Part shown: piece by piece, positions 1 to 64,000 of the stretch
Layout: each line of letters opens with the position of its first letter
Position numbering within the stretch: position 1 is the first letter of the stretch
Assembly: GCF_004698125.1 (NCBI RefSeq)
Contig: NZ_ML214298.1
Span: 1,013,972-1,077,971 of the forward strand
Length of the DNA: 64,000 nt
Direction of reading: 5' to 3'
Origin: Halosimplex halophilum
GTDB taxonomy: Archaea > Halobacteriota > Halobacteria > Halobacteriales > Haloarculaceae
The notes under the pieces: generated by a model
Databases searched by the model: none
What the model was told of the DNA's origin: nothing
What the model saw: only the letters and a program-made list of their open reading frames with translations
Made by a program: the position numbers and the translations under genes

Positions 1-824
1 TCGCCCGCGGCGGCCTCGCGGAAGGCGTCGTTCACGTCGGTCTCCGTGACCTCCTCGTTCAGGTCGACGACGAACTCGGTGATCGAGCCGTTGGGGACCG
101 GGACGCGGATGGCCATGCCGTCGAGTCGCCCCTCCAGCTCCGGCAGGACCTCGGTGGCGGCCTGGGCGGCGCCGGTCGAGGTCGGGACGATGTTCTCGGC
201 GGCCGCGCGGCCCCGGCGGGTCTTCGACTTGGGGCCGTCGACGAGGTTCTGCGAGCCGGTGTAGGCGTGAACGGTCGTCAGCTGGCCGGCCTCGATGCCG
301 AACCGCTCGTGGAGCACCTTCGCGACGGGGGTGATGGAGTTCGTGGTGCAGGAAGCGTTCGAGACCACGTCCTCGCCGTCGTACTCGTCGTGGTTGACGC
401 CGTAGACGATCTGCTTGACCGGCTTCTCGCCCTTCGGCGGCGCGGAGATGACGACCTTGTCCGCCCCGGCGTCGAGGTGCTTGCTCGCGTCGTCGTAGTT
501 GCGGAAGATGCCGGTCGCCTCGAAGGCCACGTCCACGTCCAGCTCGTCCCACGGGAGCTCGGCGGGGTCGGTCTCCCCGTGGACCGAGGCGCCGAAGTCC
601 GTGCCGTCGACGGTCATGACGCCCTCGTCGAGGGTCACGCCGTCGAGCGTCCCCATCACCGTGTCGTACTTCGCGAGGTACTCCATGTCGTCGTCGTCCA
701 TCACGTCGTTGATGCCGACGACCTCCACGCGCGGGTCCCCGAGCGACGCGCGGAAGACGTTGCGTCCGATGCGGCCGAAGCCGTTCAGACCGATACGCAC
801 GGTCCCCTCGTCGGATTCACTCAT
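1..824 (-). CDS. gap: Type I glyceraldehyde-3-phosphate dehydrogenase (3' end beyond the window)
   Basis: Oxidises glyceraldehyde-3-phosphate to 1,3-bisphosphoglycerate with NAD(P)+, in cytoplasmic glycolysis or gluconeogenesis. About 274 codons are visible and the C-terminus lies left of base 1. The protein opens MSESDEGTVRIGLNGFGRIG, giving the Rossmann glycine motif, and carries the family active site SNASCTTNS with catalytic Cys159. This Cys type is the bacterial/eukaryotic-like class I enzyme, not the archaeal class II. Haloarchaea often carry two GAPDH paralogues; which one this is cannot be told here. The ATG at 822-824 lies about 30 bp downstream of a good BRE/TATA, so the message is probably leaderless. 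Confidence 0.93.
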   Translation of the reverse strand, partial: MSESDEGTVRIGLNGFGRIGRNVFRASLGDPRVEVVGINDVMDDDDMEYLAKYDTVMGTLDGVTLDEGVMTVDGTDFGASVHGETDPAELPWDELDVDVAFEATGIFRNYDDASKHLDAGADKVVISAPPKGEKPVKQIVYGVNHDEYDGEDVVSNASCTTNSITPVAKVLHERFGIEAGQLTTVHAYTGSQNLVDGPKSKTRRGRAAAENIVPTSTGAAQAATEVLPELEGRLDGMAIRVPVPNGSITEFVVDLNEEVTETDVNDAFREAAAG

Positions 825-851
825 GCTGAATGCACTGTCGCCCGAGACGAG

Positions 852-865
852 TATAGGGTTTTCGA
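852..865 (-). promoter_or_regulatory. BRE/TATA promoter of gap
   Basis: Read on the minus strand the bases give CGAAAACCCTATAC, an A-rich BRE followed by a TATA-like box about 28-35 bp before the GAPDH ATG. No Shine-Dalgarno sequence lies between, which fits a leaderless or nearly leaderless haloarchaeal transcript. Confidence 0.55.
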
Positions 866-975
866 ATACGGAACACGCGGCGCGTCCGTTCACCGGCGAA
901 CGCCGCGGTCCCGGCCGCCGCAGCCGCCCGGAACGTTCGCGACGGCCCCGGACCGAGCCGTCCGTGACGTGCTCG

Positions 976-1929
976 TCAGGGCCGGCCGCGTTCGACCCGG
1001 ATCCGCCGGTCGCGTTCGGCCCGCTCGCGGAGGCGTTCGACCCGCTCGTCGGTCGCCGGGTGGGTCGACAGCATCCGCGTCAGCGGCCCCTCCTCCTCGC
1101 CGTTGACGTACAGCGGGGAGAGCAGCGACCACGGCCCCTCGCTCGCGCGTTCGATCTTCCGGAGCGCCCGCGCCAGCGCCAGCGGGTCGCCCGTCACTTC
1201 GGCCGCGCGGTCGTCCGCCGCGAACTCCCGCCGTCGGGAGTGGGCCAGCAGCGCCAGCGTCAGCGCGAAGAAGACCAGCGACACCGCCCCGACGACCGCC
1301 CGCTGGAGTTTGCCGGGGACCGTCCGCGTCCACGCCTCCGGCCGCCCGCGGATCCACGCCACGCCGCGGCCGAGCCCCGCGACGACGAGCAACACCGGCG
1401 CGAGGGCCAGGACCGCCACCCCCGACAGCGTCTGCAACACGCTGTAGCCGAACGTCTGGACCAGGCTGTCCTTGCGCTCGATGTGGGCCAGTTCGTGGGC
1501 GAGGATCGCCGACAGCTCGTCGAAGGTCAGCAGCGAGAACAGCCGCCGGTCGACGACGACGTGGCCGGGGCCGAACCCCCCGCCCAGCGCCAGCGCGTTG
1601 GGCTTGCCCATCTCCGCGACCAGCACGTCCGGTCGCTCGATGCCCATCTCGTCGCTGAACCCGGCCAGCCGCCGGTAGAGGGTCGGCGCCCGCCCCTCCG
1701 GCAGTTCCCACACCCGCAGGCTCCGGAGGATCTGGGCGGTGCCGACCCGGTAGCTGACGAAGGCGAACACGACCGTCAGGACCGCCAGGTACAGCGCCAG
1801 CGTCGACAGCGGCGGCCTGACCGCCCAGACGGCCCGCGCCAGCTCGTAGACGAGGTAGGCCCCGGCCAGGTACACCGCCAGCGTCAGCACGCCGACGACG
1901 ACCATCAGCCCGCGGAGCACCCAGCGCAT
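976..1929 (-). CDS. M48-family (HtpX-like) membrane zinc metalloprotease
   Basis: Predicted membrane endopeptidase of the M48/HtpX type, which in other organisms degrades damaged membrane proteins. The 317-residue protein has two N-terminal membrane segments (about 8-30 and 42-62), then the zinc motif HELAH at 145-149 in the context AILAHELAHIERKD. A second hydrophobic pair follows at about 160-215 and a Glu-rich C-terminal catalytic half follows that. The ATG at 1929 (MRWVLRGLM) starts directly at the first membrane segment. An ATG-less extension of nine codons is possible but less likely. It stands alone, reading away from the toxin-antitoxin pair. Confidence 0.88.
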   Translation of the reverse strand: MRWVLRGLMVVVGVLTLAVYLAGAYLVYELARAVWAVRPPLSTLALYLAVLTVVFAFVSYRVGTAQILRSLRVWELPEGRAPTLYRRLAGFSDEMGIERPDVLVAEMGKPNALALGGGFGPGHVVVDRRLFSLLTFDELSAILAHELAHIERKDSLVQTFGYSVLQTLSGVAVLALAPVLLVVAGLGRGVAWIRGRPEAWTRTVPGKLQRAVVGAVSLVFFALTLALLAHSRRREFAADDRAAEVTGDPLALARALRKIERASEGPWSLLSPLYVNGEEEGPLTRMLSTHPATDERVERLRERAERDRRIRVERGRP

Positions 1930-2080
1930 ACCTGATCGTCGGTGCGGGTGCCCCAAAACGCTTGCCAGCGACGGGGCCGGTCCGGTGCGAACGACGCGTC
2001 TGTTGCCCCGAATTGTGACGCTCGGTACGGGAGAACGACACCGACGTAACGCTTATCCACACACAAATTCAACACGAAGT

Positions 2081-2368
2081 ATGGCAGAAGCGGAATCCTC
2101 GCCCGAGAAGAAGACCGTGAACATCCGGATGACGGAGACGTTTCTGGAGGACGTCGACGCGACGTGGGAGGAACACGGCTTCAACAGCCGGAGCGAGTTC
2201 GTCCGGTCCGTGCTCCGCGACGCGCTCAAACATCCCGAGTTCAACCGCGCCGACCTGAAAGCGATGCTCACCAGCGAAGCGGAGATCCGTGAGGGGCGAA
2301 CGCACAGCAGCGACGAGGTGAAGGCCGAGTACGGTCTCGACGGGACGACGCGCGACAGCGATGAGTGA
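2081..2368 (+). CDS. Ribbon-helix-helix antitoxin
   Basis: Short 95-residue DNA-binding protein that probably neutralises the toxin encoded next and represses their shared promoter. The segment TVNIRMTETFLEDVDATW followed by GFNSRSEFVRSVLRDAL has the ribbon-helix-helix (CopG/ParD-like) pattern, with the beta-strand near residues 11-17 and the RSEFVR helix near 36-46. The acidic C-terminal tail (about 60-95) is typical of toxin-wrapping antitoxin tails. A CTTATCC box at about 2052-2058 sits 25-30 bp before the ATG. Its stop codon overlaps the start of the toxin gene by 8 bp, the usual coupling of such modules. Confidence 0.82.
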   Translation: MAEAESSPEKKTVNIRMTETFLEDVDATWEEHGFNSRSEFVRSVLRDALKHPEFNRADLKAMLTSEAEIREGRTHSSDEVKAEYGLDGTTRDSDE

Positions 2369-2627
2369 GTGGGACTGGGAACTCACCGACACGGCACGGC
2401 GGGACTTCGACGCGCTCGACCGGGTCGCCAGCAAACTCGACGAGATCGTGACGGATCAGTGGCGAGAACCGCCCGAACATCTCGAACCGCTACAGGGCGC
2501 CCCCCACCAGAAGCTCCGCGTCGGCCCGTTTCGGCTCGGATGTCGGGCTGACCGCACCGAAGATATCCTCTACGTCCTGCGGATCCGGAAACGCGGTGAC
2601 GACGCGTATCGCGGTGACGACGATTGA
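2361..2627 (+). CDS. RelE/ParE-superfamily toxin
   Basis: Predicted toxin of 88 residues: RelE members are ribosome-dependent mRNA endonucleases and ParE members attack gyrase. Which target applies cannot be seen. The pattern is typical of the fold: N-terminal helix TDTARRDFDALD, a second helix with KLDEIVTDQW, the core LRVGPFRLGCRAD and the C-terminal strand ILYVLRIRKRGDDAY. Basic residues are kept in the last strand. It overlaps the antitoxin gene by 8 bp and must be co-translated with it. Confidence 0.82.
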   Translation: MSEWDWELTDTARRDFDALDRVASKLDEIVTDQWREPPEHLEPLQGAPHQKLRVGPFRLGCRADRTEDILYVLRIRKRGDDAYRGDDD

Positions 2628-2697
2628 TCGGCCAAAAACCGAACAGGATGCTCCGAGAGCCCACACGCTCATACCGCTCGGCGTCCACGTAGCGCGC

Positions 2698-3060
2698 ATG
2701 GACGGGGACACGATGCTGAACCTGGTCGGGGCGGCCATCGTGGTGGCCGTGGTCGGCGGGCTGGTGGTGGTCGGGCTCAACATCGCGGGCGGGAGCGGGG
2801 GGACCGAGGCGCCCGACGCGAACTGGACGGTCGAGCGGGTCAACGACACGGCCGTCCGGATCACCCACGCCGGCGGCCAGCCGGTGCGGACCGACGACCT
2901 CACCGTGCGCGTCGAGAGCTACCGGCGGGCGACCGACTGGAGCGACCCCGTGACCGAGTCCGAGAGTACGGTCGTCCAGGCGAGCGAGGGGTCGATCGTC
3001 CGGATCGTCTGGAGTCCCGGACGGGGCGACGACGTGATCATGCACAGCGAGCGGGTCTGA
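2698..3060 (+). CDS. Pilin-like single-span membrane/secreted protein
   Basis: Hypothetical 120-residue protein with one N-terminal hydrophobic segment (LVGAAIVVAVVGGLVVVGL, about 8-26) followed by an extracellular beta-rich domain. The architecture resembles haloarchaeal type IV pilin-like proteins, but no clear prepilin peptidase site is visible. The outer domain has the pattern VRITHAGGQPV and ends VRIVWSPGRG. The same plan occurs in the protein at 50622-51146 in this window (VTVEHAGG, VRVVWTG), so the two are probably paralogues. It stands alone between the toxin gene and a convergent lipoprotein operon. Confidence 0.6.
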   Translation: MDGDTMLNLVGAAIVVAVVGGLVVVGLNIAGGSGGTEAPDANWTVERVNDTAVRITHAGGQPVRTDDLTVRVESYRRATDWSDPVTESESTVVQASEGSIVRIVWSPGRGDDVIMHSERV

Positions 3061-3094
3061 AACGGGAGACGGGCCGAACGGCTCGGAACTGTCG

Positions 3095-4816
3095 TCAGCC
3101 CGGGTCCGCGCTGGTGAAGTTGGCGACGACCTCGATACTGTCGGGACCGACCCGGTAGCGGCGGTCGGCGTCGAGTTCGACCGTCCGCTCGGTCCCGTCG
3201 GGCCAGGTCACGTCGACGGTCGCCCCCTCGGCGTCGCCGAGCCCGACGTGGGTGACCGGCGAGCCCTGCGAGATGAAGTCGCTCCGGGAGTTCTGCCAGA
3301 CGGCCGTCTCCCGGCCGTCGACGGTGACGGTCGCGTTGGCGCCGATGGCGACCGCGCCCTCGCCGTCGACGATCTCGAACTGGACGGCGCCGGCGGGCGC
3401 CGACGCGTTGGTTCCCCTGTCAGTGTCGGGCGACCGGACGGTGTTCTCGTAGACGGCGTAGGGGCCGTGGTAGTCGGCGATGATCACGTCCCGGTCGCCG
3501 TCGCGGTCGTAGTCGACGGTGACCATCCCGCGGCCGTCCTGCTCGCGGAGGCCTCGCTCGGAGGCGTCGAGGCGGGTGAAGTTGTCGCCGCCGCGCTCCC
3601 AGACCATCGGGAGCGTGAAGACCGGGTCGGACTGGTTGAGCGCGACGACCGTCTGGGTGGTGTGGAACAGGTCCCGATCCCCGTCGTTGTCGAGGTCGGT
3701 CACACTGGCGGCCCACCCCCAGCCGCCCTCGCGGACGCCGTAGGCGTCGGCGCGGTCGACGAACTCGCCGTTCCCCTGGTTGACGAGCATGGTGTTGCCC
3801 TTCGTCCGGCCGGAGTGGATGACGTACTGGAGGAACCGCTCGAGCCGCTCGTAGCGGTCGGGCGAGAGCGTCTCCCGGGAGGCCGGGATGTCGATGTTGG
3901 TGACGAACACGTCCGGGCGGCCGTCGCCGTTCACGTCCGTTATCTCCGAGGCCATGCCGTTGCGGGCGGTGGCGCCGCCGAGCTGGATCTGCCGGAAGGT
4001 GCCGTCCCCCTGGTTGAGGTAGACGGTGTCGTTGTTGTAGTCGTTGGCGACGTGGATGTCGGGGCGACCGTCGCCGGTCAGGTCGACGAAACTGGCGGCG
4101 AGGCTCCAGCGGTCACCGGTGATGCCCGTCCCGTCGACCCGCTCGAAGCGGTCGGCGCCCGACTCGCCGGTGTTCTCGAAGAGGACGTTGGGGTTGCCGT
4201 TGTCGTCTTCGACGGACTTGTTGGTCGAGAAGTACCCGGCCGGGCGGTCGTCGGCCCAGTCGCCCGACTGGTAGACGAACAGGTCGCGGTCGCCGTCGCC
4301 GTCGTAGTCGGCGGCGGCCGCCCCGAGCGGGTGCGTGAAGTTGCCGAGGCCGATGTCGGTCCGCTCGAAGCTTCCCCCGTCGTTGTGGAAGGCGACCGCG
4401 GGGCCGTCCTTGGCGAGCAGGATCAGGTCGCGCCAGCCGTCGCCGTCGTAGTCGACGAACGCGGCGCTCTTGAACTCGCGGTCGAGCCCCGAGAGTTCGC
4501 CCGTGCGTTCGAAGGCGCCACCGGTGTTGCGGAAGAGGGCGGGGCGCTCGCCGCCGACGGCGAGCAGGTCCTGCCAGCCGTCGTTGTCGATGTCGGCGAC
4601 GAAGACGCCGTTGTTGCCGTTGCCCGCGGCGCCGGTGCCGGTCCCGTTGTACGCGAGGCCGGCCTCGTCGGTGGCGTCGACGAACCCGATCTCGGCGCTC
4701 GCCGTCTCGTCGTCCCCGCCGTCGAAGAAACCGGGGGCGGCCGAGCAGCCGGAGACGACGAGCGCCGCCGCGACGGCGACGGTGAGGAGGGCCCGCCGGA
4801 GCGAGTTCCCTGTCAT
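3095..4816 (-). CDS. CRTAC1-like FG-GAP/VCBS repeat lipoprotein with ASPIC/UnbV domain
   Basis: Secreted, lipid-anchored 573-residue protein. A signal peptide ends in the lipobox VVSGC. About seven FG-GAP/VCBS repeats follow, each with a calcium-loop core such as DYDGDGWRDL, DLTGDGRPDI and DVNGDGRPDV, predicting a seven-bladed beta-propeller. The last 90 residues (about 480-570) form an ASPIC/UnbV-type domain. The family's role is unsettled: cell-surface adhesion or scaffold functions are typical. It is translationally coupled (ATGA overlap) to the DyP-like lipoprotein gene upstream, so the two probably form one extracellular complex. Confidence 0.85.
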   Translation of the reverse strand: MTGNSLRRALLTVAVAAALVVSGCSAAPGFFDGGDDETASAEIGFVDATDEAGLAYNGTGTGAAGNGNNGVFVADIDNDGWQDLLAVGGERPALFRNTGGAFERTGELSGLDREFKSAAFVDYDGDGWRDLILLAKDGPAVAFHNDGGSFERTDIGLGNFTHPLGAAAADYDGDGDRDLFVYQSGDWADDRPAGYFSTNKSVEDDNGNPNVLFENTGESGADRFERVDGTGITGDRWSLAASFVDLTGDGRPDIHVANDYNNDTVYLNQGDGTFRQIQLGGATARNGMASEITDVNGDGRPDVFVTNIDIPASRETLSPDRYERLERFLQYVIHSGRTKGNTMLVNQGNGEFVDRADAYGVREGGWGWAASVTDLDNDGDRDLFHTTQTVVALNQSDPVFTLPMVWERGGDNFTRLDASERGLREQDGRGMVTVDYDRDGDRDVIIADYHGPYAVYENTVRSPDTDRGTNASAPAGAVQFEIVDGEGAVAIGANATVTVDGRETAVWQNSRSDFISQGSPVTHVGLGDAEGATVDVTWPDGTERTVELDADRRYRVGPDSIEVVANFTSADPG

Positions 4817-6171
4817 GTGTCGGTCCCCGTCGGGAGCGCGCGCTGGGGACGCGGCGGCACGAGCAGCGTCGCGCGGTTGAGCGTCTCCAGGTAGTCGATG
4901 ATGCCGTGGTCGTCGGCCGGCAAGTCGTCGTCGTACTGGTCGGGGTTCATCGCCTTGCGGGTCTCGACGAAGTCCTCGACGTGGCGCTGGAGGCCGGTGA
5001 AGTTGAACTCCGTCCGGTCCGTGTCGGTGGCGACCCCCTCCGAGCGCCGGAGGATCGTCGGCACGAACTCGTCGTCGCGCGCGCGGGCGACCTTCTGCGT
5101 GTGGCCGACGCGGCCGTACTCCTCGGCGAACTCCTCGACGCTGTGGGCGTTTTCCTCGGTGATCCCGCTCTCGGCGCCGAGCTTCTCGCCGATCTCGCCG
5201 ATCTCGTCGGTGTCGTGGGCGGGACAGAACATCTCGGCGGCCCGCTCCTCGTGGGGCTGGTCGTACCAGCGGTCGAGGTCGATGCCCAGCCGGGAGACGG
5301 CCATCGTCGTCCCGCCGGCGAAGGGCCCCTCGCGGATGGTGATCCGGTCCTCGGAGGGCTGGCTGTCGCGGTAGCCGGACTTGAACCCCATCGACAGCGG
5401 GGCCGACTCCGGAATCTCCTCGTTGTCCAGCACGTCCGCGGGGATGCCCTTGCCGACCATCCCCGTTCGGCGGGCCGTCTTGGAGAACACCCCTTCGAGG
5501 GTGTCGGTCACCTCGACGCCGTTGACCGTCTCGATCTCGCCGAACAGCGCCGCCTCGGCGGCCATGACGACCGAACCGATGTCGCTGTTCATGAGCAGGA
5601 CGGCGTCGAAGTCGTCGGCCTTCGCGGGGTCCTCGCCGACCTCGCGGAGCACGTCCTCGGCCGGGACCAGTTGCTTCGGAACGTCGCCGGTCCGCTCGAA
5701 GTAGCTGGCGGAGTAGCCGATCATGAAGAGCAGTCCCTGGGTGAACGACGCCGATGGGTTCCCGCCGGTGCCCCACTGGAAGGCTTCTTCGAGCGTCCGC
5801 AGGGCGCCCTCGACCCGCTCGCGCTCGGCCTCGGTCGGCGGCGTCGACCCCTCGTAGGAGAGCCCGAGGATCAGCTGTTGTTGCGGGATGACGGTGTTGC
5901 CGTGGGCGTCGTGGACGACCGCGTAGTTCCAGGCGTGCTGGCGCTCCGAGAGGGCGTCGGGGTTCCCCGACGGGACCGACAGGTCGAACGCCGTGTCCGT
6001 CCCGGTCGGGGTCCCGTCGGCACCCCCGCCGCCCCCGGCGGTGTCGGAGGCGGTCCCCACCAGCTCCCGTTCCCGTTCCTGACACGCCGAGAGCGCGCTC
6101 GCCCCACCGATGGCGACGGCGGCCGCGACGAACTCGCGGCGGCCGATACCGCGCTCGCTGTCCGGTGACAT
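4813..6171 (-). CDS. Tat-exported DyP-type peroxidase-like lipoprotein (DUF7405-like)
   Basis: A 452-residue protein exported folded by the Tat route (GIGRREFVAAA) and lipid-anchored at Cys30 (ALSAC). The C-terminal half matches dye-decolourising peroxidases in order: a Gly-rich segment at 261-266, GPFAGGTTMAVSRL, then GHTQKVARARDDEF with a candidate haem-ligating His357, ILRR at 373-376, and a final FNFTGLQRH block. The DyP motif GxxDG reads GFKSG here, so the catalytic Asp is Ser265. I believe this corresponds to a haloarchaeal family catalogued as DUF7405, but that is from memory. Export as a folded protein suits a cofactor-carrying enzyme. ATG 6171 is preferred over a GTG six bases upstream. 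Confidence 0.7.
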   Translation of the reverse strand: MSPDSERGIGRREFVAAAVAIGGASALSACQERERELVGTASDTAGGGGGADGTPTGTDTAFDLSVPSGNPDALSERQHAWNYAVVHDAHGNTVIPQQQLILGLSYEGSTPPTEAERERVEGALRTLEEAFQWGTGGNPSASFTQGLLFMIGYSASYFERTGDVPKQLVPAEDVLREVGEDPAKADDFDAVLLMNSDIGSVVMAAEAALFGEIETVNGVEVTDTLEGVFSKTARRTGMVGKGIPADVLDNEEIPESAPLSMGFKSGYRDSQPSEDRITIREGPFAGGTTMAVSRLGIDLDRWYDQPHEERAAEMFCPAHDTDEIGEIGEKLGAESGITEENAHSVEEFAEEYGRVGHTQKVARARDDEFVPTILRRSEGVATDTDRTEFNFTGLQRHVEDFVETRKAMNPDQYDDDLPADDHGIIDYLETLNRATLLVPPRPQRALPTGTDT

Positions 6172-6695
6172 TTGCACGAGGTTAGTCGCTCCGGGTGAAA
6201 AACCCTTCCACGAACGATCACGCCCAGCGGCACGTCCCGCGGGCGCTGACGCCGGTCCGACTCGAACTGGTGGCTCCGGGAGCGCTCGCGCGCGAGCGCG
6301 TCGGCGAAACTTTCGTTATCCACCGCCGAGACTTTGTTCGGTTATGATGAACGTCTGTTTTGGGACGGGACTGTCGGTCGGGTCCCCCAGTCCCGGACTG
6401 CCGGCCTTCGCGGCGCGGAATTCCGATGATAATCGGTGTAGGATACGGACCGGGAGCGCGGGAGCGGCGTCGATCGGGTTCCGTTCTCCGAAACAGGGGC
6501 GACGGGGGGCAGTGAAACGGGTCGTGCGGGCAGTGGTCCCGGCGGCGTCGAGCACTCGACGACCGAAACCCCGATTTCGGGGGTATTGAAGGGTCGTGTG
6601 CCCGTTTCCCCGCCCGACCGGAGACTGAAATCGGCCGGACAGGTTCGACCCCTTCCAAAACATTTATTACCTGTTATTGTATACCAACCAGAGGC
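6172..6695. other. 524-bp intergenic region between divergent operons
   Basis: Lies between the DyP-like operon (leftward) and the ABC importer operon (rightward). It carries the importer promoter at its right end and a small perfect hairpin (CCCCGA-TT-TCGGGG) near 6573-6586. Several open frames cross it, but their composition is Arg/Pro/Ser-rich and unlike real haloarchaeal proteins, so I see no gene. The length suggests room for regulatory sites. Confidence 0.5.
6661..6670 (+). promoter_or_regulatory. TATA box of the ABC importer operon
   Basis: CATTTATTAC stands about 27-33 bp before the ATG at 6696, in a locally AT-rich patch. A second AT-rich run (TATTGTATA, about 6675-6683) follows. 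No Shine-Dalgarno precedes the ATG, consistent with a leaderless transcript. Confidence 0.55.
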
Positions 6696-8540
6696 ATGTC
6701 TGACAGTACCAATGAGTACAGCGATGTCGTAGACCGCCGGAAGTTCCTGACACTCGCAGGGGCCTCCGGTGCCGCTGCACTCGCAGGGTGTGGTGGCGGG
6801 GGCGGAACACCGACCGACGGGTCCGGATCCGACGGCGGAGACGGCGGCGACGGTGGAGACGGCGGCGACGGCGGAGACGGCGGCGACGGCGGTGACGGTG
6901 GTAGCACCAACGTCGTCGACCAGACCCACGCGAGCGGTCTCCAGGCCGACCCGACCAACCGGACGCTGAACACGCACAACACGCAGATCTCCTCCGAGCC
7001 CGCGCGGCGGCTGGCGTTCGACCGCTACGCCGCGTACTCCTTCGAGACCCAGGAGTTCCAGCTCGCGGCGCTGGACGACTGGGAGTTCGAGGAGGACACG
7101 GTCACACTGACCTTCCGCGAGGACCTCTCGTGGTCCGACGGCAGCGACGTGACCACCGAGGACATCGACGTGCAGTTCCAGATCCTCGAGAAGGTCGGCA
7201 GCGCGATCTGGGGCTACGTCGAGAGCACCGAGGTCGTCGACGACTACACCTACCAGCTGAACCTCACGGGCCCGACCAACCCCGTGATGGTCAAACACCA
7301 GCTGGGGAACATGTGGATCGACACGCCGGCCGCGGCCTTCGAGCAGTTCCTCGACGCCGACGCCTCCGAGATCCAGACCTGGCAGTGGGAGTCCAGCGAC
7401 ACCGAGGTCATCACGAGCGGTGCCTGGGCCTACGTCGACAAGAACCAGCAGCAGTGGAACTTCGAGCGCAACGAGGAGTTCCACAGCATCGACAACGTCA
7501 ACTTCTCGACCTACCGGTTCGACTCCTACCAGGAGGCCTCGGCGCCCCAGCAGGACTTCACCACCGGCGGCAAGCGCTTCGACAGCGTCTGGAGCATGTT
7601 CGCCGCGCCGGAGACGGTCAACTCCTTCCAGGACTACGTCATGGAGATCCAGACCATCCCGGCCAAGTGGGGCTACGGGATGATCTTCAACCACGACGAC
7701 CCCATCTTCGGCGACCGCGCGGTCCGCCAGGCGATCGCCCACATCGTCAACCGCGAGGAGCTCGTCGCGAACGCGGGCCCGCGAACGAAGTTCCCGGCGT
7801 CGGTCCCCTGCGGGATCGCGCCCAAGGACATCGACGCCTGGCTCGGCGACACCAAGAGCAACTTCGAGGACTACGGCGTCGGCTCGACCAACACCGAGGA
7901 GGCGACCCAGATCCTCGAGGACGCGGGCTACTCGAAGCAGAACGGCACGTGGACGAGCCCCGACGGCGAGCCCGTCAGCGCCGACTACCTCAGTCCCGGC
8001 GGGTGGACCGACTTCACGACGATGACCGAGACCATCGTCGACCGCCTCAACGAGTTCGGCTTCGACATGTCGGTCGCGACGCGGCCCACCAGTGACTGGC
8101 AGGGCGCGTTCATCGACGGGAACTTCCAGGTCGGCACCTTCTACTGGCTGCCCGGCCAGGCGCGGTCGTCGTTCCCGTACTTCCCGCTGCGCCACCAGAT
8201 CGCCCTGGACGCGCTCAACGGCGGACACAACTACGACGCCGAGTCCGAGCAGACCATCCCGGCCATGAGCGGCGACGGCGAGATGACGCTCAACCCGCTC
8301 GAGAAGGTCGAGGAGATCGCGACCAAGCCGACCACCGAGGGAGCGCGGCCGATCGTCCAGGAGGCCGCCTGGCACAACAACTACGACCTGCCGATGCTCT
8401 CGCTGGTCTCGAAGTTCGAGCAGTCGTGGGTCACCACCGACGAGTGGAACATCTCCATCGAGGAGGGCGACCCCGCTCGCGGTATCAAGTGGCCCCCGTT
8501 CTGGTGGCCGCGCGAGGGCAAGCTGACCGCCCAGGAGTAA
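6696..8540 (+). CDS. ABC importer substrate-binding lipoprotein (family 5, peptide/oligosaccharide type)
   Basis: Extracellular binding protein of 614 residues that should deliver substrate to the permeases encoded next. It has a Tat signal (DRRKFLTL) and lipobox Cys32 (LAGC), followed by a low-complexity GGD repeat linker (about residues 48-69) that tethers the domain to the membrane lipid. The mature part has the SBP_bac_5 pattern, for example LREDLSWSDGSDVTTEDI near 145-162 and PAVRQAIAHIVNRE-like WGYGMIF...RAVRQAIAHIVNREEL near 325-355. Family 5 proteins bind di- and oligopeptides, nickel or, in several thermophiles, beta-linked oligosaccharides. The nearby GH3 gene makes a sugar ligand plausible. 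Confidence 0.9.
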   Translation: MSDSTNEYSDVVDRRKFLTLAGASGAAALAGCGGGGGTPTDGSGSDGGDGGDGGDGGDGGDGGDGGDGGSTNVVDQTHASGLQADPTNRTLNTHNTQISSEPARRLAFDRYAAYSFETQEFQLAALDDWEFEEDTVTLTFREDLSWSDGSDVTTEDIDVQFQILEKVGSAIWGYVESTEVVDDYTYQLNLTGPTNPVMVKHQLGNMWIDTPAAAFEQFLDADASEIQTWQWESSDTEVITSGAWAYVDKNQQQWNFERNEEFHSIDNVNFSTYRFDSYQEASAPQQDFTTGGKRFDSVWSMFAAPETVNSFQDYVMEIQTIPAKWGYGMIFNHDDPIFGDRAVRQAIAHIVNREELVANAGPRTKFPASVPCGIAPKDIDAWLGDTKSNFEDYGVGSTNTEEATQILEDAGYSKQNGTWTSPDGEPVSADYLSPGGWTDFTTMTETIVDRLNEFGFDMSVATRPTSDWQGAFIDGNFQVGTFYWLPGQARSSFPYFPLRHQIALDALNGGHNYDAESEQTIPAMSGDGEMTLNPLEKVEEIATKPTTEGARPIVQEAAWHNNYDLPMLSLVSKFEQSWVTTDEWNISIEEGDPARGIKWPPFWWPREGKLTAQE

Positions 8541-8654
8541 CGCGCTCCACGACCATCCGGACGGACGAACCGACCGGTCACTGACCGAACCGTTTCTGGC
8601 GATGCGAGTCGTTAGACCTTAGGGTACTGGCTGTAAATACCGCTAACAAGACGC

Positions 8655-9659
8655 ATGGTTAACTACTACGTGCGACGGACAGCACGGGTGTTCGTCACGA
8701 TCTTCGGGGTCATGTCGCTCACCTTCGGGCTGATCCGTCTGCTCCCGGGAGGACCGTTCACGCAACTCCGCGTGCAACTGCAACGACAGGGTGTCCCAGC
8801 CGAGCAGGTCAACGAGCAGATCGCGAACCTGCAGAACGTCCGGCCGGACGCGCCGCTGTGGCAACAGTACATCGACTACATGATCTCGGCGGCCCAGCTC
8901 GACCTGGGCACCTCGATCCAGTACAGCGAACCCGTCGCGGCAGTGGTGGCCGAGGCGGCGCCGTGGACGATATTCGTCGTCGTCATGTCGACGATACTCA
9001 TGTTCGCGATCGGGATCGTTCTGGGGGCGGTCCAGGCCTACTGGGAGGGGTCGAAGTTCGACACCATCACCTCGTCGCTGTCGATCGTGGGGATGTCGAT
9101 CCCGTTCTACGTGGCCGCGATCCTGCTGTTGCTGTTCGTGTCGTACCGCTGGGGGCTGTTGCCCGCGTCGGGGACGGCCAACCCCAACATCGAGAACCAC
9201 TGGAGCCTGGACTACGCGATCAGCGTCCTCCGCTACGGCGCCCTGCCCATCCTGTCGTACACGATCGTGGGGATCGGCGGGCAGGCGCTCGCGATGCGCG
9301 GCAACAGCATCCAGGTGCTCGGCGAGGACTTCGTCGAGGTCGCCAGGCTCCGGGGCCTCTCCGACGGTCGGATCGCGCTCCGGTACGTCGCGCGCAACGC
9401 CATCCTGCCGATGTACACCGGGTTCCTGCTGCTGCTCGGCTTCCGGCTGGGCGGCACCGTGATCCTCGAACAGATCTTCAACTATCCGGGCCTGGGGCTG
9501 TACCTGCTCGACGCCGTCAACTCCAACGACTACCCGATGATGATGGGGACCTTCCTCGTCATCACGGTGGCGCTGGTCATCGGCGTGTACATCGCCGACC
9601 TGACCTACAGCCTGATCGACCCGCGGATCAGTTCGGGTGATTCCAGTGAAGCATACTGA
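8655..9659 (+). CDS. ABC importer permease, DppB/OppB type
   Basis: Inner-membrane permease of 334 residues. It has an N-terminal span (ARVFVTIFGVMSLTFGLIRL), a periplasm-like loop with the DppB-type LDLGTSIQYSEPV segment near 80-92, and five more spans. The coupling-helix region EVARLRGLSDGRIALRYVAR (about 225-244) carries the EAA-type contact to the ATPase. It follows the binding-protein gene after 114 bp and overlaps the second permease gene by 23 bp, so the complex is probably made from one transcript. Confidence 0.92.
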   Translation: MVNYYVRRTARVFVTIFGVMSLTFGLIRLLPGGPFTQLRVQLQRQGVPAEQVNEQIANLQNVRPDAPLWQQYIDYMISAAQLDLGTSIQYSEPVAAVVAEAAPWTIFVVVMSTILMFAIGIVLGAVQAYWEGSKFDTITSSLSIVGMSIPFYVAAILLLLFVSYRWGLLPASGTANPNIENHWSLDYAISVLRYGALPILSYTIVGIGGQALAMRGNSIQVLGEDFVEVARLRGLSDGRIALRYVARNAILPMYTGFLLLLGFRLGGTVILEQIFNYPGLGLYLLDAVNSNDYPMMMGTFLVITVALVIGVYIADLTYSLIDPRISSGDSSEAY

Positions 9660-10665
9660 ATCCGACTCCCCCACGGAGGGGCTCGACTGGCAGAGCGAGA
9701 GTACCGGCACGGACATGACGAGAGGGGACCGGCTCCGCGAGTTCTACGAGCGGAGCATCTACGAGCCCGCCATCGTCGCCTGGGCCGACCTGCGGACCCG
9801 CGTCGGACTCCTGTTGCTCACCGTCTACCTGGCGATCGCGGGGGTCTCCGTCCTCGGGCTGTGGCGCGAGCCCTCGACGAGCCAGGCGCCGCGGCTGATC
9901 GGCATGTTCGAGAACTGGTCGTACCCGCTCGGGACGACCTCCTCGGGCGTCGACCTGACCGCGGAGCTCGTCCACGCGACGCCGGACATCCTGCTGATGG
10001 TGCTGGCCGGCGGCGTCTGGGCGACCGGCCTCGCGGTCATCGTCGGGACGCTCGCGGGGTACAAGGGCGGCCGGGTCGACAACGTGCTGATGTCCATCTC
10101 GGACTTCTTCATGGCGATCCCCGGGCTCCCCCTGGTGATCATCCTCGCGATCACGTTCAGCCCGGAGAACCCGATCTTCGTCGGCGTCATCCTGACGATC
10201 AACTACTGGGCCGGCCTCGGCCGGTCGCTGCGCTCGCAGGTGCTGACCATCCGCGAGGACAGCTACGTCGAGGCGTCCCGGACGATGGGGACCGGCACGT
10301 TCCGGATCCTCCGGAAGGACGTGATCCCCAACCTGATGCCGTACGTGACGGTGAACTTCGTGTTCGCCGCCCGCTACACCATCTTCGCCTCGGTCGGGCT
10401 GTACTTCCTGGGCGTGTTGCCCTACAGCGACCCGACGTGGGGCGTGACGCTGGCGCGGGCCCAGGAGAACGGCGCGCTGTTCGTCCCGGAGGCCGCTCAC
10501 TGGCTGATCGCGCCGATGATCTTCATCGTCGGTCTGGCGCTGGCGCTGATCCTCATGGGTCAGGGCCTCGACCGGGTGTTCAACCCGCGGGTCCGCACCC
10601 GGATGGCCGGCGAGTCCGAATCGACCGCGGAGGGCGACGAGACGACGACGAAGGGGATGATCTAG
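9637..10665 (+). CDS. ABC importer permease, DppC/OppC type
   Basis: Second permease of the importer, 342 residues, with a soluble N-terminal stretch of about 45 residues and six predicted spans. The EAA loop is EASRTMGTGTFRILRKDVIPN near 203-222. The DppC-type extracytoplasmic loop with YPLGTTSSGVD (about 93-103) is present. The GTG at 9637 lies inside the preceding gene. An in-frame ATG further in (MTRGDRLREF) would give a shorter protein beginning closer to the first span and is an alternative. The stop TAG abuts the ATG of the ATPase gene. Confidence 0.92.
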   Translation: MIPVKHTESDSPTEGLDWQSESTGTDMTRGDRLREFYERSIYEPAIVAWADLRTRVGLLLLTVYLAIAGVSVLGLWREPSTSQAPRLIGMFENWSYPLGTTSSGVDLTAELVHATPDILLMVLAGGVWATGLAVIVGTLAGYKGGRVDNVLMSISDFFMAIPGLPLVIILAITFSPENPIFVGVILTINYWAGLGRSLRSQVLTIREDSYVEASRTMGTGTFRILRKDVIPNLMPYVTVNFVFAARYTIFASVGLYFLGVLPYSDPTWGVTLARAQENGALFVPEAAHWLIAPMIFIVGLALALILMGQGLDRVFNPRVRTRMAGESESTAEGDETTTKGMI

Positions 10666-12906
10666 ATGGCAACCGACCAACGATCCACGGCGAACGCGGC
10701 GGTACAGTCCACGGTCGAGGACCCGATCGTCGAGGTCACCGACGCGAAGGTGACCTTCGACGGCGGCGACACCTACGTCCTCGACGACGTGAGCCTCGAC
10801 ATCGAGCGCGACGAGGTGCTCGGTATCGTCGGCGAGTCCGGCTCGGGCAAGTCGATGTTCGCCTCGGCGCTGCTGGACTCGATCCCCGACCCCGGGGTGC
10901 TCACCGGCGAGATCCTCTACCACGCCGAGGACGGCCGAACGATCGACGTGCTCGAACAGAGCGACGAGGAGCTGCGACAGTTCCGCTGGGAGGAGATCTC
11001 GATGGTCTTCCAGGGGGCGATGTCCTCGTTCAACCCGACGATGAAGGTCGGGACCCACTTCAAGGAGACGCTGAAGGCCCACGACGCCAACGTCGACGAG
11101 GGGATGGCCTTCGCGCGCGAGCTGCTCGAGGACCTGTACCTCGAACCGGAGCGCGTGCTCGACGCCTACCCCCACGAGCTGTCCGGCGGCATGCAGCAGC
11201 GCGCGCTGATCGCGCTGTCGCTGGTGCTCGAACCCGAAGTGCTGGTGATGGACGAGCCGACGGCCGCGCTGGACCTGCTGATGCAGCGGTCGATCCTGAT
11301 GCTGCTGAACGACCTGCAGGACAGCTACGACCTGACGCTCGCCTTCATCACGCACGACCTGCCGCTGATCACGGCGCTGGCCGACCGGATGAGCATCATC
11401 TACGCGTTCGAGTTCGTCGAGGTGGGTCCCCGCGACCGGATCATCGCCGACGCGGGCCACCCCTACACGCGGGCGCTGCTGAACGCGACGCCGAACCTCG
11501 ACGCGCCGCTGTCCGAGATGCAGCCCATCGAGGGGGAGGGCCCCGCGCCGGTCAACGTCCCGGAGGGGTGTAGCTTCCACCCGCGGTGTCCGCTCGCGAC
11601 CGAGGAGTGTGTCAGCGACGACCCGCCCCTCGAGGAGATCGGCGAGGACCACATGACGGCCTGCCACCACTGGGAACAGGCCCGCGAGGAAATCACCCTC
11701 AACTACGGCGAGAGCACGGCCGACGCCGAGGTCCAGTCGAGCCCGGACCGCGACGTGACCGCGCGGACCGACGAACAGGCGGTGCTGTCGCTCGAGGACG
11801 TCGAGGTCCACTTCGAGGAGGACCAGGGCCTGTTCGACCTCTTCGGCGACGACCCCGAGGTGGTCAAGGCGGTCGACGGCGTCGACCTGGACATCTACGA
11901 GAACGACGTGGTCGCGCTGCTGGGCGAGTCCGGCTGCGGGAAGACGACGCTGGGCAAGACGGCCATCGGCCTCCAGCGGCCGACCGGCGGCAGCGTCAAG
12001 TACCGCGGCCAGGACATCTGGGAGGCCAAGGACGGCGACGGCGACATCGACTACGACGAGATCCGCCAGGCGCTGCAGATCATCCACCAGGACCCGGGGA
12101 GCTCGCTCAACCCGAACCGCCGCATCGTCGACATCCTCTCGGAGCCGCTGCGCCATACCCACCCGAACATCAACCCCAACGAGCGCCGCGACCGGATCTA
12201 CTCGCTTTTGGACCGCGTGGGGATGAACCCGCCGGACGACTTCGCCGACCGGTACCCCCACCAGCTCTCGGGCGGGGAGAAACAGCGCGTCGCGCTGACG
12301 CGGGCGCTGCTGATGAACCCCGACGCGATCCTCGCCGACGAGGCCATCAGCGCCGTCGACGTGAGTCTGCGCGTCGAGCTGATGGACCTCATGCTCGAAC
12401 TCCAGGACGTGTTCGACACCTCGTTCCTGTTCATCAGCCACGACCTCTCGAACGCCCGCTACTTCACCGAGCACGGCGACGGCCGCATCGCGGTGATGTA
12501 CCTCGGCGAGATCGTCGAGATCGGCTCCGCCGAGCGGCTGATCCAGGACCCGCGCCACCCCTACACGAAGGTACTGCGCTGGGCGACGCCGTCGCTCCAG
12601 CTCGACGCGGTGGAGGCGGGCGAACCGCCGATGCGCTCGATCGACGTGCCGGACCCGGTCGACCCGCCGTCGGGCTGTCGGTTCCACACCCGGTGTCCCG
12701 TCGCCAGGGAGGCCTGCACGGAGGAGAAACCGCCGCTGTACGACGTGGAGGGCGAGGGCAGCGGCGCGGCCTGCTTCCGCGAGGACCCCGACCACGAGTA
12801 CTGGGACAGCGAGCCCCTCGAGGGCGCCGAACTGGTCGGCCCCGACGAGGAGTTCGACACCGACGCCACCTCGGGCGAGTTCGGCGCCGAGAGCGCCAGC
12901 GACTGA
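10666..12906 (+). CDS. Fused double ABC ATPase (DppD-DppF fusion) of the importer
   Basis: A 746-residue protein that joins in one chain the two ATPases which bacteria usually encode separately. The first domain has Walker A GESGSGKS near 56-63, signature LSGGMQQR and Walker B VLVMDEP. The second has Walker A GESGCGKT near 421-428, signature LSGGEKQR and Walker B ILADEA. Each domain ends with an oligopeptide-type C-terminal extension containing a Cys cluster (for example CSFHPRCPLATEEC and CRFHTRCPVAREAC). The gene starts immediately after the permease stop codon. Such fusions are common in haloarchaeal importers. Confidence 0.93.
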   Translation: MATDQRSTANAAVQSTVEDPIVEVTDAKVTFDGGDTYVLDDVSLDIERDEVLGIVGESGSGKSMFASALLDSIPDPGVLTGEILYHAEDGRTIDVLEQSDEELRQFRWEEISMVFQGAMSSFNPTMKVGTHFKETLKAHDANVDEGMAFARELLEDLYLEPERVLDAYPHELSGGMQQRALIALSLVLEPEVLVMDEPTAALDLLMQRSILMLLNDLQDSYDLTLAFITHDLPLITALADRMSIIYAFEFVEVGPRDRIIADAGHPYTRALLNATPNLDAPLSEMQPIEGEGPAPVNVPEGCSFHPRCPLATEECVSDDPPLEEIGEDHMTACHHWEQAREEITLNYGESTADAEVQSSPDRDVTARTDEQAVLSLEDVEVHFEEDQGLFDLFGDDPEVVKAVDGVDLDIYENDVVALLGESGCGKTTLGKTAIGLQRPTGGSVKYRGQDIWEAKDGDGDIDYDEIRQALQIIHQDPGSSLNPNRRIVDILSEPLRHTHPNINPNERRDRIYSLLDRVGMNPPDDFADRYPHQLSGGEKQRVALTRALLMNPDAILADEAISAVDVSLRVELMDLMLELQDVFDTSFLFISHDLSNARYFTEHGDGRIAVMYLGEIVEIGSAERLIQDPRHPYTKVLRWATPSLQLDAVEAGEPPMRSIDVPDPVDPPSGCRFHTRCPVAREACTEEKPPLYDVEGEGSGAACFREDPDHEYWDSEPLEGAELVGPDEEFDTDATSGEFGAESASD

Positions 12907-13069
12907 CCGCGCCCGCGGCCGCCCGACCAGCGCACCGCCGATTTTTCGCGGACGCTCGCCGTTCGGGCCGCACACTCGCGGAGTCCCATCGCGCGCTGTC
13001 CCCGCCCCGGTATCGTGACGCCCGGGCGGCAACCGGGGGCTTGAATACCGTCGGTCGACACGTCCGAAC

Positions 13070-13303
13070 GTGTCCGGTGGAAAGACGGTAATCGACTTCG
13101 TGTGCGGTCAGCGCGACCAGATCCCGATAGCGCTGGCGGTCATGGCCTCGATGGGGATCCTGCTGCTGTTCTCGTTCGTCTTCGTCTCGCCGGGCGACGA
13201 GGCGTTCACGGTCCTCGTCATGGACGCGGTGCTGATCGTCGGGTCGACCGTCTTCTTCCTCGTGACGTACTACCTCTGCACGAGGCGCGCGATGGACGAC
13301 TAG
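13070..13303 (+). CDS. Small membrane protein, unknown function
   Basis: I do not recognise this 77-residue protein. It has a short hydrophilic start (MSGGKTVIDFVCGQRDQ) and two hydrophobic segments (about 19-40 and 45-68), ending in a basic/acidic tail RRAMDD. This predicts a two-span hairpin with both ends on the same side. The start is a GTG; GGCTTGAATAC about 28 bp upstream could act as a TATA box. It converges on the HEAT-repeat gene with a 30-bp gap. Confidence 0.55.
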   Translation: MSGGKTVIDFVCGQRDQIPIALAVMASMGILLLFSFVFVSPGDEAFTVLVMDAVLIVGSTVFFLVTYYLCTRRAMDD

Positions 13304-13333
13304 GACCCGGAGTAGGTCCGACTACCGCAGAAG

Positions 13334-14239
13334 TTACTGCTCGTCGAGGAACGCGGCCGTCTCCGCGGCGAGTTCGGCGAGTTCCTCGTCGTCCTCGACG
13401 CGGGCGAGGTCCTCGAGCGGGCCGACCGCGCGGTCGTCGCCGAGGTGGCCGAGCGCGCGGACGGCGCGGGCCCGCACGGTCTCGTGGTCGCGGTTGAGAC
13501 AGGCGATCAGGCCGTCGTAGGCCTCGGCGGCCGCCTCGGGGTCGGCCTGGGCGATCTCGCCGACGGCGTCGACGGCCGCGCCGACGACCGTCACGTCGGG
13601 GGTGTCGAACAGCCCGACGATCGCGTCGACGTGGTCGGCGGCCGCCCCGGGCGCGCCCTCGGCGGCGGCGGTGACCACGTTCGCCAGCCGGCCCTGGGAC
13701 TGGACCAGCAACTGGTGTTCCTGCTTGTCGTGTTCGAGCATCGTCTGGCGCGCCTCCTCGTCGTCGACCATGTCGATGCCGTCGGCGCTCTCGTAGGCGG
13801 GCGAGCGGCCGTCGAGGACCGCCGCGACGCGGTCGAGGTGCGGCGCCACCGCCCCGGGCTGGTCCAGCACGACCTGGACGAGGATCTGCGTCCCCAGCAG
13901 CTCCAGCGAGTTGAACTCCCGCTCGATGAGCCCGAACACCGCGGGCACCGAGCCCGCGAGGTCCTCGGGGTGCTCGCGGGCGACCGCCAGCAGCGCCGTC
14001 CCGGCCTGCTGTGCGATCGTCGCCCGCTCGTCGTCCAGCAGTTCCAGGAGCTCGTCGACGAACGGGCGCACCGCCGACGGGTCCTCCGCGGAGAGCCGCG
14101 ACAGCGTTTGCGCGGCCTCGTTTCGCCTGATGTTCGTCTCCGAGGTCAGCGCCTCGCGGACCCGCTCGCGCTCGTCGTCGTCCAGCGAACCCGATCCGAT
14201 GTCGACCCCCTCCAGCGGCGCGGACTGCTCGTCGGTCAT
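13334..14239 (-). CDS. HEAT-repeat protein
   Basis: Cytoplasmic 301-residue alpha-solenoid with no catalytic motif, so a scaffold or protein-interaction role is inferred. Helical repeats cover nearly the whole chain, for example RRNEAAQTLSRLSAEDPSAV near 38-57 and the C-terminal VRARAVRALGHLGDDRAVGPL near 260-280, the textbook HEAT/PBS-lyase pattern. A central segment (about 150-185) is acidic and Gln-rich and less repeat-like. The ATG at 14239 (MTDEQSAP) is chosen; an upstream in-frame start would add 23 residues that overlap the promoter of the divergent GH3 gene. Confidence 0.8.
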   Translation of the reverse strand: MTDEQSAPLEGVDIGSGSLDDDERERVREALTSETNIRRNEAAQTLSRLSAEDPSAVRPFVDELLELLDDERATIAQQAGTALLAVAREHPEDLAGSVPAVFGLIEREFNSLELLGTQILVQVVLDQPGAVAPHLDRVAAVLDGRSPAYESADGIDMVDDEEARQTMLEHDKQEHQLLVQSQGRLANVVTAAAEGAPGAAADHVDAIVGLFDTPDVTVVGAAVDAVGEIAQADPEAAAEAYDGLIACLNRDHETVRARAVRALGHLGDDRAVGPLEDLARVEDDEELAELAAETAAFLDEQ

Positions 14240-14340
14240 ACCCGACTCCAGCCCGCCGAGCGACAAATACGTGTGGATATCGATAGCACGGACGGACGTT
14301 CGGCTCATTCGGACGGCCGGCGGCGGGATTCACCTCGCAA

Positions 14341-14349
14341 TGTTTATGT
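14341..14349 (+). promoter_or_regulatory. TATA box of the GH3 gene
   Basis: TGTTTATGT lies 24-32 bp before the ATG at 14373 and no Shine-Dalgarno intervenes. This spacing decides the start: an in-frame ATG at 14346 lies within the TATA element itself and is unlikely to be used. Confidence 0.55.
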
Positions 14350-14372
14350 GGGCGTCGGAAATCAGTCCGAAC

Positions 14373-16601
14373 ATGCCATCGAGTGACGCGGATCCCGAGT
14401 ATCAACGCCCGGATCTCCCCGTATCCCGGCGGGTCTCGGATCTGCTCGATCGGATGACCGTCGAAGAGAAGGCCGGTCAGCTAGTCGGAACGTGGGCCGG
14501 GCAGATGCACCGCGAGGTCGACGTGGCCGAGGTCAAGGAACTCGTCCGCGAGAAACACCTCGGCTGCGCGGCGCCCTTTGGCTGGGGCGGGTCGGCGGGG
14601 ACCGAGGTCGGCGAGATCGTCGACATCGTCAACGAGCTCCAGCGGGTGGCGACCGAGGAGACGCGGCTCGGGATCCCCCTCTTCTTCAACGTCGACGCGG
14701 TCCACGGCCACGCCTACGTCGCCGGCTCGGCGGTGTTCCCCAACGGGCTGGGCGCGGCGGCGACGTGGGACCCCGACCTGGTCGAGGCCGGCGCGCGGGT
14801 CACCGCGACGGAGGTCGCGGCGACCGGCGCCCACCAGAACTACGGGCCGACCTGCGACGTGGGCCGGGACCCCCGGTGGGGCCGCGTGTTCGAGACGTTC
14901 GGCGAGAGCCCGCGGCTGGTCGCCGAGCTGGCCGCCGCGAAGGTGCGGGGCTACCAGGGCGAGGGGATCGAGGCCGACGACACCGTCGTCGCGACGGCGA
15001 AACACTTCCCGGCCTACAGCGAGCCCGAGCGCGGCGAGGACGCCGCGCCGGTCGACGTCTCGGAGTACAAGCTCCGCAACACGTTCGTCCCGCCGTTCGA
15101 GGCCGCCCTGGAGGCGGGCGTCGAGTCGGTGATGCCCTGTTACAACTCCATCAACGGCGAGCCCGTCCACGGCTCCGAGCGGTGGCTGACGGACCTGCTC
15201 CGGGGCGACCTGGGCTTCGACGGGACGATCGTCTCGGACTGGGGCGGCGTCCGCCACCTCACCGACGACCACAGGACCGCCGCGGACCTCCGGGAGGCGA
15301 CCTACGACGCCCGCACGGCGGGCCTCGACGTGGCCTCCGTGGGCAACGACCCCGAAGCCGAGGAGCTGGTCGACCTCGTCGAGTCGGGCGACCTGTCGGA
15401 GTCGGTGCTCGACGCGAGCGTCGAGCGCGTCCTCGAACGCAAGTTCCGGATGGGGCTGTTCGAGGACCCCTACGTCGAGACGGAGGAGGCCGTCGAGACG
15501 GTCGGCGCGGACGACCACCAGGCGGCCGCCCTGGAGACCGCCCGCGAGGCGATGACCCTGCTGAAGAACGACGGGATCCTCCCCCTCTCTGGCGACGAGG
15601 ACGTGTTCGTCGGCGGGCCGAACGCCGACGACCTGGTGAGTCAGGTCGGCGGCTGGTCGGTCGAGAGCGCGGAGCACGTCGACGGGACGACGATCCGCGA
15701 GGAGGTCGGCGCCCACGTCGACGGCGAGGTGACCCACGAGCAGGGGGCGACCCACAGCGAGACCCTCGACGTGGACGCGGCCGCCCGGAAGGCCACCGAC
15801 GCCGACGTGGCCGTCCTCGCGCTCGGCGAGGGGTGGTACCTCCACGAGTTCGGCGCGGGCGACCCCCGCACCGAGACGGGCGAGTTCCCCACCCGCGAGC
15901 GGATCGCGCTGGCCGAGGCCCAGCAGGAACTGGTCGAGGCCGTCGCCGAGACGGACACGCCCGTCGTCGGCGTCCTCGTCACCGGTCGCCCGCTGGCGGT
16001 CGAGCACCTCGACGAGCGGGCCGACGCCGTGCTGATGGCCTACTTCCCCGGGACGATGGGCGGCAAGGCCGTCGCCGAGACGCTCGTCGGCGAGAACAAC
16101 CCCAGCGGCCGGCTGGCGGTGACGGTCCCGCGCTCGGGCACCCAGGTCGACGCCCACCACGACCACCTCCACCAGCCCCGTCCCATCGGCGACTCCGAAC
16201 ACCCCGACTCCTACGACCCGCTCTACCCGTTCGGGCACGGCCTCTCCTACACCGAGTTCGAGACGGGCGAGCTCTCGGTCGACGAGCCGGTCGTCGGACC
16301 CGGCGACACCGTCGAACTCGACGTGGCCGTCGAGAACGTCGGCGACCGCCGCGGGACGGAGGTCGTCCAGGTGTACAGCCGGACGGAGGCGAAGACGCTC
16401 GTCATGCCCGAGCGGCGCCTCCAGGCGTTCGAGCGGGTCGACCTCGACGCCGGCGAGCGGGCGACCGTCACCGTCGAGGTCCCCGTCGAGAACCTGGGCG
16501 TCTACGCGCCCGGCGACGGCCACCGCGTCGAGGCCGGCGACTACGACCTGGTGGTCGACGGCGAGGCCGTCACGGTGACCGTCGAGGGCGACTACCTCTG
16601 A
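14373..16601 (+). CDS. Glycoside hydrolase family 3 beta-glucosidase
   Basis: Probably removes terminal beta-linked glucose (or xylose) from oligosaccharides. The 742-residue protein lacks a signal peptide and should be cytoplasmic. The N-terminal TIM-barrel domain carries KHFPAYSEPERGED and the nucleophile Asp289 in TIVSDWGG. The alpha/beta sandwich domain follows at about 375-590, and a fibronectin-III-like C-terminal domain (DTVELDVAVENVGDRRGTEV, about 640-742) completes the three-domain GH3 plan. It is the nearest enzyme gene downstream of the ABC importer operon. It converges with the next gene and their 3' ends overlap by 10 bp. Confidence 0.93.
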   Translation: MPSSDADPEYQRPDLPVSRRVSDLLDRMTVEEKAGQLVGTWAGQMHREVDVAEVKELVREKHLGCAAPFGWGGSAGTEVGEIVDIVNELQRVATEETRLGIPLFFNVDAVHGHAYVAGSAVFPNGLGAAATWDPDLVEAGARVTATEVAATGAHQNYGPTCDVGRDPRWGRVFETFGESPRLVAELAAAKVRGYQGEGIEADDTVVATAKHFPAYSEPERGEDAAPVDVSEYKLRNTFVPPFEAALEAGVESVMPCYNSINGEPVHGSERWLTDLLRGDLGFDGTIVSDWGGVRHLTDDHRTAADLREATYDARTAGLDVASVGNDPEAEELVDLVESGDLSESVLDASVERVLERKFRMGLFEDPYVETEEAVETVGADDHQAAALETAREAMTLLKNDGILPLSGDEDVFVGGPNADDLVSQVGGWSVESAEHVDGTTIREEVGAHVDGEVTHEQGATHSETLDVDAAARKATDADVAVLALGEGWYLHEFGAGDPRTETGEFPTRERIALAEAQQELVEAVAETDTPVVGVLVTGRPLAVEHLDERADAVLMAYFPGTMGGKAVAETLVGENNPSGRLAVTVPRSGTQVDAHHDHLHQPRPIGDSEHPDSYDPLYPFGHGLSYTEFETGELSVDEPVVGPGDTVELDVAVENVGDRRGTEVVQVYSRTEAKTLVMPERRLQAFERVDLDAGERATVTVEVPVENLGVYAPGDGHRVEAGDYDLVVDGEAVTVTVEGDYL

Positions 16602-17641
16602 CTCGCTGACCGCGCGACCGCGACCAGCGCGGCGAGGCCGACCGCCAGCGCGGCGAGCGCGGCGCCGAAGCCTGCCCCCGAACCTGCGGTACCGTCCGTC
16701 GTGGGCGCCGAGTCGGTCGTCCCGTCGGCCGGCGCGCTCGTCGGGGCGTCCGTGTCAGTTCCGGGAGCGGCGCCCTCCGCGGTCGGTCCGTCCGTCGCCG
16801 ACCGTTCGGGCGCGGTCGTCACCGTGGGGGTGTTGACGAGCGGCCGGTCGTCGGTCGCGTTCCCGGGCGCGACGGCGAAGTAGGTGTCGACGACCCGGTC
16901 GCCGGCGGTGATCGGCGGGTCCGACGGGCCGAAGACGCCGTCGCCGCGGTCGCGGTGGGCGGCGACCCGGACCCGGAAGTCGCGGGTCCGGTCGGCGAGG
17001 AACGACTCGTTCAGCGGGACGGTGACGTTCCGGTGGGTCCCCGCCGGGAGCGACCGGGAGCCGACCGAGCGATTCGACCCCGTCGGGTAGACGACGAGGT
17101 GGCCCGCCGTCGGCAGGTCGGCCCGGCGGACCGTGATCGTCCCGTCGTCTATCGGCTGGGGGTCGAACCCGGCCGCGAGCACGCTGGCCCGGCCGGACTC
17201 GCTCCTGCGGACCGTAACCTGCGTGCTCGCCGCGGGGTTGACGTTCGTCACCGCCAGGTCGGTCCCGTAGTCGAACTCCTCGTTGCCGTTGGCGTCGCCG
17301 TGCAGCACCGCCCAAATCGTCCGGTTGCCGTCCCACTCGGCCCAGACGGACTCCTCGAGCGGGACCGGGACGCTCGTCCGGTAGGTCAGGTCCGGCGTCC
17401 GGCCGACGTAGACCGAGCCGAGCGGCTCGCCCGGTCGGCCGCCGGCGTCCGCGCGGAGGACGACGAACCCCGGCCGGATCGACGACACCGCCTCGACGAG
17501 GACGGTGCCGTCGTCGGTCACCTGCGAGTCCGCGGCGACGTGGTTGCCGTGGGCCTGGACGCTCGCGACGGCCAGCGGCGTGGCCAGCGCGAGCGCGATC
17601 GCCAGGGCGGCGACGACCCGACGCGATGCGATCCCCGACAT
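16592..17641 (-). CDS. Secreted DUF7282-type surface protein with C-terminal membrane anchor
   Basis: A 349-residue exported protein. A signal peptide covers about residues 1-30. Two similar beta domains follow, one beginning near GTVLVEAVSSIRPGFVVL and the other near GRASVLAAGFDPQPIDDG, which match the haloarchaeal DUF7282 repeat as I recall it. A Thr/Ser/Pro/Asp-rich linker (about 270-320) leads to the anchor AALAALAVGLAALVAVARS. This resembles the PGF-CTERM layout of archaeosortase substrates, although the PGF tripeptide is not exact (GAGFG). Function is unknown. It is the second gene of an operon, starting 1 bp after the iron-transporter-like lipoprotein gene. Confidence 0.7.
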   Translation of the reverse strand: MSGIASRRVVAALAIALALATPLAVASVQAHGNHVAADSQVTDDGTVLVEAVSSIRPGFVVLRADAGGRPGEPLGSVYVGRTPDLTYRTSVPVPLEESVWAEWDGNRTIWAVLHGDANGNEEFDYGTDLAVTNVNPAASTQVTVRRSESGRASVLAAGFDPQPIDDGTITVRRADLPTAGHLVVYPTGSNRSVGSRSLPAGTHRNVTVPLNESFLADRTRDFRVRVAAHRDRGDGVFGPSDPPITAGDRVVDTYFAVAPGNATDDRPLVNTPTVTTAPERSATDGPTAEGAAPGTDTDAPTSAPADGTTDSAPTTDGTAGSGAGFGAALAALAVGLAALVAVARSASQR

Positions 17642-17642
17642 C

Positions 17643-18764
17643 TCAGGCGGTGACCGTCGCGGGGTCCATCTGCAGGAACGCGCGCTCGTAGCCCTCGTGG
17701 CGGGACAGCTGCGGCGGCGTCCCCACGGAGAGGGTCACCTCGTCGCCGGACCGGACCCGCTCGGGCAGCGCCGCGCCGTAGTGGTGGCCCAGCTCCGGGT
17801 CGAGCGTGGCGTCGAGCGACCGCTCGAAGACCGTCTCGCCGCCGCGGGCGACCGACGCCGACAGCCCCATCGCGGGGAGGACCAGCCGGTTGAACGGCGT
17901 CCGCGCCGAGACGGCGAGGTACGGCCGCCCGTCGGTGAACCGGTCGGCGTCGGCCGCGGGGAGCTGGAGCGTCACGAGCTTCGCGTCGTCGCTGCGGCCG
18001 GTCCCGAGGACGGCCCCGGGGAGGTCGGCGGGCTTCGGCGCGCGCGGCTGGGGCAGCTCGCCCATCTCCATCGGCCGGAGCGCGCCCCGCTGGCCCGCCT
18101 GGTCGAGCTGTTCGGTCTTGAGCCGTTCGCGCACCCGCTTGGACCACTCGAACTCGACGGGTATCGTCGCGCTCTCGTCGAACCGGCCCGCGAAGGCGCC
18201 GGTCGTGCGCGCGCTCACGCCGCCGACGCCGAGCCGTGCGGTGTAGGTCCCGTCGCCGTCGAGCCGGAAGTTGCCGCCGTAGTGAAACCCCATCCGCTGG
18301 GAGAGCATCCGGTAGATGACCTCCTGGGTGACCAGCTCGTCGTCGCGGGTGACCTCGACCGAGAGGTTCGCGCCCGGGAGGACCGTCCGGGTCTCGGGGT
18401 CCCAGACGGTCGCCATCAGGTGGACGTCGTCGCCGTCCTCGATCTCGGTGACCGAGCGCTCGTCGAGGGTGACCGTCCAGAAGCGGTGGGGAACCGCGAG
18501 CAGCAGGGCGACCCGGTAGTCGCCGGCCGTCGCCGTCCCCGACAGCACCATCGTCTCGCGGAACGACTGGACGTAGACGCCGCCGGGACCGTCGGGCGTC
18601 GGGGTGGCCGTCGGGTCGGCGGTCGGGGACCGGGGCGGTTCGGTCGTCGGTCCGGGGTCGGCCGGGGCGGTTTCGGTCGCGTCGTCCCCGCCGAGACAGC
18701 CGGCGAGACCGACCGAGACCGCCGCGGCGCCCGTCGCGGAGTGGAGGAATCTCCGTCGGTTCAT
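17643..18764 (-). CDS. Tat lipoprotein with DUF7350 (P19/Tp34-like iron-transport) domain
   Basis: A 373-residue lipid-anchored outer-surface protein with a Tat signal (NRRRFLHSATG) and lipobox Cys (GLAGC). A Thr/Pro-rich linker precedes the folded part. The segment RMGFHYGGNFRLDGDGTY (about 162-179) resembles the P19/Tp34 metal-binding strand, in which HYG provides a metal-ligating His. This suggests capture of iron or another divalent metal. The domain assignment rests on motif resemblance and on memory of DUF7350 being annotated as iron-transport-like. GGTTAACC at about 18790-18797 on the minus strand serves as a plausible TATA box 26-33 bp upstream. Confidence 0.65.
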   Translation of the reverse strand: MNRRRFLHSATGAAAVSVGLAGCLGGDDATETAPADPGPTTEPPRSPTADPTATPTPDGPGGVYVQSFRETMVLSGTATAGDYRVALLLAVPHRFWTVTLDERSVTEIEDGDDVHLMATVWDPETRTVLPGANLSVEVTRDDELVTQEVIYRMLSQRMGFHYGGNFRLDGDGTYTARLGVGGVSARTTGAFAGRFDESATIPVEFEWSKRVRERLKTEQLDQAGQRGALRPMEMGELPQPRAPKPADLPGAVLGTGRSDDAKLVTLQLPAADADRFTDGRPYLAVSARTPFNRLVLPAMGLSASVARGGETVFERSLDATLDPELGHHYGAALPERVRSGDEVTLSVGTPPQLSRHEGYERAFLQMDPATVTA

Positions 18765-18956
18765 CGCCCGGGAGTTGGGCCATCTCGCGGTTAACCGTTC
18801 TGGTCGGTCCGTCGATAGGTCCGCGGCCGGTCCCCCGGACGGTTCGCCAGTCGCTCGTCGGCCACGCTCTCTCGACGGTCACACTCCCTGCCGGCCACTA
18901 CCACCTGTCAGCACGGCTCAGTGGGTAGTTAAGCCGTCAGCGGTCGTAGGTGTCCC

Positions 18957-19307
18957 ATGGTATTCGAGAACCTCACCCTGTTCGAAGTGCACCTCGACGA
19001 CGCGCAGTTCGGCACCGACGGCGGTCGCTCCGACGAGCGAGACGCCGACGTTGCGCTCCCCGAGACCGACTCCGACGACGACCGCGAGACGGCCGACTCG
19101 TCGGGGGGTCGCGGCCGGTTCCTCAAGCTGGCGGCCGCGAGCGTCGTCGTCTCCGTGGCCGCGACGCTCGTCGCACGGCGGGTCGCAGGCGGCGACGACT
19201 CCGTCGCGGTCGACCTCGAAACGGACCGCACGGTCGACGAGCCGGCGACGGGCGAGCCCGACCACGCCGACGGGCCGGTCTCGACGCCGACGCCCGACGA
19301 CGAGTGA
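18957..19307 (+). CDS. Acidic single-span membrane protein, unknown function
   Basis: I do not recognise this 116-residue protein. It opens MVFENLTLFEVHLDDAQFG, has an acidic linker rich in Asp/Ser/Arg, one hydrophobic segment (LKLAAASVVVSVAATLVAR, about 62-80) and an acidic Thr/Pro tail. This predicts a single-span protein with a soluble N-terminal half. GTAGTTAAGC about 28 bp before the ATG is a fair TATA box, supporting the start. It stands alone between two leftward genes. Confidence 0.6.
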   Translation: MVFENLTLFEVHLDDAQFGTDGGRSDERDADVALPETDSDDDRETADSSGGRGRFLKLAAASVVVSVAATLVARRVAGGDDSVAVDLETDRTVDEPATGEPDHADGPVSTPTPDDE

Positions 19308-19691
19308 GCCGGCGACGGCGCGGCGGCGATGACGCGACGCCGAGCCGTCGCGTTCCGCCGACGGCCCGCCCGTTCGAGACTCGTCCCGGGAACCGGTCCG
19401 CTGTGGGTTCGACCGAAAGTTAAATCGTTGTTTTAGTCACAGGAGGGGTTATTGTGGCGGGGGCCCACACGTCGAATGCGGTCGGCGCGCCCTCCACCTG
19501 GCGGGCCAACCGCGTACCCGACAACCCCACCCGCGACCCGACACGGGCGGCCGCCCGCCGTCCGTCCTGGACCGCCCCGTCGCCCGCGGGGCGGCCCGTT
19601 CGCCCGTCCGGGCCCGTCGCCCGCGGACCCGGACACCCATTCCGTTCGTCCCTGAACCGGCGTTGCCGTCCGACCGACACGTCGCCGTTCC
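19308..19691. other. 384-bp gap with no recognisable gene
   Basis: Very GC-rich sequence between the convergent ends of a small membrane-protein gene and the aminotransferase gene. A short AT-rich patch (TTAAATCGTTGTTTTAGTCA, about 19419-19438) could be a promoter or a terminator. To its right lie a palindrome GGGCGGCCGCCC (about 19544-19556) and a repeated GTCGCCCGCGG. Open frames are Arg/Pro-rich and not credible. Confidence 0.45.
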
Positions 19692-20879
19692 CTATACTTC
19701 CCCCAGCCGGTCCCGGAGCACCGACAGGCCGGCGTCGGGGTCGATGTCGGCGCCCTGTGCCTCCAGTGCCTCCGCCAGCGCCGGGACGAGCAGCGTCACG
19801 TTCGCCGGTCGAGCCGAGTAGCCCATGCAGCCGATCCGGAAGATCTCCCCCTCCAGGTCGCCCAGACCGGTGGCGATCTCCAGGTCGTAGCGGTCGAGCA
19901 GGTACTCGCAGACCGCGCCGTCGTCGACGCCGGCGGGCACTTCCATCGCGTTGAGACTCGGCAGCCAGTGGGCCTCGTCGGAGTTCAGCGCGAGCCCCAT
20001 CGCCGACAGCGACTCCTTCAGCGCGGCCGCGACCCGCCGGTGGCGCGCCCACCGGTCTTCGATGCCCTCCTCGGCGACGAGCCGCAGCGCTTCCCGGAGC
20101 GCGTAGACGTTCGTGATCGGCGCGGTGTGGTGGTAGGCCCGCTCGTCGCCCCAGTATCCCTCCAGCAAGGAGAGGTCGAGGTACCACGACCGCGCGGGCT
20201 CCTCGCGGGAGAGCACCTTGTCCATCGCCCGGTCGTTCAGCGTCAGCGGGCTCGCGCCCGGGGGACAGGAGAGACACTTCTGAGGCCCGGAGTAGGCCAC
20301 GTCGATATCCCACTCGTCGACGCGCAGCTCGACCCCGCCCAGCGAGGTGACGCAGTCGGCGATCACGTAGGCGTCGTGCTCGCGGGCGATGCTCGTCAGC
20401 TCGGGCACGTCGGGCTGGCGGACCCCCGTCGAGGTCTCGGCGTGGACGAAGCCGAACACGTCGGGCTGGTGTTCGGCGAAGGCGTCGGCCACGTCGGCGG
20501 GGTCCAGCGGCTCGCCCCACGGCGCGTCGACGTGGACGACCTCGCCGCCGGCGCGCTCGGCCATCGACTCCATGCGGCCGCCGAAGTAGCCGTTCGTCGG
20601 CACGAGCACGGTGTCGCCGGGTTCGACGAGGTTGCCGATGGCCGCCTCCATCGAGGCCGAGCCCGTCCCGGAGACGGGGATGGTCCACTCGTTGTCCGTC
20701 CGGAACGTGTAGCGCAGCAGCTCCTGGACCTCGTCCATGATCTCGACGAACGCGGGGTCGAGGTGCCCGACCAGCGGCGTGCTCATCGCCCGGAGCACCC
20801 GGGGGTGTACGTCGCTCGGGCCGGGGCCCATCAGCGTCCGGTCCGGGACCGCGAGTTCGCCGACCTCGGGTCGTGTCAT
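19692..20879 (-). CDS. Class V aminotransferase (alanine-glyoxylate / serine-pyruvate type)
   Basis: PLP enzyme of 395 residues that should transfer an amino group from alanine or serine to glyoxylate or a related 2-oxo acid. Recognisable blocks are the N-terminal GPGPSDVHPRVLRAMSTP, the cofactor loop GTGSASMEA, the DCVTSLGG segment with the PLP-stacking and pyridine-N contacts, and the Schiff-base lysine in SGPQKCL (about residue 199). Length matches the family. The neighbouring MFS gene is divergent. An upstream reading frame extension through the MFS gene is not credible, and ATG 20879 (MTRPEVGELAVPDR) is the natural start. Confidence 0.92.
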   Translation of the reverse strand: MTRPEVGELAVPDRTLMGPGPSDVHPRVLRAMSTPLVGHLDPAFVEIMDEVQELLRYTFRTDNEWTIPVSGTGSASMEAAIGNLVEPGDTVLVPTNGYFGGRMESMAERAGGEVVHVDAPWGEPLDPADVADAFAEHQPDVFGFVHAETSTGVRQPDVPELTSIAREHDAYVIADCVTSLGGVELRVDEWDIDVAYSGPQKCLSCPPGASPLTLNDRAMDKVLSREEPARSWYLDLSLLEGYWGDERAYHHTAPITNVYALREALRLVAEEGIEDRWARHRRVAAALKESLSAMGLALNSDEAHWLPSLNAMEVPAGVDDGAVCEYLLDRYDLEIATGLGDLEGEIFRIGCMGYSARPANVTLLVPALAEALEAQGADIDPDAGLSVLRDRLGEV

Positions 20880-21026
20880 GCGTGGACGCACCGCGCGGAC
20901 GGACAAAAAGACTGCGGGGGGAACCGACCGCTCGACGCCGCTGCGGACGGTTCGCGAGCGCAACAGGTTCCGGGTCCGCCGGCGCGAACTCACAGTCCTT
21001 ATTCGCCCGGCGGACACACTGGGGCC

Positions 21027-22247
21027 ATGGAGCGCCGCCGGACGGTCGTCGCGTCGGTCATCGTCAGCACGTTCCTCGTCGGGCTCGGCGGCGGCGTCGT
21101 CTTCCCCATCCTGCCGAACCTCGGCGCCGTGCTCGGCATCTCGCCGTTCCTCGTCGGGTTCATCCTCAGCGCGAACCGCTTCACGCGCATCCTCGCCAAC
21201 GCGCCCGCGGGCTCGCTCGTCGACCGCGTCGGCACCCGGACCCCCTTCGTCGTCGGCCTGTTCGTCGAGGGGCTGGCGACGGCCGGCTACGTCGTCGCGC
21301 TGCGCGCCCCCCTCCCGGAGGCGTGGTTCCTCCTCGCGCGGATCCTCTGGGGGATCGGCAGCGCGCTCGTGTTCGCAACCGCCTACACCATCGCCGCCGA
21401 CGTGAGCGACGGCGGCGACCGCGGCACGAACATGGGCGTGGTCCGCGGCGGCATCACGCTGGGGTTCCCCGCCGGCCTGGTCATGGGCGGCGTCGTCAGC
21501 GACGCCTACTCCGTGTTCGCCGCCTTCGCCGTCGCCGCCGGTTTCGCGCTGCTGGCCAGCGCCGTCGCCTACCGCACCATCCCGGAGACCCACGTCGACG
21601 AGGAGCGCACCGCGGTCAAGCCCTGGGAGATCGACACCGCCGTCCCCACGCTGACCGTCGGGTTCGTCAACTTCGGCCTCTTTTTCGCCTACCTCGGCGC
21701 CCTCTTCGCCACGCTCGTCCTCTTCGTCGAGGCGGAGGGGATCAGCGTCTGGGGCTACGGACCCCAGGGCATGTCCGGCCTGCTGATGGCCGTGACCGTC
21801 CTCGCGGCGGCCGTGTTCACCCTCGCCGGCGGCAAACTCAGCGACGACCTCGGCGCGCGCGTCCCCACCCTGCTGGGCTTTCTCGCCGTCTCCTTCCTCG
21901 GCTTCCTCGCCCTCTCGACGGCCGCGTCGCTGGAGCGACTCGTCGTCGCCTGCGTCCTCATCGGGACCGGCCAGGGCGGTGCCAACGGCCCGCTGATGGC
22001 GCTGCTGGCCGACCTCACCCCGAACGAGCGCACCGGCCGCGCGATGGCCACCAACAACGTCCTCGGCGACCTGGGCGGCGGCCTCGGCCCGATGGTCTCC
22101 CTGCCCGTCGTCGAGGCGATCGGCTTCGCCCCCGTCTACGCCGCCTGCGCCCTGATCCCGCTCGTCGCCGGCGGCCTCCTCGTCGGCGGCGTTTACTCCC
22201 TGACCGGCACCCTCAACCCCCGGACCGCGACCATCTCCAACGACTAA
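21027..22247 (+). CDS. MFS transporter
   Basis: Major facilitator membrane protein of 406 residues with twelve predicted spans. The first span begins TVVASVIVSTFLVGLGG. The MFS loop 2-3 signature is present as NAPAGSLVDRVGTRTPF (about 60-76), and its second-half counterpart is GKLSDDLGARVPTLLG. Substrate cannot be told, but the pattern is that of drug/metabolite exporters. The ATG at 21027 follows a short AT-containing stretch (CACAGTCCTTATTCG) that offers a TATA box about 30 bp upstream. Confidence 0.9.
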   Translation: MERRRTVVASVIVSTFLVGLGGGVVFPILPNLGAVLGISPFLVGFILSANRFTRILANAPAGSLVDRVGTRTPFVVGLFVEGLATAGYVVALRAPLPEAWFLLARILWGIGSALVFATAYTIAADVSDGGDRGTNMGVVRGGITLGFPAGLVMGGVVSDAYSVFAAFAVAAGFALLASAVAYRTIPETHVDEERTAVKPWEIDTAVPTLTVGFVNFGLFFAYLGALFATLVLFVEAEGISVWGYGPQGMSGLLMAVTVLAAAVFTLAGGKLSDDLGARVPTLLGFLAVSFLGFLALSTAASLERLVVACVLIGTGQGGANGPLMALLADLTPNERTGRAMATNNVLGDLGGGLGPMVSLPVVEAIGFAPVYAACALIPLVAGGLLVGGVYSLTGTLNPRTATISND

Positions 22248-22573
22248 CTGAAATCTAGACACACAGTATTTAATTCGAATATTCTACCGATTTTACTTGG
22301 AAATTTATATGAATAATCGATCTCGGATGAAACTGGTGCATCCGGCGGTCTGATGGCGATTCCAGGGCCCATACCGATCGGATTCGATACTGGCATGTCT
22401 GAAGCAACTCAAAATATGCATTCATAGCGGTTCGAAACGGCTCCTTCGAACGACTCGAATCCGTATCTCGACTGTATCCGTATCCAGTGTATAATCTATA
22501 CCTGATATGTCTGCCGTTTCGACCGGGAATCGGAGATCGAGTCGGTTATCAGTGGCCATCGGTGAGAGTGGGT
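22248..22573. other. AT-rich intergenic region
   Basis: Composition drops abruptly after the MFS stop codon, with many A/T runs (TATTTAATTCG, TTTATATGAATAAT), unlike the GC-rich neighbours. No gene is seen. TATAATCTATACC at about 22491-22503 is a promoter-like element about 75 bp before the small gene at 22574. The drop in GC extends, with one GC-rich interruption, to about 24060. Confidence 0.5.
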
Positions 22574-22750
22574 GTGACCTCCACCGAAACCGAGGATCCG
22601 GCGGAGCTGGATCCGCTGACGACTGCCGCCTACCACGTCACCGTCGACGGCGGACGCGACTCCTTCTACGCGCTGAGCATCGAGCGCGAGGACAGCGACA
22701 CGGCCTATCTGATGTCCGATACCGTCGTCGCGCTCGACCAGATGCGGTAA
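22574..22750 (+). CDS. Small acidic haloarchaeal protein, unknown function
   Basis: A 58-residue protein beginning MTSTETEDPAELDPL when read from the GTG at 22574; two further in-frame GTGs lie 6 and 12 bp upstream. The central part AYHVTVDGGRDSFYALSIER followed by AYLMSDTVVALDQ looks like a compact all-beta domain of the kind seen in tiny haloarchaeal proteins. GC content and acidity match native genes, whereas the flanking DNA is AT-rich. I do not recognise the family. Confidence 0.5.
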   Translation: MTSTETEDPAELDPLTTAAYHVTVDGGRDSFYALSIEREDSDTAYLMSDTVVALDQMR

Positions 22751-22902
22751 TCGACTCGAACGAGACCTCGCCGGACCGCAATTTTCGACGGACCCGATCC
22801 AGCGACGAAACCATTCGGCTGTGTGCAGCCCCGACACCACCTCTATGAAGAGAACAGGTTCCAGACGAATTAGTTATAAATAAAGACATTCAAGTTCGCT
22901 TT

Positions 22903-23820
22903 ATGCCACTCGGATCGTTCGACCTCTACGATATCTTAACGGACATAGTGCCGGGGTCAGTCGGGACGATCCTGCTAGTTGTTCTCTCTATGCCCCATAA
23001 AGCAACTGAGCAATTCCCTCAGTCTCTCGGGGGAATGGGCGGCGCAGTCGTAATAATCGGTGTTTCATACGTGATCGGACGGATCGTCAGGAACGTCTCT
23101 GTATATCAGTTGCTATACGATACTCTCGCCGCAGTTGGGGTCATCTGGGCACTGAATCAGATTTACGAAAGGTCCCGATTCCCGGTAACAGCAACTGACG
23201 ACGAGAGCGAAGATATCCTACACTACGTAGCGGTTCTGGTCCAGCGCGCAAGTATCAGAGTATACGGTTTCGTTGACCGGCACACCCCGGATCTGGGCGG
23301 AAACATTTTCGAATCGGAGGTCCAATCGATCATGGACATCTCAGACGAGAAATTGGAAGATCAGAGCACTGTTCCTCCGCAAATCACGCGGTCGATTCTG
23401 TGGTATTATCAGGACAGTCACGAAGTCAATCCGAATGTGGAAGGTGGACTCGCTCAGATGAAATACCACGGTTTTACGACACTTTATGGGACCAATACGC
23501 TCTACAAGCGGTATACGATCGTCAGCGAGTTCTATAAGGGACTTATGAACAGCTTTTTTATTTTCTTTTTCTGCTACGCGATCGTATTTGGCGCCACCGA
23601 GATCGAATCAGGAATCGGATACCCGACTCTCTGGACGAACTTCGTGAGTGGTATTTCGTCACCCTATCCGGCAGTAGTCGTCCTGCTCGCGCTGCTCGCG
23701 GGATTTCTCCTCACGTACAATCAACACGTCAAATTCGAAGAGCGACGCGCTATCTCGTTCGTTATCGACCTTGAGTCACAGGTGCATTCATCGGAAGAAG
23801 CTGAAGCCCGTGGCGGATAG
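22903..23820 (+). CDS. Orphan multi-span membrane protein in a low-GC pocket
   Basis: I do not recognise this 305-residue protein. Hydrophobic segments lie at about 17-32, 45-60, 70-85, 213-232 and 254-274. They flank a central soluble region (about 95-205) with EDQSTVPPQITRSILWYYQD and MKYHGFTTLYGTNTLYKRY. Five or so spans and a cytoplasmic middle domain are predicted. Base composition and codon use differ from the rest of the window (many ATA, AGA, TTA and A/T-ending codons), indicating recent acquisition. It lies about 250 bp from a tRNA-Val gene, a common insertion neighbourhood. No partner gene or integrase is visible. Confidence 0.7.
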   Translation: MPLGSFDLYDILTDIVPGSVGTILLVVLSMPHKATEQFPQSLGGMGGAVVIIGVSYVIGRIVRNVSVYQLLYDTLAAVGVIWALNQIYERSRFPVTATDDESEDILHYVAVLVQRASIRVYGFVDRHTPDLGGNIFESEVQSIMDISDEKLEDQSTVPPQITRSILWYYQDSHEVNPNVEGGLAQMKYHGFTTLYGTNTLYKRYTIVSEFYKGLMNSFFIFFFCYAIVFGATEIESGIGYPTLWTNFVSGISSPYPAVVVLLALLAGFLLTYNQHVKFEERRAISFVIDLESQVHSSEEAEARGG

Positions 23821-23932
23821 CGCTCGTTGACCTTCCCGGTGGAAGCCGGTAGGACGAATTCAGATTTGTCTCCTGAAATATAGTCTAATTTATAGAATCC
23901 TGTCCGATATGTGCCAGTAGCGGTAGACTGGA

Positions 23933-23997
23933 ACGGAGTCGAACCGAATGCAGACGTACTCGATCCGCTATACGTATCCGCCAGGGTTCGACTCCGT
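23933..23997. repeat. 12-bp perfect inverted repeat with 41-bp loop
   Basis: ACGGAGTCGAAC (23933-23944) and GTTCGACTCCGT (23986-23997) are exact reverse complements. The loop contains further short complementarities. The right arm looks like a tRNA T-arm (GGTTCGACTCC), but no acceptor or anticodon stem could be built around it. It lies between the low-GC membrane-protein gene and tRNA-Val, and may be a remnant or end of the acquired segment. Confidence 0.5.
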
Positions 23998-24066
23998 GGA
24001 ACCAACGACAGCCAGTGCGACGGTGAACGACATGGCTGGCGCTCGCTTGTCGGTTCCGACAGAGGA

Positions 24067-24141
24067 TGGGTTGGGGCGGATTTGAACCGCCGACTTCCTC
24101 CGTGTGAAGGAGGTATCATAACCGGACTAGATCACCAACCC
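24067..24141 (-). tRNA. tRNA-Val (anticodon CAC)
   Basis: On the minus strand the 75-nt sequence starts GGGTTGG and ends CCAACCC plus discriminator A, giving a perfect 7-bp acceptor stem. The anticodon arm is CCTCC-TTCACAC-GGAGG, so the anticodon is CAC and reads GTG valine codons. The T-arm contains GGTTCAAATCC. No intron and no encoded CCA are seen. The low-GC pocket lies directly on its 3' side, the side on which archaeal integrases act. Confidence 0.95.
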
Positions 24142-24187
24142 GGCCACTCGTCGCTAATCCAGCACCGCCCTTAAGAATTGCTTTCCG

Positions 24188-24454
24188 TTACTGCCCGGTC
24201 CCGCGGCGCCGGAACGAGTCCACCGCCTCGCGCGCCGCCGCGGCGGCGTCCTCGGCCTCGCTCCGGGCTCGCGTCGGGACCTCCTCCAGTTTCGACCGGA
24301 GGGACTCGGCCCGCCCCGGTTCGGGCTCGCGCTCGCGGCCGACCAGTTCCCTGACCCGCTCCTCCGCGGGCGAAAGGGCCTCTCGGACGCCCTTCCGGGC
24401 CGTCTGACCCGCTCGCTTCAGGTAGTACAGGGTGTCTTCGAAGTGCCGGTTCAT
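24188..24454 (-). CDS. Small coiled-coil protein (DUF7553-like)
   Basis: An 88-residue charged, helical protein: MNRHFEDTLYYLKRAGQTAR, then SPAEERVRELVGREREPEP and a long Ala/Glu/Arg helix (EAEDAAAAAREAVDSFRR). This matches a haloarchaeal family I recall as DUF7553. Function is unknown, and no membrane segment or catalytic motif is present. It sits between tRNA-Val and the metallo-hydrolase gene. A/T-rich TATATGCTTTC just upstream of the start on the minus strand can serve as promoter. Confidence 0.65.
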   Translation of the reverse strand: MNRHFEDTLYYLKRAGQTARKGVREALSPAEERVRELVGREREPEPGRAESLRSKLEEVPTRARSEAEDAAAAAREAVDSFRRRGTGQ

Positions 24455-24686
24455 ATCTGTCCTTTCGCGTCCGACGGATATATGCTTTCTCCCCCATCGG
24501 AACGTTTATATTGGTTTAGGCCAACCTAAAACATGTCGGCGCAGGGCCGCTCCGGCCCGCGCCGCTGTCTGTCCCATACTGTCAGGCTTGCACGCGACGG
24601 TGGGCATCGCCGTGTGCGGCCGGTTGGGGGTCGAACGGGAGCGTCCACCCGCCACACCCTTACACTCGCGCCCTGTAGCGGGTGCC

Positions 24687-25637
24687 ATGTTCGAACAGGT
24701 GTCGGTGCCGACGCCGTTCCAGGTCGGCCCGGTCAACGCCTACCTCGCCGGGCGGACGCTGGTCGACCCCGGCCCCGACAGCGAGGAGGCATGGTCGCAC
24801 CTCACCGAGGCGCTGGCCGAGCGCGACCTCGCGCCCGACGATATCGAGCAGTTGCTGATCACCCATCCCCACCCCGACCACTTCGGGCTCGCCGAGCGGT
24901 TCCGCGACCGCGGCGCGGCGGTCGTCGCCCACCCCGACGCGGCGTCGATCGTGGCGGATTTCCCCGGGCGACTCGACGCCGAGCAGGCCTTCTTCCGCGA
25001 CTTCTTCGAACGCTGCGGGATGGCGCCCTCGACGGCCGACACGGTCACCGAGCTACCGGGCGCGTTCGTCCACTACGCGCCCAGCGTGCCGGTCGACCGC
25101 GAGGTCGCCGCGGGCGACCGCGTCACCGTCGACGGCGTCGAGCTGCTGGTCGACGACCTGGCGGGCCACGCCACCGGCGAGATCAGCTTCGCGTTCGACG
25201 GGTCGGCGGGGCGAGAGGCGCTCGTCGGCGACAACGTCCTCGCGGAGATCACGCCCAACCCGTTCCTCCAGCCGCCGCCCCGTCCGGGAGCCGACCGCCC
25301 GCGCGTCCTCCCGGCGTACAACGACTGTCTCGCCGACCTGCGCGAGGAGGGGTACGACCGCCTCCACCCCGGCCACCGGAGTCGGATCGACGACCCCGCC
25401 GGGCGCATCGACGCCATCCTCGCCGAGCACGACGACCGCACCGAGCGCGTCGCGGACCTGCTGGACGAACCCACGACGCCGGTCGCGGTCATGCACGAAC
25501 TGTTCGGGGACCTGCCGGTCACCGAGCAGTTCCCCGGCATGAGCGAGGCGGTCGGCCACCTCGACGTGCTCGACGCCGCCGGCCGCGCGACCGCGACCGA
25601 GCGCGACGGCGAGATCGTCTACGAGCGAACCGGGTGA
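24687..25637 (+). CDS. Metallo-beta-lactamase-fold hydrolase
   Basis: Cytoplasmic 316-residue hydrolase with the MBL zinc signature THPHPDHFG (about residues 59-67), giving the HxHxDH ligands. A later HATGEISF segment and the C-terminal LHPGHRSRIDD contribute further ligand histidines. The C-terminal 60 residues form a small helical/winged domain (VADLLDEPTTPVAVMHELFG) typical of the glyoxalase II-like/LACTB2-like subgroup. The substrate, probably a thioester or phospho/nucleic-acid ester, is not determined. The ATG at 24687 is chosen because upstream in-frame sequence is Arg-rich and not protein-like. Confidence 0.9.
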   Translation: MFEQVSVPTPFQVGPVNAYLAGRTLVDPGPDSEEAWSHLTEALAERDLAPDDIEQLLITHPHPDHFGLAERFRDRGAAVVAHPDAASIVADFPGRLDAEQAFFRDFFERCGMAPSTADTVTELPGAFVHYAPSVPVDREVAAGDRVTVDGVELLVDDLAGHATGEISFAFDGSAGREALVGDNVLAEITPNPFLQPPPRPGADRPRVLPAYNDCLADLREEGYDRLHPGHRSRIDDPAGRIDAILAEHDDRTERVADLLDEPTTPVAVMHELFGDLPVTEQFPGMSEAVGHLDVLDAAGRATATERDGEIVYERTG

Positions 25638-25659
25638 CCGGTCCAGCGGAGTCGGCGAG

Positions 25660-26196
25660 TCAGTACGTCGGCTGTTCCTCGGGGACACCCTCCCGCTGGT
25701 TCACCGCGCGGGCGAGCGTGAAGAGGAGGTCCGACAGCCGGTTGAGGTAGACGACGGCCGTCTCGTTGACGCCGTCTTCGCTTTCGGCGAACGCGACCGC
25801 GCGGCGCTCGGCGCGCCGGCAGACCGCCCGCGCCCGGTGGAGCCGCGCGCCGGGTTCGGACCCGCCGGGGAGGACGAAGTTCTCCAGGGGTTCGAGCTCC
25901 GCGTCGAACTCGTCGATGCTGTCCTCGACCGCCTCGACGTGGCCCTCGCGGACGCGGGGGTCGTCCTCGTCGGGGTCGGGGTTGGCGAAGTCCGCCTGGA
26001 CGACGTGGAGGTGGTTCTGCACCTCGCGCAGGAGGTCGTCCACGTCGTCGTGGCCGGTGGGACGGACCGACCCGACCATGGCGTTGACCTCGTCGACGGT
26101 GCCGTAGGCCTCGATGCGCGGGCTGGCCTTCGAGACGCGGGACATGTCCCGCAGGTCCGTCTGGCCCTCGTCGCCGCGGCCGGTGTAGATCTTCAT
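25660..26196 (-). CDS. Cob(I)yrinic acid a,c-diamide / cob(I)alamin adenosyltransferase, PduO type
   Basis: Transfers the adenosyl group of ATP to cobalt(I) corrinoids to give adenosylcobalamin. The 178-residue protein has the PduO-type N-terminus MKIYTGRGDEGQTDL with the ATP-binding TGRGD loop, the helix IEAYGTVDEVNAMVGSVR, and the C-terminal active-site helices RAVCRRAERRAVAF and YLNRLSDLLFTLAR. Length is normal for the family. It stands alone and converges with the metallo-hydrolase gene. No other cobalamin gene is in the window. Confidence 0.93.
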   Translation of the reverse strand: MKIYTGRGDEGQTDLRDMSRVSKASPRIEAYGTVDEVNAMVGSVRPTGHDDVDDLLREVQNHLHVVQADFANPDPDEDDPRVREGHVEAVEDSIDEFDAELEPLENFVLPGGSEPGARLHRARAVCRRAERRAVAFAESEDGVNETAVVYLNRLSDLLFTLARAVNQREGVPEEQPTY

Positions 26197-26311
26197 GTCC
26201 GCCGCTCGGGCGGCCAGCGACTTAACTCCGGGTCCGAACGGGCGAGCCGGCGACGGGCCGCTCCGGCGAGAGATCGGGACGTTAAATTACCGCGGCCCGG
26301 AAGACGGACGT

Positions 26312-26485
26312 ATGAGCGAGGTCATCACCCACGAGTGTCCGAACTGCGGGACCGAGACGGAGTTCTACCAGGCGGCCAGCATGCAGGTCCACATCGGCGA
26401 GAAGGTCAAGTGGCACTGCTGGGACTGCGACTACGGGTTCGTCCGCATCGACGAGACGGTCGACACGAGCAAGGCCACGGCGTAA
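26312..26485 (+). CDS. Tiny zinc-ribbon protein (DUF7838-like)
   Basis: A 57-residue protein with two CxxC pairs: CPNCGTETEF near residues 9-18 and CWDCDYGF near 37-44, a zinc beta-ribbon with no other domain. It resembles a small haloarchaeal family I recall as DUF7838. Role unknown; such proteins often bind nucleic acid or protein partners. GTTAAATTACC at about 26281-26291 is a good TATA element 21-31 bp before the ATG, which supports a leaderless start. Confidence 0.75.
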   Translation: MSEVITHECPNCGTETEFYQAASMQVHIGEKVKWHCWDCDYGFVRIDETVDTSKATA

Positions 26486-26561
26486 GCTGTTCTCGCGGCC
26501 CGTTCCGGAGCCGTCGACCCCGTAGCGACCGCGTCGGCGGGCCGCCCGTCGGTCGTGTCGG

Positions 26562-29500
26562 TCAGTCGTCGTCCGCGTCGGCGGGCGTCAGCGAGAGGAC
26601 GACGGCGGTCCCGCCGAGGTCGCTCTCCTCGAAGCGCAGGCGGCCGCCGCAGGAGTCGGCGACCCAGCGGACGATCCAGAGCCCGAGCCCGCTGCCGTGT
26701 TCGAGCTGGGTGATCTCCGAGGACTCGTCGACGACGGTCCGCTCGTAGTCGGGGATCCCGGGGCCGTCGTCGTCGACGCGCAGGTCGATGCGCCCCGCCG
26801 CGCGCTCGGTCGTGACGCGGACGTGGACGCCCTCGCCGCCGTACTCGACGCTGTTCTCGAGCAACTCGGTCAGCGCGAGCTCGATCCGGCCGTCGCCGAC
26901 GACCCGGCGGTCGTCCACGTCGGTCTCGATGCGTGCGTCGGGGTACTCGCGGCGGTACTCCGAGACGGCGGCGTCGACGACCGACCCGAGGTCGACCTCG
27001 TGGTCGCGCAGCGACCCCTCGCGCATCGTGCGGTCGAGCGAACGGGCGCGGTCGCCGAGCGACGCCACCTCCGAGGCCGTCTCGATGAGCGTCTCGGCCC
27101 ACTCGTCGACCGTGTCGTCGTCGACGCGGGCGGCGATCATCTCCGCGTAGCCCAGAACGACGTTGAGGTCGTTGCGCAGGTTGTGCCGGAGGACGCGGTT
27201 GAGGACCTGGAGCCTGCGTTCCCGTTCCTTCTGCTCGGTGATGTCGGTGTAGATGCCGAAGCTGTTGACCGTCCCGTCGCCGGTGTCGTAGGGGATCCCC
27301 CGGAAGAGGAAGTCGCGGTAGCCGTCGGCGGTCCGGCGGCGGACCTCGCTCTGGACGGTCTCGCCGTCGGCGGCCTGCCGGTCGAGCGCGCGGCCGTTCT
27401 CGTAGTCGTCGTCCGGGAGGACGAAGTCGTTGAGCGGCTCGCCGGTGATCGCCGCGGCGTCGTAGCCGAACACGTCGGTGAAGGCGTCGTTGACGGCGGT
27501 GACGACCGGCTCGCCGTCGACGTGGGTGGCCTCGACGACGGCGTCCGGGAGGTTGTCGAAGAGGTAGGTGAACCGGTCGCGCTGGGTCTCCAGCCGCTCG
27601 CGCGTCTCGACCAGCTCCGTCCGGTCGCGGACCACGCCGACGGTGCCGGCGGCCTCGTCGGCGGGGAGCGACGACACCTCGACCTCCGCCGGGAGCGACA
27701 CGCCGTCCGTCCGCTGGAAGTCGGCCTCCAGCACGCGGCTGTCGATCCCGTCGTCGCCGACGGCGTCGACGGCCTCGTCGAGCGCGCCCGGGTCGGCCAG
27801 GGCCGCGCCGACCGGCCGCCCGACCAGGTCCGCGCGGTCGACGCCGAGCCACGTCGCCAGCGGGTCGGTCACCAGCGAGAACCGCCCGTCCTCGTCGGCG
27901 ACGTACACCATGTCCTGGACGTTCTCAATGACCGTCCGGTAGCGGGCGAGCTCCGCCTCGTAGGCGACGCGGTCGAACGCGACCGCCGCGTTCGAGGCGA
28001 GGATCTCCGCCAGATCGCGCGCCCGACCGTCGAACGCGCCCGGTTCCGTCGCGCCGATGCTCACGACTCCCTGGTCGCCCAGCGGGACGTACAGCGTCTC
28101 GACGGCGTCGCCGGGCATCTCGTCCGGCCGGATCGCCAGGTCCCTCGGCGCGTGGCGGATCTCGCCGGCCTCGAAGGTGCGCCCGGGCCCGCCCGCCCCG
28201 ACGGCGTAGTCCGGGCGGTCGGCGACCGACACCGCGTCGCTGTCGGAGGCCGCCAGCGGGACGAGCAGGTCGCGCTCGGCGTCGTATCTGCGGACGACGT
28301 TCATGTCGAACCCGAGCGTGTGCGCGACGGCGTCGACGACGATCTCGCCGACCCGCTCGGGGCTGTGGGCGCCCAGCAGCGCCCGCGCGGTGTCGAGCAG
28401 CTCGGCGAACTGCTCGCGGGCCGCCCGGAGCTGTCGCTCCCGCTCCTTCCGGTCGGTGATGTCCCGGATGACGCCCGCCGTCCCCGCGAACTCCCCGTCC
28501 TCGTCGGTCAGCATCACCATGTGGTCCTCGGCGTCGACCGGTTCGCCCGACTCCGGGACCAGGTCCAGCTCGAAGGTCGTCTCGACGGCGTTGCCGTGGA
28601 TCAGGTCCCGGAGCTTGTTCTCCGCCCGCTGGACGGTCTGCTCGTCTTTGACGATCGAGGTGTGCTCGCCGAGCAACTCCGCCCGGTCGTAGCCGGTCAG
28701 CTCGACCAGCGCGTCGTTGACCACCTCGAAGCGGCCTTCATCGTCGAGCGCGTAGACGCCGTCGTCGACCGCCTCGATGATCGACTCGTAGCGTTCGAGC
28801 TCGCGGGTCCGCTCGCGCTTGTCGGTCACGTCCCGGAGCACGCCCGCGACGCCGACCACCTCGCCGCCGTCCTCGACGGCCGTCAGGTGGTCCTCGGCGG
28901 GGAACGGCTCGCCGTCGGCGGGCACGACGGTCGTCTCGACGGTCTCGGCGGTCGTCTCCCCGCGAACGACCCGCCGGACCGCCGGGAAGACGCGCTCGGC
29001 GGCCGCCTCGGTCGTGATCGCCGAGACGTGCTCGCCCACGAGCGCGTCGGCGTCGCGGCCCGTCATCCGCGCGAGCGACTCGTTGACGACGGCGAAGTTG
29101 CCCCGCAGGTCGAGCACGTACAGCCCGTCGTCGACGGCGTCGAGCGCCGCCGCCGCCTCGACGGCCGCCGTCGAGGCGCCGCTCTCCCCGCCGCCGCCCG
29201 CTCTCGCGTCGCTCCTCGAGGGGACGGTCTTCAGGGGACCGTCCCCCGTGGTGTCGCCCGCGCCGTCGTCGCCCGGGTCGCTGTCGCCCGCCCGGTCGGT
29301 CGACGCGTCGGTCTCGCCGTGAGTGTTGGCCCTGACGCGGTCGGCGAGCGACTCCTCGACAGCCGACCGCGGGACGTACTCGGTGACGCCGAGCCGGGTC
29401 GCGCCCGCCGCGAGCTCGCCGTCGGGCTCCGCGGAGGTCAGCAGGACGGGCTGGTCGTAGCCGAACTCCCGGACGCCGGCGAGTACGTCGAGCGGGTTGA

Positions 29501-29687
29501 CACCCCCGTCACCGCTGTCGCTACCATCGCCCCCGCCGACGACGACACAGCGCACGTCGGTCTGCCCCAGCACCGACAGCGCGGCCCGCGTCGAGCCGGC
29601 GCACTCCACCTCCCAGCCCTCGGCTTCGAGCCCGTCCACCCACGGCCGTTCGCGCACCGGACAGACAGCCAGCACCGTCGCTCCCAT
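26562..29687 (-). CDS. Multi-PAS/GAF sensor histidine kinase with degenerate receiver domain
   Basis: Soluble sensor kinase of 1041 residues with no membrane span. Residues 1-115 look like a receiver domain, but the acidic pocket and phospho-Asp are absent (VLAVCPVRER, CVVVGGGDG). Two PAS domains (about 185-300 and 305-425) and a GAF domain (about 430-590) follow. Two more PAS domains (about 595-715 and 725-840) lead into the HisKA helix with VLRHNLRNDLNVV, whose first His is the phosphorylation site. The ATPase domain has ELLENSVEYGG, VDDDGPGIP and GSGLGLWIV. It is typical of haloarchaeal cytoplasmic light/redox/metabolite sensors. The cognate regulator is not in the window. Confidence 0.92.
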   Translation of the reverse strand: MGATVLAVCPVRERPWVDGLEAEGWEVECAGSTRAALSVLGQTDVRCVVVGGGDGSDSGDGGVNPLDVLAGVREFGYDQPVLLTSAEPDGELAAGATRLGVTEYVPRSAVEESLADRVRANTHGETDASTDRAGDSDPGDDGAGDTTGDGPLKTVPSRSDARAGGGGESGASTAAVEAAAALDAVDDGLYVLDLRGNFAVVNESLARMTGRDADALVGEHVSAITTEAAAERVFPAVRRVVRGETTAETVETTVVPADGEPFPAEDHLTAVEDGGEVVGVAGVLRDVTDKRERTRELERYESIIEAVDDGVYALDDEGRFEVVNDALVELTGYDRAELLGEHTSIVKDEQTVQRAENKLRDLIHGNAVETTFELDLVPESGEPVDAEDHMVMLTDEDGEFAGTAGVIRDITDRKERERQLRAAREQFAELLDTARALLGAHSPERVGEIVVDAVAHTLGFDMNVVRRYDAERDLLVPLAASDSDAVSVADRPDYAVGAGGPGRTFEAGEIRHAPRDLAIRPDEMPGDAVETLYVPLGDQGVVSIGATEPGAFDGRARDLAEILASNAAVAFDRVAYEAELARYRTVIENVQDMVYVADEDGRFSLVTDPLATWLGVDRADLVGRPVGAALADPGALDEAVDAVGDDGIDSRVLEADFQRTDGVSLPAEVEVSSLPADEAAGTVGVVRDRTELVETRERLETQRDRFTYLFDNLPDAVVEATHVDGEPVVTAVNDAFTDVFGYDAAAITGEPLNDFVLPDDDYENGRALDRQAADGETVQSEVRRRTADGYRDFLFRGIPYDTGDGTVNSFGIYTDITEQKERERRLQVLNRVLRHNLRNDLNVVLGYAEMIAARVDDDTVDEWAETLIETASEVASLGDRARSLDRTMREGSLRDHEVDLGSVVDAAVSEYRREYPDARIETDVDDRRVVGDGRIELALTELLENSVEYGGEGVHVRVTTERAAGRIDLRVDDDGPGIPDYERTVVDESSEITQLEHGSGLGLWIVRWVADSCGGRLRFEESDLGGTAVVLSLTPADADDD

Positions 29688-29771
29688 TCGTGACCCGAAC
29701 CAAGGAAATCCCCCCATATATCCGCTTCCCCCCGATTATCGAAACTGAGGCGCGAACGGGAACGGCGCGGC

Positions 29772-31226
29772 TCAGTCGTCCAGCGCCTGCCAGGACAGCC
29801 GCGGTTCGCGTGCGGCCCGCACCTGGTCGATCCGCCGGGCCGCGGTCCGCTCGGGCGCCGCCTCCAGGGTCGCGTCGTCCTCGCCGGCGACGGCATCGAA
29901 CGCCGCGGCGAGGTCGTCGAGCGACTCCCTGGTCTCGGCCTCGGTCGGCTCGGTCATCAGCGCCTCGTCGACGATCTCGGGCCACTTGGTCGTCGGCGGG
30001 TGGACGCCGTAGTCGAGCATCCGCTTGGCCGCGTCGGCCGCGTCCTGCTCGCCCGCGCTCGCGACGAACTCGTGGTGGAAGGGGCCGTAGGGCACCTCGT
30101 AGTCGATCTGACTCGCGAGGTAGTTGGCGTTCAGCACCGCCCGCGCGCTGGCGTCGGCCAGTCCCTCGTCGCCCAGCCGCGCGATGTAAGCGAACGCGCG
30201 CACCAGGACGAGCCAGTTGCCGGCGAACCCGTGGACCTTGCCGATCGACTGCTCCGGTTCGTAGCGCTCGTAGCCGCTCCCGTCGGCCTGTTCGCGCACG
30301 TGCGGCGTCGGCAGGAACTCGGCCAGCTCCCCGGTCACGCCGACGGGGCCGGCGCCCGGGCCGCCGCCGCCGTGGGGCGTCGCGAACGTCTTGTGGACGT
30401 TGTAGTGCATCACGTCGAACCCCATGTCGCCGGGCCGGGCGCGACCGAGCAGGGCGTTGAGGTTCGCGCCGTCGTAGTACAGCAGCCCGCCCGCGTCGTG
30501 GACGATATCGGCGACCTCCTCGATGTCGCGCTCGAAGAGCCCGAGGGTGTTGGGGTTGGTGAGCATCAGCGCCGCGGTGTCGTCGCCCACGGCGGCTTCC
30601 AGGGCGTCGATGTCGACGCGGCCGTCCTCGCCGCTGGGGAGTTCGACCACGTCGAACCCCGCCATCGCCGCCGTCGCGAAGTTCGTCCCGTGGGCGCTGT
30701 CCGGGATGACGACCTCGGTCCTGTCCTCGCCGTTTTCCTCGTGGTAGGCGGCGGCGATCCGGATGCCGGTGAACTCGCCGGCCGCGCCCGCCGGCGGCTG
30801 GAGCGTCACCGCGTCCATCCCGCCGATGCGTCCGAGGTAGTCCTGCAGTGTCGCCCGCAGCTCCAGGGTCCCCTGGACGCTCTCGGCGGAGCGGTCCGGG
30901 TGGACGGCGGCGTTCGGGTCCGCAGCCGCCCGCTCGGTGAACTTGGGGTTGTACTTCATCGTACAGGACCCGAGCGGGAACGGCCCGCTGTCGACCCCGT
31001 AGTTCATCCCCGAGAGGCGGGTGTAGTGGCGCGCCAGCTCGGGCTCGGCGAGGTCCGGCAGTTCCAGCGAGTCGCGCGTCAGCTCGTCGGGCAGCGGCGA
31101 GTCGTCGCCGATCTCGACCTCGGAGGTGCCCTTCTCGGCCAGCAGCGGCTCGTACTCGCCGTCGTCGGTCCAGCGCGCCTGGTCGTACAGCGTCCCCGCC
31201 TCGGGGGCGTGGTCCTCCTCGCTCAT
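29772..31226 (-). CDS. gcvPB: Glycine dehydrogenase (decarboxylating) subunit 2
   Basis: PLP-carrying half of the glycine-cleavage P-protein, 484 residues. The complex decarboxylates glycine and loads aminomethyl onto the H-protein lipoyl arm. The Schiff-base lysine lies in HYNVHKTFATPHGGGGPG (about 265-282), and the N-terminal SGMNYGVDSGPFPLGSCTMK block is characteristic of subunit 2. It follows the subunit 1 gene after a single base, so both are co-expressed. Subunits are split as in archaea and Firmicutes, unlike the fused enzyme of E. coli. Confidence 0.95.
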   Translation of the reverse strand: MSEEDHAPEAGTLYDQARWTDDGEYEPLLAEKGTSEVEIGDDSPLPDELTRDSLELPDLAEPELARHYTRLSGMNYGVDSGPFPLGSCTMKYNPKFTERAAADPNAAVHPDRSAESVQGTLELRATLQDYLGRIGGMDAVTLQPPAGAAGEFTGIRIAAAYHEENGEDRTEVVIPDSAHGTNFATAAMAGFDVVELPSGEDGRVDIDALEAAVGDDTAALMLTNPNTLGLFERDIEEVADIVHDAGGLLYYDGANLNALLGRARPGDMGFDVMHYNVHKTFATPHGGGGPGAGPVGVTGELAEFLPTPHVREQADGSGYERYEPEQSIGKVHGFAGNWLVLVRAFAYIARLGDEGLADASARAVLNANYLASQIDYEVPYGPFHHEFVASAGEQDAADAAKRMLDYGVHPPTTKWPEIVDEALMTEPTEAETRESLDDLAAAFDAVAGEDDATLEAAPERTAARRIDQVRAAREPRLSWQALDD

Positions 31227-31227
31227 C

Positions 31228-32559
31228 TCAGGCCACCTCCGCGACGGCGTCGACGAACCGGTCGACGGCGGGCTCGTTCGCGTCGGTCACGCAGACCTGG
31301 ACCCGGTGTTCGCCGACGACGTGGACGGCGAACCCCTCCGATTCGAGGTCGCTCGCCACCGCGGCGGCGGGCTGGTCGGTGTGGGCCTGGAACTCCCGGA
31401 AGTGATGGCGGTCGTTGACCGGCGCGCGGACGCCCGGCACCTCGTCCAGCCGGGCGGCGAGGTCGCGGGCGAGGGTCACGCAGTCCTCCGCGAGGGTCAC
31501 GAGACCGTCCGGCCCGAGCGTCGCGGCGTGGATCGCCGTCCGCAGCGCCAGCAGCGCCTGGTTCGTGCAGATGTTGCTCGTCGCCCGCTCCTTCCGGATG
31601 TGCTGTTCGCGGGTCTGCAGAGTGAGGGTGAACGCCCGCCGGTCGGTGGCGTCCTCGCCAACCCCGACGAGCCGGCCGGGGACCTGCCGGAGGAACGCCT
31701 CGCGGGTGGCGAACAGACCGGCGCCCATCCCGTAGGCGGTGCCGGCGCCGAGCGCGCTCGCCTCGCCGACGACCACGTCGGCACCGACATCGGCGGGCCG
31801 CTCCAGCAGCGCCAGCGCGACCGGGTCCGACCCGAGGACGAACAGCGCGTCGTGCTCGTCGGCCAGTTCGCCCACCGCGTCCAGTTCGGGCTCGATGGCA
31901 CCGCAGATAGTCGGGTTCTCGGCGTAGACCATCGCCGCGTCGTCGTCGAGCGCGTCGGCCAGTCCCTCGGTGTCGACGGTTCCCTCGTCGGTCGGATACG
32001 CCTCGACGGAGAGGCCGGGACCGTCGGCGTAGGCTTCCAGCACCTCGCGTTTGCCCTCCCTGAGATGGTCGGGCACCAGGATCCTGTCGCCCGAGACCGG
32101 CCGCACCCGCTGGGAGAGCGTCGCGGCCTCGCCCAGCGCCGTCGCGGCGTCGTACATCGAGCAGTTCGCCACGTCCAGCCCCGTCAATTCGACCAGCATC
32201 GACTGGTACTCGAAGAGGGCCTGGAGGAAGCCCTGGGCGACCTCGGGCTGGTACTGGGTGTAGGAGGTGAGAAACTCCTGGCGGCTCGCCAGGTCGTCGA
32301 CCAGCGCCGGGACGTAGTGGTCGTAGTGACCGCGTCCCATGAACTCGGTCAGGTCGTCGTTGCGCCCCAGCGTCCGCTCGACCAGGCGGGCGGCGTCGCG
32401 CTCGCTCCGCGCGTCGATGCCGAACTCGCCGTCGGAGCGGACCGGCTCGGGGATGTCGAACAGCGCCTCCATATCGTCGGCGCCGACCGCGTCCAGCATC
32501 GCCTCGGTGTCGGCCGCGTCGCCCGGCGCGTACGGGCTCCCGCGCGTCTCTCGTGTCAT
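31228..32559 (-). CDS. gcvPA: Glycine dehydrogenase (decarboxylating) subunit 1
   Basis: Partner half of the P-protein, 443 residues, needed to form the active heterodimer/tetramer. The N-terminus [19 protein letters not shown] is followed by family blocks [21 protein letters not shown] (about 116-136) and [20 protein letters not shown] (about 139-158), the canonical subunit 1 signature. The gene is first of a two-gene operon. Genes for the T- and H-proteins, which often accompany these genes in haloarchaea, are not adjacent: the next gene upstream is a sugar epimerase. Confidence 0.95.
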
Positions 32560-32689
32560 CGTCGTCCCTCGCGTGTCATAGTAGGCTCCCGTCGGGGATG
32601 GACGACCCTATCGGACGCTCGCACATGAGCCTCCCGTTTCGGCGTACCGCAGGTGGTCACCCGTTCCCCAGAGCGACGGCGGTCGCCCG

Positions 32690-33964
32690 CTACGCGTCCT
32701 GCAGCCGTTCCAGCGCCTCGATGCACTCCAGCAGGGCGCGGCCGTTGTGGTAGGCGCCCTTGTACATCGCGCCTTTGCGGCCGACGGGCTCCAGGTCCTC
32801 GGTCACGCCGGAGTGCCACTCGCCGACTTCCCTGTCGACGTGGTACTCGTCGACGAAGTCGTAGGTCTCGGCGAACACGTCGGCGTAGCGGTCGTCGCCG
32901 GTGAGTTCGTACATCCGGAGCGCGCTGGTCAGCGCCTCCGCCTGGACCCACCACGCCTTGATCCGGCTCGTCGCGGGCTCCTCGAAGGGGCCGTAGAAGT
33001 AGAAGCCGCCGTGGTCGTCGTCATAGCCGTACTCCAGCGAGTAGTCCCACAGCGTCTCGTACAGGTCGCGGTAGTAGGAGAGGGGCTGGTCCAGCGCCGT
33101 CGCGGCGTCCATCGTCAGCCAGACGTTCTCCACGTCGTGGCCGTAGGAGACGACCCGGTAGTCCTCGTCGTCGAGCAGGGGCTGCCAGTCGGGCGCGTAC
33201 TTGTCGGTGCAGGCGCCCAGCTTCTTGCGGACGACGGTGTTGGTGTTGATCGTCAGCAGCTCAGAGAGCCGTTTTCCGGCCACGTCGTGGCCGGTGGCCT
33301 CGTAGAACGTCGTGAACGCCTCCATGAGGTGGAGGTGGGTGTTCATCAGTTTCGTCGTCGGGTCGAGGTCGGCGTCCACGTCCTCCTTGGGCGACCAGTC
33401 CGGTTCGATGTTGTCGAGGTAGGTGCCGCCCTCGGTGATGGGCGTCCAGTCGGGCTCGAAGTACTCGACGTAGCCGCCGTGGTCCTCGTCGTAGGCCTCG
33501 GCCTCGAACCGCTCGAACAGGTCGACGGCGGCCTCGCGGGCGGCCTCGTCGTCGCTGGCCCGATAGTACTCCGAGAGGCCGTAGAGGACGAACGACTGGC
33601 CGTACATGTGCTTGTTCGGCTTCACCACGTCGCCGTCCCGTTCGACCTCCCAGTAGTAGCCGCCGTGGTCGTCGTCGCGCATCTCCTCGGTGAGGAAGTC
33701 GAACCCGCGGTCGGCGGCGTCGAGCAGTTCGTCGCCGTAGCCCGCCCGGTAGAGCCGGGCGGAGAACCAGAGCATCCGCGCCTGGGTGACGACCATCTTG
33801 CGGTCGTTGCCGGCGAACTCCCCCTCGGCGTCGTAGCTGGTGAGGAAGCCGCCGTGTTCGGTGTCGACCGCGCGGGGGTACCAGAAGTCGATCACCGTCT
33901 CCCGGAGGTTCTCCCGGAGTCGGGGCAGGTACGCCTCGGCGAGTGCGTCGGGGTCCCGTGTCAT
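32690..33964 (-). CDS. AGE-family sugar 2-epimerase (cellobiose/mannose epimerase-like)
   Basis: A 424-residue (alpha/alpha)6-barrel protein of the N-acylglucosamine 2-epimerase superfamily. It probably epimerises the C2 position of a reducing sugar such as glucose, mannose or cellobiose. Repeated HGG motifs (EHGGFLTSYD, DHGGYYWEV, DHGGYVEYF, DHGGFYFYG) line the barrel and include the catalytic histidines. Further conserved blocks are KHMYGQSFVLYGLSEYYRA and IKAWWVQAEALTSAL. The length matches cellobiose 2-epimerase. It is divergent from the 2-hydroxyacid dehydrogenase gene 153 bp away. With the GH3 enzyme elsewhere in the window it hints at beta-glucoside use. Confidence 0.88.
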   Translation of the reverse strand: MTRDPDALAEAYLPRLRENLRETVIDFWYPRAVDTEHGGFLTSYDAEGEFAGNDRKMVVTQARMLWFSARLYRAGYGDELLDAADRGFDFLTEEMRDDDHGGYYWEVERDGDVVKPNKHMYGQSFVLYGLSEYYRASDDEAAREAAVDLFERFEAEAYDEDHGGYVEYFEPDWTPITEGGTYLDNIEPDWSPKEDVDADLDPTTKLMNTHLHLMEAFTTFYEATGHDVAGKRLSELLTINTNTVVRKKLGACTDKYAPDWQPLLDDEDYRVVSYGHDVENVWLTMDAATALDQPLSYYRDLYETLWDYSLEYGYDDDHGGFYFYGPFEEPATSRIKAWWVQAEALTSALRMYELTGDDRYADVFAETYDFVDEYHVDREVGEWHSGVTEDLEPVGRKGAMYKGAYHNGRALLECIEALERLQDA

Positions 33965-34117
33965 GGTCCGGGGTTCTCCCGGCCGGCACTTGAACGCTCT
34001 CAACGCGGAAGCAAGCGGGTTCGAGTTCCCCGATCCCCACCACCGACGACGGCCGGTGCCGACCCAGCGGGCGGGAACGGCCGACCCCCTTATTTCGGTC
34101 CGGTCCCGTGTCCCGGT

Positions 34118-35080
34118 ATGGAAGTCGTCGCGAGCGACGACCCGATGATCGACGCGGAACTGCTGGCCGAGGGACTCGGCGACGACGTGACCGTCACCGT
34201 CGCCGAGACGGACTCCGAGGAGGCAGTCCGCGAGGCCGCGAGCGAGGCCGAGGCGCTCGTCGCGAACGTGTCGACGCCGGTGACCGCCGACGTGCTGGAC
34301 GCGTGCCCGGACCTGCGGATCGTCGCGCGGGCGGGCGTCGGTATCGACACGGTCGACGTGGGCGCCGCCGCCGAGCGCGGCGTGGTCGTGACGAACGTCC
34401 CGGAGTACTGCACCGAGGAGGTGGCGACCCACACCGTGGCGCTCGCGCTGGCCGCGCTCCGGTCGCTGGGCCGGTACGACCGCGACGTGAAGTCCGGCGG
34501 GTGGGACTGGCGGGCCGGCGGCGAGATCCACCGCCTGTCGGGGCTCACGCTCGGGTTCGTCTCCTACGGCCCCATCGCCCGCCGCGTCCGCGAGCTGGCC
34601 GAGGGGTTCGACGCCGACTTCGTCGCCTACGACCCGTACGTCGACGCCGCGGAGATGGCCGCCGACGGCGTCGAGAAGGTCGACTTCGAGGAACTGCTCG
34701 ACCGGACCGAGCTCCTCTCGGTGAACGCGCCGTTGACCGGGGAGACCCGCGGTCTGGTCGACGGGGCGGCCTTCGAGCGGCTGGCCGACCACGCGGTCGT
34801 GGTCAACACCGGGCGCGGCGGCGTCGTCGACGAGGCCGCACTCGCCGACGCGCTCGAACGCGGGGAGGTCGCGGCCGCCGGGCTGGACGTGTTCGCCGAG
34901 GAGCCGCCCGAGGGCTCGCCGCTGTTCGAGCGCGACGACGCGGTCCTGACGCCACACGCCGCGTGGTACTCCGAGGAGGCCCGCGCGGACCTCCACGGGA
35001 CCGTCGCGGCCAACGTCCGGGCGGCGCTGGCCGGCGAGCGGCCGCCCGACCGGATCGACCCCGACCTCGACTGGGTGTGA
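34118..35080 (+). CDS. D-2-hydroxyacid dehydrogenase family protein (CtBP/SerA-like)
   Basis: Predicted NAD(P)-linked 2-hydroxyacid/2-oxoacid oxidoreductase of 320 residues. The catalytic triad is present: Arg in NTGRGGVVDEAALADAL, Glu in VFAEEPP and His in LTPHAAW. The Rossmann turn is unusual: where relatives have GxGxxG the sequence reads S149-Y-G-P-I-A154, keeping only the middle glycine. The start MEVVASDDPMIDAELL at 34118 follows CTTATTTCGG, a TATA-like box about 27 bp upstream. Substrate is unknown; phosphoglycerate, glyoxylate or a sugar-derived acid are options. Confidence 0.85.
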   Translation: MEVVASDDPMIDAELLAEGLGDDVTVTVAETDSEEAVREAASEAEALVANVSTPVTADVLDACPDLRIVARAGVGIDTVDVGAAAERGVVVTNVPEYCTEEVATHTVALALAALRSLGRYDRDVKSGGWDWRAGGEIHRLSGLTLGFVSYGPIARRVRELAEGFDADFVAYDPYVDAAEMAADGVEKVDFEELLDRTELLSVNAPLTGETRGLVDGAAFERLADHAVVVNTGRGGVVDEAALADALERGEVAAAGLDVFAEEPPEGSPLFERDDAVLTPHAAWYSEEARADLHGTVAANVRAALAGERPPDRIDPDLDWV

Positions 35081-35158
35081 GACGGGCCGGCGGGCGCGGG
35101 CGGGGGGGCCGACGGGCGGTCACCCGCGGTCGCCGGTCGGTCGTCCGACGGTCGCGCC

Positions 35159-35467
35159 CTACTCCTCGACCTCGATCCGCGTCCCGGGCCGGGCGTCGTC
35201 CTCGGAGACGGGAAGACGTACGTTCAGCACGCCGTCGCGGTAGGTGGCCGTGATATCGTCGGCGTCGATCCGCCGCGGGACCGAGACGTGGCGGTTGAAC
35301 ACGCGCGTCTCGCCCTCGTCGGTCCGGTGCTCGGCGGTGACGTGGAGCCGCCCGTCGTGCCAGCGCAGGTCGACGTCGGCGCGGTCGTACCCCGGCAGGT
35401 CGACGTACACCTCGTAGGCGCCCTCGTCCCTGAACAGTTCGACCTCGTGGTCCGGGTGGTGTGTCAC
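35159..35467 (-). CDS. Hsp20/alpha-crystallin small heat-shock protein
   Basis: ATP-independent holdase chaperone of 102 residues consisting almost entirely of the alpha-crystallin domain. Strand motifs are VELFRDEGAYEVYVDLPGYD, VFNRHVSVPRRIDADDITA and the hallmark GVLNVRLP (about 84-91). The C-terminal tail is short and lacks a clear IxI oligomer motif, so assembly may be limited. A GTG start at 35467 is used; no ATG is available upstream. It sits between the dehydrogenase gene (convergent) and the TetR operon (divergent). Confidence 0.85.
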   Translation of the reverse strand: MTHHPDHEVELFRDEGAYEVYVDLPGYDRADVDLRWHDGRLHVTAEHRTDEGETRVFNRHVSVPRRIDADDITATYRDGVLNVRLPVSEDDARPGTRIEVEE

Positions 35468-35575
35468 GGGATTCCCTCCACTTCAGACGACGGCGCCGAG
35501 CTATTTCAATCTCCACAGCGATTCCCGTCCGCCGGGAGCGAGTCACCCGTCGCCTCCGCCCGCCGTGGGATCCGT

Positions 35576-35593
35576 TGACTAACCGGTCAGTCA
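35576..35593. promoter_or_regulatory. TetR operator, distal copy
   Basis: TGACTAACCGGTCAGTCA is an 18-bp near-palindrome centred on CCGG. It matches the second site at 35608 in 16 of 18 positions. The two centres are 32 bp apart, three helical turns, placing them on one face of the DNA. They precede a TetR gene, so self-repression is the natural reading. Confidence 0.8.
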
Positions 35594-35607
35594 GTTCGGA
35601 ACGTTTT

Positions 35608-35625
35608 TGACTGACCGGTCAGTTA
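35608..35625. promoter_or_regulatory. TetR operator, proximal copy, overlapping the promoter
   Basis: TGACTGACCGGTCAGTTA abuts the T-rich element CGTTTTTGAC (about 35602-35611), the likely TATA region about 27 bp before the ATG at 35635. A repressor bound here would block TBP/TFB or RNA polymerase access to the TetR-MATE operon. Confidence 0.8.
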
Positions 35626-35634
35626 AGATCGCCA

Positions 35635-36402
35635 ATGACCGGCACGACGGACAGCGCCGCGGCGGACGGCTCCACGCCGGAGGCCATCATGGGGGCCACC
35701 TACCGCGCGCTGTGCGAACACGGCTACGCGGACCTGACGATGCAGGACATCGCCGACCAGTCGGACAAGAGCAAGGCGTCGCTGCACTACCACTACGACA
35801 CCAAGGAGGAGCTGCTGCTCGCCTTCCTCGACCACCTCTACGACGCGTTCACCGACGATGTCGGGGAGACCGACGGCGACGACGCCGTCGCGCGGCTCGT
35901 GACGTTCGTCGACGAGCTGCTCTGCCCGGCCGAGCGAGCGGACGAGCCCCGGGGCGGATCGGCCCCCGACGACGCCGACGACACGGACGACGGAACCGAC
36001 GAGTTCGAGGAGTTCCAGACGGCGCTGCTGGAGATCAAGGCTCAGGGACCCTACGTCGAGTCCTACCGCGAGCAACTGGAGCGGGTCGACGCGTTCGTCC
36101 GCGGGCGCGTCCGGGATATCGTCGCCGACGGGATCGAGCAAGGGACGGTCCGCGCGGACGTGGACCCCGACGACACCGCCGCCTTCGTCGCGACGCTCGT
36201 CGACGGCGTGAACACGCGCCGGGTCGCCCTCGGCGAGACCGACGGGAGCGTCCGCGACACCTTCCTCGCGTACGTCCGCGAGAACCTCGTCGCCCCCGGT
36301 GCCGACGTGGCGGTCGACCTCGGCGGCGACGACACCGACGGTGCATCGGCGGGCGACACGGACGGCGACACTCGGGCGGCCGCCACGGGAGGCGACGACT
36401 GA
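35635..36402 (+). CDS. TetR/AcrR-family repressor of the MATE operon
   Basis: Ligand-responsive repressor of 255 residues. The N-terminal helix-turn-helix is GYADLTMQDIADQSDKSKAS followed by LHYHYDTKEELL (about 28-60), the classic TetR DNA-binding domain. The ligand-binding domain covers about 70-225 with an acidic insertion (PDDADDTDDGTDEFEEF), and the C-terminal 25 residues are low-complexity Asp/Gly/Thr. It probably binds the two palindromes just upstream. Its stop codon shares one base with the ATG of the efflux gene, so pump and repressor are co-expressed and induction would raise both. Confidence 0.93.
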   Translation: MTGTTDSAAADGSTPEAIMGATYRALCEHGYADLTMQDIADQSDKSKASLHYHYDTKEELLLAFLDHLYDAFTDDVGETDGDDAVARLVTFVDELLCPAERADEPRGGSAPDDADDTDDGTDEFEEFQTALLEIKAQGPYVESYREQLERVDAFVRGRVRDIVADGIEQGTVRADVDPDDTAAFVATLVDGVNTRRVALGETDGSVRDTFLAYVRENLVAPGADVAVDLGGDDTDGASAGDTDGDTRAAATGGDD

Positions 36403-37874
36403 TGGCCGACTCGCCGCTCGACCGCCTCGTCGCGGGCGTCCGCAGGCGGGTGAACATGGTGTTCAAGGACCGCGAGGAGTTCGACCTCACCTCCGGCGAC
36501 ATCCCCCGGCCACTCTTTTACCTCTCCCTGCCCATCGTCGTCACGAACCTGCTGCAGACGGCGTACAACCTGGTCGACACCATCTGGCTCGGCCAGTACA
36601 GCGAGACGGCGCTGGCCGCCATCGGGATGGCGTTCCCGCTCGTCTTCTTCCTCATCTCGCTGGGGCTCGGGATATCGATCGCCGGGAGCATCCTCGTCGC
36701 GCAGAACATCGGCGCCGGCGACGAGGACCAGGCGGAGTTCGCCGCCTCCCAGACGGTGACCTTCGCCATCGTCGCGTCGCTGCTTTTGGGCGCGTTCGGC
36801 TACCTCAACGTCGGGCGGCTGCTGGCCCTGATCGGCGGGCCCGCCAACGTCGTCGCCGGCGCGACCGGCTACCTGCAGATCATCTCGCTCGGGATGGTGT
36901 TCATGTTCGCGTTCTTCGTGTTCATGTCGCTGATGCGCGGCTACGGCGACACGATCACCCCGATGCTGGTCATGTTCGTCACCGTCGTCGTCAACATGGT
37001 GCTGGACCCGTTCCTCATCTTCGGCTGGTGGGTCTTCCCCGAGCTCGGCATCGAGGGCGCCGCCTACGCCACCATCTTCTCGCGGGCGCTTGCGACGGTC
37101 ATCGGCATGGCGATCATGTTCCGGGGCAACCGCGGCGTCCAGATCCACCTCTCGGAGATGTGGCCCGACCTCGGGTACCTGCGGAAGATCCTCCGGGTCG
37201 GCGTCCCCGCCTCCATCGAGAACACCGGCAACTCCATCGCCGTCGTGCTCATGCTGACCATCGTCACCCCCTTCGGCGAGACGGTCATCGCCGCCTACAC
37301 CGTCGGCGTCCGGATGTTCTCGGTCATCTTCCTGCCCGCCATCGCCGTCGGCCGCGGCGTCGAGACGATGGCCGGCCAGAACATCGGCGCCGGCGAGCAG
37401 GAGCGGGCCGGCCGCGCGACCAACTTCGCCGCCAAGGCCATGTTCGGCACCCTCGCGGCCGTCGGCGTGCTGACGTGGCTCGGCGCCCCCAACATCGTCG
37501 CCATCTTCTCGGACGACCCCGAAGTCGTCGAGATCGGCCGCCTGTTCCTCAGGTACGTCGCTCCGACGTTCGGATTCACCGGTATCTTCCACTCGTACAA
37601 GGGCGGGTTCCGCGGCGCCGGCAAGACGCTGACCGCCGCCGCCATCTCGATCACGATGCTCGGGCTCGTGCGCCTCCCGGTCGCCTACTTCGCCTCCGGC
37701 GAGATGGGCTACGAGGGCATCTGGCTCGCGTTCGCCGTCTCGAACGTCGCCGGCGCCGCCATCGCCTTCGCGTGGTACTCTCGGGGTACCTGGCGCGACG
37801 CCTCGCTCACCGACACCGCCCCCGGCGTCGGCCCCTCGCCCGACCCCGAGGCCGAACCCGCCACCGACGACTGA
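36402..37874 (+). CDS. MATE-family multidrug/toxin efflux transporter
   Basis: Membrane antiporter of 490 residues, expected to export drugs or toxic metabolites using a Na+ or H+ gradient. Twelve spans fall in two MatE repeats. The first begins PRPLFYLSLPIVVTNLLQTA followed by YNLVDTIWLGQYSETALAAIG, and the second begins ILRVGVPASIENTGNS, each showing the family NxxDxxxxG-like start. The C-terminal tail is Asp/Glu/Pro-rich. Translational overlap with the TetR gene indicates control by that repressor. Confidence 0.94.
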   Translation: MADSPLDRLVAGVRRRVNMVFKDREEFDLTSGDIPRPLFYLSLPIVVTNLLQTAYNLVDTIWLGQYSETALAAIGMAFPLVFFLISLGLGISIAGSILVAQNIGAGDEDQAEFAASQTVTFAIVASLLLGAFGYLNVGRLLALIGGPANVVAGATGYLQIISLGMVFMFAFFVFMSLMRGYGDTITPMLVMFVTVVVNMVLDPFLIFGWWVFPELGIEGAAYATIFSRALATVIGMAIMFRGNRGVQIHLSEMWPDLGYLRKILRVGVPASIENTGNSIAVVLMLTIVTPFGETVIAAYTVGVRMFSVIFLPAIAVGRGVETMAGQNIGAGEQERAGRATNFAAKAMFGTLAAVGVLTWLGAPNIVAIFSDDPEVVEIGRLFLRYVAPTFGFTGIFHSYKGGFRGAGKTLTAAAISITMLGLVRLPVAYFASGEMGYEGIWLAFAVSNVAGAAIAFAWYSRGTWRDASLTDTAPGVGPSPDPEAEPATDD

Positions 37875-37978
37875 CGACGCCCGTCGCGGGCTTCCAGGCC
37901 TCGCGCGGACCCAAACAGTCTTGGTAGACGACCGGTAAACTATCCGAGACGTACCGCGCGGGCGCGGCGACCGACCAC

Positions 37979-39529
37979 ATGGCCGAAGACACCGACGAAG
38001 CGAGCCGAGCGGGGACCGGAGCCGACGGGAGCGGCCGCGACGGCGACGACCGCGACGGCGGTCGTCACCCGGGCGAGAGACCCGGGCGCGAAGACCCGCT
38101 CGTGGCCGTCGTCGCCGACCCCGACCGCGGCGGCGAGCGGCTGCCGCAGCTGCTCGGCGCGCTCGACGCCGACGACCGCTCCCAGCGGCTGCGGGCGGCG
38201 CTCGCGCTCTGTCTCGCCGTCGAGGCGGACCCGGACCTGCTCGACCCCGTCGTCCGCCGGCTGGTCGACCGGCTCGACGGCGACCCGCCCGTCGAGGTGC
38301 CCCACGCGCTCGACTACCTCGCGGGCCGCCGGCCAAGAGCCGTCGACGAGGCCGTCACCGACCTCGACGAGGAGCGGGAACTGCGCGCACGCGAGCACCT
38401 CTACCGGTCCGGCGGGGGGTTCGCCCGCAGCGAGTACCTCTCGCCGTCCCCCGGCGACCGCGGCGTCGGCCGGACCCGCGCGGCGGGCGCCGAGGGCGAC
38501 CGCACCGGCGGCCAGCGCGTCTACACCGACCGCTCGCCCGGCGCCGACTTCGACCCCTCCACGCTCGCCGAGGGCGGCGACGGAACCGAAGACGACGGCG
38601 GAGACGCGGACGGTACCGACGGGGGGAGCGGCGACGACCGACGGGAGCTGACGCGGGGGCGGCTGGCGCTCGTGACGCGCCGGCTCTCGGCGGTGATCGA
38701 GCGGAGCCGCTTCGACGACCTGTCGGTGCGCTCGGACCGGGCCGAGTGGCGGTTCGGCGACCGCTACCGCGCCGTCGGGACCGTCGCCGACGAGGAGGCG
38801 CCGCTCGCGCTGGTCGTCTTCCGGGTGCCCGACGACGACCGGGCGGCGTTCGCCCGCGCGCTCCGGGACGCCCTCGACGCCTGGGCCGGCGTCGACGACC
38901 ACGACTCGGTACTGAGCGTCCACGACTGGGGCCTGCGACCGCGGCCGTGGGCCGCGCTCGAACACACCGGGACCGCGCTGGCCGACCGCGACGGCGAGGC
39001 GCTCGACCCGCAGGAGGCCGTCGCGAGCACCGTCGAGATCGCCGGCGCCGTCGCCCACGCCCACCAGCGCGGCGTCGTCCACGGCGCGCTCGACCCCGCG
39101 ACCGTCGCCTACCCCGGCGCCCGGCTCACCGAGCGCGAGCGCCAGCGCCCGCGCGTGACCGCCGTCGGCCTCGCACGCGTCTACGCCGACCACCTCGGCC
39201 TCCCGGAGGTCGTCGACCCCCGCTACGCCGCGCCGGAGCACTACTCCGGTCGCTTCGGCAGCGTCGACCACGCGACCGACGTGTACGCGCTCGGGACCCT
39301 GCTCTATCGGCTCGTCACCGGCGAGCCGCCCTACGACGGTTCCATCGAGGAGATCCGCGCGGGCGTGTGTTCCGACCGGACGCCGGTCCCCGGCGAGGTC
39401 GACCCCGACCTCCCCGGCGGGCTCGACCAGGTGGTCCGCAAGGCGACGGCGACGGGGAAGCTCACCAGGTACGAGACGGTCACGGCGTTCCGGCGGGAGC
39501 TGCAGGGGGTGGTCGGGGATGGCCGGTGA
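37979..39529 (+). CDS. Pseudokinase-like protein with N-terminal helical repeats
   Basis: A 516-residue soluble protein. Residues about 40-130 are helical, HEAT-like (RSQRLRAALALCLAVEADPDLL). A disordered acidic region (about 150-225) leads to a protein-kinase-like domain (about 245-510). The kinase fold is recognisable from YAAPEHYSGRFG (APE motif) and TDVYALGTLLYRLVTGEPPYD. All three catalytic hallmarks are lost: the VAIK position reads VVFR, HRD reads H368-G-A and DFG reads A395-V-G. It should therefore be a regulatory or scaffold pseudokinase. It overlaps the next membrane-protein gene by 11 bp. Confidence 0.82.
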   Translation: MAEDTDEASRAGTGADGSGRDGDDRDGGRHPGERPGREDPLVAVVADPDRGGERLPQLLGALDADDRSQRLRAALALCLAVEADPDLLDPVVRRLVDRLDGDPPVEVPHALDYLAGRRPRAVDEAVTDLDEERELRAREHLYRSGGGFARSEYLSPSPGDRGVGRTRAAGAEGDRTGGQRVYTDRSPGADFDPSTLAEGGDGTEDDGGDADGTDGGSGDDRRELTRGRLALVTRRLSAVIERSRFDDLSVRSDRAEWRFGDRYRAVGTVADEEAPLALVVFRVPDDDRAAFARALRDALDAWAGVDDHDSVLSVHDWGLRPRPWAALEHTGTALADRDGEALDPQEAVASTVEIAGAVAHAHQRGVVHGALDPATVAYPGARLTERERQRPRVTAVGLARVYADHLGLPEVVDPRYAAPEHYSGRFGSVDHATDVYALGTLLYRLVTGEPPYDGSIEEIRAGVCSDRTPVPGEVDPDLPGGLDQVVRKATATGKLTRYETVTAFRRELQGVVGDGR

Positions 39530-40253
39530 CGTCGAGTTCGGCCTCTACCTCCTCGCCGACGACCCCAGCCTCACCTTCGTCGCCTTCGTCGGGCTCGTCC
39601 TCCTGACGGTCATCGCCGCCCGGTTCGGCGCCTACGCCTACCTGAACATGCGCGCCACCGGCGTCGACGCCCAGCGGGTCCTCTGGGAGTACCTGCTGTA
39701 CGTCGGCCTCGTCGCCGCGCTGTACGGCGTCGTCGGCGTCCTCGAGATCGTCTCCTCGGTCCGCACCCCCTACAGGACCGGCCTCATGCTCGCCGTCGTC
39801 CTCCTGCTCGCGCTCGCCGTCCGGGAGGTCTACTTCAACGCCGCGCTCTCGACGACCGGCGCCGACCGCGTGTTCCCGGGGCGGCGCCTCGTCGAAGTCG
39901 CCTTCGTCGCCGTCGTCGCCGCCGTCGTCTTCGGGGTCGCCGTCTTCGGCCTCCGCCGGCCGCTGCTGGCGCTCCAGGGCGTCGGCGCGCTGGCCTTCGC
40001 CGGCTACGGCTTCTGGTTCGGCCGCAAGCAGACCGCCGCCGCGATGGTCCAGGGCACGATGATCGACTCGCTGCTGCGCCACCTCCTGCCGGTCCTCGCG
40101 TTCGCCACGCTCGTCCCCGCCGTCGACCTGGCTACCGTCGCCGGCCTCGACCGCGTCGTCGTCGTGCACGTCCAGGTCGTCTTCGTCATCATGACCGCCA
40201 CCGCCCTCATGACCGCCACCATCAAACTCCGACAGAACCTCGCGGGTCTGTGA
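39519..40253 (+). CDS. Multi-span membrane protein coupled to the pseudokinase gene
   Basis: A 244-residue integral membrane protein with about seven predicted spans (for example FVAFVGLVLLTVIAARF near 19-35, LLYVGLVAALYGVVGV near 59-74 and LMLAVVLLLALAV near 89-101). Short charged loops include VREVYFNAALSTTGADRVF. I do not recognise the family by name. The gene overlaps the pseudokinase gene by 11 bp, so the two proteins probably act together, for instance as a membrane sensor with a cytoplasmic adaptor. A long structured repeat begins 20 bp after its stop codon. Confidence 0.75.
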   Translation: MAGDVEFGLYLLADDPSLTFVAFVGLVLLTVIAARFGAYAYLNMRATGVDAQRVLWEYLLYVGLVAALYGVVGVLEIVSSVRTPYRTGLMLAVVLLLALAVREVYFNAALSTTGADRVFPGRRLVEVAFVAVVAAVVFGVAVFGLRRPLLALQGVGALAFAGYGFWFGRKQTAAAMVQGTMIDSLLRHLLPVLAFATLVPAVDLATVAGLDRVVVVHVQVVFVIMTATALMTATIKLRQNLAGL

Positions 40254-40273
40254 CTGCCAGTGGATTGCCGAAT

Positions 40274-40661
40274 CGGCGCGCGCTGGAGCGCGCGTTCATG
40301 CGCGCGACCGTAGCCGCGCGAGGGATGAGCACCGCACGCCGCAGGCGCGCGGAGCGCAAGAGGCTGGGGAGGCGTGAGGCCCCCTGCGGTGCTGTGCGGG
40401 GCGGTCGCGGTGCCGTGCGGTTCTGGTGGACTGAACGGGCGAGGCGCGCTCGCGTGCAGTTCAGTCGTCTGAGCGACCCGTATCCGAAGCGGCCCTTGGG
40501 CCGCGAGGATATGTCGCTCAGCGACCGCGAGCGCGCCGAGGGCTTTCATCGCTAACTGTTTCCCGCGGTTGACCCTCCAGCTAGCGGGCGCGCCGAGGGC
40601 TTTCAGCGCCTGCCGTCGCATGCAGTCGATCCGGGTCACAGCGAGCGCGTCGAGAGAACCC
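40274..40661 (-). repeat. Structured intergenic repeat, copy 1 (reverse orientation)
   Basis: Occupies most of the 481-bp gap before the NUDIX gene. Read on the minus strand it contains the 33-nt core shared exactly with copies 2 and 3 (40547 down to 40515), beginning GAAAGCCCTCGGCGCG. A 16-nt half unit of the same start lies exactly 57 nt earlier (40604-40589), and a decayed half unit a further 57 nt earlier (near 40661, about 15 of 21 matches). The core folds with downstream sequence into a foldback (40548-40432). The inner stem here is TGAGCGAC/GTCGCTCA, where copies 2 and 3 have TGAGCGGG/CCCGCTCA. A Cys/Arg-free tail of GC-rich hairpins reaches 40274. Nothing in it looks protein-coding. 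Confidence 0.85.
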
Positions 40662-40734
40662 AGCGCCGGCCAGCACCCACTCGAACCACGTCGACTCGAA
40701 AGAACGAAAGCCGAGATCCGCCACATGACACACC

Positions 40735-41244
40735 ATGGACGAGTACGCGCACGTCGTCAACGTCGACGGGGTGGTCGCGAGAGCGCGCGGCGACGGAAAT
40801 GGATCCGAGGACGGAGACGAACCCGCGGACGGGACCGGCGCACTCGACGACCGGACCACGGAGTACCTGTTCGTCGAGCGGAGCGAAGCCGAGGACCACG
40901 CGGCCGGGCTTCTGGGGCTGCCGGGCGGGAAACTCGAACCCGAACCCGGCGTCGACCACGCGATCGAGAGTACGGTCAGACGCGAGATCGCGGAGGAGGT
41001 CGGCGTCACCGTCGGCGAGGTCGCGTACGTCTGCAGCGGGACCTTCGAGACGGACACCGGCCACCAGTGTCTGAACGTCGTCACGCGCTGCGAGTACGAC
41101 GGCGGCGAGGCCCGCGTTCGCGACCCCGAGGAGGTCGCGGCGGTCCACTGGCTCACGCTGGACGAACTCCGGGCTCGCGAGGACGTGCCGGCGTTCACCG
41201 AGACGTACGTCGAGCGCGCCGCGGCGGTCCGCGGATCGGACTGA
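40735..41244 (+). CDS. NUDIX hydrolase
   Basis: Hydrolase of nucleoside-diphosphate-linked substrates, 169 residues. The Nudix box is LPGGKLEPEPGVDHAIESTV running into RREIAEEVGV. The catalytic REIAEEVGV helix is intact, while the loop between GGK and RE is about four residues longer than the minimal consensus. This is seen in some subfamilies and may alter substrate choice. The N-terminus carries an acidic insertion (GNGSEDGDEPADGTGALD). The second ATG of the local pair (40735) is used; the one ten bases upstream is in another frame. Confidence 0.88.
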   Translation: MDEYAHVVNVDGVVARARGDGNGSEDGDEPADGTGALDDRTTEYLFVERSEAEDHAAGLLGLPGGKLEPEPGVDHAIESTVRREIAEEVGVTVGEVAYVCSGTFETDTGHQCLNVVTRCEYDGGEARVRDPEEVAAVHWLTLDELRAREDVPAFTETYVERAAAVRGSD

Positions 41245-41265
41245 CTCGGCGGCCGGGCGGCCCGC

Positions 41266-41877
41266 TCACAGCCGCTCGCGGTCGACGCGGACCCGCTCGA
41301 ACTCCTCGACGGCGAGCCAGCCGCCCCACACCGCGAAGGCGGCCGCCCCGAACAGTTCCGGGATGGCGATCCCCGGCGGGAACCACGGGAACAGGAACCA
41401 CCAGGTCCACGAGACGACGTGCAGGACGCCGAGCAACACTAGCACGAGCCCGCGGAGTTCCCGGCCGGCGGCGTAGTCGCCGCCGCCCCACAGGAACACG
41501 GCGAGCGTCAGGAACAGGAAGAAGGGGACGGCGACCAGCCCGTGCAGCGGGTGCGGCAGCGGGAACACGCCCACGAACGCCATGAACAGCATGGCGAGCA
41601 GGGCGAAGATGCCGCCGGCCTTCCGGATCGGGTGGTCGGTGTCGGCGAGCACGGCGACGACGAAGCCGGCGCCGAGCGCGCCGCCGACGAGGAGGGCACC
41701 GTTGAAGATCGGCGCCGTCGGGACGCCGCGCGCGCCCAGATCCGAGAGGGCGTAGTACAGCGGCGAGAACCACGGCGCCGCGGCCATCGCGTAGACGACG
41801 CCGCCGAACGCGACGAGGACGGCCGCGAGCCCGACGGCGGGCGGGACCAGCGGACGGAGGGGGTCGTAGTCGGCCAT
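41266..41877 (-). CDS. DUF998-family membrane protein
   Basis: Integral membrane protein of 203 residues with six predicted spans, matching the DUF998 pattern: AVLVAFGGVVYAMAAAPWFS followed by PLYYALSDLGARG, then FNGALLVGGALGAGF and later HPLHGLVAVPFFLFLTLAVF. The YxLSDLG motif after the first span is the family hallmark. Function is unestablished. ATG 41877 is chosen. A TATA-like AATATAAAC lies about 52-60 bp upstream on the minus strand, so this gene may have a short leader. Confidence 0.85.
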   Translation of the reverse strand: MADYDPLRPLVPPAVGLAAVLVAFGGVVYAMAAAPWFSPLYYALSDLGARGVPTAPIFNGALLVGGALGAGFVVAVLADTDHPIRKAGGIFALLAMLFMAFVGVFPLPHPLHGLVAVPFFLFLTLAVFLWGGGDYAAGRELRGLVLVLLGVLHVVSWTWWFLFPWFPPGIAIPELFGAAAFAVWGGWLAVEEFERVRVDRERL

Positions 41878-41928
41878 ACCGCGCGCTGGGTCCGCCCCCA
41901 CGAAAAAAGACGGGGTCGACGACGTTCT

Positions 41929-41937
41929 GTTTATATT
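41929..41937. promoter_or_regulatory. Strong TATA element, usable in either direction
   Basis: GTTTATATT is the best TATA box in this interval. Read rightward it would start a transcript near 41960 that runs through repeat copy 2 and ends at the hairpin/T-run at 42488. Read leftward it could serve the DUF998 gene with a leader of about 25-30 nt. The sequence alone does not settle which. Confidence 0.45.
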
Positions 41938-42016
41938 GTGAGTCGAGTAGTTATTTCTGGTTGTTCTGGTGCGGAAGAAACGAGCACGACAGCGACCGCA
42001 GTGGACAGCAGGCGGT

Positions 42017-42373
42017 GAAAGCCCTCGGCGCGTTCGCTAGCAGTCGTATCTACCGCACCCGACGGTAAGCGCTGAAAGCCCTCGGCGCGCTCGCGGTCGC
42101 TGAGCGGGATATCCGCGCTCTCGGCACCGCCCGCGCGGATAGTGGCCCGCTCAGGCGACGCCCGGCGCGAGCGCGCCTCGCCCTTTCAGTCCGCCAGGAA
42201 CAGCACAGCACCACAGACAGCCACGAGCCTCCCCAGCCGATTCGCTCCTATCGTCGCTCATCCCTCGCGCGGCTATTTCGAGCGGCCCGCCAGGAGGCGG
42301 GCACGCTCACGGCAGAGCCGTTCGCATCGAGGCGCTCCGAAGTCGCGCCTCGCACCGCTCGACAGCGCACGCC
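42017..42373 (+). repeat. Structured intergenic repeat, copy 2
   Basis: The half unit GAAAGCCCTCGGCGCG at 42017-42032 precedes the full 33-nt core at 42074-42106 by exactly 57 nt. The foldback runs 42073-42188. Its outer stem is TGAAAG with CTTTCA, then GGCGCGCTCGC with GCGAGCGCGCC. Its inner stem is TGAGCGGG with CCCGCTCA, then TATCC with GGATA. A downstream block sharing CGAGCCTCCCCAGCCGATTC with copy 3 follows at about 42223-42242. At 42305-42358 is a module (GCTCACGGCAGAGCCGTTCG) that in copy 3 sits inside the apical loop. No protein-coding signal is seen. Confidence 0.85.
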
Positions 42374-42422
42374 GACCGCACCGCGACCGCTCACTACAAC
42401 AGCCGTCACCTGCACTGAGCAT

Positions 42423-42443
42423 CCGCGCGCCTGCGGCGCGCGG
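42423..42443. repeat. 9-bp perfect GC hairpin
   Basis: CCGCGCGCC (42423-42431) pairs with GGCGCGCGG (42435-42443) across a TGC loop. It belongs to a row of hairpins closing the intergenic region after repeat copy 2. Confidence 0.55.
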
Positions 42444-42448
42444 TTCGA

Positions 42449-42488
42449 CCGCCGGAGCGGGGCGAAGCCCCGCGGAGGCGGCCTTTTT
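42449..42488 (+). terminator. Hairpin plus T5, terminator-like, rightward
   Basis: CCGCC (42449-42453) with GGCGG (42477-42481) encloses GCGGGGC-GAA-GCCCCGC (42457-42473), followed by CC and TTTTT (42484-42488). No protein gene on the plus strand lies upstream within 1.2 kb, so if it terminates anything it is a transcript of the repeat region. Confidence 0.45.
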
Positions 42489-42502
42489 CACCCATGTTTT
42501 TG

Positions 42503-42553
42503 CCGCCCGGGTTCCCCGCAGCGCGCCTCCGGCGCGCGAGGAAACCCGGGCGG
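42503..42553. repeat. Long hairpin at the 3' end of dnaJ
   Basis: CCGCCCGGGTT (42503-42513) pairs perfectly with AACCCGGGCGG (42543-42553), enclosing GCGCGCC/GGCGCGC (42521-42537). It begins 12 bp past the dnaJ stop codon. On the minus strand a T5 run (42559-42555) lies between stop codon and hairpin, a plausible archaeal termination signal. A role as mRNA-stabilising or insulating hairpin is equally possible. Confidence 0.5.
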
Positions 42554-42564
42554 GAAAAAGATGG

Positions 42565-43740
42565 TTAGAAACTGTCTTTGATCTTCTCGAAGAAGCCCTG
42601 GCCCACGTCGACCTCCTCGCCGCCGGCCTCGGCGAAGGCTTCGAGGGCTTCCCTCTGTTCGCTGTTGAGGTCGTCGGGGGTGACGACCTGGACCTGGACG
42701 TAGAGGTCGCCGTCGCCCCGGCGGCGCAGGCGGGGCATCCCCTTGCCGGAGAGGCGGAAGGTCTCGCCGCTCTGGGTGCCGGCGGGCACGTCGAGTTCGA
42801 CGGCGCCGTCGAGCGTCGAGATCTCGATAGTGTCGCCGAAGACCGCCTGCGGGAAGGAGATGGGCTCCTGGCGGTGCAGGTCCGCGCCGTCGCGCTCGAA
42901 GTCGGGGTGATCCCGAACGGAGACTTCGATGAGGAGGTCGCCCTTGGGGCCGCCGCGCTCGCCGGGGGCGCCCTCGCGCTCCATGCGGAGGGTCTGGCCG
43001 TCCTCGATGCCGGCGGGCACCTCGACGGAGAGGGAGGCGTCCTCGCGGACGACGCCGTCGCCGCGGCAGGTCGAACAGGTCTCCTCGTAGACGGTGCCCT
43101 CGCCCTCGCAGTGGCGGCAGGTCTGCCGTTGCTGGACGCGGCCCATCGGCGTCTGCTGGGTGGTCGTGGTCTGCCCGCGGCCGTTGCACTCGGGACACTG
43201 CCGGGAGTCGGTGCCCGGCGGGTGGCCCTTCCCGTTGCAGTCCGGACAGGTGTCCGGCCGGGTGACGTTGAGCTCCTTCTCGACGCCGTGGTAGGCGTCT
43301 TCGAGGTCGATCTCCAGGGTGGTTCGCAGGTCCCGACCCTGGCGGGGGCGATTGGAGTCGCCGCGACCCCCGCCACCGCCGAAGAACGTCTCGAAGATGT
43401 CGGACATGTCGCCGAAGGGGCCCTGGCCGCCTCCGCCGCCCATGCCGCCCATACCGCCCATTCCCCCCATGCCGCCGGCGCCGGCGCCGCCGTTGTCGGT
43501 GGCACCGTGCTTGTCGGCCTCGACGTAGCGGTCGTGGCCGAGCTGGTCGTACATCTGGCGCTGTTCCTCGTCGGTGAGGACCTCCTTGGCCTTCTTGACC
43601 TTCTTGAACTTCTCCTCGGCGTCGTCCTCGTCGCTCACGTCGGGGTGGTACTCCCGGGCTTTCTCCCGGTAGGCCTGCTGGATCTCCTCCTCGCTGGCGT
43701 CCCGGGAGACCCCCAGCACCTCGTAGAAGTCCTCGCTCAT
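42565..43740 (-). CDS. dnaJ: Chaperone protein DnaJ (Hsp40)
   Basis: Co-chaperone that stimulates DnaK ATPase and delivers unfolded clients, 391 residues. The J-domain at the N-terminus has the HPD motif in YHPDVSDED. A Gly/Met-rich linker (GAGGMGGMGGMGG, about 78-105) follows. The zinc centre has four CxxCxGxG-type repeats (CPDCNGKG, CPECNGRG, CRHCEGEG, CSTCRGDG, about 155-220). The client-binding beta domains complete the type I (DnaJ-A) plan. dnaK and grpE, its usual neighbours, are not adjacent: repeat copy 2 follows and a secreted-protein gene precedes it. Confidence 0.96.
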   Translation of the reverse strand: MSEDFYEVLGVSRDASEEEIQQAYREKAREYHPDVSDEDDAEEKFKKVKKAKEVLTDEEQRQMYDQLGHDRYVEADKHGATDNGGAGAGGMGGMGGMGGMGGGGGQGPFGDMSDIFETFFGGGGGRGDSNRPRQGRDLRTTLEIDLEDAYHGVEKELNVTRPDTCPDCNGKGHPPGTDSRQCPECNGRGQTTTTQQTPMGRVQQRQTCRHCEGEGTVYEETCSTCRGDGVVREDASLSVEVPAGIEDGQTLRMEREGAPGERGGPKGDLLIEVSVRDHPDFERDGADLHRQEPISFPQAVFGDTIEISTLDGAVELDVPAGTQSGETFRLSGKGMPRLRRRGDGDLYVQVQVVTPDDLNSEQREALEAFAEAGGEEVDVGQGFFEKIKDSF

Positions 43741-43908
43741 CGCTTGTGCCGGTGTAGACGATTGAGGTACTTCAATAGAACGGGTCTGGGATCGCGGCGG
43801 CCGAGGGGCGGACGACCGCGGCCGCCGGTCCGACCCGGGCGCCCGTCGGGGTCGTCGGTCCGGACGCCCGGGCGGTCACGGGCGAGCCTGCGGGCTATCG
43901 GCGGGCGG

Positions 43909-44541
43909 TCAGCCGCCGTCGGTCGCGGTGTCGGTCGGGGTACCCGTGGCGGTGTCGGTGCCGTTGTCCCCCTCGTCGTCGGCGAGCCACCAGTCCTCGT
44001 TATCGAGCAGGTCGTCCTCCTCGTCCTCGCCGACCGGGCTGAAGTTGATCGTCGTGAGCCACCCCTCCGTGTCGAACAGCGTGAACTCGGGGTCGATCGT
44101 GAACACCTCCGGCTGGACCGTGCCGTCGTCGGCGGTGTCGCCCGCGTCGTCGACGACGTAGCCGGCCTCCTCGTCGTACTCGGGGAGCTCGGCCTCCTCG
44201 GCGACGAAGATGGTCGCCCGCTCGCCGGTCCCGAGGTAGCGGATCATCCGCGTGTTGTAGTCCGACCAGACGTTGTCGCGGACCTCCTCGACGTTCGGGA
44301 CCCACTCTATCACCGGCGACGTGACGACGAAGTCCGCTCTCGGGCGCACGCTGTCGGTGAACAGGATCGCCTTCTGGGACTCCTGCACTCCGGCGTCGTC
44401 GCCGTCGTCGTCGTCCTGTGCCGCCGCGACGCCCGCGCCGGACGCGGCGGCGGTGCCCGCGGCCGCGAGCGCGCTCTTTTTCATCACTGATCGGCGCGAT
44501 TCCTCCGGGGTGTCGAACGGCAGGACGGAGTCGTCTGTCAT
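43909..44541 (-). CDS. Exported acidic protein, unknown function
   Basis: A 210-residue protein with a likely Tat signal (SRRSVMKKSALAAAGTAAAS) and a cleavage region near VAAAQDD. The mature part is very acidic, with a beta-rich core (KAILFTDSVRPRADFVV, MIRYLGTGERATIFVAEEAE, FTLFDTEGWLTTINFSP) and a Thr/Asp tail ending in TATDGG. I do not recognise a named family. No lipobox Cys or membrane anchor is visible, so it may be released or associate with the S-layer. The start lies about 240 bp from the cupin gene, and that gap holds no gene. Confidence 0.65.
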   Translation of the reverse strand: MTDDSVLPFDTPEESRRSVMKKSALAAAGTAAASGAGVAAAQDDDDGDDAGVQESQKAILFTDSVRPRADFVVTSPVIEWVPNVEEVRDNVWSDYNTRMIRYLGTGERATIFVAEEAELPEYDEEAGYVVDDAGDTADDGTVQPEVFTIDPEFTLFDTEGWLTTINFSPVGEDEEDDLLDNEDWWLADDEGDNGTDTATGTPTDTATDGG

Positions 44542-44784
44542 CGTGTGTCCCCGTGCGTCGGTTGCGGAGCCACGCTGAACAGTCCGGAGCCTGCCATCGA
44601 AACGGACACGCCGCCGTCGCCGGGGCGCTCACGCGCCGACGACAGGCGGAGTGGGGAGAGCGTCCACGCCCGCCGTTCGCGGCCGCGTTGCGGCCGCTAC
44701 CGCGCGATAGTCGACTCCTCTCGCCGTCCGCCCGGCTTGCAAGTTCCGCGGCGGCGGTTCGTCCCGCGGTCGACAGCTCGCCGC

Positions 44785-45402
44785 TCAGTCGCGGAACGGC
44801 GGCGAGTCGAACGCCGCGCCGCAGCCGTCGCACGCCGCGACGACCGCGCCGCCGTCGTCGAGCGCGAGCGTCAGCGCGTCCCTCCCGCAGTCCGGGCACG
44901 GCGCCGGGACGCGCTCGGCGCCGCAGGCGGGACACCGGAACGACAGCGCGTCGCCCGCGGCGTCGAGGGCGAAGTCAGCCTCGCCGCAGTCGGGACAGCG
45001 GACGGGCACGCGAACGTCGGTGGTCTCCCTCGGCGCGCCGATAGCGAGCGCGACCAGGTCGTCGTCGCCGCGGTTGTCCCCCGACTGGTACTCGCCGGGG
45101 GCGAACCGGACCGCCTCGCCCGCGGGGACGGTGACTACCCGGCCGCTCCGGGCGGTATTCGACCCGCCCGGGTCGTCGGGATCCCGACCGGGGAGCGTCT
45201 CGAACGTCGCGGTGCCGTCGAGGACGACGAACACCTCCTCCTGGTCGGCGTGGGTGTGGAGCCCGCTCGGGAACCCCTCGCCGGGCGGGATCCGGTAGCG
45301 GTTGATCGCGACGCCGTCGGTGGCCAGCGGGTCGGAGAGCCCGCGGCGGTCGACGCCGGCGGTCGGTCCGTCGGTCGGCTCGTCGAACGCGACGCGTTCC
45401 AT
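44785..45402 (-). CDS. Cupin domain fused to two zinc ribbons
   Basis: A 205-residue cytoplasmic protein. Residues about 25-120 form a cupin: PSGLHTHADQEEVFVVLDGT supplies the metal-binding His/Glu set and FAPGEYQSGDNRGDD the second strand block. The C-terminal third has two zinc ribbons, RCPDCGEADF paired with FRCPACGAE and PCPDCGRDA paired with ACDGCGAAF. The fusion of a small-molecule sensor/enzyme fold with zinc ribbons suggests a regulator or a protein that docks on nucleic acid, but no function is known. The ATG at 45402 (MERVAFDEPT) is used. Confidence 0.75.
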   Translation of the reverse strand: MERVAFDEPTDGPTAGVDRRGLSDPLATDGVAINRYRIPPGEGFPSGLHTHADQEEVFVVLDGTATFETLPGRDPDDPGGSNTARSGRVVTVPAGEAVRFAPGEYQSGDNRGDDDLVALAIGAPRETTDVRVPVRCPDCGEADFALDAAGDALSFRCPACGAERVPAPCPDCGRDALTLALDDGGAVVAACDGCGAAFDSPPFRD

Positions 45403-45470
45403 GTCGGCCACTCGCGGCCGAGCGAGAAATCTCTGTGGGCGCCAGGGGGCGACCCGACCGCCGACCGCGC

Positions 45471-46070
45471 TCACACACCGAGCCACTCGTCATTGCGGAC
45501 CTCGTAGCCGTTCGACCGACAGAACTTCGCTGCCCGCCGCCGCACGTCCCGGGACCCCGGGAGTCTCTCTTTCTCGCGGATGCGCTCGACGATCCAGTCG
45601 GCGACGACCGGGATCCCCTCGTCGTCGTCGACGGCGTCGATGGCTCTGAGCTCCCGGAAGGTCCGCTCGTACCCCTCGTACTGGGAACTCCCGAACTCGA
45701 CGCCCCGGAGTTCGTCGGCCGCCTCGACGATCCGTCGCATCGCCGCGGCGACCGTCGGGCGCTGGACGCGCGCGCGGACCGCCTCGGGCGAGTCGTACGC
45801 CTCGCGCTCGGACCGCGGGAGCAGCTCCGCCAGGTCGTGGGTCTCCCCCTCGGACTCGACGGTGTGGTAGCCGACCGCCTCGACGAGCTCCAGCCCCGTC
45901 GCCGGGAACGTCACCGCGTCGAGCTCGGTTTCGAGGTCCGCCAGTTCGCGCTCGTCGACCGGCGGTTCGGTCTCGTCGCCGCGTTCGAGCTCCTCCAGCA
46001 TCGCCCGCGTTCGCTGTCGGTTCGCCTCGTCCCGGGCCTGCTTGTCTCTCCCCGCTCTGTCGTCTGGCAT
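45471..46070 (-). CDS. Conserved haloarchaeal acidic protein (DUF5789-like)
   Basis: A 199-residue soluble, mostly helical protein. It starts MPDDRAGRDKQARDEANRQR (a charged helix), continues with FPATGLELVEAVGYHTVESE and VQRPTVAAAMRRIVEAADEL, and ends with RRRAAKFCRSNGYEVRNDEW. This block order is one I recall from a widespread haloarchaeal family, probably DUF5789, though I am not certain of the number. No enzymatic motif is seen. The strong conservation pattern suggests a housekeeping role. Confidence 0.65.
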   Translation of the reverse strand: MPDDRAGRDKQARDEANRQRTRAMLEELERGDETEPPVDERELADLETELDAVTFPATGLELVEAVGYHTVESEGETHDLAELLPRSEREAYDSPEAVRARVQRPTVAAAMRRIVEAADELRGVEFGSSQYEGYERTFRELRAIDAVDDDEGIPVVADWIVERIREKERLPGSRDVRRRAAKFCRSNGYEVRNDEWLGV

Positions 46071-46231
46071 CCCGTGAATTTGGAGTCGGGCGCGGATAAC
46101 CCTGTGGTCGGCACGGTCCGGCCGGCGTCGCCCCGCGGTCGAACCGTTCGGTCGACGCCCCCACGTGTCCGTTCGGTTTCAAAAACGGGCTTCAGCGAAC
46201 GCCTTTACCGACGGCGACCGAGATGTGTGGT

Positions 46232-47995
46232 ATGGCAACGGAGTCCACGGACGGGCCGGACGGCTACGAGGCGGCGGCCGACCTCGACGCGCTCCGCGAG
46301 GACGGGCGGGCGGTGACGACGGTCGGCGGTCACAGCATCGCGCTCTTCCACCACGAAGGGGAGGTGTACGGGGTGGACAACCGCTGTCCGCACATGGGGT
46401 TTCCCCTGTCGAAGGGGACCGTCGAGGACGGGCTGCTGACGTGTCACTGGCACCACGCGCGGTTCGAGCTGTCCTGCGGGGACACGTTCGACATCTGGGC
46501 CGACGACGTGCAGACGTTCCCGACGGCGGTCCGCGAGGGCACGGTGTACGTCGACCCCGACCCCGAGACGGACGTGGCACCGGAGGTCCACTGGCGCAAC
46601 CGACTCGTCGACGGCATGGCCGAGAACCTCTCGCTCGTGCTCGCCAAGAGCGCGATCCACCTCGACGGCCTCGGCGAGGGGTTCGCGACCCCGCTGGAGA
46701 CGGCGGTCGACTTCGGGACGAAGTACCGCGCCGACGGCTGGGGGCGCGGGCTGACCACGCTGGGCGCGATGGCGAACCTCTACGACGAGGTCGACCACGA
46801 CGAGAAACAGCGGGCGATGTTCGTCGGCGTCCGCGAGGTGGCGAGCAACTGCGCGGGCGAGCCCCCCAGGTTCGACCAGTACGCGCTGGACAACGAGGAC
46901 CTCTCGAAGGACCGCCTGAAGTCGTGGTTCCGCGAGACCTGCGAGGTCCGCGACGCGGACGGCGCGGAGCGCTGCCTGCGGGCGGCGACCGCCACGCTCC
47001 CGCCCGAGGACCTCGCCGAGATCCTCGTCGCCGCCGCGACCGACCACCTCTACATGAACAGCAGCCACACGGTCGACTTCATCAACAAAGCGTTCGAGAC
47101 GCTCGACCACGTCGGCTGGGAGAAGGCGCCGGACGTGCTGGCGGCGACGGTCGACACGATCACCGACGGCTCCCGCGCCGAGGAGACGAGTTCCTGGCGC
47201 CAGCCGGTCGACGTGGCCGAACTCTGTTTCGACGCCGACGGCGACATCGCCGAGCTCTCGGCGGCGGGCGCCGGGGAGTCCTGGGAGCGGCCCGACGACT
47301 TCGTCGACCGGCTGCTCGGCGACGATCCCCACGCCATCGACGAGGCGCTCCGGGACGCGGTCCGGAACGGTGCGACGACCGAGCAACTGGCCCACGCGGT
47401 CGCCGTGGCGGCGCTCCGGCGGGTCGCGCACTTCGCGACCAGCAACGAGTTCGGCGACTGGAACACGGTCCATCACACCTTCTCGTTCGCCAACGCGGTC
47501 GAGCGGCTCGCGGGCCGCACCGACGCCGACGACCTGTATCGCGCGTGCTGGCAGGGGGCCATGTCGGTCTACCTGGACCGCTTCCTCAACCAGCCGAAGG
47601 CGCCGCTCCCCGAGGTCGGCGCCGGCGAGGGCGACGACCCCGCGGAGTTGCGCGAGCGGCTGCTGGAGACCTTCGACGAGCAGGGTCGCGTCGACGAGGC
47701 CGGGCGGATCGTCTCCCGCCACTTCGACGCCGGCGGCGATCCCGACCGGCTGAAGCGGACGATGGCCGAGGGGCTCCTGCGGGAGGACGCCGGCTTCCAC
47801 ACCCTCCAGAACGTCGAGGGCGGGTTCGCGCAGTTCGAGAGCGCCGAGAGCGACCGCGAGCGGCGGCTGGCGCTGATCGCCCCCGCGAGGTACATGGCCG
47901 CGCACTTCCCGACCCGACGGGAGGCCGAGCAGACGTTCACCATCGCCGAGCGGCTGTATCGGGGCGAGAACATCCACGAGGCGGCGGACGACTGA
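46232..47995 (+). CDS. Rieske [2Fe-2S] protein with long helical C-terminal domain
   Basis: A 587-residue soluble protein. Residues about 15-110 form a Rieske ferredoxin domain whose cluster ligands are CPHMGF and CHWHHARF. The remaining 470 residues are all-helical with several conserved His/Asn patches (SHTVDFINKAFETLDHVGW, NTVHHTFSFANAVERLAG). They lack the usual catalytic domain of aromatic-ring dioxygenases (no 2-His-1-carboxylate motif recognised). An electron-transfer or oxidoreductase role is inferred. GCCTTTACC about 25-30 bp before ATG 46232 supports that start over the ATG at 46223. Confidence 0.82.
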   Translation: MATESTDGPDGYEAAADLDALREDGRAVTTVGGHSIALFHHEGEVYGVDNRCPHMGFPLSKGTVEDGLLTCHWHHARFELSCGDTFDIWADDVQTFPTAVREGTVYVDPDPETDVAPEVHWRNRLVDGMAENLSLVLAKSAIHLDGLGEGFATPLETAVDFGTKYRADGWGRGLTTLGAMANLYDEVDHDEKQRAMFVGVREVASNCAGEPPRFDQYALDNEDLSKDRLKSWFRETCEVRDADGAERCLRAATATLPPEDLAEILVAAATDHLYMNSSHTVDFINKAFETLDHVGWEKAPDVLAATVDTITDGSRAEETSSWRQPVDVAELCFDADGDIAELSAAGAGESWERPDDFVDRLLGDDPHAIDEALRDAVRNGATTEQLAHAVAVAALRRVAHFATSNEFGDWNTVHHTFSFANAVERLAGRTDADDLYRACWQGAMSVYLDRFLNQPKAPLPEVGAGEGDDPAELRERLLETFDEQGRVDEAGRIVSRHFDAGGDPDRLKRTMAEGLLREDAGFHTLQNVEGGFAQFESAESDRERRLALIAPARYMAAHFPTRREAEQTFTIAERLYRGENIHEAADD

Positions 47996-48162
47996 CGACG
48001 GCGATCGACCCGCGCCCCGCCGGTCGGTTCCGGCCTTGAGATCGCCTGCAGTAGCCTGATTTCGGCCACGGGCCCAGGTGTGTGTGTGAGTTTACACGCC
48101 CGCAGGTCCGCGCGCGGACGGCCGGCCGACGACAGGGCAGCGAGTCCGCGGCGAGCACGCGG

Positions 48163-48771
48163 ATGAGCTTCCTCACGGTACTCCCGCTCGCGGTCGTGAT
48201 GGTCGCCGGACCGCAGTTCCTCAGCGCCGTCTTCCTGGCGACGAGTCGCGACTGGCGGCGCAACTCCGCGCTGTTCGTCTCCGGGGCGGCGGTCTCCATC
48301 TCGGCGGTGGTCGCGCTGACCTACCTCCTCGGCGGCGTGTCAGCGGTCGGGGGCGAGGGGTCGAACGGCCCGCTCTCGACGGTGGTGGTCGTGCTGATCG
48401 TCGCGGCGATGATATCCACGTTCCTCGGGCGCGCGGAGTCCGAGCCGCCGAAGTGGATGGGGAAACTGGAGCGGGCCTCCCCGCGCTTTTCCTTCCGGCT
48501 CGGCTTTCTCCTGCTCGGCGTGTTCCCGACCGACATCGTCACGTCGGTCGCCGTCGGGTCCTATCTCGCCGCGAACGACCTCCCGCTGGTCGACGCCGCC
48601 CCGTTCGTCGCGCTTACGCTGCTGTTGCTCGCGCTTCCCTCCCTCGCGGTGGCGCTGCTCGGCGCTCGCGCCGAGACGTTGCTCCCCCGCGTCCGCGACT
48701 GGATGCACGACAGCGCCTGGGTCGTCAACGAGGTCGTCCTCGCGTTCTTCCTCGTGTTGGTGCTCACCTGA
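48163..48771 (+). CDS. GAP-family membrane protein (Sap/sulfolipid-1-addressing type)
   Basis: Membrane protein of 202 residues with six predicted spans, starting LTVLPLAVVMVAGPQFLSAV and including FRLGFLLLGVFPTDIVTSVAVG. The layout resembles the GAP (LysE-superfamily-like) proteins known from mycobacteria as Sap. Those are linked to export of lipids or small molecules; the function here is inferred only. The ATG at 48163 sits directly before the first span. A GTG 27 codons upstream would add an Arg-rich segment and is less likely. Confidence 0.65.
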   Translation: MSFLTVLPLAVVMVAGPQFLSAVFLATSRDWRRNSALFVSGAAVSISAVVALTYLLGGVSAVGGEGSNGPLSTVVVVLIVAAMISTFLGRAESEPPKWMGKLERASPRFSFRLGFLLLGVFPTDIVTSVAVGSYLAANDLPLVDAAPFVALTLLLLALPSLAVALLGARAETLLPRVRDWMHDSAWVVNEVVLAFFLVLVLT

Positions 48772-48879
48772 CCGTCGATAGCTGCGCTGTTCCCGCCTCC
48801 TCGCGAGGAGCGGTCGTCCACGAGCGCCGAGTACCTGAGTCGCGGCGGGGCGGTCCATCGGGGAGCGGACGACCGGGTC

Positions 48880-50523
48880 TCAACCGCGCCGCGTGGCCGC
48901 GAAGAGACCGGCCAGGAGCGCGACCGAGGCGGCCGCGACGCCGAATCCGGGACCGTCGCCGGACGTGGCCGCCGTCGCGGTGCGGCCGGCGGTCGCCGTT
49001 CCGGTGGTGTCCGCGGTGGTCGGCGTCGCAGTCGACGTGCCAGCCTTCGTGCCCGCCCCCGTCCGCGTGGCCGTCTTCGGAGTCGTCGGCGGCTCGGGCG
49101 GCGCGGTCGCCGCCGGGGTTGCCGTCTGTGTCGCGGTGGGTCTCGCTGTCGCTGTCCCGGTGGCGGTCGGCTCGGCCGTCGCGGTCGGCGTGGGCGTCGG
49201 AGTGACCGTGGTCACGCCGGCGCCGTCGACCCCGAACTCGACGGAGAGTTCGCCGTACTCCGTCTTCGGCACGTCGGCGGTCGTCGTGAACTCGGTGTCC
49301 GGCGGGCGGCCGTACTCGCCGTCGCCGTCGGCGTCCCAGAGGAGTTCCAGGTCCACCGATCCGCCCGGTGATCCGTCGAGCCCCTCGAACGCGACGGTCT
49401 GCTCGCTTCGCCCCTCCGGGACGACCGCCTCGCGGCTGTAGTACTCGCCTCCGCTCCTGAGGTCGACGACGAACAGCGCCCCGTCGGGGACGCGGATCGA
49501 CGCGTTCACGCGCAGCGTCCACGAGTCCGCGCCCGACTCGACGGCCGTCGCCGCGAGGTCCGACCAGCGCGGCTCCGGCCCGACGACGACGCGGCGCTCC
49601 CAGACCGTCCTGTTCCCGTTCGTCACCCGGAGGGTGAACCGCTCGCGGTCGGCCGTCGAGAGGCCGGTCAGCCACGCGTCGAACTCCGACCGCGAGCGCT
49701 CGGGGTCGGCGGCCGCGGAGGCGTTCGCGGTCGTGGTCACGGTGTCGTCGGCCAGCACCGTCCCGTTCGACCCGACCGCCGCGACCTCGACGGTCCGCCC
49801 GGGCAGGAGGTTCGTGTACCCCGACAGTATCGCCTCGTCGGCGCCCGCGTCGATCCGGGCCGGCCCCCGCCCGCTCGTCCGGAGGCCCGCCGTCGGCGAG
49901 TCGACGGTCGCGTCCGGGCCGACGAAGGCGAAGTTGTCTTCGAGCGGCGGCCCCTCCGGGCGTTCGAGCGTCACCTCGAAGTCGTCCCAGTCGGGGAACG
50001 ACGGGAACCGCTCGTCGCTGTCCCGTTCGGTCACCACGATGTCGCTCGTGTCGACGACCGCGTACGTCGTCGCGGTCCGGCGGTCCCGGACGACGCGCGT
50101 CTCGCTCCGTTCGAGCGCGATCTCGTAGGGCCGGCGGTTCGGTCCCACGAGCGCCCGGACCGTCAGGTTCGTCCGCGACTCCTCCAGCGCGGCGAAGAAC
50201 CGCTCGGTCGCGGTCGCGCCGTCGGCGGCCGCGACCGACTCGTTCAGCGCCTCGGACCGGATCCGGACCACGAGCGTATCGCCGTAGACGACGGTGTCGT
50301 CGTAGCCGGGTTCGGTGAGCGTCCCGTTCGATCGCAGCGCGCGAACGTCGCCCGCGTCGGCGATCCGGTCGTCGACGGACCCGTTCGCGGCGAGCACTGT
50401 GAGGTTCGCGCCGGACTGGCCGCCGTCGGCCGCGACACCGCCGGCGACGGCGGCGCCCGCCAGTCCCACGAGCACCAGCGCGGCGAGCGCTGTCCGGTTC
50501 GCGGTCGGTGAGCGGAGGGCCAT
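48880..50523 (-). CDS. PGF-CTERM surface glycoprotein
   Basis: Exported 547-residue cell-surface protein. A signal peptide (ALAALVLVGLAGAAVAGGVA) is followed by beta-rich domains with many N-glycosylation sequons (NLT, NGS, NGT, NES). A Thr/Pro/Ala-rich stalk covers about 435-515. The C-terminus DGPGFGVAAASVALLAGLFA followed by TRRG is a textbook PGF-CTERM, recognised and processed by archaeosortase A for lipid attachment. Function of the outer domains is unknown; BGTF/DUF7827-like surface domains are the nearest comparison I can offer, from memory only. Confidence 0.82.
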   Translation of the reverse strand: MALRSPTANRTALAALVLVGLAGAAVAGGVAADGGQSGANLTVLAANGSVDDRIADAGDVRALRSNGTLTEPGYDDTVVYGDTLVVRIRSEALNESVAAADGATATERFFAALEESRTNLTVRALVGPNRRPYEIALERSETRVVRDRRTATTYAVVDTSDIVVTERDSDERFPSFPDWDDFEVTLERPEGPPLEDNFAFVGPDATVDSPTAGLRTSGRGPARIDAGADEAILSGYTNLLPGRTVEVAAVGSNGTVLADDTVTTTANASAAADPERSRSEFDAWLTGLSTADRERFTLRVTNGNRTVWERRVVVGPEPRWSDLAATAVESGADSWTLRVNASIRVPDGALFVVDLRSGGEYYSREAVVPEGRSEQTVAFEGLDGSPGGSVDLELLWDADGDGEYGRPPDTEFTTTADVPKTEYGELSVEFGVDGAGVTTVTPTPTPTATAEPTATGTATARPTATQTATPAATAPPEPPTTPKTATRTGAGTKAGTSTATPTTADTTGTATAGRTATAATSGDGPGFGVAAASVALLAGLFAATRRG

Positions 50524-50621
50524 ATCGCGGCGTGTCGGCCGAGCGAAATAAATGCCTTCTGTCCGGCGAGCGCCCCGCCGACCCCCGACAGCTAACTACC
50601 CGGCGCGAGTGGTTGTCGGCA

Positions 50622-51146
50622 ATGACGAGGGGTCCCGGACTGGTCGGCGACGAGCGCGGCGGCGTCGAGCGGTGGGTCGTCTGGCTGGTCGCCGTCGCGG
50701 TCGTCGCCGGGCTCGTCGGCTCGGTCGTCTACCTCGGCGACGAACTCCGCCGCGACAGCCCCGGCGCCGACTTCTCCGTGGCGTTCGACGCCGAAGCCGG
50801 ATCGGTGACCGTCGAACACGCCGGCGGCGATTCGATCTCCGATCGGACGACCGAGCGGCTGTCCGTCGTCGTCCTCGACAGTTCGGCCGGGACGAGCGCG
50901 GAAGTGGTGTGGGTCGGCGACTCGCCCGGCGCGACCAAACGGGGGGTGGGGTATCCGGTCGCTCCCGGCGACTCGCTGACGGTCGACGACCCCAGCGTGG
51001 ACGCCGACGGCGACGGGAACTACCTGGACGCCGAGCGGAGCGTGGGGTTCTACCTGGAGTCCGGGGACAGCGTTCGGGTGGTGTGGACCGGCTCGATGCG
51101 CGGGACGAGACAGTCGGTGACGCTCGCGAACGCAACGCTGGAGTGA
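50622..51146 (+). CDS. Pilin-like single-span protein, paralogue of 2698-3060
   Basis: A 174-residue protein with a short charged N-terminus (MTRGPGLVGDERGGVER), one hydrophobic segment (VVWLVAVAVVAGLVGSVVYL, about 19-38) and an extracellular beta domain. The core VTVEHAGG and the near-terminal VRVVWTGSMRG repeat the layout of the protein at 2698-3060 (VRITHAGG, VRIVWSPGRG), with about 50 extra residues between. No clear prepilin peptidase site is visible. Divergent from the PGF-CTERM gene 98 bp away; repeat copy 3 begins about 50 bp past the stop. Confidence 0.62.
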   Translation: MTRGPGLVGDERGGVERWVVWLVAVAVVAGLVGSVVYLGDELRRDSPGADFSVAFDAEAGSVTVEHAGGDSISDRTTERLSVVVLDSSAGTSAEVVWVGDSPGATKRGVGYPVAPGDSLTVDDPSVDADGDGNYLDAERSVGFYLESGDSVRVVWTGSMRGTRQSVTLANATLE

Positions 51147-51197
51147 GCGGGTTCGTCTTCGGTGTCTCTGAGAGGACTGCACTCTGCGGTGAGCGCT

Positions 51198-51573
51198 GAA
51201 AGCCCTCGGCGCGCTCGCTCTGAATCGGATCGACCGCACTCGACAGCAGGCGTTGAAAGCCCTCGGCGCGCTCGCGGTCGCTGAGCGGGATATCCGCGCT
51301 CTCCGCACCGCCCGCTCACGGCACAGCCGTTCGCTTCGAGGCGCTGCGCGCCTCGCACCGCGCGGATAGTGCCCGCTCAGACGACTGGATAAACGCGAGC
51401 GCGCCTCGCCCTTTCAGTCCACCAGGGACCGCGACCGCACGGTGTGGCACCGCGCCCGCCCCGCACAGCACCGCAACGGGCCACGAGCCTCCCCAGCCGA
51501 TTCGCGACACGCGAGTCGCGAATCCCTCGCACGGCTCGGTCGCGCGCACGAGAGCGCGCGACAGCGCGCGCCG
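51198..51573 (+). repeat. Structured intergenic repeat, copy 3
   Basis: Fills the gap between two convergent genes. The half unit GAAAGCCCTCGGCGCG (51198-51213) precedes the identical 33-nt core (51255-51287) by exactly 57 nt. The foldback is longer (51254-51416) because its apical loop holds an extra module (GCTCACGGCACAGCCGTTCG, about 51314-51333, plus GCGCGCCTCGCACCGC). In copy 2 that module lies downstream. Outer and inner stems match copy 2. The 3' part, CGAGCCTCCCCAGCCGATTC then GAATCCCTCGCACGGC, and the final GCGCGCGCC correspond to the end of copy 1. Confidence 0.85.
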
Positions 51574-51599
51574 TTCGGAAGGTCGTCGTTCTGGGCCGT

Positions 51600-52793
51600 T
51601 CAGACGCCCTTCCGCATCAGGTGGCTGCGGAGCACGTCGTTCTCCTTGGTGCCGGCGACGGGGTTGACGAGCACGACCACGTCGTCGCTCCCGAGGTGGC
51701 CGCCGTCGGCGAGTTCTTGCGCGGCGGCGGCGCCGACGCCGCCGGTCGCGCTGGCCTCGATACCCTCGGCGTTGAGCTGGACCGCCGCCTCGAGCGCGTC
51801 GTCGTCGTCCGCGCCGACCGCCCAGCCGCCGGTGTCGCGGACGGCCTCCAGGGCGAGCGCGCCGCCGGCGGGGTCCGGGACCTCCAGCGAGCCGACGAGC
51901 GTGTCCGGGCGCTCCCACGCCTCGGTGTCGTCGTCGCCCGCGTCGTCGGCGGCGACGACCGGCGCGCAGTTCTCGGGCTGTGCGACGTGCAGGGCGGGTG
52001 CGTCGTCGACGAGCCCCGCGGCCTGCAACTGCTCGGCGGCGAGGTGGCTGCCGACGACGCCGAGGCCGTGACCGGTTGGGTGGACGACGGCGTCGGGGAC
52101 CTCCCAGTCGAGTTGCTCGACGACCTCGAACAGGAGCGTCTTGGCGCCCTCGTGGCGGTAGGGGGTGTCGAACGGCGCCAGCGAGTGCCAGTCGGTGTTG
52201 TCGTCGCTCATCGCGCCCTCGAAGGCGTCGACGGCGTCCGGGTAGCGGCCCTCGACGACGCTCATGTCGCCGCCGTGGACGTTGGTCATCGCCTTGGCGA
52301 CGAACGTCGAGCGCGTCGGGACGAACGCCTCCGACTTCAGTCCCGCGCGGGCGGCGTAGGCGGCGGCGCTCTGGCCCGCGTCGCCCGTGGTCGGGAGCGC
52401 GACTTTCTCCGCGCCGTGGTCGCGGGCGGCGGTCACGGCGAGGGCTGTCCCGCGGTCGGCGGTCGTCCCGGTCGGGTTCGCGCCCTCGTCTTTGACGTAG
52501 ACGGCGCCGACGCCGAGTGCCTCGGCGAACTCCGGCGCGGGGATCAGCGGCGTCGTCCCCTCGTCGAGCGTCACGAGCGAGTCGGCGGGGAACGGCAGGA
52601 GGTCGGAAAAGCGAGCGATGCCGTCGAACCGCGCCGCGCCGAGCGATTCGCGGGTCACCTCGGCGGCGTCGGCGTCGTAGCTCGCGCGGAGGACGCCGCC
52701 GCAGTCGGGACAGCGCCGCGGGGCCGCCGCGGGGTCGTGGGTCGCCGCGCAGTCGGCGCAGACGAGGCCGTCGAGCGACGTGGTCGTGTCCAT
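51600..52793 (-). CDS. Threonine synthase-like protein lacking the PLP lysine
   Basis: A 397-residue member of the fold-type II PLP family most similar to threonine synthase. An N-terminal zinc ribbon (CADC and CPDC, about 12-31) precedes the catalytic domain. Where ThrC has NPTGSFKDRG with the Schiff-base lysine, this protein reads NPTGTTADRG: Ala112 replaces Lys. The phosphate-binding glycine loop is kept in altered form (TTGDAGQSAAAY). The protein probably cannot carry out normal PLP chemistry, and may be a regulatory or divergent paralogue. A true thrC should exist elsewhere in the genome. Its 3' end abuts repeat copy 3. Confidence 0.82.
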   Translation of the reverse strand: MDTTTSLDGLVCADCAATHDPAAAPRRCPDCGGVLRASYDADAAEVTRESLGAARFDGIARFSDLLPFPADSLVTLDEGTTPLIPAPEFAEALGVGAVYVKDEGANPTGTTADRGTALAVTAARDHGAEKVALPTTGDAGQSAAAYAARAGLKSEAFVPTRSTFVAKAMTNVHGGDMSVVEGRYPDAVDAFEGAMSDDNTDWHSLAPFDTPYRHEGAKTLLFEVVEQLDWEVPDAVVHPTGHGLGVVGSHLAAEQLQAAGLVDDAPALHVAQPENCAPVVAADDAGDDDTEAWERPDTLVGSLEVPDPAGGALALEAVRDTGGWAVGADDDDALEAAVQLNAEGIEASATGGVGAAAAQELADGGHLGSDDVVVLVNPVAGTKENDVLRSHLMRKGV

Positions 52794-52936
52794 ACCCGGA
52801 GCGCGGGATGCCATCGACTAAGCACTGTCCGTTCGCGGCCGCTGGGGCGGCGAACGGGTTCGGGGCTCGGCAGGAGGCCCCTCCGCGAGCGGACGGAGAC
52901 AGGGGGCGTTTAGTGGGTCGGGCCGAAGGGACCGGT

Positions 52937-54229
52937 ATGAGCGAGGTCGTCATCGTCGGCGGCGGACTGGCGGGCCTGGTCGCGGCGCGGCGCCTGGCCC
53001 GGGACGAGGCGGACGTGACGCTGTTCGAACGCCGCGCGGAACTCGGGGGACGGGTCCGCTCGCGCGAGGTCGACGGCTTCACCCTCGACCGCGGGTTCCA
53101 GGTCCTCTTTTCGGCCTACCCGGCCGTCCGCGAGGAACTCGATCTGGGCGCCCTCGATCTCCGCACGTTCGCCCCCGGGGCGACCATCGCCCGCCCGGAC
53201 CACCGCTCGACGCTCGCCGACCCGTTCCGCGCGCCGCTGGCCGCCGTCGAGTCGGCGATGAACCCAGACGTGACCCTGCTGGACAAGCTCCGCGTGCTCA
53301 GGCTCCGCCGTGAACTCGGCAACGCCGACCCCGACGAGCTCCTCGACGGCCCGACCGAGAGCATCCGCGAGTACCTCGACGGGAAGGGGTTCTCCGAGAA
53401 GTTCGTCGAGAACTTCGCCGCGCCGTTCTACGGCGGTATCACGCTCGACCGCTCGCTGTCGACCGACGCCGGCGTCTTCCGCTACACCTTCTCGATGCTC
53501 TCGCGCGGGAAGACCGCCGTCCCCGCCGACGGCATGGGCGCGATCCCGCGGCAACTCGCCGCCCGCGCCCGCGAGGCCGGTGTGTCCATCCGGACCGGCA
53601 CCGAGGTCACCGCGGTCGAAGGAGCGGCCGGCGACGGGGCTACGGGGGAGGGGGGTACCGGTAAGGCGACCGTCGAGACCGGGGGCGAGACGGTCGACGC
53701 CGACGCCGTCGTGGTCGCGACCGACCCGCGGACGGCCCGCCAGCTGACCGGCGTCGAGTCGATCCCGACCGACGCGCGGGGCTGTGTCACCCAGTACTTC
53801 CGGACGCGCGAACACCGCTCGCTCGACACCGGCCACCGGCTCGTCCTCAACGCGGTCGACAGCTGTCCCAACACCGTCGCGCCCCTCTCGACGGTCGCGC
53901 CGGAGTACGCCCCCGACGGCCACGCCCTCCTCTCGGCGACGACGCTCGGCGTCCCCGACCGGAGCGACGAGGAACTCGCCACGGCGGTCCGCGACGCCCT
54001 GGTCACCTGGTACCCCGAACACCGCTTCGACGACCTCGAACTGCTCGCGACCGACCGCGTCGAGTTCGCCCAGTTCGACCAGCCGCCGGGCTTCCGCGAC
54101 GGCCTCCCCGCAGCCGACGCCCCCGAGGGCCCGGTCTACCTCGCCGGCGACTACACGGAGTGGTCCTCCATCCAGGGCGCGCTGGAGAGCGGCCGGGCCG
54201 CAGCCGAGGCGGTCTCGGACGACATCTGA
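52937..54229 (+). CDS. FAD-dependent amine oxidase/protoporphyrinogen-oxidase-like oxidoreductase
   Basis: Flavoprotein of 430 residues of the FAD-dependent amine-oxidase/phytoene-desaturase superfamily. The dinucleotide-binding motif VIVGGGLAGLVAARRLA lies at about 5-21, followed by the family block ERRAELGGRVRSREVDGFTL. The C-terminal FAD-contact segment is VYLAGDYTEWSSIQGALESG followed by RAAAEAV (about 395-421). Substrate is not determined; carotenoid, quinone or porphyrin-type compounds are options. The ATG at 52937 immediately precedes the first beta-strand. Confidence 0.88.
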   Translation: MSEVVIVGGGLAGLVAARRLARDEADVTLFERRAELGGRVRSREVDGFTLDRGFQVLFSAYPAVREELDLGALDLRTFAPGATIARPDHRSTLADPFRAPLAAVESAMNPDVTLLDKLRVLRLRRELGNADPDELLDGPTESIREYLDGKGFSEKFVENFAAPFYGGITLDRSLSTDAGVFRYTFSMLSRGKTAVPADGMGAIPRQLAARAREAGVSIRTGTEVTAVEGAAGDGATGEGGTGKATVETGGETVDADAVVVATDPRTARQLTGVESIPTDARGCVTQYFRTREHRSLDTGHRLVLNAVDSCPNTVAPLSTVAPEYAPDGHALLSATTLGVPDRSDEELATAVRDALVTWYPEHRFDDLELLATDRVEFAQFDQPPGFRDGLPAADAPEGPVYLAGDYTEWSSIQGALESGRAAAEAVSDDI

Positions 54230-54318
54230 GCCGCCGCCGTCCGGAACTTCTCGTGGGTCTCCGGCATCACCCGGCGTGCGACCGAATGCCTAAGTCCTCC
54301 CCCGCCCCACTCTCACCC

Positions 54319-54456
54319 GTGAACGCGCTCGACCGCCTGGGGCCCGCCTGGACGACGGCCGGGGCGACGCTGGCCAGTTACGGCCTGATCCTCCTGCTGC
54401 TGTTCGCGGTGCTGTTCGTCGTCCCGTTCCTCGTTTACTCGCAGGTACTGGCCTGA
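54319..54456 (+). CDS. Very small single-span membrane protein
   Basis: A 45-residue protein read from the GTG at 54319 (MNALDRLGPAWTTAGATLAS), with one strong hydrophobic segment YGLILLLLFAVLFVVPFLVY and almost no tail. An in-frame ATG 33 bp upstream is possible. However, CCTAAG about 28 bp before the GTG has the placement of a TATA box, which favours the shorter, leaderless form. Function unknown. It lies between the FAD oxidoreductase and a convergent lipoprotein gene. Confidence 0.5.
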   Translation: MNALDRLGPAWTTAGATLASYGLILLLLFAVLFVVPFLVYSQVLA

Positions 54457-54495
54457 CTGGATCGGTCGGTTCGACGACGATCGCCGGGCGGCGGC

Positions 54496-54966
54496 TCAGT
54501 CCTCGCCGGTCGTCGCGCTCATCCCGTGTCCGTACACCGAGATGGCGACGAAGAAATCTTCCGACGAGTCGTCGGCTTCGACCCAGACGCCGATGGCTCC
54601 GCCGTGGTCGGCCGACGCCCGGACGTACAGCAGGCCAGTCGCGCTCGACTCGTCCAGTGGCGCCGCCGTGTCGCCCGGTTCGATCGACAGCTCGTAGCTC
54701 TCACGCCACTCGTAGTCGGACTCCGGGACCGTCCCCTCCGCCGCGGCCGCCTCGAAGTCGTCGCGGAAGGAGTCCGGCCGCTCGTCGAAGGGGTCGACCG
54801 GACCGACCTCCCAGACCCGAAGGTCGACGCTCCGGGTCTCGTCGCTCTCGTTCTCGACGGCGTAGGGCGGTCGGTCGTCGGAGTCGCCGCCGCCCACGAG
54901 CGAGCACCCGGCCATCGTGACCGCTGCGGGGACGGCCGCGAGCAGGCCGCGCCGCGTCGCGTCCAT
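54496..54966 (-). CDS. Small lipoprotein, unknown function
   Basis: A 156-residue protein with a short export signal (MDATRRGLLAAVPAAVTMAG) and lipobox Cys (TMAGC, about residue 21). An acidic linker then leads to one beta-sandwich-like domain (PYAVENESDETRSVDLRVW, YELSIEPGDTAAPLDE, GLLYVRASADHGGAIGVW). The domain layout resembles small extracellular Ig-like domains of haloarchaeal lipoproteins. Its ATG overlaps the stop codon of the DUF5800-like gene by one base, so the two are translationally coupled. Confidence 0.7.
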   Translation of the reverse strand: MDATRRGLLAAVPAAVTMAGCSLVGGGDSDDRPPYAVENESDETRSVDLRVWEVGPVDPFDERPDSFRDDFEAAAAEGTVPESDYEWRESYELSIEPGDTAAPLDESSATGLLYVRASADHGGAIGVWVEADDSSEDFFVAISVYGHGMSATTGED

Positions 54967-55163
54967 CAGTCGACGATGTCGGCGATCCGGCGGGGCTCGC
55001 CCGACAGCGCGGGGTCGCTCTCGACGAGCTTCAGCACCTCGTGGTCCGTGACCTCCGGGTAGGACTTCTGGGTCGCGTCCTCGATGAGCGACTTCTCCAG
55101 GCGGAAGTCGTGGCCCTCGTACACCACGTCGACCCCCTGCTCGTCGAACGAAAGTACGGTCAT
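54966..55163 (-). CDS. DUF5800-like small protein
   Basis: A 65-residue protein: MTVLSFDEQGVDVVYEGHDF, then EKSLIEDATQKSYPEVTDHE and LSGEPRRIADIVD. This sequence pattern is one I recall for the haloarchaeal DUF5800 family. Predicted as a compact alpha/beta protein with no catalytic motif; role unknown. It is first in a two-gene operon with the lipoprotein gene. Confidence 0.75.
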   Translation of the reverse strand: MTVLSFDEQGVDVVYEGHDFRLEKSLIEDATQKSYPEVTDHEVLKLVESDPALSGEPRRIADIVD

Positions 55164-55337
55164 GCTCGCCGGTAGGCCGTCGGCGGATAAATATCTGGAG
55201 ATCCGCGCCGTTCCGTGGGAGCCGCCCGCCGGCCACGCGCCGGCCGAGCCGACGACCGTCGGCGCCGTCAGACGCGCGTCAGACGCCCGTCGTGCGCGGT
55301 GTGAGGGTTTATTACGACCGAAATCGCTATATCGGGT

Positions 55338-56552
55338 GTGCCGATCCGCTCGGACCCGCTCGACGAACTCGCGATCCCCGACGGGACCACGGTCGAGGAG
55401 CACGACCTGGTGACCGACGGGGACGTGATCGTCGGCGGGCAGAGCACCGTCGAGTTCGGCGTCCGCGGCGACGACGTGATGGCGGGCGAGCGGGTCACCT
55501 TCGAGGGCCACATCGAGGCCGCGGGCGACTGCCGGCTGGACATGTGGAGCGAGGTCGAGGAGGACGTGCTCGTCGGCGGCGACGCCTACCTCGGCGAGCG
55601 GACCCGGGTCGGCGGCGAGCTCAAGGTCGCCGGCAACGTCGACATCGGCGACGACGTGGACATCGAGGAGAGCTTCGAGGCCAGCGGCCACATCGTCATC
55701 CGCAACCCGATGCCGACGGTGGTCTTCCTCGTCGTCTACCTCTCGCAGCTGCTGCGCATCGGCGAGGAGGAGGCCGCCGAGGACCTCGCCTCCCAGCTCG
55801 TCGACGCCGAGGACGACGAGGACCAGCCGGTCGTCATCCCGCGCGGCGCGCGGGTCAGCGACGACGCCTGGCGCGTCTCGACGCCGGCCACCGTCGGCGA
55901 CGGCTGCCGGCTCCACGGCAACGTCCGCGCCGAGTCGCTCGACGTGGGCGAGGACAACACGATCTTCGGCAGCCTCCGCGCCCGCGGCGACGTGGTCGTC
56001 GGCGCCGACACCGAGATCAAGGGCGACGTGACCACCCGCGGCGGCGACGTGTTCGTCGCGAAGGGCGCGACCGTCTGGGGCGACATCTCCGCCGAGGACG
56101 TGGAGCTCCACGAACACGCCGTCGTCGAGGGGAAGATCCGCGTCAGCGGCGAACTCACGCAGGTCCGCGACGCGCTCGGGCCGGCGCCCGCCGACGACGA
56201 GGAAGCCCCGGCCGGCGACGAGACCAACGACGAGGAAGCGGCGACCGACGACGGAGCGGACGAACGGACCGACGCCGACGCGGACGACGACCCGCCGGAG
56301 CCCGACGACGGTACCGACGCCGACGGGGCCGACGAGGACACGGACACCGTCGACGACGCCGAACCTGGCGACGACGAAGCCGGTTCCGGCGACGAAGCCG
56401 GGACCGACTCGGACGAGGACCCGCCGGCGGTCGAGAGTCGCGAGGCCGTCGAGGCGGAACTGGACGGCGTCGTCCCGATGATGGGCGGCGACGCGGACCA
56501 CAGCGAGAACGGCCACGACGAGGACGCCGAGATCGCTCCCGACGCGGACTGA
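55338..56552 (+). CDS. Bactofilin-like polymer-forming protein with acidic tail
   Basis: A 404-residue protein with two right-handed beta-helix segments of the bactofilin type (polymer-forming cytoskeletal family). The first (about 30-125) has VEEDVLVGGDAYLGERTRVG and VAGNVDIGDDVDIEESFEAS. The second (about 185-280) has DNTIFGSLRARGDVVVGADT and WGDISAEDVELHEHAVVEGK. A hydrophobic stretch (PTVVFLVVYLSQLLRIG, about 131-147) separates them. Residues about 285-404 are a highly acidic, Asp/Glu/Ala-rich tail. Bactofilins build nucleotide-free filaments, and a scaffold role at the membrane is inferred. The GTG start sits about 27 bp after GTTTATTACG. Confidence 0.78.
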   Translation: MPIRSDPLDELAIPDGTTVEEHDLVTDGDVIVGGQSTVEFGVRGDDVMAGERVTFEGHIEAAGDCRLDMWSEVEEDVLVGGDAYLGERTRVGGELKVAGNVDIGDDVDIEESFEASGHIVIRNPMPTVVFLVVYLSQLLRIGEEEAAEDLASQLVDAEDDEDQPVVIPRGARVSDDAWRVSTPATVGDGCRLHGNVRAESLDVGEDNTIFGSLRARGDVVVGADTEIKGDVTTRGGDVFVAKGATVWGDISAEDVELHEHAVVEGKIRVSGELTQVRDALGPAPADDEEAPAGDETNDEEAATDDGADERTDADADDDPPEPDDGTDADGADEDTDTVDDAEPGDDEAGSGDEAGTDSDEDPPAVESREAVEAELDGVVPMMGGDADHSENGHDEDAEIAPDAD

Positions 56553-56608
56553 CCGCGGCGGGGTGGCCGGACCGAAAGCGGCTTTTCGCGGCCCCGGGAA
56601 GTAGGGGT

Positions 56609-57790
56609 ATGCTCTCTATCGCGCTTGCCGGCAAGCCCAACGCCGGCAAGTCGACCTTCTACAAGGCGGCGACGATGGCCGACGTGGACGTGGGCAACTA
56701 CCCGTTCACGACCATCGACGCCAACCGCGGCGTCACCCACGTCCGCACGGACTGCCCCTGTCTCGACCGCGACGAGCGCTGCGGCGACGAGAACTGCCAC
56801 GACGGCAAGCGGTTCGTCCCCGTCGAGCTGCTGGACGTGGCCGGGCTCGTCCCCGGCGCCCACGAGGGCCGCGGCCTGGGCAACCAGTTCCTCGACGAAC
56901 TGTCGAACGCCGACGCCATCCTCCACGTCGTCGACGCTTCTGGAGGTACGGACGAGGAGGGCGAGCCCGTCGAGGTGGGCGAACACGACCCCGTCGAGGA
57001 CCTGCAGTTCATCGAGGAGGAGATGGACCTGTGGCTGGCGAGCATCGTCGACCGCAACTGGGAGGGCGTCGAGCGGGCCTCGCGCTCGCCCGACTTCGAC
57101 ATCGACGAGGAGCTGACCGAGCTGCTGACCGGCGTCGGCGCGACCGAACTCGACGTGGCGCGCACCCTGCGGGACCTCGACTACCCCGACGACCCGATCC
57201 AGTGGACCGACGAACACCGCGAGGAACTCGCCGCCGAGATCCGCGAGCGGACCAAACCCATCGTCGTCGTCGCGAACAAGGCCGACGTGGCGCCGCCCGA
57301 GAACCTCCAGGCGCTCAAGGAGCGCAACGAGGCGACCATCCCCGCCACTGCCGACGGCGAACTGGCCCTCCGGAAGGCCGCCGAGGCCGGCGTCGTCGAC
57401 TACGACCCCGGCGACGCCGATTTCGAGATCGTCGGCGACGTGAGCGACCAGCAGGCCCAGGGGCTCGAACAGATCCGCGAGGTGATGGCCGAGCACGGCG
57501 GCACCGGCGTCCAGCAGGCGCTCGACACCGCCGTATACGACGTGCTGAACCGGATCACGGCCTACCCCGTCCAGGACGAGACTCACTGGACCGACGGCCA
57601 GGGCAACACCCTCCCCGACGCCTTCCTGCTCGGCGAGGGCTCGACGCCGAAGGACCTTGCCTACGCCGTCCACTCCGACATCGGCGACGGCTACCTCCAC
57701 GCCGTCGACGCGCGGAAGAACATGCGCATCAGCGACGAGGAAGAACTCGACGAGGGCGACGTGATCAAGATCGTCTCGACGGCGAACTGA
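56609..57790 (+). CDS. ychF: Obg-like GTPase/ATPase YchF
   Basis: P-loop NTPase of 393 residues; YchF/OLA1 proteins prefer ATP and act in translation and stress control. Walker A is GKPNAGKST (about 8-16), the switch region GNYPFTTIDANRGV, G3 DVAGLVPGAHEGRGLGNQFL and G4 NKADV. A Cys-rich insertion (CPCLDRDERCGDENC) after the first strand is usual in archaeal members. The C-terminal TGS domain (AYAVHSDIGDGYLHAVDARK) binds RNA or ribosome. GGCTTTTCGC about 27 bp upstream of the ATG supports a leaderless start. Confidence 0.93.
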   Translation: MLSIALAGKPNAGKSTFYKAATMADVDVGNYPFTTIDANRGVTHVRTDCPCLDRDERCGDENCHDGKRFVPVELLDVAGLVPGAHEGRGLGNQFLDELSNADAILHVVDASGGTDEEGEPVEVGEHDPVEDLQFIEEEMDLWLASIVDRNWEGVERASRSPDFDIDEELTELLTGVGATELDVARTLRDLDYPDDPIQWTDEHREELAAEIRERTKPIVVVANKADVAPPENLQALKERNEATIPATADGELALRKAAEAGVVDYDPGDADFEIVGDVSDQQAQGLEQIREVMAEHGGTGVQQALDTAVYDVLNRITAYPVQDETHWTDGQGNTLPDAFLLGEGSTPKDLAYAVHSDIGDGYLHAVDARKNMRISDEEELDEGDVIKIVSTAN

Positions 57791-57827
57791 AGCGGGCGGC
57801 GGCCCGGGCAGCGAACCGGACGGCCCG

Positions 57828-58268
57828 TCACCCGGAGAGACGGGCCCAGAGACGTGCGAGCAGGCCCGGATCCGACGAGCCGGAACCGCTGTCGGACCCG
57901 GCGAGCGACCAGCCGGCGGCGTCGGCCACCTCGGCGGGCCGGCGGAACTCCCAGCCGGTCGCGTCGGCGATCCGGCGGTCTTCGGGCGTCGTGCCGACGA
58001 AGACGTGCCGCGGCGCGTCGCTGTCCTCGCGGATGCCCTCCATGACGAGCCAGATGTCCCGGTCCCCGAGGTCGAAGTCCTGCTGTACGTCGCGCTCGGC
58101 GACGAATTCGGCGACCGCATCGGTGTCGTTGGCGACGACGCCGACGTAGCGGCTCCACTCGCGGGCGTCCGCGAAGACCGCCTCGGGGTCCCCGAACTCG
58201 CGGATCGCCGCCAGTTCGAACGCGAGGGTCATCTCGCCGCTCCGGTCGCCCTCGGCCGCGATGCTCAT
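57828..58268 (-). CDS. DUF7124-like haloarchaeal protein
   Basis: A 146-residue acidic soluble protein. The body MTLAFELAAIREFGDPEAVF followed by ADAREWSRYVGVVAND and RHVFVGTTPEDRRIADATGW is a pattern I recall for the haloarchaeal DUF7124 family. A Ser/Gly-rich spacer and a short amphipathic helix (LLARLWARLSG) end the chain. No catalytic motif is seen and the function is unknown. It converges on ychF from the right and is itself preceded by the IMPDH-like gene on the same strand, 45 bp away. Confidence 0.7.
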   Translation of the reverse strand: MSIAAEGDRSGEMTLAFELAAIREFGDPEAVFADAREWSRYVGVVANDTDAVAEFVAERDVQQDFDLGDRDIWLVMEGIREDSDAPRHVFVGTTPEDRRIADATGWEFRRPAEVADAAGWSLAGSDSGSGSSDPGLLARLWARLSG

Positions 58269-58313
58269 GCCCGACCGATCGGCGGCCCGACGGAAAACAA
58301 CCGCGCCCGCCGG

Positions 58314-59378
58314 TCAGTCGTCGACGACGACGGTCTCCCAGTCGTGGTCGCCGTGGGCGCCCTCCCGCTCCTTGGCGGCCTGCTCGACGCGGATGAACTC
58401 GGCGCGCTCGCGGGCCTCGGGGATGGTGTGGCCGCCGCAGTAGGACAGTCCCGAGCGGATGCCGGCGCAGAACTCCTCGGCCACGTCGGCCAGCGGGCCC
58501 TTGTACTCGGTGAACCCCTCGACGCCCTCGTCGGCGTCGACCTCGGCGGCGGCGTCCTCCTTGTCCGTGCGCTCCTCGGCGGCGGCGGTCGTCGCCATGC
58601 CCCGGGACTTCTTGTAGCGCTCGCCGTCGACCTCGACGATCTCGGGCGGCGTCTCCTCGGTGCCGGCGAAGAGGCTGCCCATCATCACCGTGTCGGCGCC
58701 GGCCATCAGCGCCTTGACCGCGTCGCCCGACGAGCGGATGCCGCCGTCGGCGACGATGGGGATTCCCAGGTCGTCCGCGGCGTCGGCGCAGTCGTCGACG
58801 GCGGTGAGCTGTGGGACGCCCGCGCCGGCGACGCGGCGGGTCGTACAGTGGGAGCCGGGGCCGATGCCGACCTTCACGCAGTCGGCGCCGGCGGCCGCCA
58901 GGTCGCGGACGCCCTCGGGCGTGGCGACGTTGCCGACGACGAGATCGGTGTCCGGGAACTCCGCGCGGAGGCGTTCAACGGTGTCGAGACACCGCTCCAG
59001 GTGGCCGTGGGCCACGTCGACCATCACGCAGTCGACGCCGGCGTCGACGAGCGCCGCAGTCCGCGCGACGGCGTCCTCGGCGATGCCGACGGCGGCGCCG
59101 ACCGGCTGACCCGCGTCGACGACCTGTTCGACGGCCGCGGCCTGCTCGTCGACGCCGAGGAAGCGGTGGATCGTGCCGAACCCGCCGGCTCGACCGAGCG
59201 CCACGGCCGCCTCGGGGCCCGTCACGGTGTCCATCGGGGCCGACAGGAGGGGCGTGTCGAGTTCGATGTCGGGCGTCAGCTGCGTCGAGAGGTCAACGTC
59301 GCTCCGGCTGTCGACCGGCGACCGCTGGGGGACCAGCAGTACGTCGCCGTACGAGAGCCCGGTTCGGAGGTCGTCCAT
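58314..59378 (-). CDS. IMP dehydrogenase / GMP reductase family enzyme without CBS domains
   Basis: Purine-nucleotide oxidoreductase of 354 residues. The (beta/alpha)8 barrel shows the N-terminal [20 protein letters not shown], the substrate loop [14 protein letters not shown] with catalytic Cys178, the phosphate site [20 protein letters not shown], and the mobile flap region RGMATTAA...[12 protein letters not shown]. The pair of regulatory CBS domains usual in IMPDH is absent, with the barrel continuous through about 75-110. The enzyme may therefore be a GMP reductase or a CBS-less IMPDH. Base-level data cannot separate these. Confidence 0.85.
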
Positions 59379-59488
59379 ACCGCCACAACCGTAACGCGTC
59401 CGGCCGTATAGCCGTGACGGTCCCGGGTCGGCGTATGCGGTGCCTACTCGCCTCGGAGCCGGCGGACCCGGGCCGCCGTCCGTTCCGG

Positions 59489-60343
59489 TCAGCCCAGCGG
59501 CCGGAACCACACCGCGGCGACCAGCGCCGCGAGGAACAGGTACGACCCGCGGATGAGCAGCATCGTCGCCAGTTCCGGCTCGGCGCGACGGGCGACGAGT
59601 GCGACCGCCCCGAAGACGAGCGCCGCGGCGCCCGCGCTGGGCGGGACGGCCCGCAGCCCGAGCGCGAGCGCGACGACCGCGACCATCCCGGTCGCCATGA
59701 GCGCGTAGGCGGCCCGGTGGGCGCCCCGCTCGCCCAGCACGACCGCGACCGTCCGCTTGTCGATCGATCGGTCGTAGTCGTAGTCCTGGGCGTCGTCGAT
59801 CACCTTGATCCCCGAGAGGAAGAGCAGGAAGACGCCGGCGAGCCCGACGACCGCGGGCGTGAGCCGGCCCGCCTGGACCTGGAAGCCGCCGAGGAGCGCG
59901 AGCGCGATCCCGGTCGGATACCCCATCGTGGCGCCGACGGTGTTGGTGTCCAGCTGCGGGGCGTGGAAGTAGCCCAGCGCCCACGTCGGCGCCGTTAGCG
60001 CGGCCGCGCCGGGCCCGCCGAGCGCCCAGACGGCCGCGAGCGCCGCCAGGAACCCCGCGGTCGACCCGGCGAGCGCGCGCCGGCAGGCCGGCGCCGAGAG
60101 CGGGTGGCTGTCGTCCTCGTCGCGGACGTGGAAGTCCACGTACCCGTCCTTGACGTGGGCGGTGTAGACCGCGAAGAACAGGGCCGCGACGTGCGCGGCG
60201 GCCGCCGCGGGGTCGACGGCGCCGGCGAAGACGCCGCCGAACAGCGACGCCGCCAGCGGCGGCAGCATGAACACCGGGTGCACCTGCGAGAGCAGCGCTC
60301 GAACGGCCGGAGTTTCCCCGCCGGCGTGCGTGGCCTCCCCCAT
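59489..60343 (-). CDS. UbiA-family prenyltransferase
   Basis: Membrane enzyme of 284 residues with about eight spans that should join an isoprenyl diphosphate to an acceptor (lipid head group, quinone or haem precursor). The Asp-rich motifs are present: KDGYVDFHVRDEDDSHPL after the second span (about 61-78) and the second motif DDAQDYDYDRSIDKRTVAV (about 181-199). The spans between and after match the UbiA helical bundle. The ATG at 60343 (MGEATHAGGE) is preferred to one nine codons upstream. Acceptor is not determined. Confidence 0.88.
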   Translation of the reverse strand: MGEATHAGGETPAVRALLSQVHPVFMLPPLAASLFGGVFAGAVDPAAAAAHVAALFFAVYTAHVKDGYVDFHVRDEDDSHPLSAPACRRALAGSTAGFLAALAAVWALGGPGAAALTAPTWALGYFHAPQLDTNTVGATMGYPTGIALALLGGFQVQAGRLTPAVVGLAGVFLLFLSGIKVIDDAQDYDYDRSIDKRTVAVVLGERGAHRAAYALMATGMVAVVALALGLRAVPPSAGAAALVFGAVALVARRAEPELATMLLIRGSYLFLAALVAAVWFRPLG

Positions 60344-60453
60344 GGAGTCCCGTTCGGCCGGGAGCACCAACCTTCTTTCGCAGGATCAGGTCCCGGCGGC
60401 CCGCGACCGCCTCGACCGCACGTTTTTCCCGGGCGGGCGCCCTCCCTGCGGCC

Positions 60454-60561
60454 ATGACGTGGGCCGACCTCTTCGAGCGGGCAGCCGACCGCGAGGTGAC
60501 GAGCGAGGCGGTGCGAGCGGCGCTCCGCGAGCGCCGGACGGAGTCCGGTGGGGAAGCGTGA
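60454..60561 (+). CDS. 35-residue leader-like protein coupled to the PIN-like gene
   Basis: Encodes MTWADLFERAADREVTSEAV followed by RAALRERRTESGGEA, an amphipathic helical peptide. Its TGA overlaps the GTG of the next gene in a GTGA arrangement, the classic sign of translational coupling. I recall similar tiny genes in the same position in other haloarchaea. An antitoxin or cofactor role for the following PIN-like protein is possible, but unproven. CGTTTTTCCC about 30 bp upstream can act as a TATA box. Confidence 0.6.
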   Translation: MTWADLFERAADREVTSEAVRAALRERRTESGGEA

Positions 60562-61028
60562 CCGAGCCGAGCCCCGCCCGCGTCGTCGCGGACGCGGACG
60601 TGCTCGCGGCGGACCTCCTCGTTGGCGGCGACGCCCGCGAGGCGCTCGACGCCGTCCGATCGCACTCCTGGATGGCGCTCGTCGCGAGCGACCCGCTGCT
60701 GGCCGACGCCGAGGCGGTGGTCGCCGACCTCGCGGACCCGGACCTGGCCGCGGACTGGCGCGAACGGGTCGAGGGGCTCCGGGAGCCGGTCGAGCACCCG
60801 GCGGGCGACCACCCCGCGCTGGCGTCGGCGCTGCACGGCGGCGCGATGCACGTCCTCAGCTTCGACGGGGACCTGCAGTCGGCGGCCGCGGGCGCGGCGA
60901 TCCGCGGCCGTGTCGAGGCGAGCGTCAGGTCACCGCGGGCGTTCGCGGCCGTCTTCGACCCCGAATCGCTGTACGAGGCCGTCGAGGGCGGCGACTACCC
61001 CGGTCCCGACCGGGACCCGCGGGCATGA
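60558..61028 (+). CDS. PIN-domain-like protein (DUF7384-like)
   Basis: A 156-residue soluble protein, read from the GTG at 60558. It starts MTEPSPARVVADADVLAADL, in which D-A-D-V-L sits where PIN nucleases have their first Asp. Further acidic positions lie in SDPLLADAEAVVADL (about 54-68) and FDGDLQSAAAGAAI (about 106-119), so a metal-binding nuclease fold is plausible. I recall it as DUF7384. The chain ends SLYEAVEGGDYPGPDRDPRA. Coupling to the 35-residue gene upstream suggests they act together, possibly as an RNA-processing or toxin-type pair. Confidence 0.68.
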   Translation: MTEPSPARVVADADVLAADLLVGGDAREALDAVRSHSWMALVASDPLLADAEAVVADLADPDLAADWRERVEGLREPVEHPAGDHPALASALHGGAMHVLSFDGDLQSAAAGAAIRGRVEASVRSPRAFAAVFDPESLYEAVEGGDYPGPDRDPRA

Positions 61029-61055
61029 CTGCCGCGAATCACCGCTACGCCGCGC

Positions 61056-61730
61056 TCACTCGGGCGTGTCCCGCTCGGCGAGCCAGTCGGCGAACTTCGC
61101 CAGGGCGCGCCCGCGGTGGGAGACGGCGTTCTTCTCGTCGGGGTCCATCTCGGCGAACGTGCGGTCGTCGTACTCGAAGATGGGGTCGTAGCCGAACCCG
61201 CCCGACCCGCGCGGTTCGACGATCTCGCCCGGGACCACGCCGTAGAAGAGCTTCACCGGCAGGTCGCCGTCGTCGCCGTCGTCGGTGCGGACCTGCTCGT
61301 CCGTCGTCGCCGCCGCGCGCTCGTCGGCCGACAGGTCCTGGCCCCGCCGGTCGTCGCGGTCGACCGGTTCCGGCGTCGCCGCGAAGTCCGCGCCGTCGCA
61401 GTAGGCGACGACCCCGCGGAAGCTGGCGGCGCGGTCCGCTTCCTCGCTGGCGAGCCGCCAGACGCGCTCGACGCCGACGGTGTCGTGGACGTACGAGGAG
61501 TAGGGGCCGGGGAAGCCGTCGAACGCGTCGACGAAGAGGCCGGCGTCGTCGACGAACACCGGCTCGCCGGCGTACTCGTAGGCCGCACGGGCCTTGTGGG
61601 CCGCGATGGCGCCGAGGTCGGCGCTCTGGATCTCCGGCGTGTCGAAGTCGAGCTGTTCGACCGGCTCCGCGAGGTACTCGCGGGCCTCGTTGACCTTCCC
61701 GGGATTGGTCGTGACGAAGGTGACGGTCAT
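61056..61730 (-). CDS. rdgB: RdgB/HAM1-family non-canonical purine NTP pyrophosphatase
   Basis: Hydrolyses dITP, ITP and XTP to monophosphates and so keeps deaminated purines out of nucleic acid. The 224-residue protein has the substrate motif VTTNPGKVNEA at the N-terminus, the metal-binding FVDDAGLFVDAFDGFPG (about 58-74), GFGYDPIFEYDDRTFAEM and SHRGRALAKFADWL. An acidic insertion of about 35 residues (about 122-158, rich in Asp/Arg/Ala) separates the central strands and makes this member longer than the usual 190. The ATG at 61730 is natural. Confidence 0.93.
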   Translation of the reverse strand: MTVTFVTTNPGKVNEAREYLAEPVEQLDFDTPEIQSADLGAIAAHKARAAYEYAGEPVFVDDAGLFVDAFDGFPGPYSSYVHDTVGVERVWRLASEEADRAASFRGVVAYCDGADFAATPEPVDRDDRRGQDLSADERAAATTDEQVRTDDGDDGDLPVKLFYGVVPGEIVEPRGSGGFGYDPIFEYDDRTFAEMDPDEKNAVSHRGRALAKFADWLAERDTPE

Positions 61731-61930
61731 ACGCGGGCACTGCGCTCGGGCGGGCAAAGTCGCGTCGATCCGGACGCCGCGGGACCCGCCGCCGGGCGCC
61801 CCTTCCGGGTATCCGGCGCCGGACGCCCGCCGTCGGGTGTCCTCCCGGATCTCCGTACGCGGACGTTCCCACGGCAGCGCGCGACAGCCGGGACTACCCG
61901 GCCGGAGAGCGTGAGAAACGGTCGTCCCGG

Positions 61931-62209
61931 TCAGTCCTCGACGACGACTTCCACGGGCTCCTCGTCCTCGTCGTCGAACTCGGCCTCCCTGGCGCTCTGG
62001 TTGCCCTGCCACCAGAGGGCGCCGGCGACGGCGAGGACGACCCACGAGCGCCAGGAGGCGAGGTTGAGCGTGTAGCCGACGCCGAACGGTTTCTCGACGA
62101 GCATGCCCTCGCCGGGCTGCCAGTACGTCGAGAGCATCCGCTTGAGACTCGGCTGCTCGAAGTTGTACGGAATGCCGAACAGCGACCCCGAAGTGGGCTT
62201 GTCGACCAT
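61931..62209 (-). CDS. DUF5808-like membrane protein
   Basis: A 92-residue protein: an N-terminal soluble segment with SGSLFGIPYNFEQPSLKRML and PGEGMLVEKPFGVGYTLNLA, one membrane segment (SWVVLAVAGALWWQGN, about 58-73) and an acidic tail (EAEFDDEDEEPVEVVVED). The GIPYNFxxPS motif is the DUF5808 hallmark. Function unknown. Starts at ATG 62209, which is the methionine after a short upstream in-frame extension that looks non-native. Confidence 0.75.
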   Translation of the reverse strand: MVDKPTSGSLFGIPYNFEQPSLKRMLSTYWQPGEGMLVEKPFGVGYTLNLASWRSWVVLAVAGALWWQGNQSAREAEFDDEDEEPVEVVVED

Positions 62210-62365
62210 GTGGCAGGATACGGGCGGCCCCGTTAAGTCGTTTTCCACCGCAAGCGACCGGGCGAGGGCGGGCCGCGAGCCGACCGCGCCTCGTTCCTGT
62301 CAGCCCGCGCGGGTTCCGGCGGCAGCCGCCACCGCTACTCGGTGTCGGGGGTCGCTACCGGCGTC

Positions 62366-63955
62366 TCACTCGCCGTCGGGGCCGTCGTCGACGCCCGCCG
62401 CGCCGTCGCCGGTGGCCCCGGCGGTCCGCACCCGCCTCCAGGCGCCGAGACCGAGGCCGGCGAGGGCGCCGAGCGCGCCGAAGCCCGCCCCGTCGCCGGA
62501 GGTGGTCTCCGCGGCGTCGCCCGACCTGCCCGTGTCGGGGGTGGCCGACGACCCGTCGGTCCCGTCCGTCCCGCCGGGCGGCGTCGCGCTCACGGACTCG
62601 CCGCCGCCGGGGGTCCCGACGGCGTAGACGAAACTGTCGCTGCTGCCGACGAAGACCGCGCCCGCGGTGACCGCGGGCGAGGACAGCACGGCCTCGCCCG
62701 TCTCGACGCTGAACCGCCCCTGACCGGTCTCGCGGTCGACCGCGTGGAGGTGCTGGTCCTCGCTCCCGACGTAGACGGTGTCGCCGGTGACCGCCGGGGA
62801 ACTGAGGATCTGGCCGTCGGTCGCGTACGACCACTCGATGTCGCCGTTGCTCGCGTCCATGGCCCACAGCGTCTCGCCGAAGCTCCCGGCGTAGATGGTG
62901 CCGTCGACGACGACTGGCGAGGCGAGCACCGGCCCGCCCAGCTGGCGCCCCCAGACGAGTTCCGCCGTGCCCGTGTCGATGGCGTAGACGACGCCCGCGT
63001 AGTCGCCGAAGTAGACGACCCCGCCGGTCACGGTCGGCGAGCAGGCGACCCGGCCGCGGGCGTCGTACTCCCGGACCTCGTCGCCGCTCTCGGCGTCGAG
63101 CGCGACGACGCTGCCGGTGCGGTCCTCGTTCCAGCGGCCGACGTACACCCTCCCGTCGACGACCGCCGCCGTCGAGTCGACGCGGTCGGCGACCGACGCG
63201 CTCCAGACCTCTTCGCCCGCGGTGTCGACCGCGTACACGGTCCCCGCCTGGCTGCCGACGTAGAGGACGCCGTCGCGGTAGGTGGGCGAGGCGAAGACGG
63301 TCCCGTCGGCGTCGAAGACCCACTCCCGCTCGCCGCTCGCGGCGTCGACCGCGTGGAGGCGGGCGTCGTGGCTCCCGACGTAGACGGTGCCGTCGACGAC
63401 CGCCGGCGAGGACATCACCTCCTCCCTGGACTCCGGATCCGACCCGGTCCCGTAGCGCCACTCCTGCTCGCCGGAGACGGCGTCGACCGCGTAGAGGTGG
63501 CCGTCGTTGCTCCCGACGTAGACGGTGCCGTCGACGACCGCCGGCGAGGAGACGACGTTGTCGGTCGGGTCGTCGGGCGGCTCGTCGCCCGCCGTGGCCG
63601 TGCCCGGATCGGCCGCGGTCGCCTGCCCCGGGGTGCCGGTGTCGAACGTCCAGGCGGTCGACGCCTCGGCCGGCCCGAGCGTCTCGGTGTACCCGCTGTT
63701 GGCCGGGTCGGCCTGGAACTGCGGCCAGCGGCCCGGTCCCGCCGAGACGGTCGACTGCCGGTCGAGCGCGGCGGCCGGCCTCGACGGGTCGCTCGCCGGA
63801 CCGCTGTCGGGGTCCGACCGGTCGTCGGCCGCGTCGCTGTCGGGGACTGTCGATGCGGCGCCGGTGCCGGCGGCCCCGAGCGTCGCCAGGGCCAGCGCGC
63901 CGGTCCCGGCGCGCCGGAGGAGGGTCCGTCGCCGCCAGGGCTGGGTGTCGTCCAT
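62366..63955 (-). CDS. PQQ-type beta-propeller repeat protein, Tat-exported, C-terminal anchor
   Basis: A 529-residue protein exported by the Tat route (RRRTLLRRAGTGALALATLG). About eight PQQ-like repeats fill 75-450, each with the pattern VVDGTVYVGSxDxxLYAVD (for example at VVDGTVYVGSNDGHLYAVDA), giving an eight-bladed propeller such as BamB or quinoprotein dehydrogenases carry. No Cys-pair or cofactor residue allows a dehydrogenase call. A Gly/Ser/Thr/Asp linker and a hydrophobic [19 protein letters not shown] stretch close the chain in a PGF-CTERM-like style, though the PGF tripeptide is absent. Likely a surface-exposed scaffold. Confidence 0.85.
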   Translation of the reverse strand: MDDTQPWRRRTLLRRAGTGALALATLGAAGTGAASTVPDSDAADDRSDPDSGPASDPSRPAAALDRQSTVSAGPGRWPQFQADPANSGYTETLGPAEASTAWTFDTGTPGQATAADPGTATAGDEPPDDPTDNVVSSPAVVDGTVYVGSNDGHLYAVDAVSGEQEWRYGTGSDPESREEVMSSPAVVDGTVYVGSHDARLHAVDAASGEREWVFDADGTVFASPTYRDGVLYVGSQAGTVYAVDTAGEEVWSASVADRVDSTAAVVDGRVYVGRWNEDRTGSVVALDAESGDEVREYDARGRVACSPTVTGGVVYFGDYAGVVYAIDTGTAELVWGRQLGGPVLASPVVVDGTIYAGSFGETLWAMDASNGDIEWSYATDGQILSSPAVTGDTVYVGSEDQHLHAVDRETGQGRFSVETGEAVLSSPAVTAGAVFVGSSDSFVYAVGTPGGGESVSATPPGGTDGTDGSSATPDTGRSGDAAETTSGDGAGFGALGALAGLGLGAWRRVRTAGATGDGAAGVDDGPDGE

Positions 63956-64000
63956 CGTGTCCGGCCAGCGCGTCGGCCGGAGTAAGTCTTCCGCTAGGCG

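What the first reader, a model, noticed from the sequence alone, without database searches (positions are those of the whole stretch)
42017..42188. Intergenic foldback repeat with compensatory base changes and a fixed 57-nt period, three copies in 11 kb
Seen directly: copies at 40274-40604 (reverse), 42017-42373 and 51198-51573 share an identical 33-nt core (40547-40515, 42074-42106, 51255-51287). In all three, the 16-nt half unit GAAAGCCCTCGGCGCG starts exactly 57 nt before the core start. The core pairs with downstream sequence: outer stem TGAAAG/CTTTCA, then GGCGCGCTCGC/GCGAGCGCGCC, and inner stem TGAGCGGG/CCCGCTCA in copies 2 and 3. Copy 1 instead has TGAGCGAC/GTCGCTCA, two compensatory pair changes that keep the stem. 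The next pairing TATCC/GGATA is kept in all. One outer pair in copy 1 is lost (CGTTCA). Covariation points to selection on the folded form. Inference: a non-coding RNA family, a non-autonomous foldback element (MITE-like), or a nucleoid/recombination site. No coding signal or transposase is associated.
Basis: partly seen in the sequence, partly recalled or inferred. Interest (0 to 1): 0.78.

Follow-up and report, generated by a model that had tools for sequence, protein, structure and literature searches.

The report
Haloarchaeal foldback DNA repeat family
The three matching sequences are members of an apparently undescribed family of folded repeats, present in up to about 100 copies per genome across salt-loving archaea, whose pairing behaves like a DNA hairpin and not like an RNA.

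Summary
The three copies belong to a dispersed family with at least 84 copies in this Halosimplex genome, 15-96 in every Halosimplex examined, and copies in 102 of 391 Halobacteria genomes (40 of 86 genera). No match was found outside Halobacteriales. The stems are preserved: 25 of 33 pairs change on both sides, and all 5 covarying pairs that pass a tree-aware null lie in the structure. The 57-nt register is a Halosimplex habit (27 of 47 own copies). Other genera repeat the same left half-unit at about 54, 55 or 75 nt. The finding covers only the 5' half of a ~350-bp composite, always in the order left half-units, foldback A, module B.

The RNA reading is disfavoured. Stems are ~1% wobble with no G.U excess over A.C, whereas haloarchaeal SRP RNA shows 370 G.U to 29 A.C. 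Copies at orthologous loci are no more alike than random paralogues, so content turns over. I conclude this is an old, non-autonomous, SMR/MITE-like foldback DNA element whose fold is kept at DNA level. The mobiliser is unknown; Y1 transposase is not associated (p = 0.71). Transposition, target duplication and transcription were not shown. New variant of a known kind.

The parts
40274..40402 (-). Copy 1, module B (conserved CCTCCCCAGCC / CATCCCTCGCGCGG boxes plus terminal GCGCGCGCC hairpin)
   Evidence: Same module follows foldback A in fixed order in all Halosimplex copies mapped
40428..40548 (-). Copy 1, foldback A (core stem-loop; stem variant TGAGCGAC/GTCGCTCA, apical stem TCGCGGCC..GGCCGC)
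   Evidence: CM R1 127.9 bits
40549..40605 (-). Copy 1, left half-unit of 57 nt
40606..40662 (-). Copy 1, second, degenerate 57-nt left half-unit (TGGGTTCTCTCGACGCGCTCGCT...)
   Evidence: same register; resemblance judged by eye
41941..42015 (+). Copy 2, upstream leader shared by several copies (GAGTCGAGTAGTTATTTCTGGTTGTTCTGGTG...), preceded by TTTATATT at 41930
   Evidence: Similar leader in L045, L055, L065, L067, L070; promoter role not shown
42016..42072 (+). Copy 2, left half-unit of 57 nt
42073..42192 (+). Copy 2, foldback A
   Evidence: CM R1 128.7 bits; orthologous element in G004 and G005, absent in G001, G002, G003, G006
42193..42217 (+). Copy 2, RCCAGG box and A/C-rich linker
   Evidence: Conserved in position in the Halosimplex copies listed
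42218..42373 (+). Copy 2, module B, carrying a nested double-hairpin cassette at about 42309-42360
42482..42560 (+). Optional tail T (CCTTTTTCACCCATGTTTTT - hairpin - AAAAAGATGG); a separate repeat that also occurs without the element
51197..51253 (+). Copy 3, left half-unit of 57 nt
51254..51420 (+). Copy 3, foldback A with a nested double-hairpin cassette in the apex (51315-51360)
   Evidence: CM R1 124.5 bits; element present at the orthologous locus in G001, G003, G004, G006, remnant only in G005
51421..51573 (+). Copy 3, RCCAGG box, A/C-rich linker and module B

Best explanation
This is an old, non-autonomous foldback DNA element family of the order Halobacteriales. It is small, intergenic and non-coding, and is built around a ~110-125-nt stem-loop with the ends NGAAAGCCC...GCCCTTTCAGTCCNCC. 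Shown: wide dispersal, high copy number, presence/absence between species at orthologous loci, a conserved stem with invariant internal loops, Watson-Crick pairing without the wobble signature of RNA, and extensive turnover of content. Inferred: (1) the hairpin is recognised as single-stranded or cruciform DNA by an unidentified host- or IS-encoded recombinase that copies or moves it; (2) dispersed copies exchange sequence by gene conversion or replacement, so a locus keeps an element but not its sequence; (3) replication template switching between the arms helps keep them perfectly complementary; (4) tandem left half-units arise by repeated duplication of the left arm plus its upstream 33-54 nt, the 57-nt period being the Halosimplex version. 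No step of mobilisation was observed.
For: Copy number: 84 in this genome, 15-96 in all 8 Halosimplex. Range: 102 of 391 Halobacteria genomes and 40 of 86 genera, with candidates capped at 9 per genome; phylum-wide 13 of 295, every listed match in Halobacteriales; copies on plasmids of Halorussus salilacus (10 places), Halovenus salina and Haloarcula sinaiiensis. Presence/absence: H. aquaticum element absent at the same junction in G003 and G002; H. pelagicum element absent in H. aquaticum; window copies 2 and 3 shared by some species and missing in others; in a 32-species genus most species examined have a short gap or other sequence where G342 has two head-to-head foldbacks bounded by AGCCAGAAAGCCCC...GGGGCTTTCTGGCT. 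Structure: 93.8% of cells paired versus 81.9% shuffled and 33-41% when slid, 25 of 33 pairs changed on both sides; 5 significant covarying pairs, all in the structure; unpaired A43, G90, G94 at 0.97-1.00. DNA-like pairing: G.T versus A.C 3:9, 11:6, 7:21 against 370:29 in SRP RNA; one-side to both-side changes 15:130 against 154:246 in SRP. Turnover: orthologous copies rank 19-107 of 107 in similarity; nearest neighbour in the same genome 53% versus 28% expected. Left-unit periods 57, 54, 55, 75.
Against: No target-site duplication, excision product or identical recent copies with different flanks were found; species are too diverged (80-94% in genes) to read exact junctions. No mobilising enzyme identified. 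In the G005 'absence' at locus 3 a remnant suggests deletion, so some absences are losses. Gene-orientation bias (35 antisense to 13 sense in tandem contexts; p = 0.002) and the better RNA folding of the minus strand (134 of 143) hint that transcripts through the element may matter. The wobble comparison rests on one RNA family as control.
Confidence: 0.57

Rival explanations
1. Host-maintained DNA structure: the cruciform or hairpin is a site for a nucleoid, topology, replication-fork or recombination protein of the host, like gyrase/IHF sites in bacterial BIMEs. Copies spread by gene conversion and are kept for function.
For: Conserved internal loops, persistence at orthologous loci over the age of the genus, composite order never broken in the Halosimplex copies mapped, intergenic location.
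Against: About three quarters of sampled Halobacteria genomes had no detected copy, numbers vary 15-96 within one genus, no recurrent neighbour gene, no orientation domains along the H. pelagicum chromosome.
Confidence: 0.2
2. Structured non-coding RNA family (trans-acting RNA or 3' UTR element) in many copies.
For: Strong covariation; minus strand folds 5-7 kcal/mol better in 134 of 143 copies; antisense-to-gene excess puts that strand in transcripts; leader with TTTATATT in copy 2.
Against: No wobble signature compared with SRP RNA; no Rfam match over 40000-52000 apart from two below-threshold hits outside the element cores; copy number and patchy distribution unlike a housekeeping RNA; no consistent promoter or terminator around copies in other genera (by eye).
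Confidence: 0.12
3. Neutral palindromes: the apparent compensation is produced by replication template switching between hairpin arms, with no selection on the fold.
For: Near absence of one-sided intermediates and of wobble pairs; template switching is documented to create and maintain hairpins with multibase compensatory changes (PMC8794818).
Against: Mismatched internal loops (A opposite G-N-G; the CCC/CCC loop) inside the perfect stems are invariant across genera and would be erased by arm homogenisation; absolute sequence blocks (GAAAGCCC, GCCCTTTCAGTCC) are conserved across families.
Confidence: 0.11

Closest known systems
Small mobile repeats (SMR-A/SMR-B) of Haloquadratum walsbyi (PMC3119063)
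   Same: Short, non-coding, inverted terminal repeats unrelated to known transposons, no known transposase, tens to >100 copies, found in haloarchaea; some nest inside other palindromic elements
   Different: SMRs are ~80-110 bp, commonly >95% identical within a type; here copies are a diverged, order-wide population with composite A+B structure, tandem left half-units and DNA-level covariation. Sequence homology to HqIRS42/43/55/40/41 was not tested
REP/BIME/REPIN elements mobilised by RAYT (TnpAREP) in bacteria (PMC3116915, PMC6006769)
   Same: High-copy intergenic imperfect palindromes, inverted doublets (head-to-head pairs in G342), long-lived sequence populations inside genomes
   Different: Stem-loop ~120 nt, not 20-40 nt; no RAYT: only the IS200 subclass of Y1 proteins is reported in Archaea (PMC6006769) and Y1_Tnp presence is not associated with the element
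PATEs and IS605-type elements of haloarchaea (PMC3119063)
   Same: Palindrome-rich, transposase-free haloarchaeal elements targeted by smaller nested elements
   Different: PATEs lack terminal inverted repeats and are related to IS605 ends; here TIR-like ends exist, no tnpA/tnpB ends were recognised, and Y1 is not associated
MITEs
   Same: Non-autonomous, short, TIR-like ends, intergenic
   Different: No parent transposon with matching ends was found, no target-site duplication was shown, and the whole length, not only the ends, is conserved

Membership tests
MITE | Terminal inverted repeats | tested here: met
   GAAAGCCC...CTTTC ends; AGCCAGAAAGCCCC...GGGGCTTTCTGGCT in genus g3
MITE | TIRs shared with an autonomous transposon | tested here: inconclusive
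   No ORF between arms in the longest copies (up to 272 nt between ends); no genome-wide search for a transposon with these ends was made
MITE | Target-site duplication at the insertion | tested here: inconclusive
   Presence/absence junctions found but flanks too diverged to read
Haloquadratum SMR | Inverted terminal repeats unrelated to known transposons, no transposase gene, multi-copy | tested here: inconclusive
   No coding region, many copies; unrelatedness to all known transposon ends not checked against ISfinder
Haloquadratum SMR | Sequence homology to HqIRS40/41/42/43/55 | not tested
REPIN/RAYT | Associated RAYT (TnpAREP) gene | tested here: not met
   Y1_Tnp with/without element: 68 of 102 versus 199 of 289, Fisher p 0.71; 8 of 25 element-rich genomes have no Y1_Tnp; RAYT subclasses not seen in Archaea (PMC6006769)
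REPIN/RAYT | Palindromes in inverted doublets, intergenic, high copy | tested here: met
   Head-to-head pairs in G342/G304 loci and several genera; single in Halosimplex
PATE / IS605 | No TIR, near-terminal palindromes homologous to IS605 ends | tested here: not met
   Inverted ends present; the only Y1_Tnp locus in the own genome has no foldback ends within 1.5 kb
Structured ncRNA family | Covarying secondary structure | tested here: met
Structured ncRNA family | Strand-specific wobble (G.U tolerated, A.C not) | tested here: not met
   3:9, 11:6, 7:21 versus 370:29 for SRP RNA
Structured ncRNA family | Discrete transcript | not testable with these tools
   No expression data held
Rfam families | Match above gathering score | tested here: not met
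   Only two below-threshold hits in 40000-52000, neither in a core

The most novel reading that the evidence does not exclude
A dedicated, so far unrecognised haloarchaeal DNA-hairpin recombination or maintenance system acts on these foldbacks order-wide. Its enzyme recognises the A/GNG internal loop and GAAAGCCC ends, duplicates left half-units in a genus-specific register, swaps hairpin cassettes and keeps elements in place while replacing their sequence.
Probability: 0.2. Interest if true: 0.8.

Novelty: new variant of a known kind. Interest (0 to 1): 0.55.

Why it matters
An order-wide family reaching ~100 copies per genome has no Rfam match and none in the papers searched, and it occupies intergenic DNA that is usually left unannotated. 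It is also a worked example in which covariation, normally taken as proof of RNA structure, comes with the pairing statistics of DNA. The wobble-symmetry test used here against SRP RNA can separate the two in other genomes. If a mobiliser exists it would be a new kind of archaeal foldback recombinase; if not, the family shows how gene conversion and template switching could keep a palindrome population alive.

Tried and rejected
Known RNA family: none above threshold. tRNA-like gene: only a tRNA-Val at 24067-24141, unrelated. Virus-borne element: no phage record and no viral contig matched. IS200/RAYT mobilisation: no association. Association with a particular gene: the only recurrent neighbours across the diverse loci are two same-locus pairs and one weak paralogue match. 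Replication-strand bias: none in the H. pelagicum genome (runs test on the 67 listed copies). Published sequence: searches for GAAAGCCCTCGGC, CCCTTTCAGTCC and others found only unrelated papers. Reading locus-level compensation as in-place point evolution: dropped, because orthologous copies are no more alike than paralogues. Homogenisation per genome (concerted evolution): only weakly supported; within-species identity is not consistently above between-species. RNAalifold on module B failed to give a structure because of hypervariable hairpin cassettes. Loci were found by an exact core pattern and are biased to consensus-like copies.

Full report
OBSERVATION. The three cores are identical over 33 nt and the half unit sits exactly 57 nt before each. 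The stems and the TGAGCGGG/CCCGCTCA versus TGAGCGAC/GTCGCTCA change are there. Copy 2 as DNA folds better than 100 of 100 shuffles (z -2.9).

A LARGE FAMILY. The window lies in a Halosimplex-type genome (4.47 Mb, 7 contigs; named relatives). The half unit occurs 151 times with up to 2 mismatches, against 7 for the reversed control. A covariance model of 40 copies (A1, R1) finds 84 copies in this genome and 15-96 in each of eight Halosimplex genomes. In 391 Halobacteria genomes it finds matches in 102, covering 40 of 86 genera in several families, although only nine candidates per genome were scored. A phylum-wide draw gives 13 of 295, and every listed match is in Halobacteriales. Four haloarchaeal plasmids carry it; no phage record or viral contig does.

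ANATOMY. In Halosimplex the unit is a composite in constant order: zero to four left half-units, foldback A, RCCAGG plus an A/C-rich linker, then module B; sometimes a separate tail T follows. A half unit is the 22-nt left arm plus ~35 nt. Exactly 57 nt separates the nearest unit from the core in 27 of 47 own copies; 6 lie at 52-56 and 14 show none; 30 of 60 copies from other Halosimplex are at 57. In other genera the same kind of unit is repeated with periods of 54, 55, 57 or 75 nt. So the period is a property of local tandem duplication of the left end, not a universal constant. In genus g3 the foldback pairs head-to-head with a second type and the pair is bounded by AGCCAGAAAGCCCC...GGGGCTTTCTGGCT.

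STRUCTURE IS CONSERVED. In 40 diverse matches (A2), 93.8% of cells are paired against 81.9% after shuffling and 33-41% after sliding; 25 of 33 pairs have changes on both sides. With a null that permutes substitutions along a tree, five column pairs are significant and all five are in the structure. The unpaired A and the G-N-G opposite it inside the stem are 0.97-1.00 conserved. A caution: A2 was aligned by the model, which favours its own structure.

DNA, NOT RNA. In a functional RNA, G.U pairs are tolerated and A.C are not. As a control I took SRP RNA from 29 Haloarculaceae genomes (70% GC): G.U 370, A.C 29, and the true strand folds better in 29 of 29. In the element stems G.T to A.C is 3:9 (own), 11:6 (diverse) and 7:21 (other Halosimplex), about 1% of cells. 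One-sided to two-sided changes are 15:130, against 154:246 in SRP. This fits pairing kept at the level of DNA, by selection on a DNA hairpin and/or by template switching between arms, a mechanism documented for hairpins (PMC8794818). Pure neutral template switching is hard to square with the invariant mismatched loops. The minus strand does fold 5-7 kcal/mol better as RNA in 134 of 143 copies, and elements lie antisense to tandem genes more often than sense (35 to 13, p = 0.002). These remain unexplained and keep the RNA rival alive.

HISTORY. At orthologous loci the element is often shared. Copy 3's locus is occupied in G001, G003, G004 and G006 but only a remnant is left in G005. Copy 2's locus is occupied in G004 and G005 and empty in G001, G002, G003 and G006. 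Other junctions are occupied in one species and closed in others. Yet orthologous copies are no more similar than random paralogues (ranks 19-107 of 107), while own copies are about as similar to each other as to those of other species (0.886 versus 0.870 in the core). Content therefore turns over faster than position: gene conversion, replacement, or re-insertion at the same spot. I cannot separate these with species this diverged.

MOBILISER. None was identified. The own genome has one Y1_Tnp gene with no foldback ends near it. Across 391 genomes Y1_Tnp and the element are independent (68/34/199/90, p = 0.71) and 8 of 25 element-rich genomes have no Y1_Tnp. RAYT subclasses are not reported in Archaea (PMC6006769). 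No gene recurs beside the element across genera.

VERDICT. It works like a non-autonomous foldback element (SMR/MITE/REPIN-like), but membership in REPIN/RAYT and PATE/IS605 fails on tested features, and membership in SMR or MITE is open. It is a new family and a new variant of a known kind. Mobility itself is inferred from dispersal and presence/absence; no transposition event, target duplication or transcript was demonstrated.

Noticed in passing
L052, L053, L078, L047, L054, L064 and others; window 42309-42360 and 51315-51360: Nested double-hairpin modules (~45-55 nt; hairpin - GAGCC or GGCCC - hairpin - GAC) sit at a few fixed sites inside the element, 16 in 14 of 47 copies. Stem sequences differ but the plan is the same; they resemble SMR-type insertions into palindromes.
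   Followed up: partly
Module B loops, e.g. window 42232-42262 and 51490-51525: The hairpin loops of module B hold interchangeable cassettes drawn from a small set (GATTCGCGACACGCGAGTCGCGAATC, GATTGCGCTCC..GGTGCTCATC, and others), as if swapped between copies.
   Followed up: partly
window 42482-42560; L211, L218, L222, L226, L227: A tail repeat CCTTTTTCACCCATGTTTTT-hairpin-AAAAAGATGG, possibly terminator-like, occurs both with and without the foldback at orthologous loci.
   Followed up: no
L200 1607-1770, L236, L184, L188: A second foldback type with the same ends but a GACGCAAGCAC interior is common in genus g3 and pairs head-to-head with type A around a GGTTGG-containing centre.
   Followed up: partly
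L137, L165, L176 downstream of the right end: The right end is followed by ~30-nt tandem repeats (GTGGNTTGGTCNGCCGAGCGTTTGCC-like) in Halorussus and LT46, mirroring the left half-unit arrays.
   Followed up: no
Halosimplex copies, neighbouring genes: In tandem gene contexts the element is antisense to the genes 35 times and sense 13 times (p = 0.002), from a crude gene caller.
   Followed up: partly
L218 9640-9900 (G005): A direct repeat of the 3' end of a gene (GTGAGCGTCGGCGGCGGCGGCGCGGTGATGGCG... three times) where H. pelagicum carries a foldback element.
   Followed up: no

Follow-up and report, generated by a model that had tools for sequence, protein, structure and literature searches.

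A threonine synthase-type protein of haloarchaea without the pyridoxal phosphate lysine, a candidate pseudoenzyme

What is kept, and for what role, when a protein of the threonine synthase (ThrS, ThrC) type no longer has the lysine that forms the Schiff base with pyridoxal 5'-phosphate (PLP)? The question is raised by a gene on the minus strand at positions 51600-52793 of the window, by which we mean the whole stretch of 64,000 nucleotides analysed from a Halosimplex relative (Halosimplex halophilum, contig NZ_ML214298.1). The reading frame gives 397 amino acids followed by a stop, contains NPTGTTADRG, and was classed as a lysine-less fold II (PALP) protein from its translation, PALP profile, alignment and structure model. 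The start codon at 52793 was set by comparison with homologues; an ATG in the same frame at 52814 would lengthen the protein by seven residues. The product is 93% identical to proteins of H. pelagicum and H. carlsbadense.

Counting codons from 52793, the minus-strand GCC at 52458-52460 encodes Ala112, and in a phmmer alignment this residue lies opposite Lys61 of Thermus thermophilus (Tth) ThrS. Translation, codon position and alignment thus bear out what an earlier note had claimed, namely an alanine in place of the PLP lysine. The same counting puts a remnant of the PLP phosphate loop, HPTGHGLG (residues 238-245), at 52059-52082 on the minus strand. Tth Asn87 and Thr317, which we take to be PLP contacts, have Asp138 and Pro378 as their counterparts here, a further change beyond Ala112 and this loop. 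All Tth numbering was counted on the alignment. An N-terminal four-cysteine ribbon (C12, C15, C28, C31) is present.

Membership of the fold type II (Pfam PALP) superfamily is clear from the profile, with 197.7 bits against a cut-off of 35, and from the predicted fold. The AlphaFold (AF2) model of the whole chain has a mean pLDDT of 97.5 and a pTM of 0.94, and a lysine-bearing orthologue gave a similar model (pLDDT 95.7); the input alignments for AlphaFold comprised 119 rows, after thinning at 82% identity, and 39 rows. Among the best 12 structure matches, 11 are threonine synthase entries with Z between 41.2 and 50.1, including Arabidopsis ThrS 2c2b_A (Z 50.1 over 390 residues) and 1v7c_A (Z 46.5 over 328 residues), and the E. 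coli enzyme 1vb3 scores Z 36.0. The model thus predicts a complete threonine synthase fold.

As a threonine synthase the protein falls short. The best NCBIfam model, PRK08197 'threonine synthase', scores 293.9 bits, under its equivalog cut-off of 303; the lysine of NPTGSFKDRG is Ala112, and the phosphate loop (GNAGN, or GGGVG in orthologues) reads PTGHGLG. With ThrC of T. thermophilus (1uim/1v7c), B. subtilis (6nmx) and Arabidopsis (2c2b) it has in common the fold, the NPTG and DRG flanks and the residues facing Tth Lys116 and Arg160, whereas the Schiff-base lysine and the phosphate loop are gone, and the residues facing Asn87 and Thr317 are changed here and kept in part of the clade.

The earlier note had dismissed a sequencing error, and this is now ruled out because all eight Halosimplex-group sequences compared lack the lysine and read TTAD or TAAD. 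For a wider view we aligned 189 distinct homologues, identical copies and matches spanning less than 250 residues having been dropped beforehand. The position holds K in 83 rows and another residue in 106 (A 33, L 26, T 14, V 12, R 5, Y 4, F 3, D 2, S 2, and E, G, H, I and Q one each). All 106 rows are haloarchaeal, with no outgroup row among them, and four further lysine-less members were found beyond the alignment (L241, L245, L246 and L219, from genomes G013, G042, G057 and G197). The alignment of homologues that had been called for therefore finds the absence of the lysine clade-wide, although the replacing residue varies. Far from being an error or a peculiarity of a single strain, the loss extends through much of the order.

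Lysine and glycine phosphate loop covary. In 178 rows (11 outgroup rows being left out) both are absent 105 times and both present 70 times, three rows being mixed, and the loop reads YPTGGGVG in nearly every lysine-bearing orthologue. The 105 lysine-less rows have given up F111, K112, K217, G242 and G309, while 70 columns remain at least 93% constant, including N106, T108, G109, D113, R114, K167, R213 and D330. The flanks N106, T108, G109, D113 and R114 stand at 94-100% and P107 at 92%; K167 and R213, the counterparts of Tth Lys116 and Arg160 (presumably substrate-phosphate contacts), stand at 99% and 98%. The Asn facing Tth Asn87 is found in 61% of lysine-less rows, the Thr facing Thr317 in half of them, and all four ribbon cysteines in 90 of the 106. 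Two rows, L060 and L184, have K at the Schiff-base position together with a loop that has lost its glycines (YPLEGTEG, YPLDGTAG).

The lysine-bearing haloarchaeal orthologue is of the PRK08197 type (NPTG[ST]FKDRG, PTGGGVG), has the four-cysteine ribbon, occupies the same chromosomal place in several genomes and is 39-57% identical to the window protein (median 52%, 72 rows). It differs in having kept the lysine, the glycine loop and K217, and in changing more slowly where both forms occur.

These conserved columns bear on whether the protein might still use PLP, either bound without an internal aldimine or held by a Schiff base on lysine 101, 167 or 218. Four ancestral lysines (101, 167, 218, 383) are still common in lysine-less rows, and K101, K167 and K218 occur in 95%, 99% and 92% of the 106. 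However, they are equally conserved in lysine-bearing orthologues, so that a comparison of alignment columns between the two sets found no newly fixed lysine, which speaks against a re-sited Schiff base. Binding without the lysine has precedent: as far as the accessible parts of the PDB records go, fold II lysine mutants can still hold PLP as an external aldimine (O-acetylserine sulfhydrylase, OASS, K41A, 1d6s; tryptophan synthase TrpB K87T, 2tys). The lysine is replaced there as in the window protein, but those are man-made single changes, whereas in haloarchaea lysine and loop have both changed in nature. With the glycine loop gone too, we consider a surviving PLP protein unlikely.

A new enzyme working in the old cleft without PLP would agree with N171, R183, P296, D297, G301 and E304, which vary less in the lysine-less clade than among 69 lysine-bearing rows. 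The lysine position itself, on the other hand, accepts many residues (A, L, T, V, R, Y, F and others), and such an enzyme appears very unlikely to us.

Occurrence was assessed in 253 sampled genomes of the order, each at least 95% complete. A match at 4.9e-70 or better, lysine-bearing members included, is present in 251, and one of the other two, G013, carries a divergent lysine-less copy; the second, G192, gave five family-profile matches, none resembling a family member. In a nearer sample of 59 genomes searched at 1e-60, 47 had one match, seven had two (one being a split gene) and five had none. The intact-loop DNA motif was found in 119 of the 253 genomes and was missing from 134; the count permits no mismatch and is therefore an estimate of the lysine-bearing state. 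Outside the order, the matches listed for a phylum sample of 120 genomes reach at most 391 bits with the family profile, and the best of them, L233, has both lysine and glycine loop. The profile score cannot settle absence there, because divergent lysine-less members can fall below canonical ThrC, as they do in G013 (294 bits), G042 (230 bits) and G057 (198 bits).

No copy in the genome under study has the glycine loop. The search for other thrC copies that the earlier note had proposed returned three more distant lysine-bearing PALP paralogues elsewhere in the genome (L002, L003, L004), and since L002 is a canonical ThrC-type copy (NPTGSFKDRG, PVGNAGN), threonine synthesis need not depend on the window gene. 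The word 'paralogue', used for the gene before, holds with respect to these three distant proteins, but in many genomes the relation is that of one locus in another state and not of a spare copy. Threonine synthase is a dimer, and a dead subunit could pair with the true enzyme and tune its activity; the presence of L002 and the two other lysine-bearing proteins would allow this. The window protein shares, however, no more than 32-34% identity with L002, L003 and L004 and is encoded elsewhere, which makes such pairing quite unlikely.

The gene is maintained. For 28 pairs of eight Halosimplex-group sequences dN/dS is 0.110-0.283, and these genes are under purifying selection. Seven genomes with both forms gave 21 matched genome pairs, and in all 21 the lysine-less form has a higher dN than the lysine-bearing one, though a dN below its own dS; mean column entropy is 1.52 for lysine-less and 0.91 for lysine-bearing rows. 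Because of this higher dN and entropy, part of the change is to be seen as relaxation. Drift toward gene loss would account for a protein that changes faster than its lysine-bearing paralogue of the same genomes, but with dN/dS well below 1, no internal stop in family genes among the matches listed and the near-universal occurrence given above, it is highly improbable. The gene thus combines clade-wide loss of a catalytic residue with maintenance, as in a pseudoenzyme. The 'maintained protein with a new role' of the earlier note agrees, at the level of sequence, with purifying selection, complete predicted fold and clade-wide lysine absence.

Upstream of the gene, and separated from it by 143 bases (52794-52936) that presumably form a shared promoter region, an FAD-dependent oxidoreductase of 430 amino acids (PF01593) is encoded divergently at 52937-54229 on the plus strand. 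Neighbours were counted around the 128 family genes for which 4.9 kb of sequence or more was available, the flanks often being only 2 kb. A homologue of the oxidoreductase, the most widespread neighbour found, lies at 69 of these loci, always on the opposite strand to the family gene (five of the 69 were scored 'down' owing to very long mechanical ORFs). It accompanies 54 of 78 lysine-less and 15 of 50 lysine-bearing genes. The Fisher p of 2.3e-5 overstates this difference because related loci count separately, flanks are short and the lysine-bearing set includes eight bacterial outgroup loci. The FAD gene gave a single match in 28 of 30 genomes of the order checked, the other two being incomplete genomes of 0.9-1.1 Mb. 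Since it is also present in G192, where no family member was found, the oxidoreductase does not need the family protein everywhere. Among its best 25 NCBIfam models there was no fitting equivalog, the top one being HpnE with 118 bits against a cut-off of 283.

Lysine-less and lysine-bearing genes occupy the same chromosomal place in several genomes, so that the window protein belongs by position to the PRK08197-type orthologue group. The order aIF2a, PAC2, DnaJ, family gene, LysE, HD surrounds the lysine-bearing L087 and L091 as well as the lysine-less L062 and L086, and in families f4 and f12 the space in between often contains genes for a GDT1 protein and a DtxR-like regulator; LysE, HD and GDT1 were named by Pfam from one representative each, and PAC2, DnaJ, aIF2a and the DtxR-like regulator by eye. 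For the window gene itself, positional orthology is based on the common divergent FAD neighbour, the block being that of other members in both states. The LysE-type exporter occurs at 35 of the 128 loci, 25 of them lysine-less, and was not found at Halosimplex loci.

How often was the lysine lost? A FastTree run with columns 109-112 left out groups 105 lysine-less rows with three K rows (support 0.999). A careful tree of 84 rows, from which 23 active-site columns had been removed, needs six changes, at least four of them forced by starred branches. Holding 57 lysine-less rows together with the K rows L085, L060 and L184 (L176 and L082 being left out of the grouping) was not rejected by the AU test (p 0.518), the constrained tree gaining 0.69 log units over the free one. 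Most losses would thus fit one old event.

A single clean loss does not account for all rows, L176 and L219 being placed among K rows in FastTree; for the bulk it was not rejected. L176 (T) stands beside L177 (K), 89% identical and of the same genus code, and L219 (R) stands among K rows of genera g44 and g47 (support 0.895-0.947). These two losses, K to T and K to R in genera otherwise K, look young and separate from the bulk, and the lysine was therefore probably lost at least three times. K rows also fall among lysine-less ones, namely L060, L184 and L085. The last (genome G029) has a complete active site with K and GGG loop, was placed with lysine-less rows of its own genus g4, and shows windowed identities of 0.71 overall to both sides; in a later FastTree the g4 group including L085 moves to the family base. 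Its active site was regained, recombined or never lost.

A function without PLP chemistry is the simplest account of a near-universal family with repeated lysine loss. We lean, with reserve, towards a pseudoenzyme without PLP, derived in place from an active enzyme and kept for a non-catalytic role. Judging from the residues lost, the fold would no longer hold PLP as an internal aldimine and the old chemistry would be gone. Since hardly any genome lacks the family although its lysine was lost repeatedly, the non-catalytic function may already have been present before the loss, in an ancestor with the lysine. The old substrate cleft might then bind a small amino-acid-like or phosphorylated ligand, and open/closed movement on binding might control a partner protein within a small amino-acid module, the best candidates being the divergent FAD oxidoreductase and the sometimes adjoining LysE-type exporter. 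Ligand binding with control of a partner is the weakest step of the proposal, and we offer it tentatively.

Going further, the lysine-bearing protein could already be bifunctional, its PLP half dispensable and shed several times independently, which would make the family an order-wide set of cofactor-free fold II sensors; the order's need would then be the non-catalytic function shared with the oxidoreductase. This extension we think rather doubtful.

Our search of the accessible literature found no description of a lysine-less haloarchaeal threonine synthase-like family, and the accessible part of PMC11237513 has no bearing on the function of the window-gene family. A moonlighting ThrC of Microcystis (PMC12172450) resembles the window protein as a ThrC-type protein with a second role, but according to the part of that article available to us it is an active PLP enzyme with an extra deaminase activity, unlike the present reading. 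A transposon mutant of H. volcanii thrC3 (HVO_2969) was restored by glycine, serine and threonine together, as stated in the accessible part of PMC4300041; that gene may or may not be of the same haloarchaeal PALP type. Pseudoenzymes are well known already. Here, about half of the order's sampled genomes apparently carry a mostly single-copy PLP-enzyme family in its lysine-less state alone, and the two states at the same chromosomal place constitute a natural experiment on the role of an enzyme besides catalysis. Automatic 'threonine synthase' labels on lysine-less proteins are unsafe.

Three plus-strand genes on the downstream side of the window gene were also noted. Positions 50508-51146 match the archaeal type IV pilin N-terminal model, a SfLAP-type protein is encoded at 48082-48771, about 3 kb downstream of the gene, and 46223-47995 encodes a 590-residue protein that starts with a Rieske domain, its long remainder having no Pfam match.
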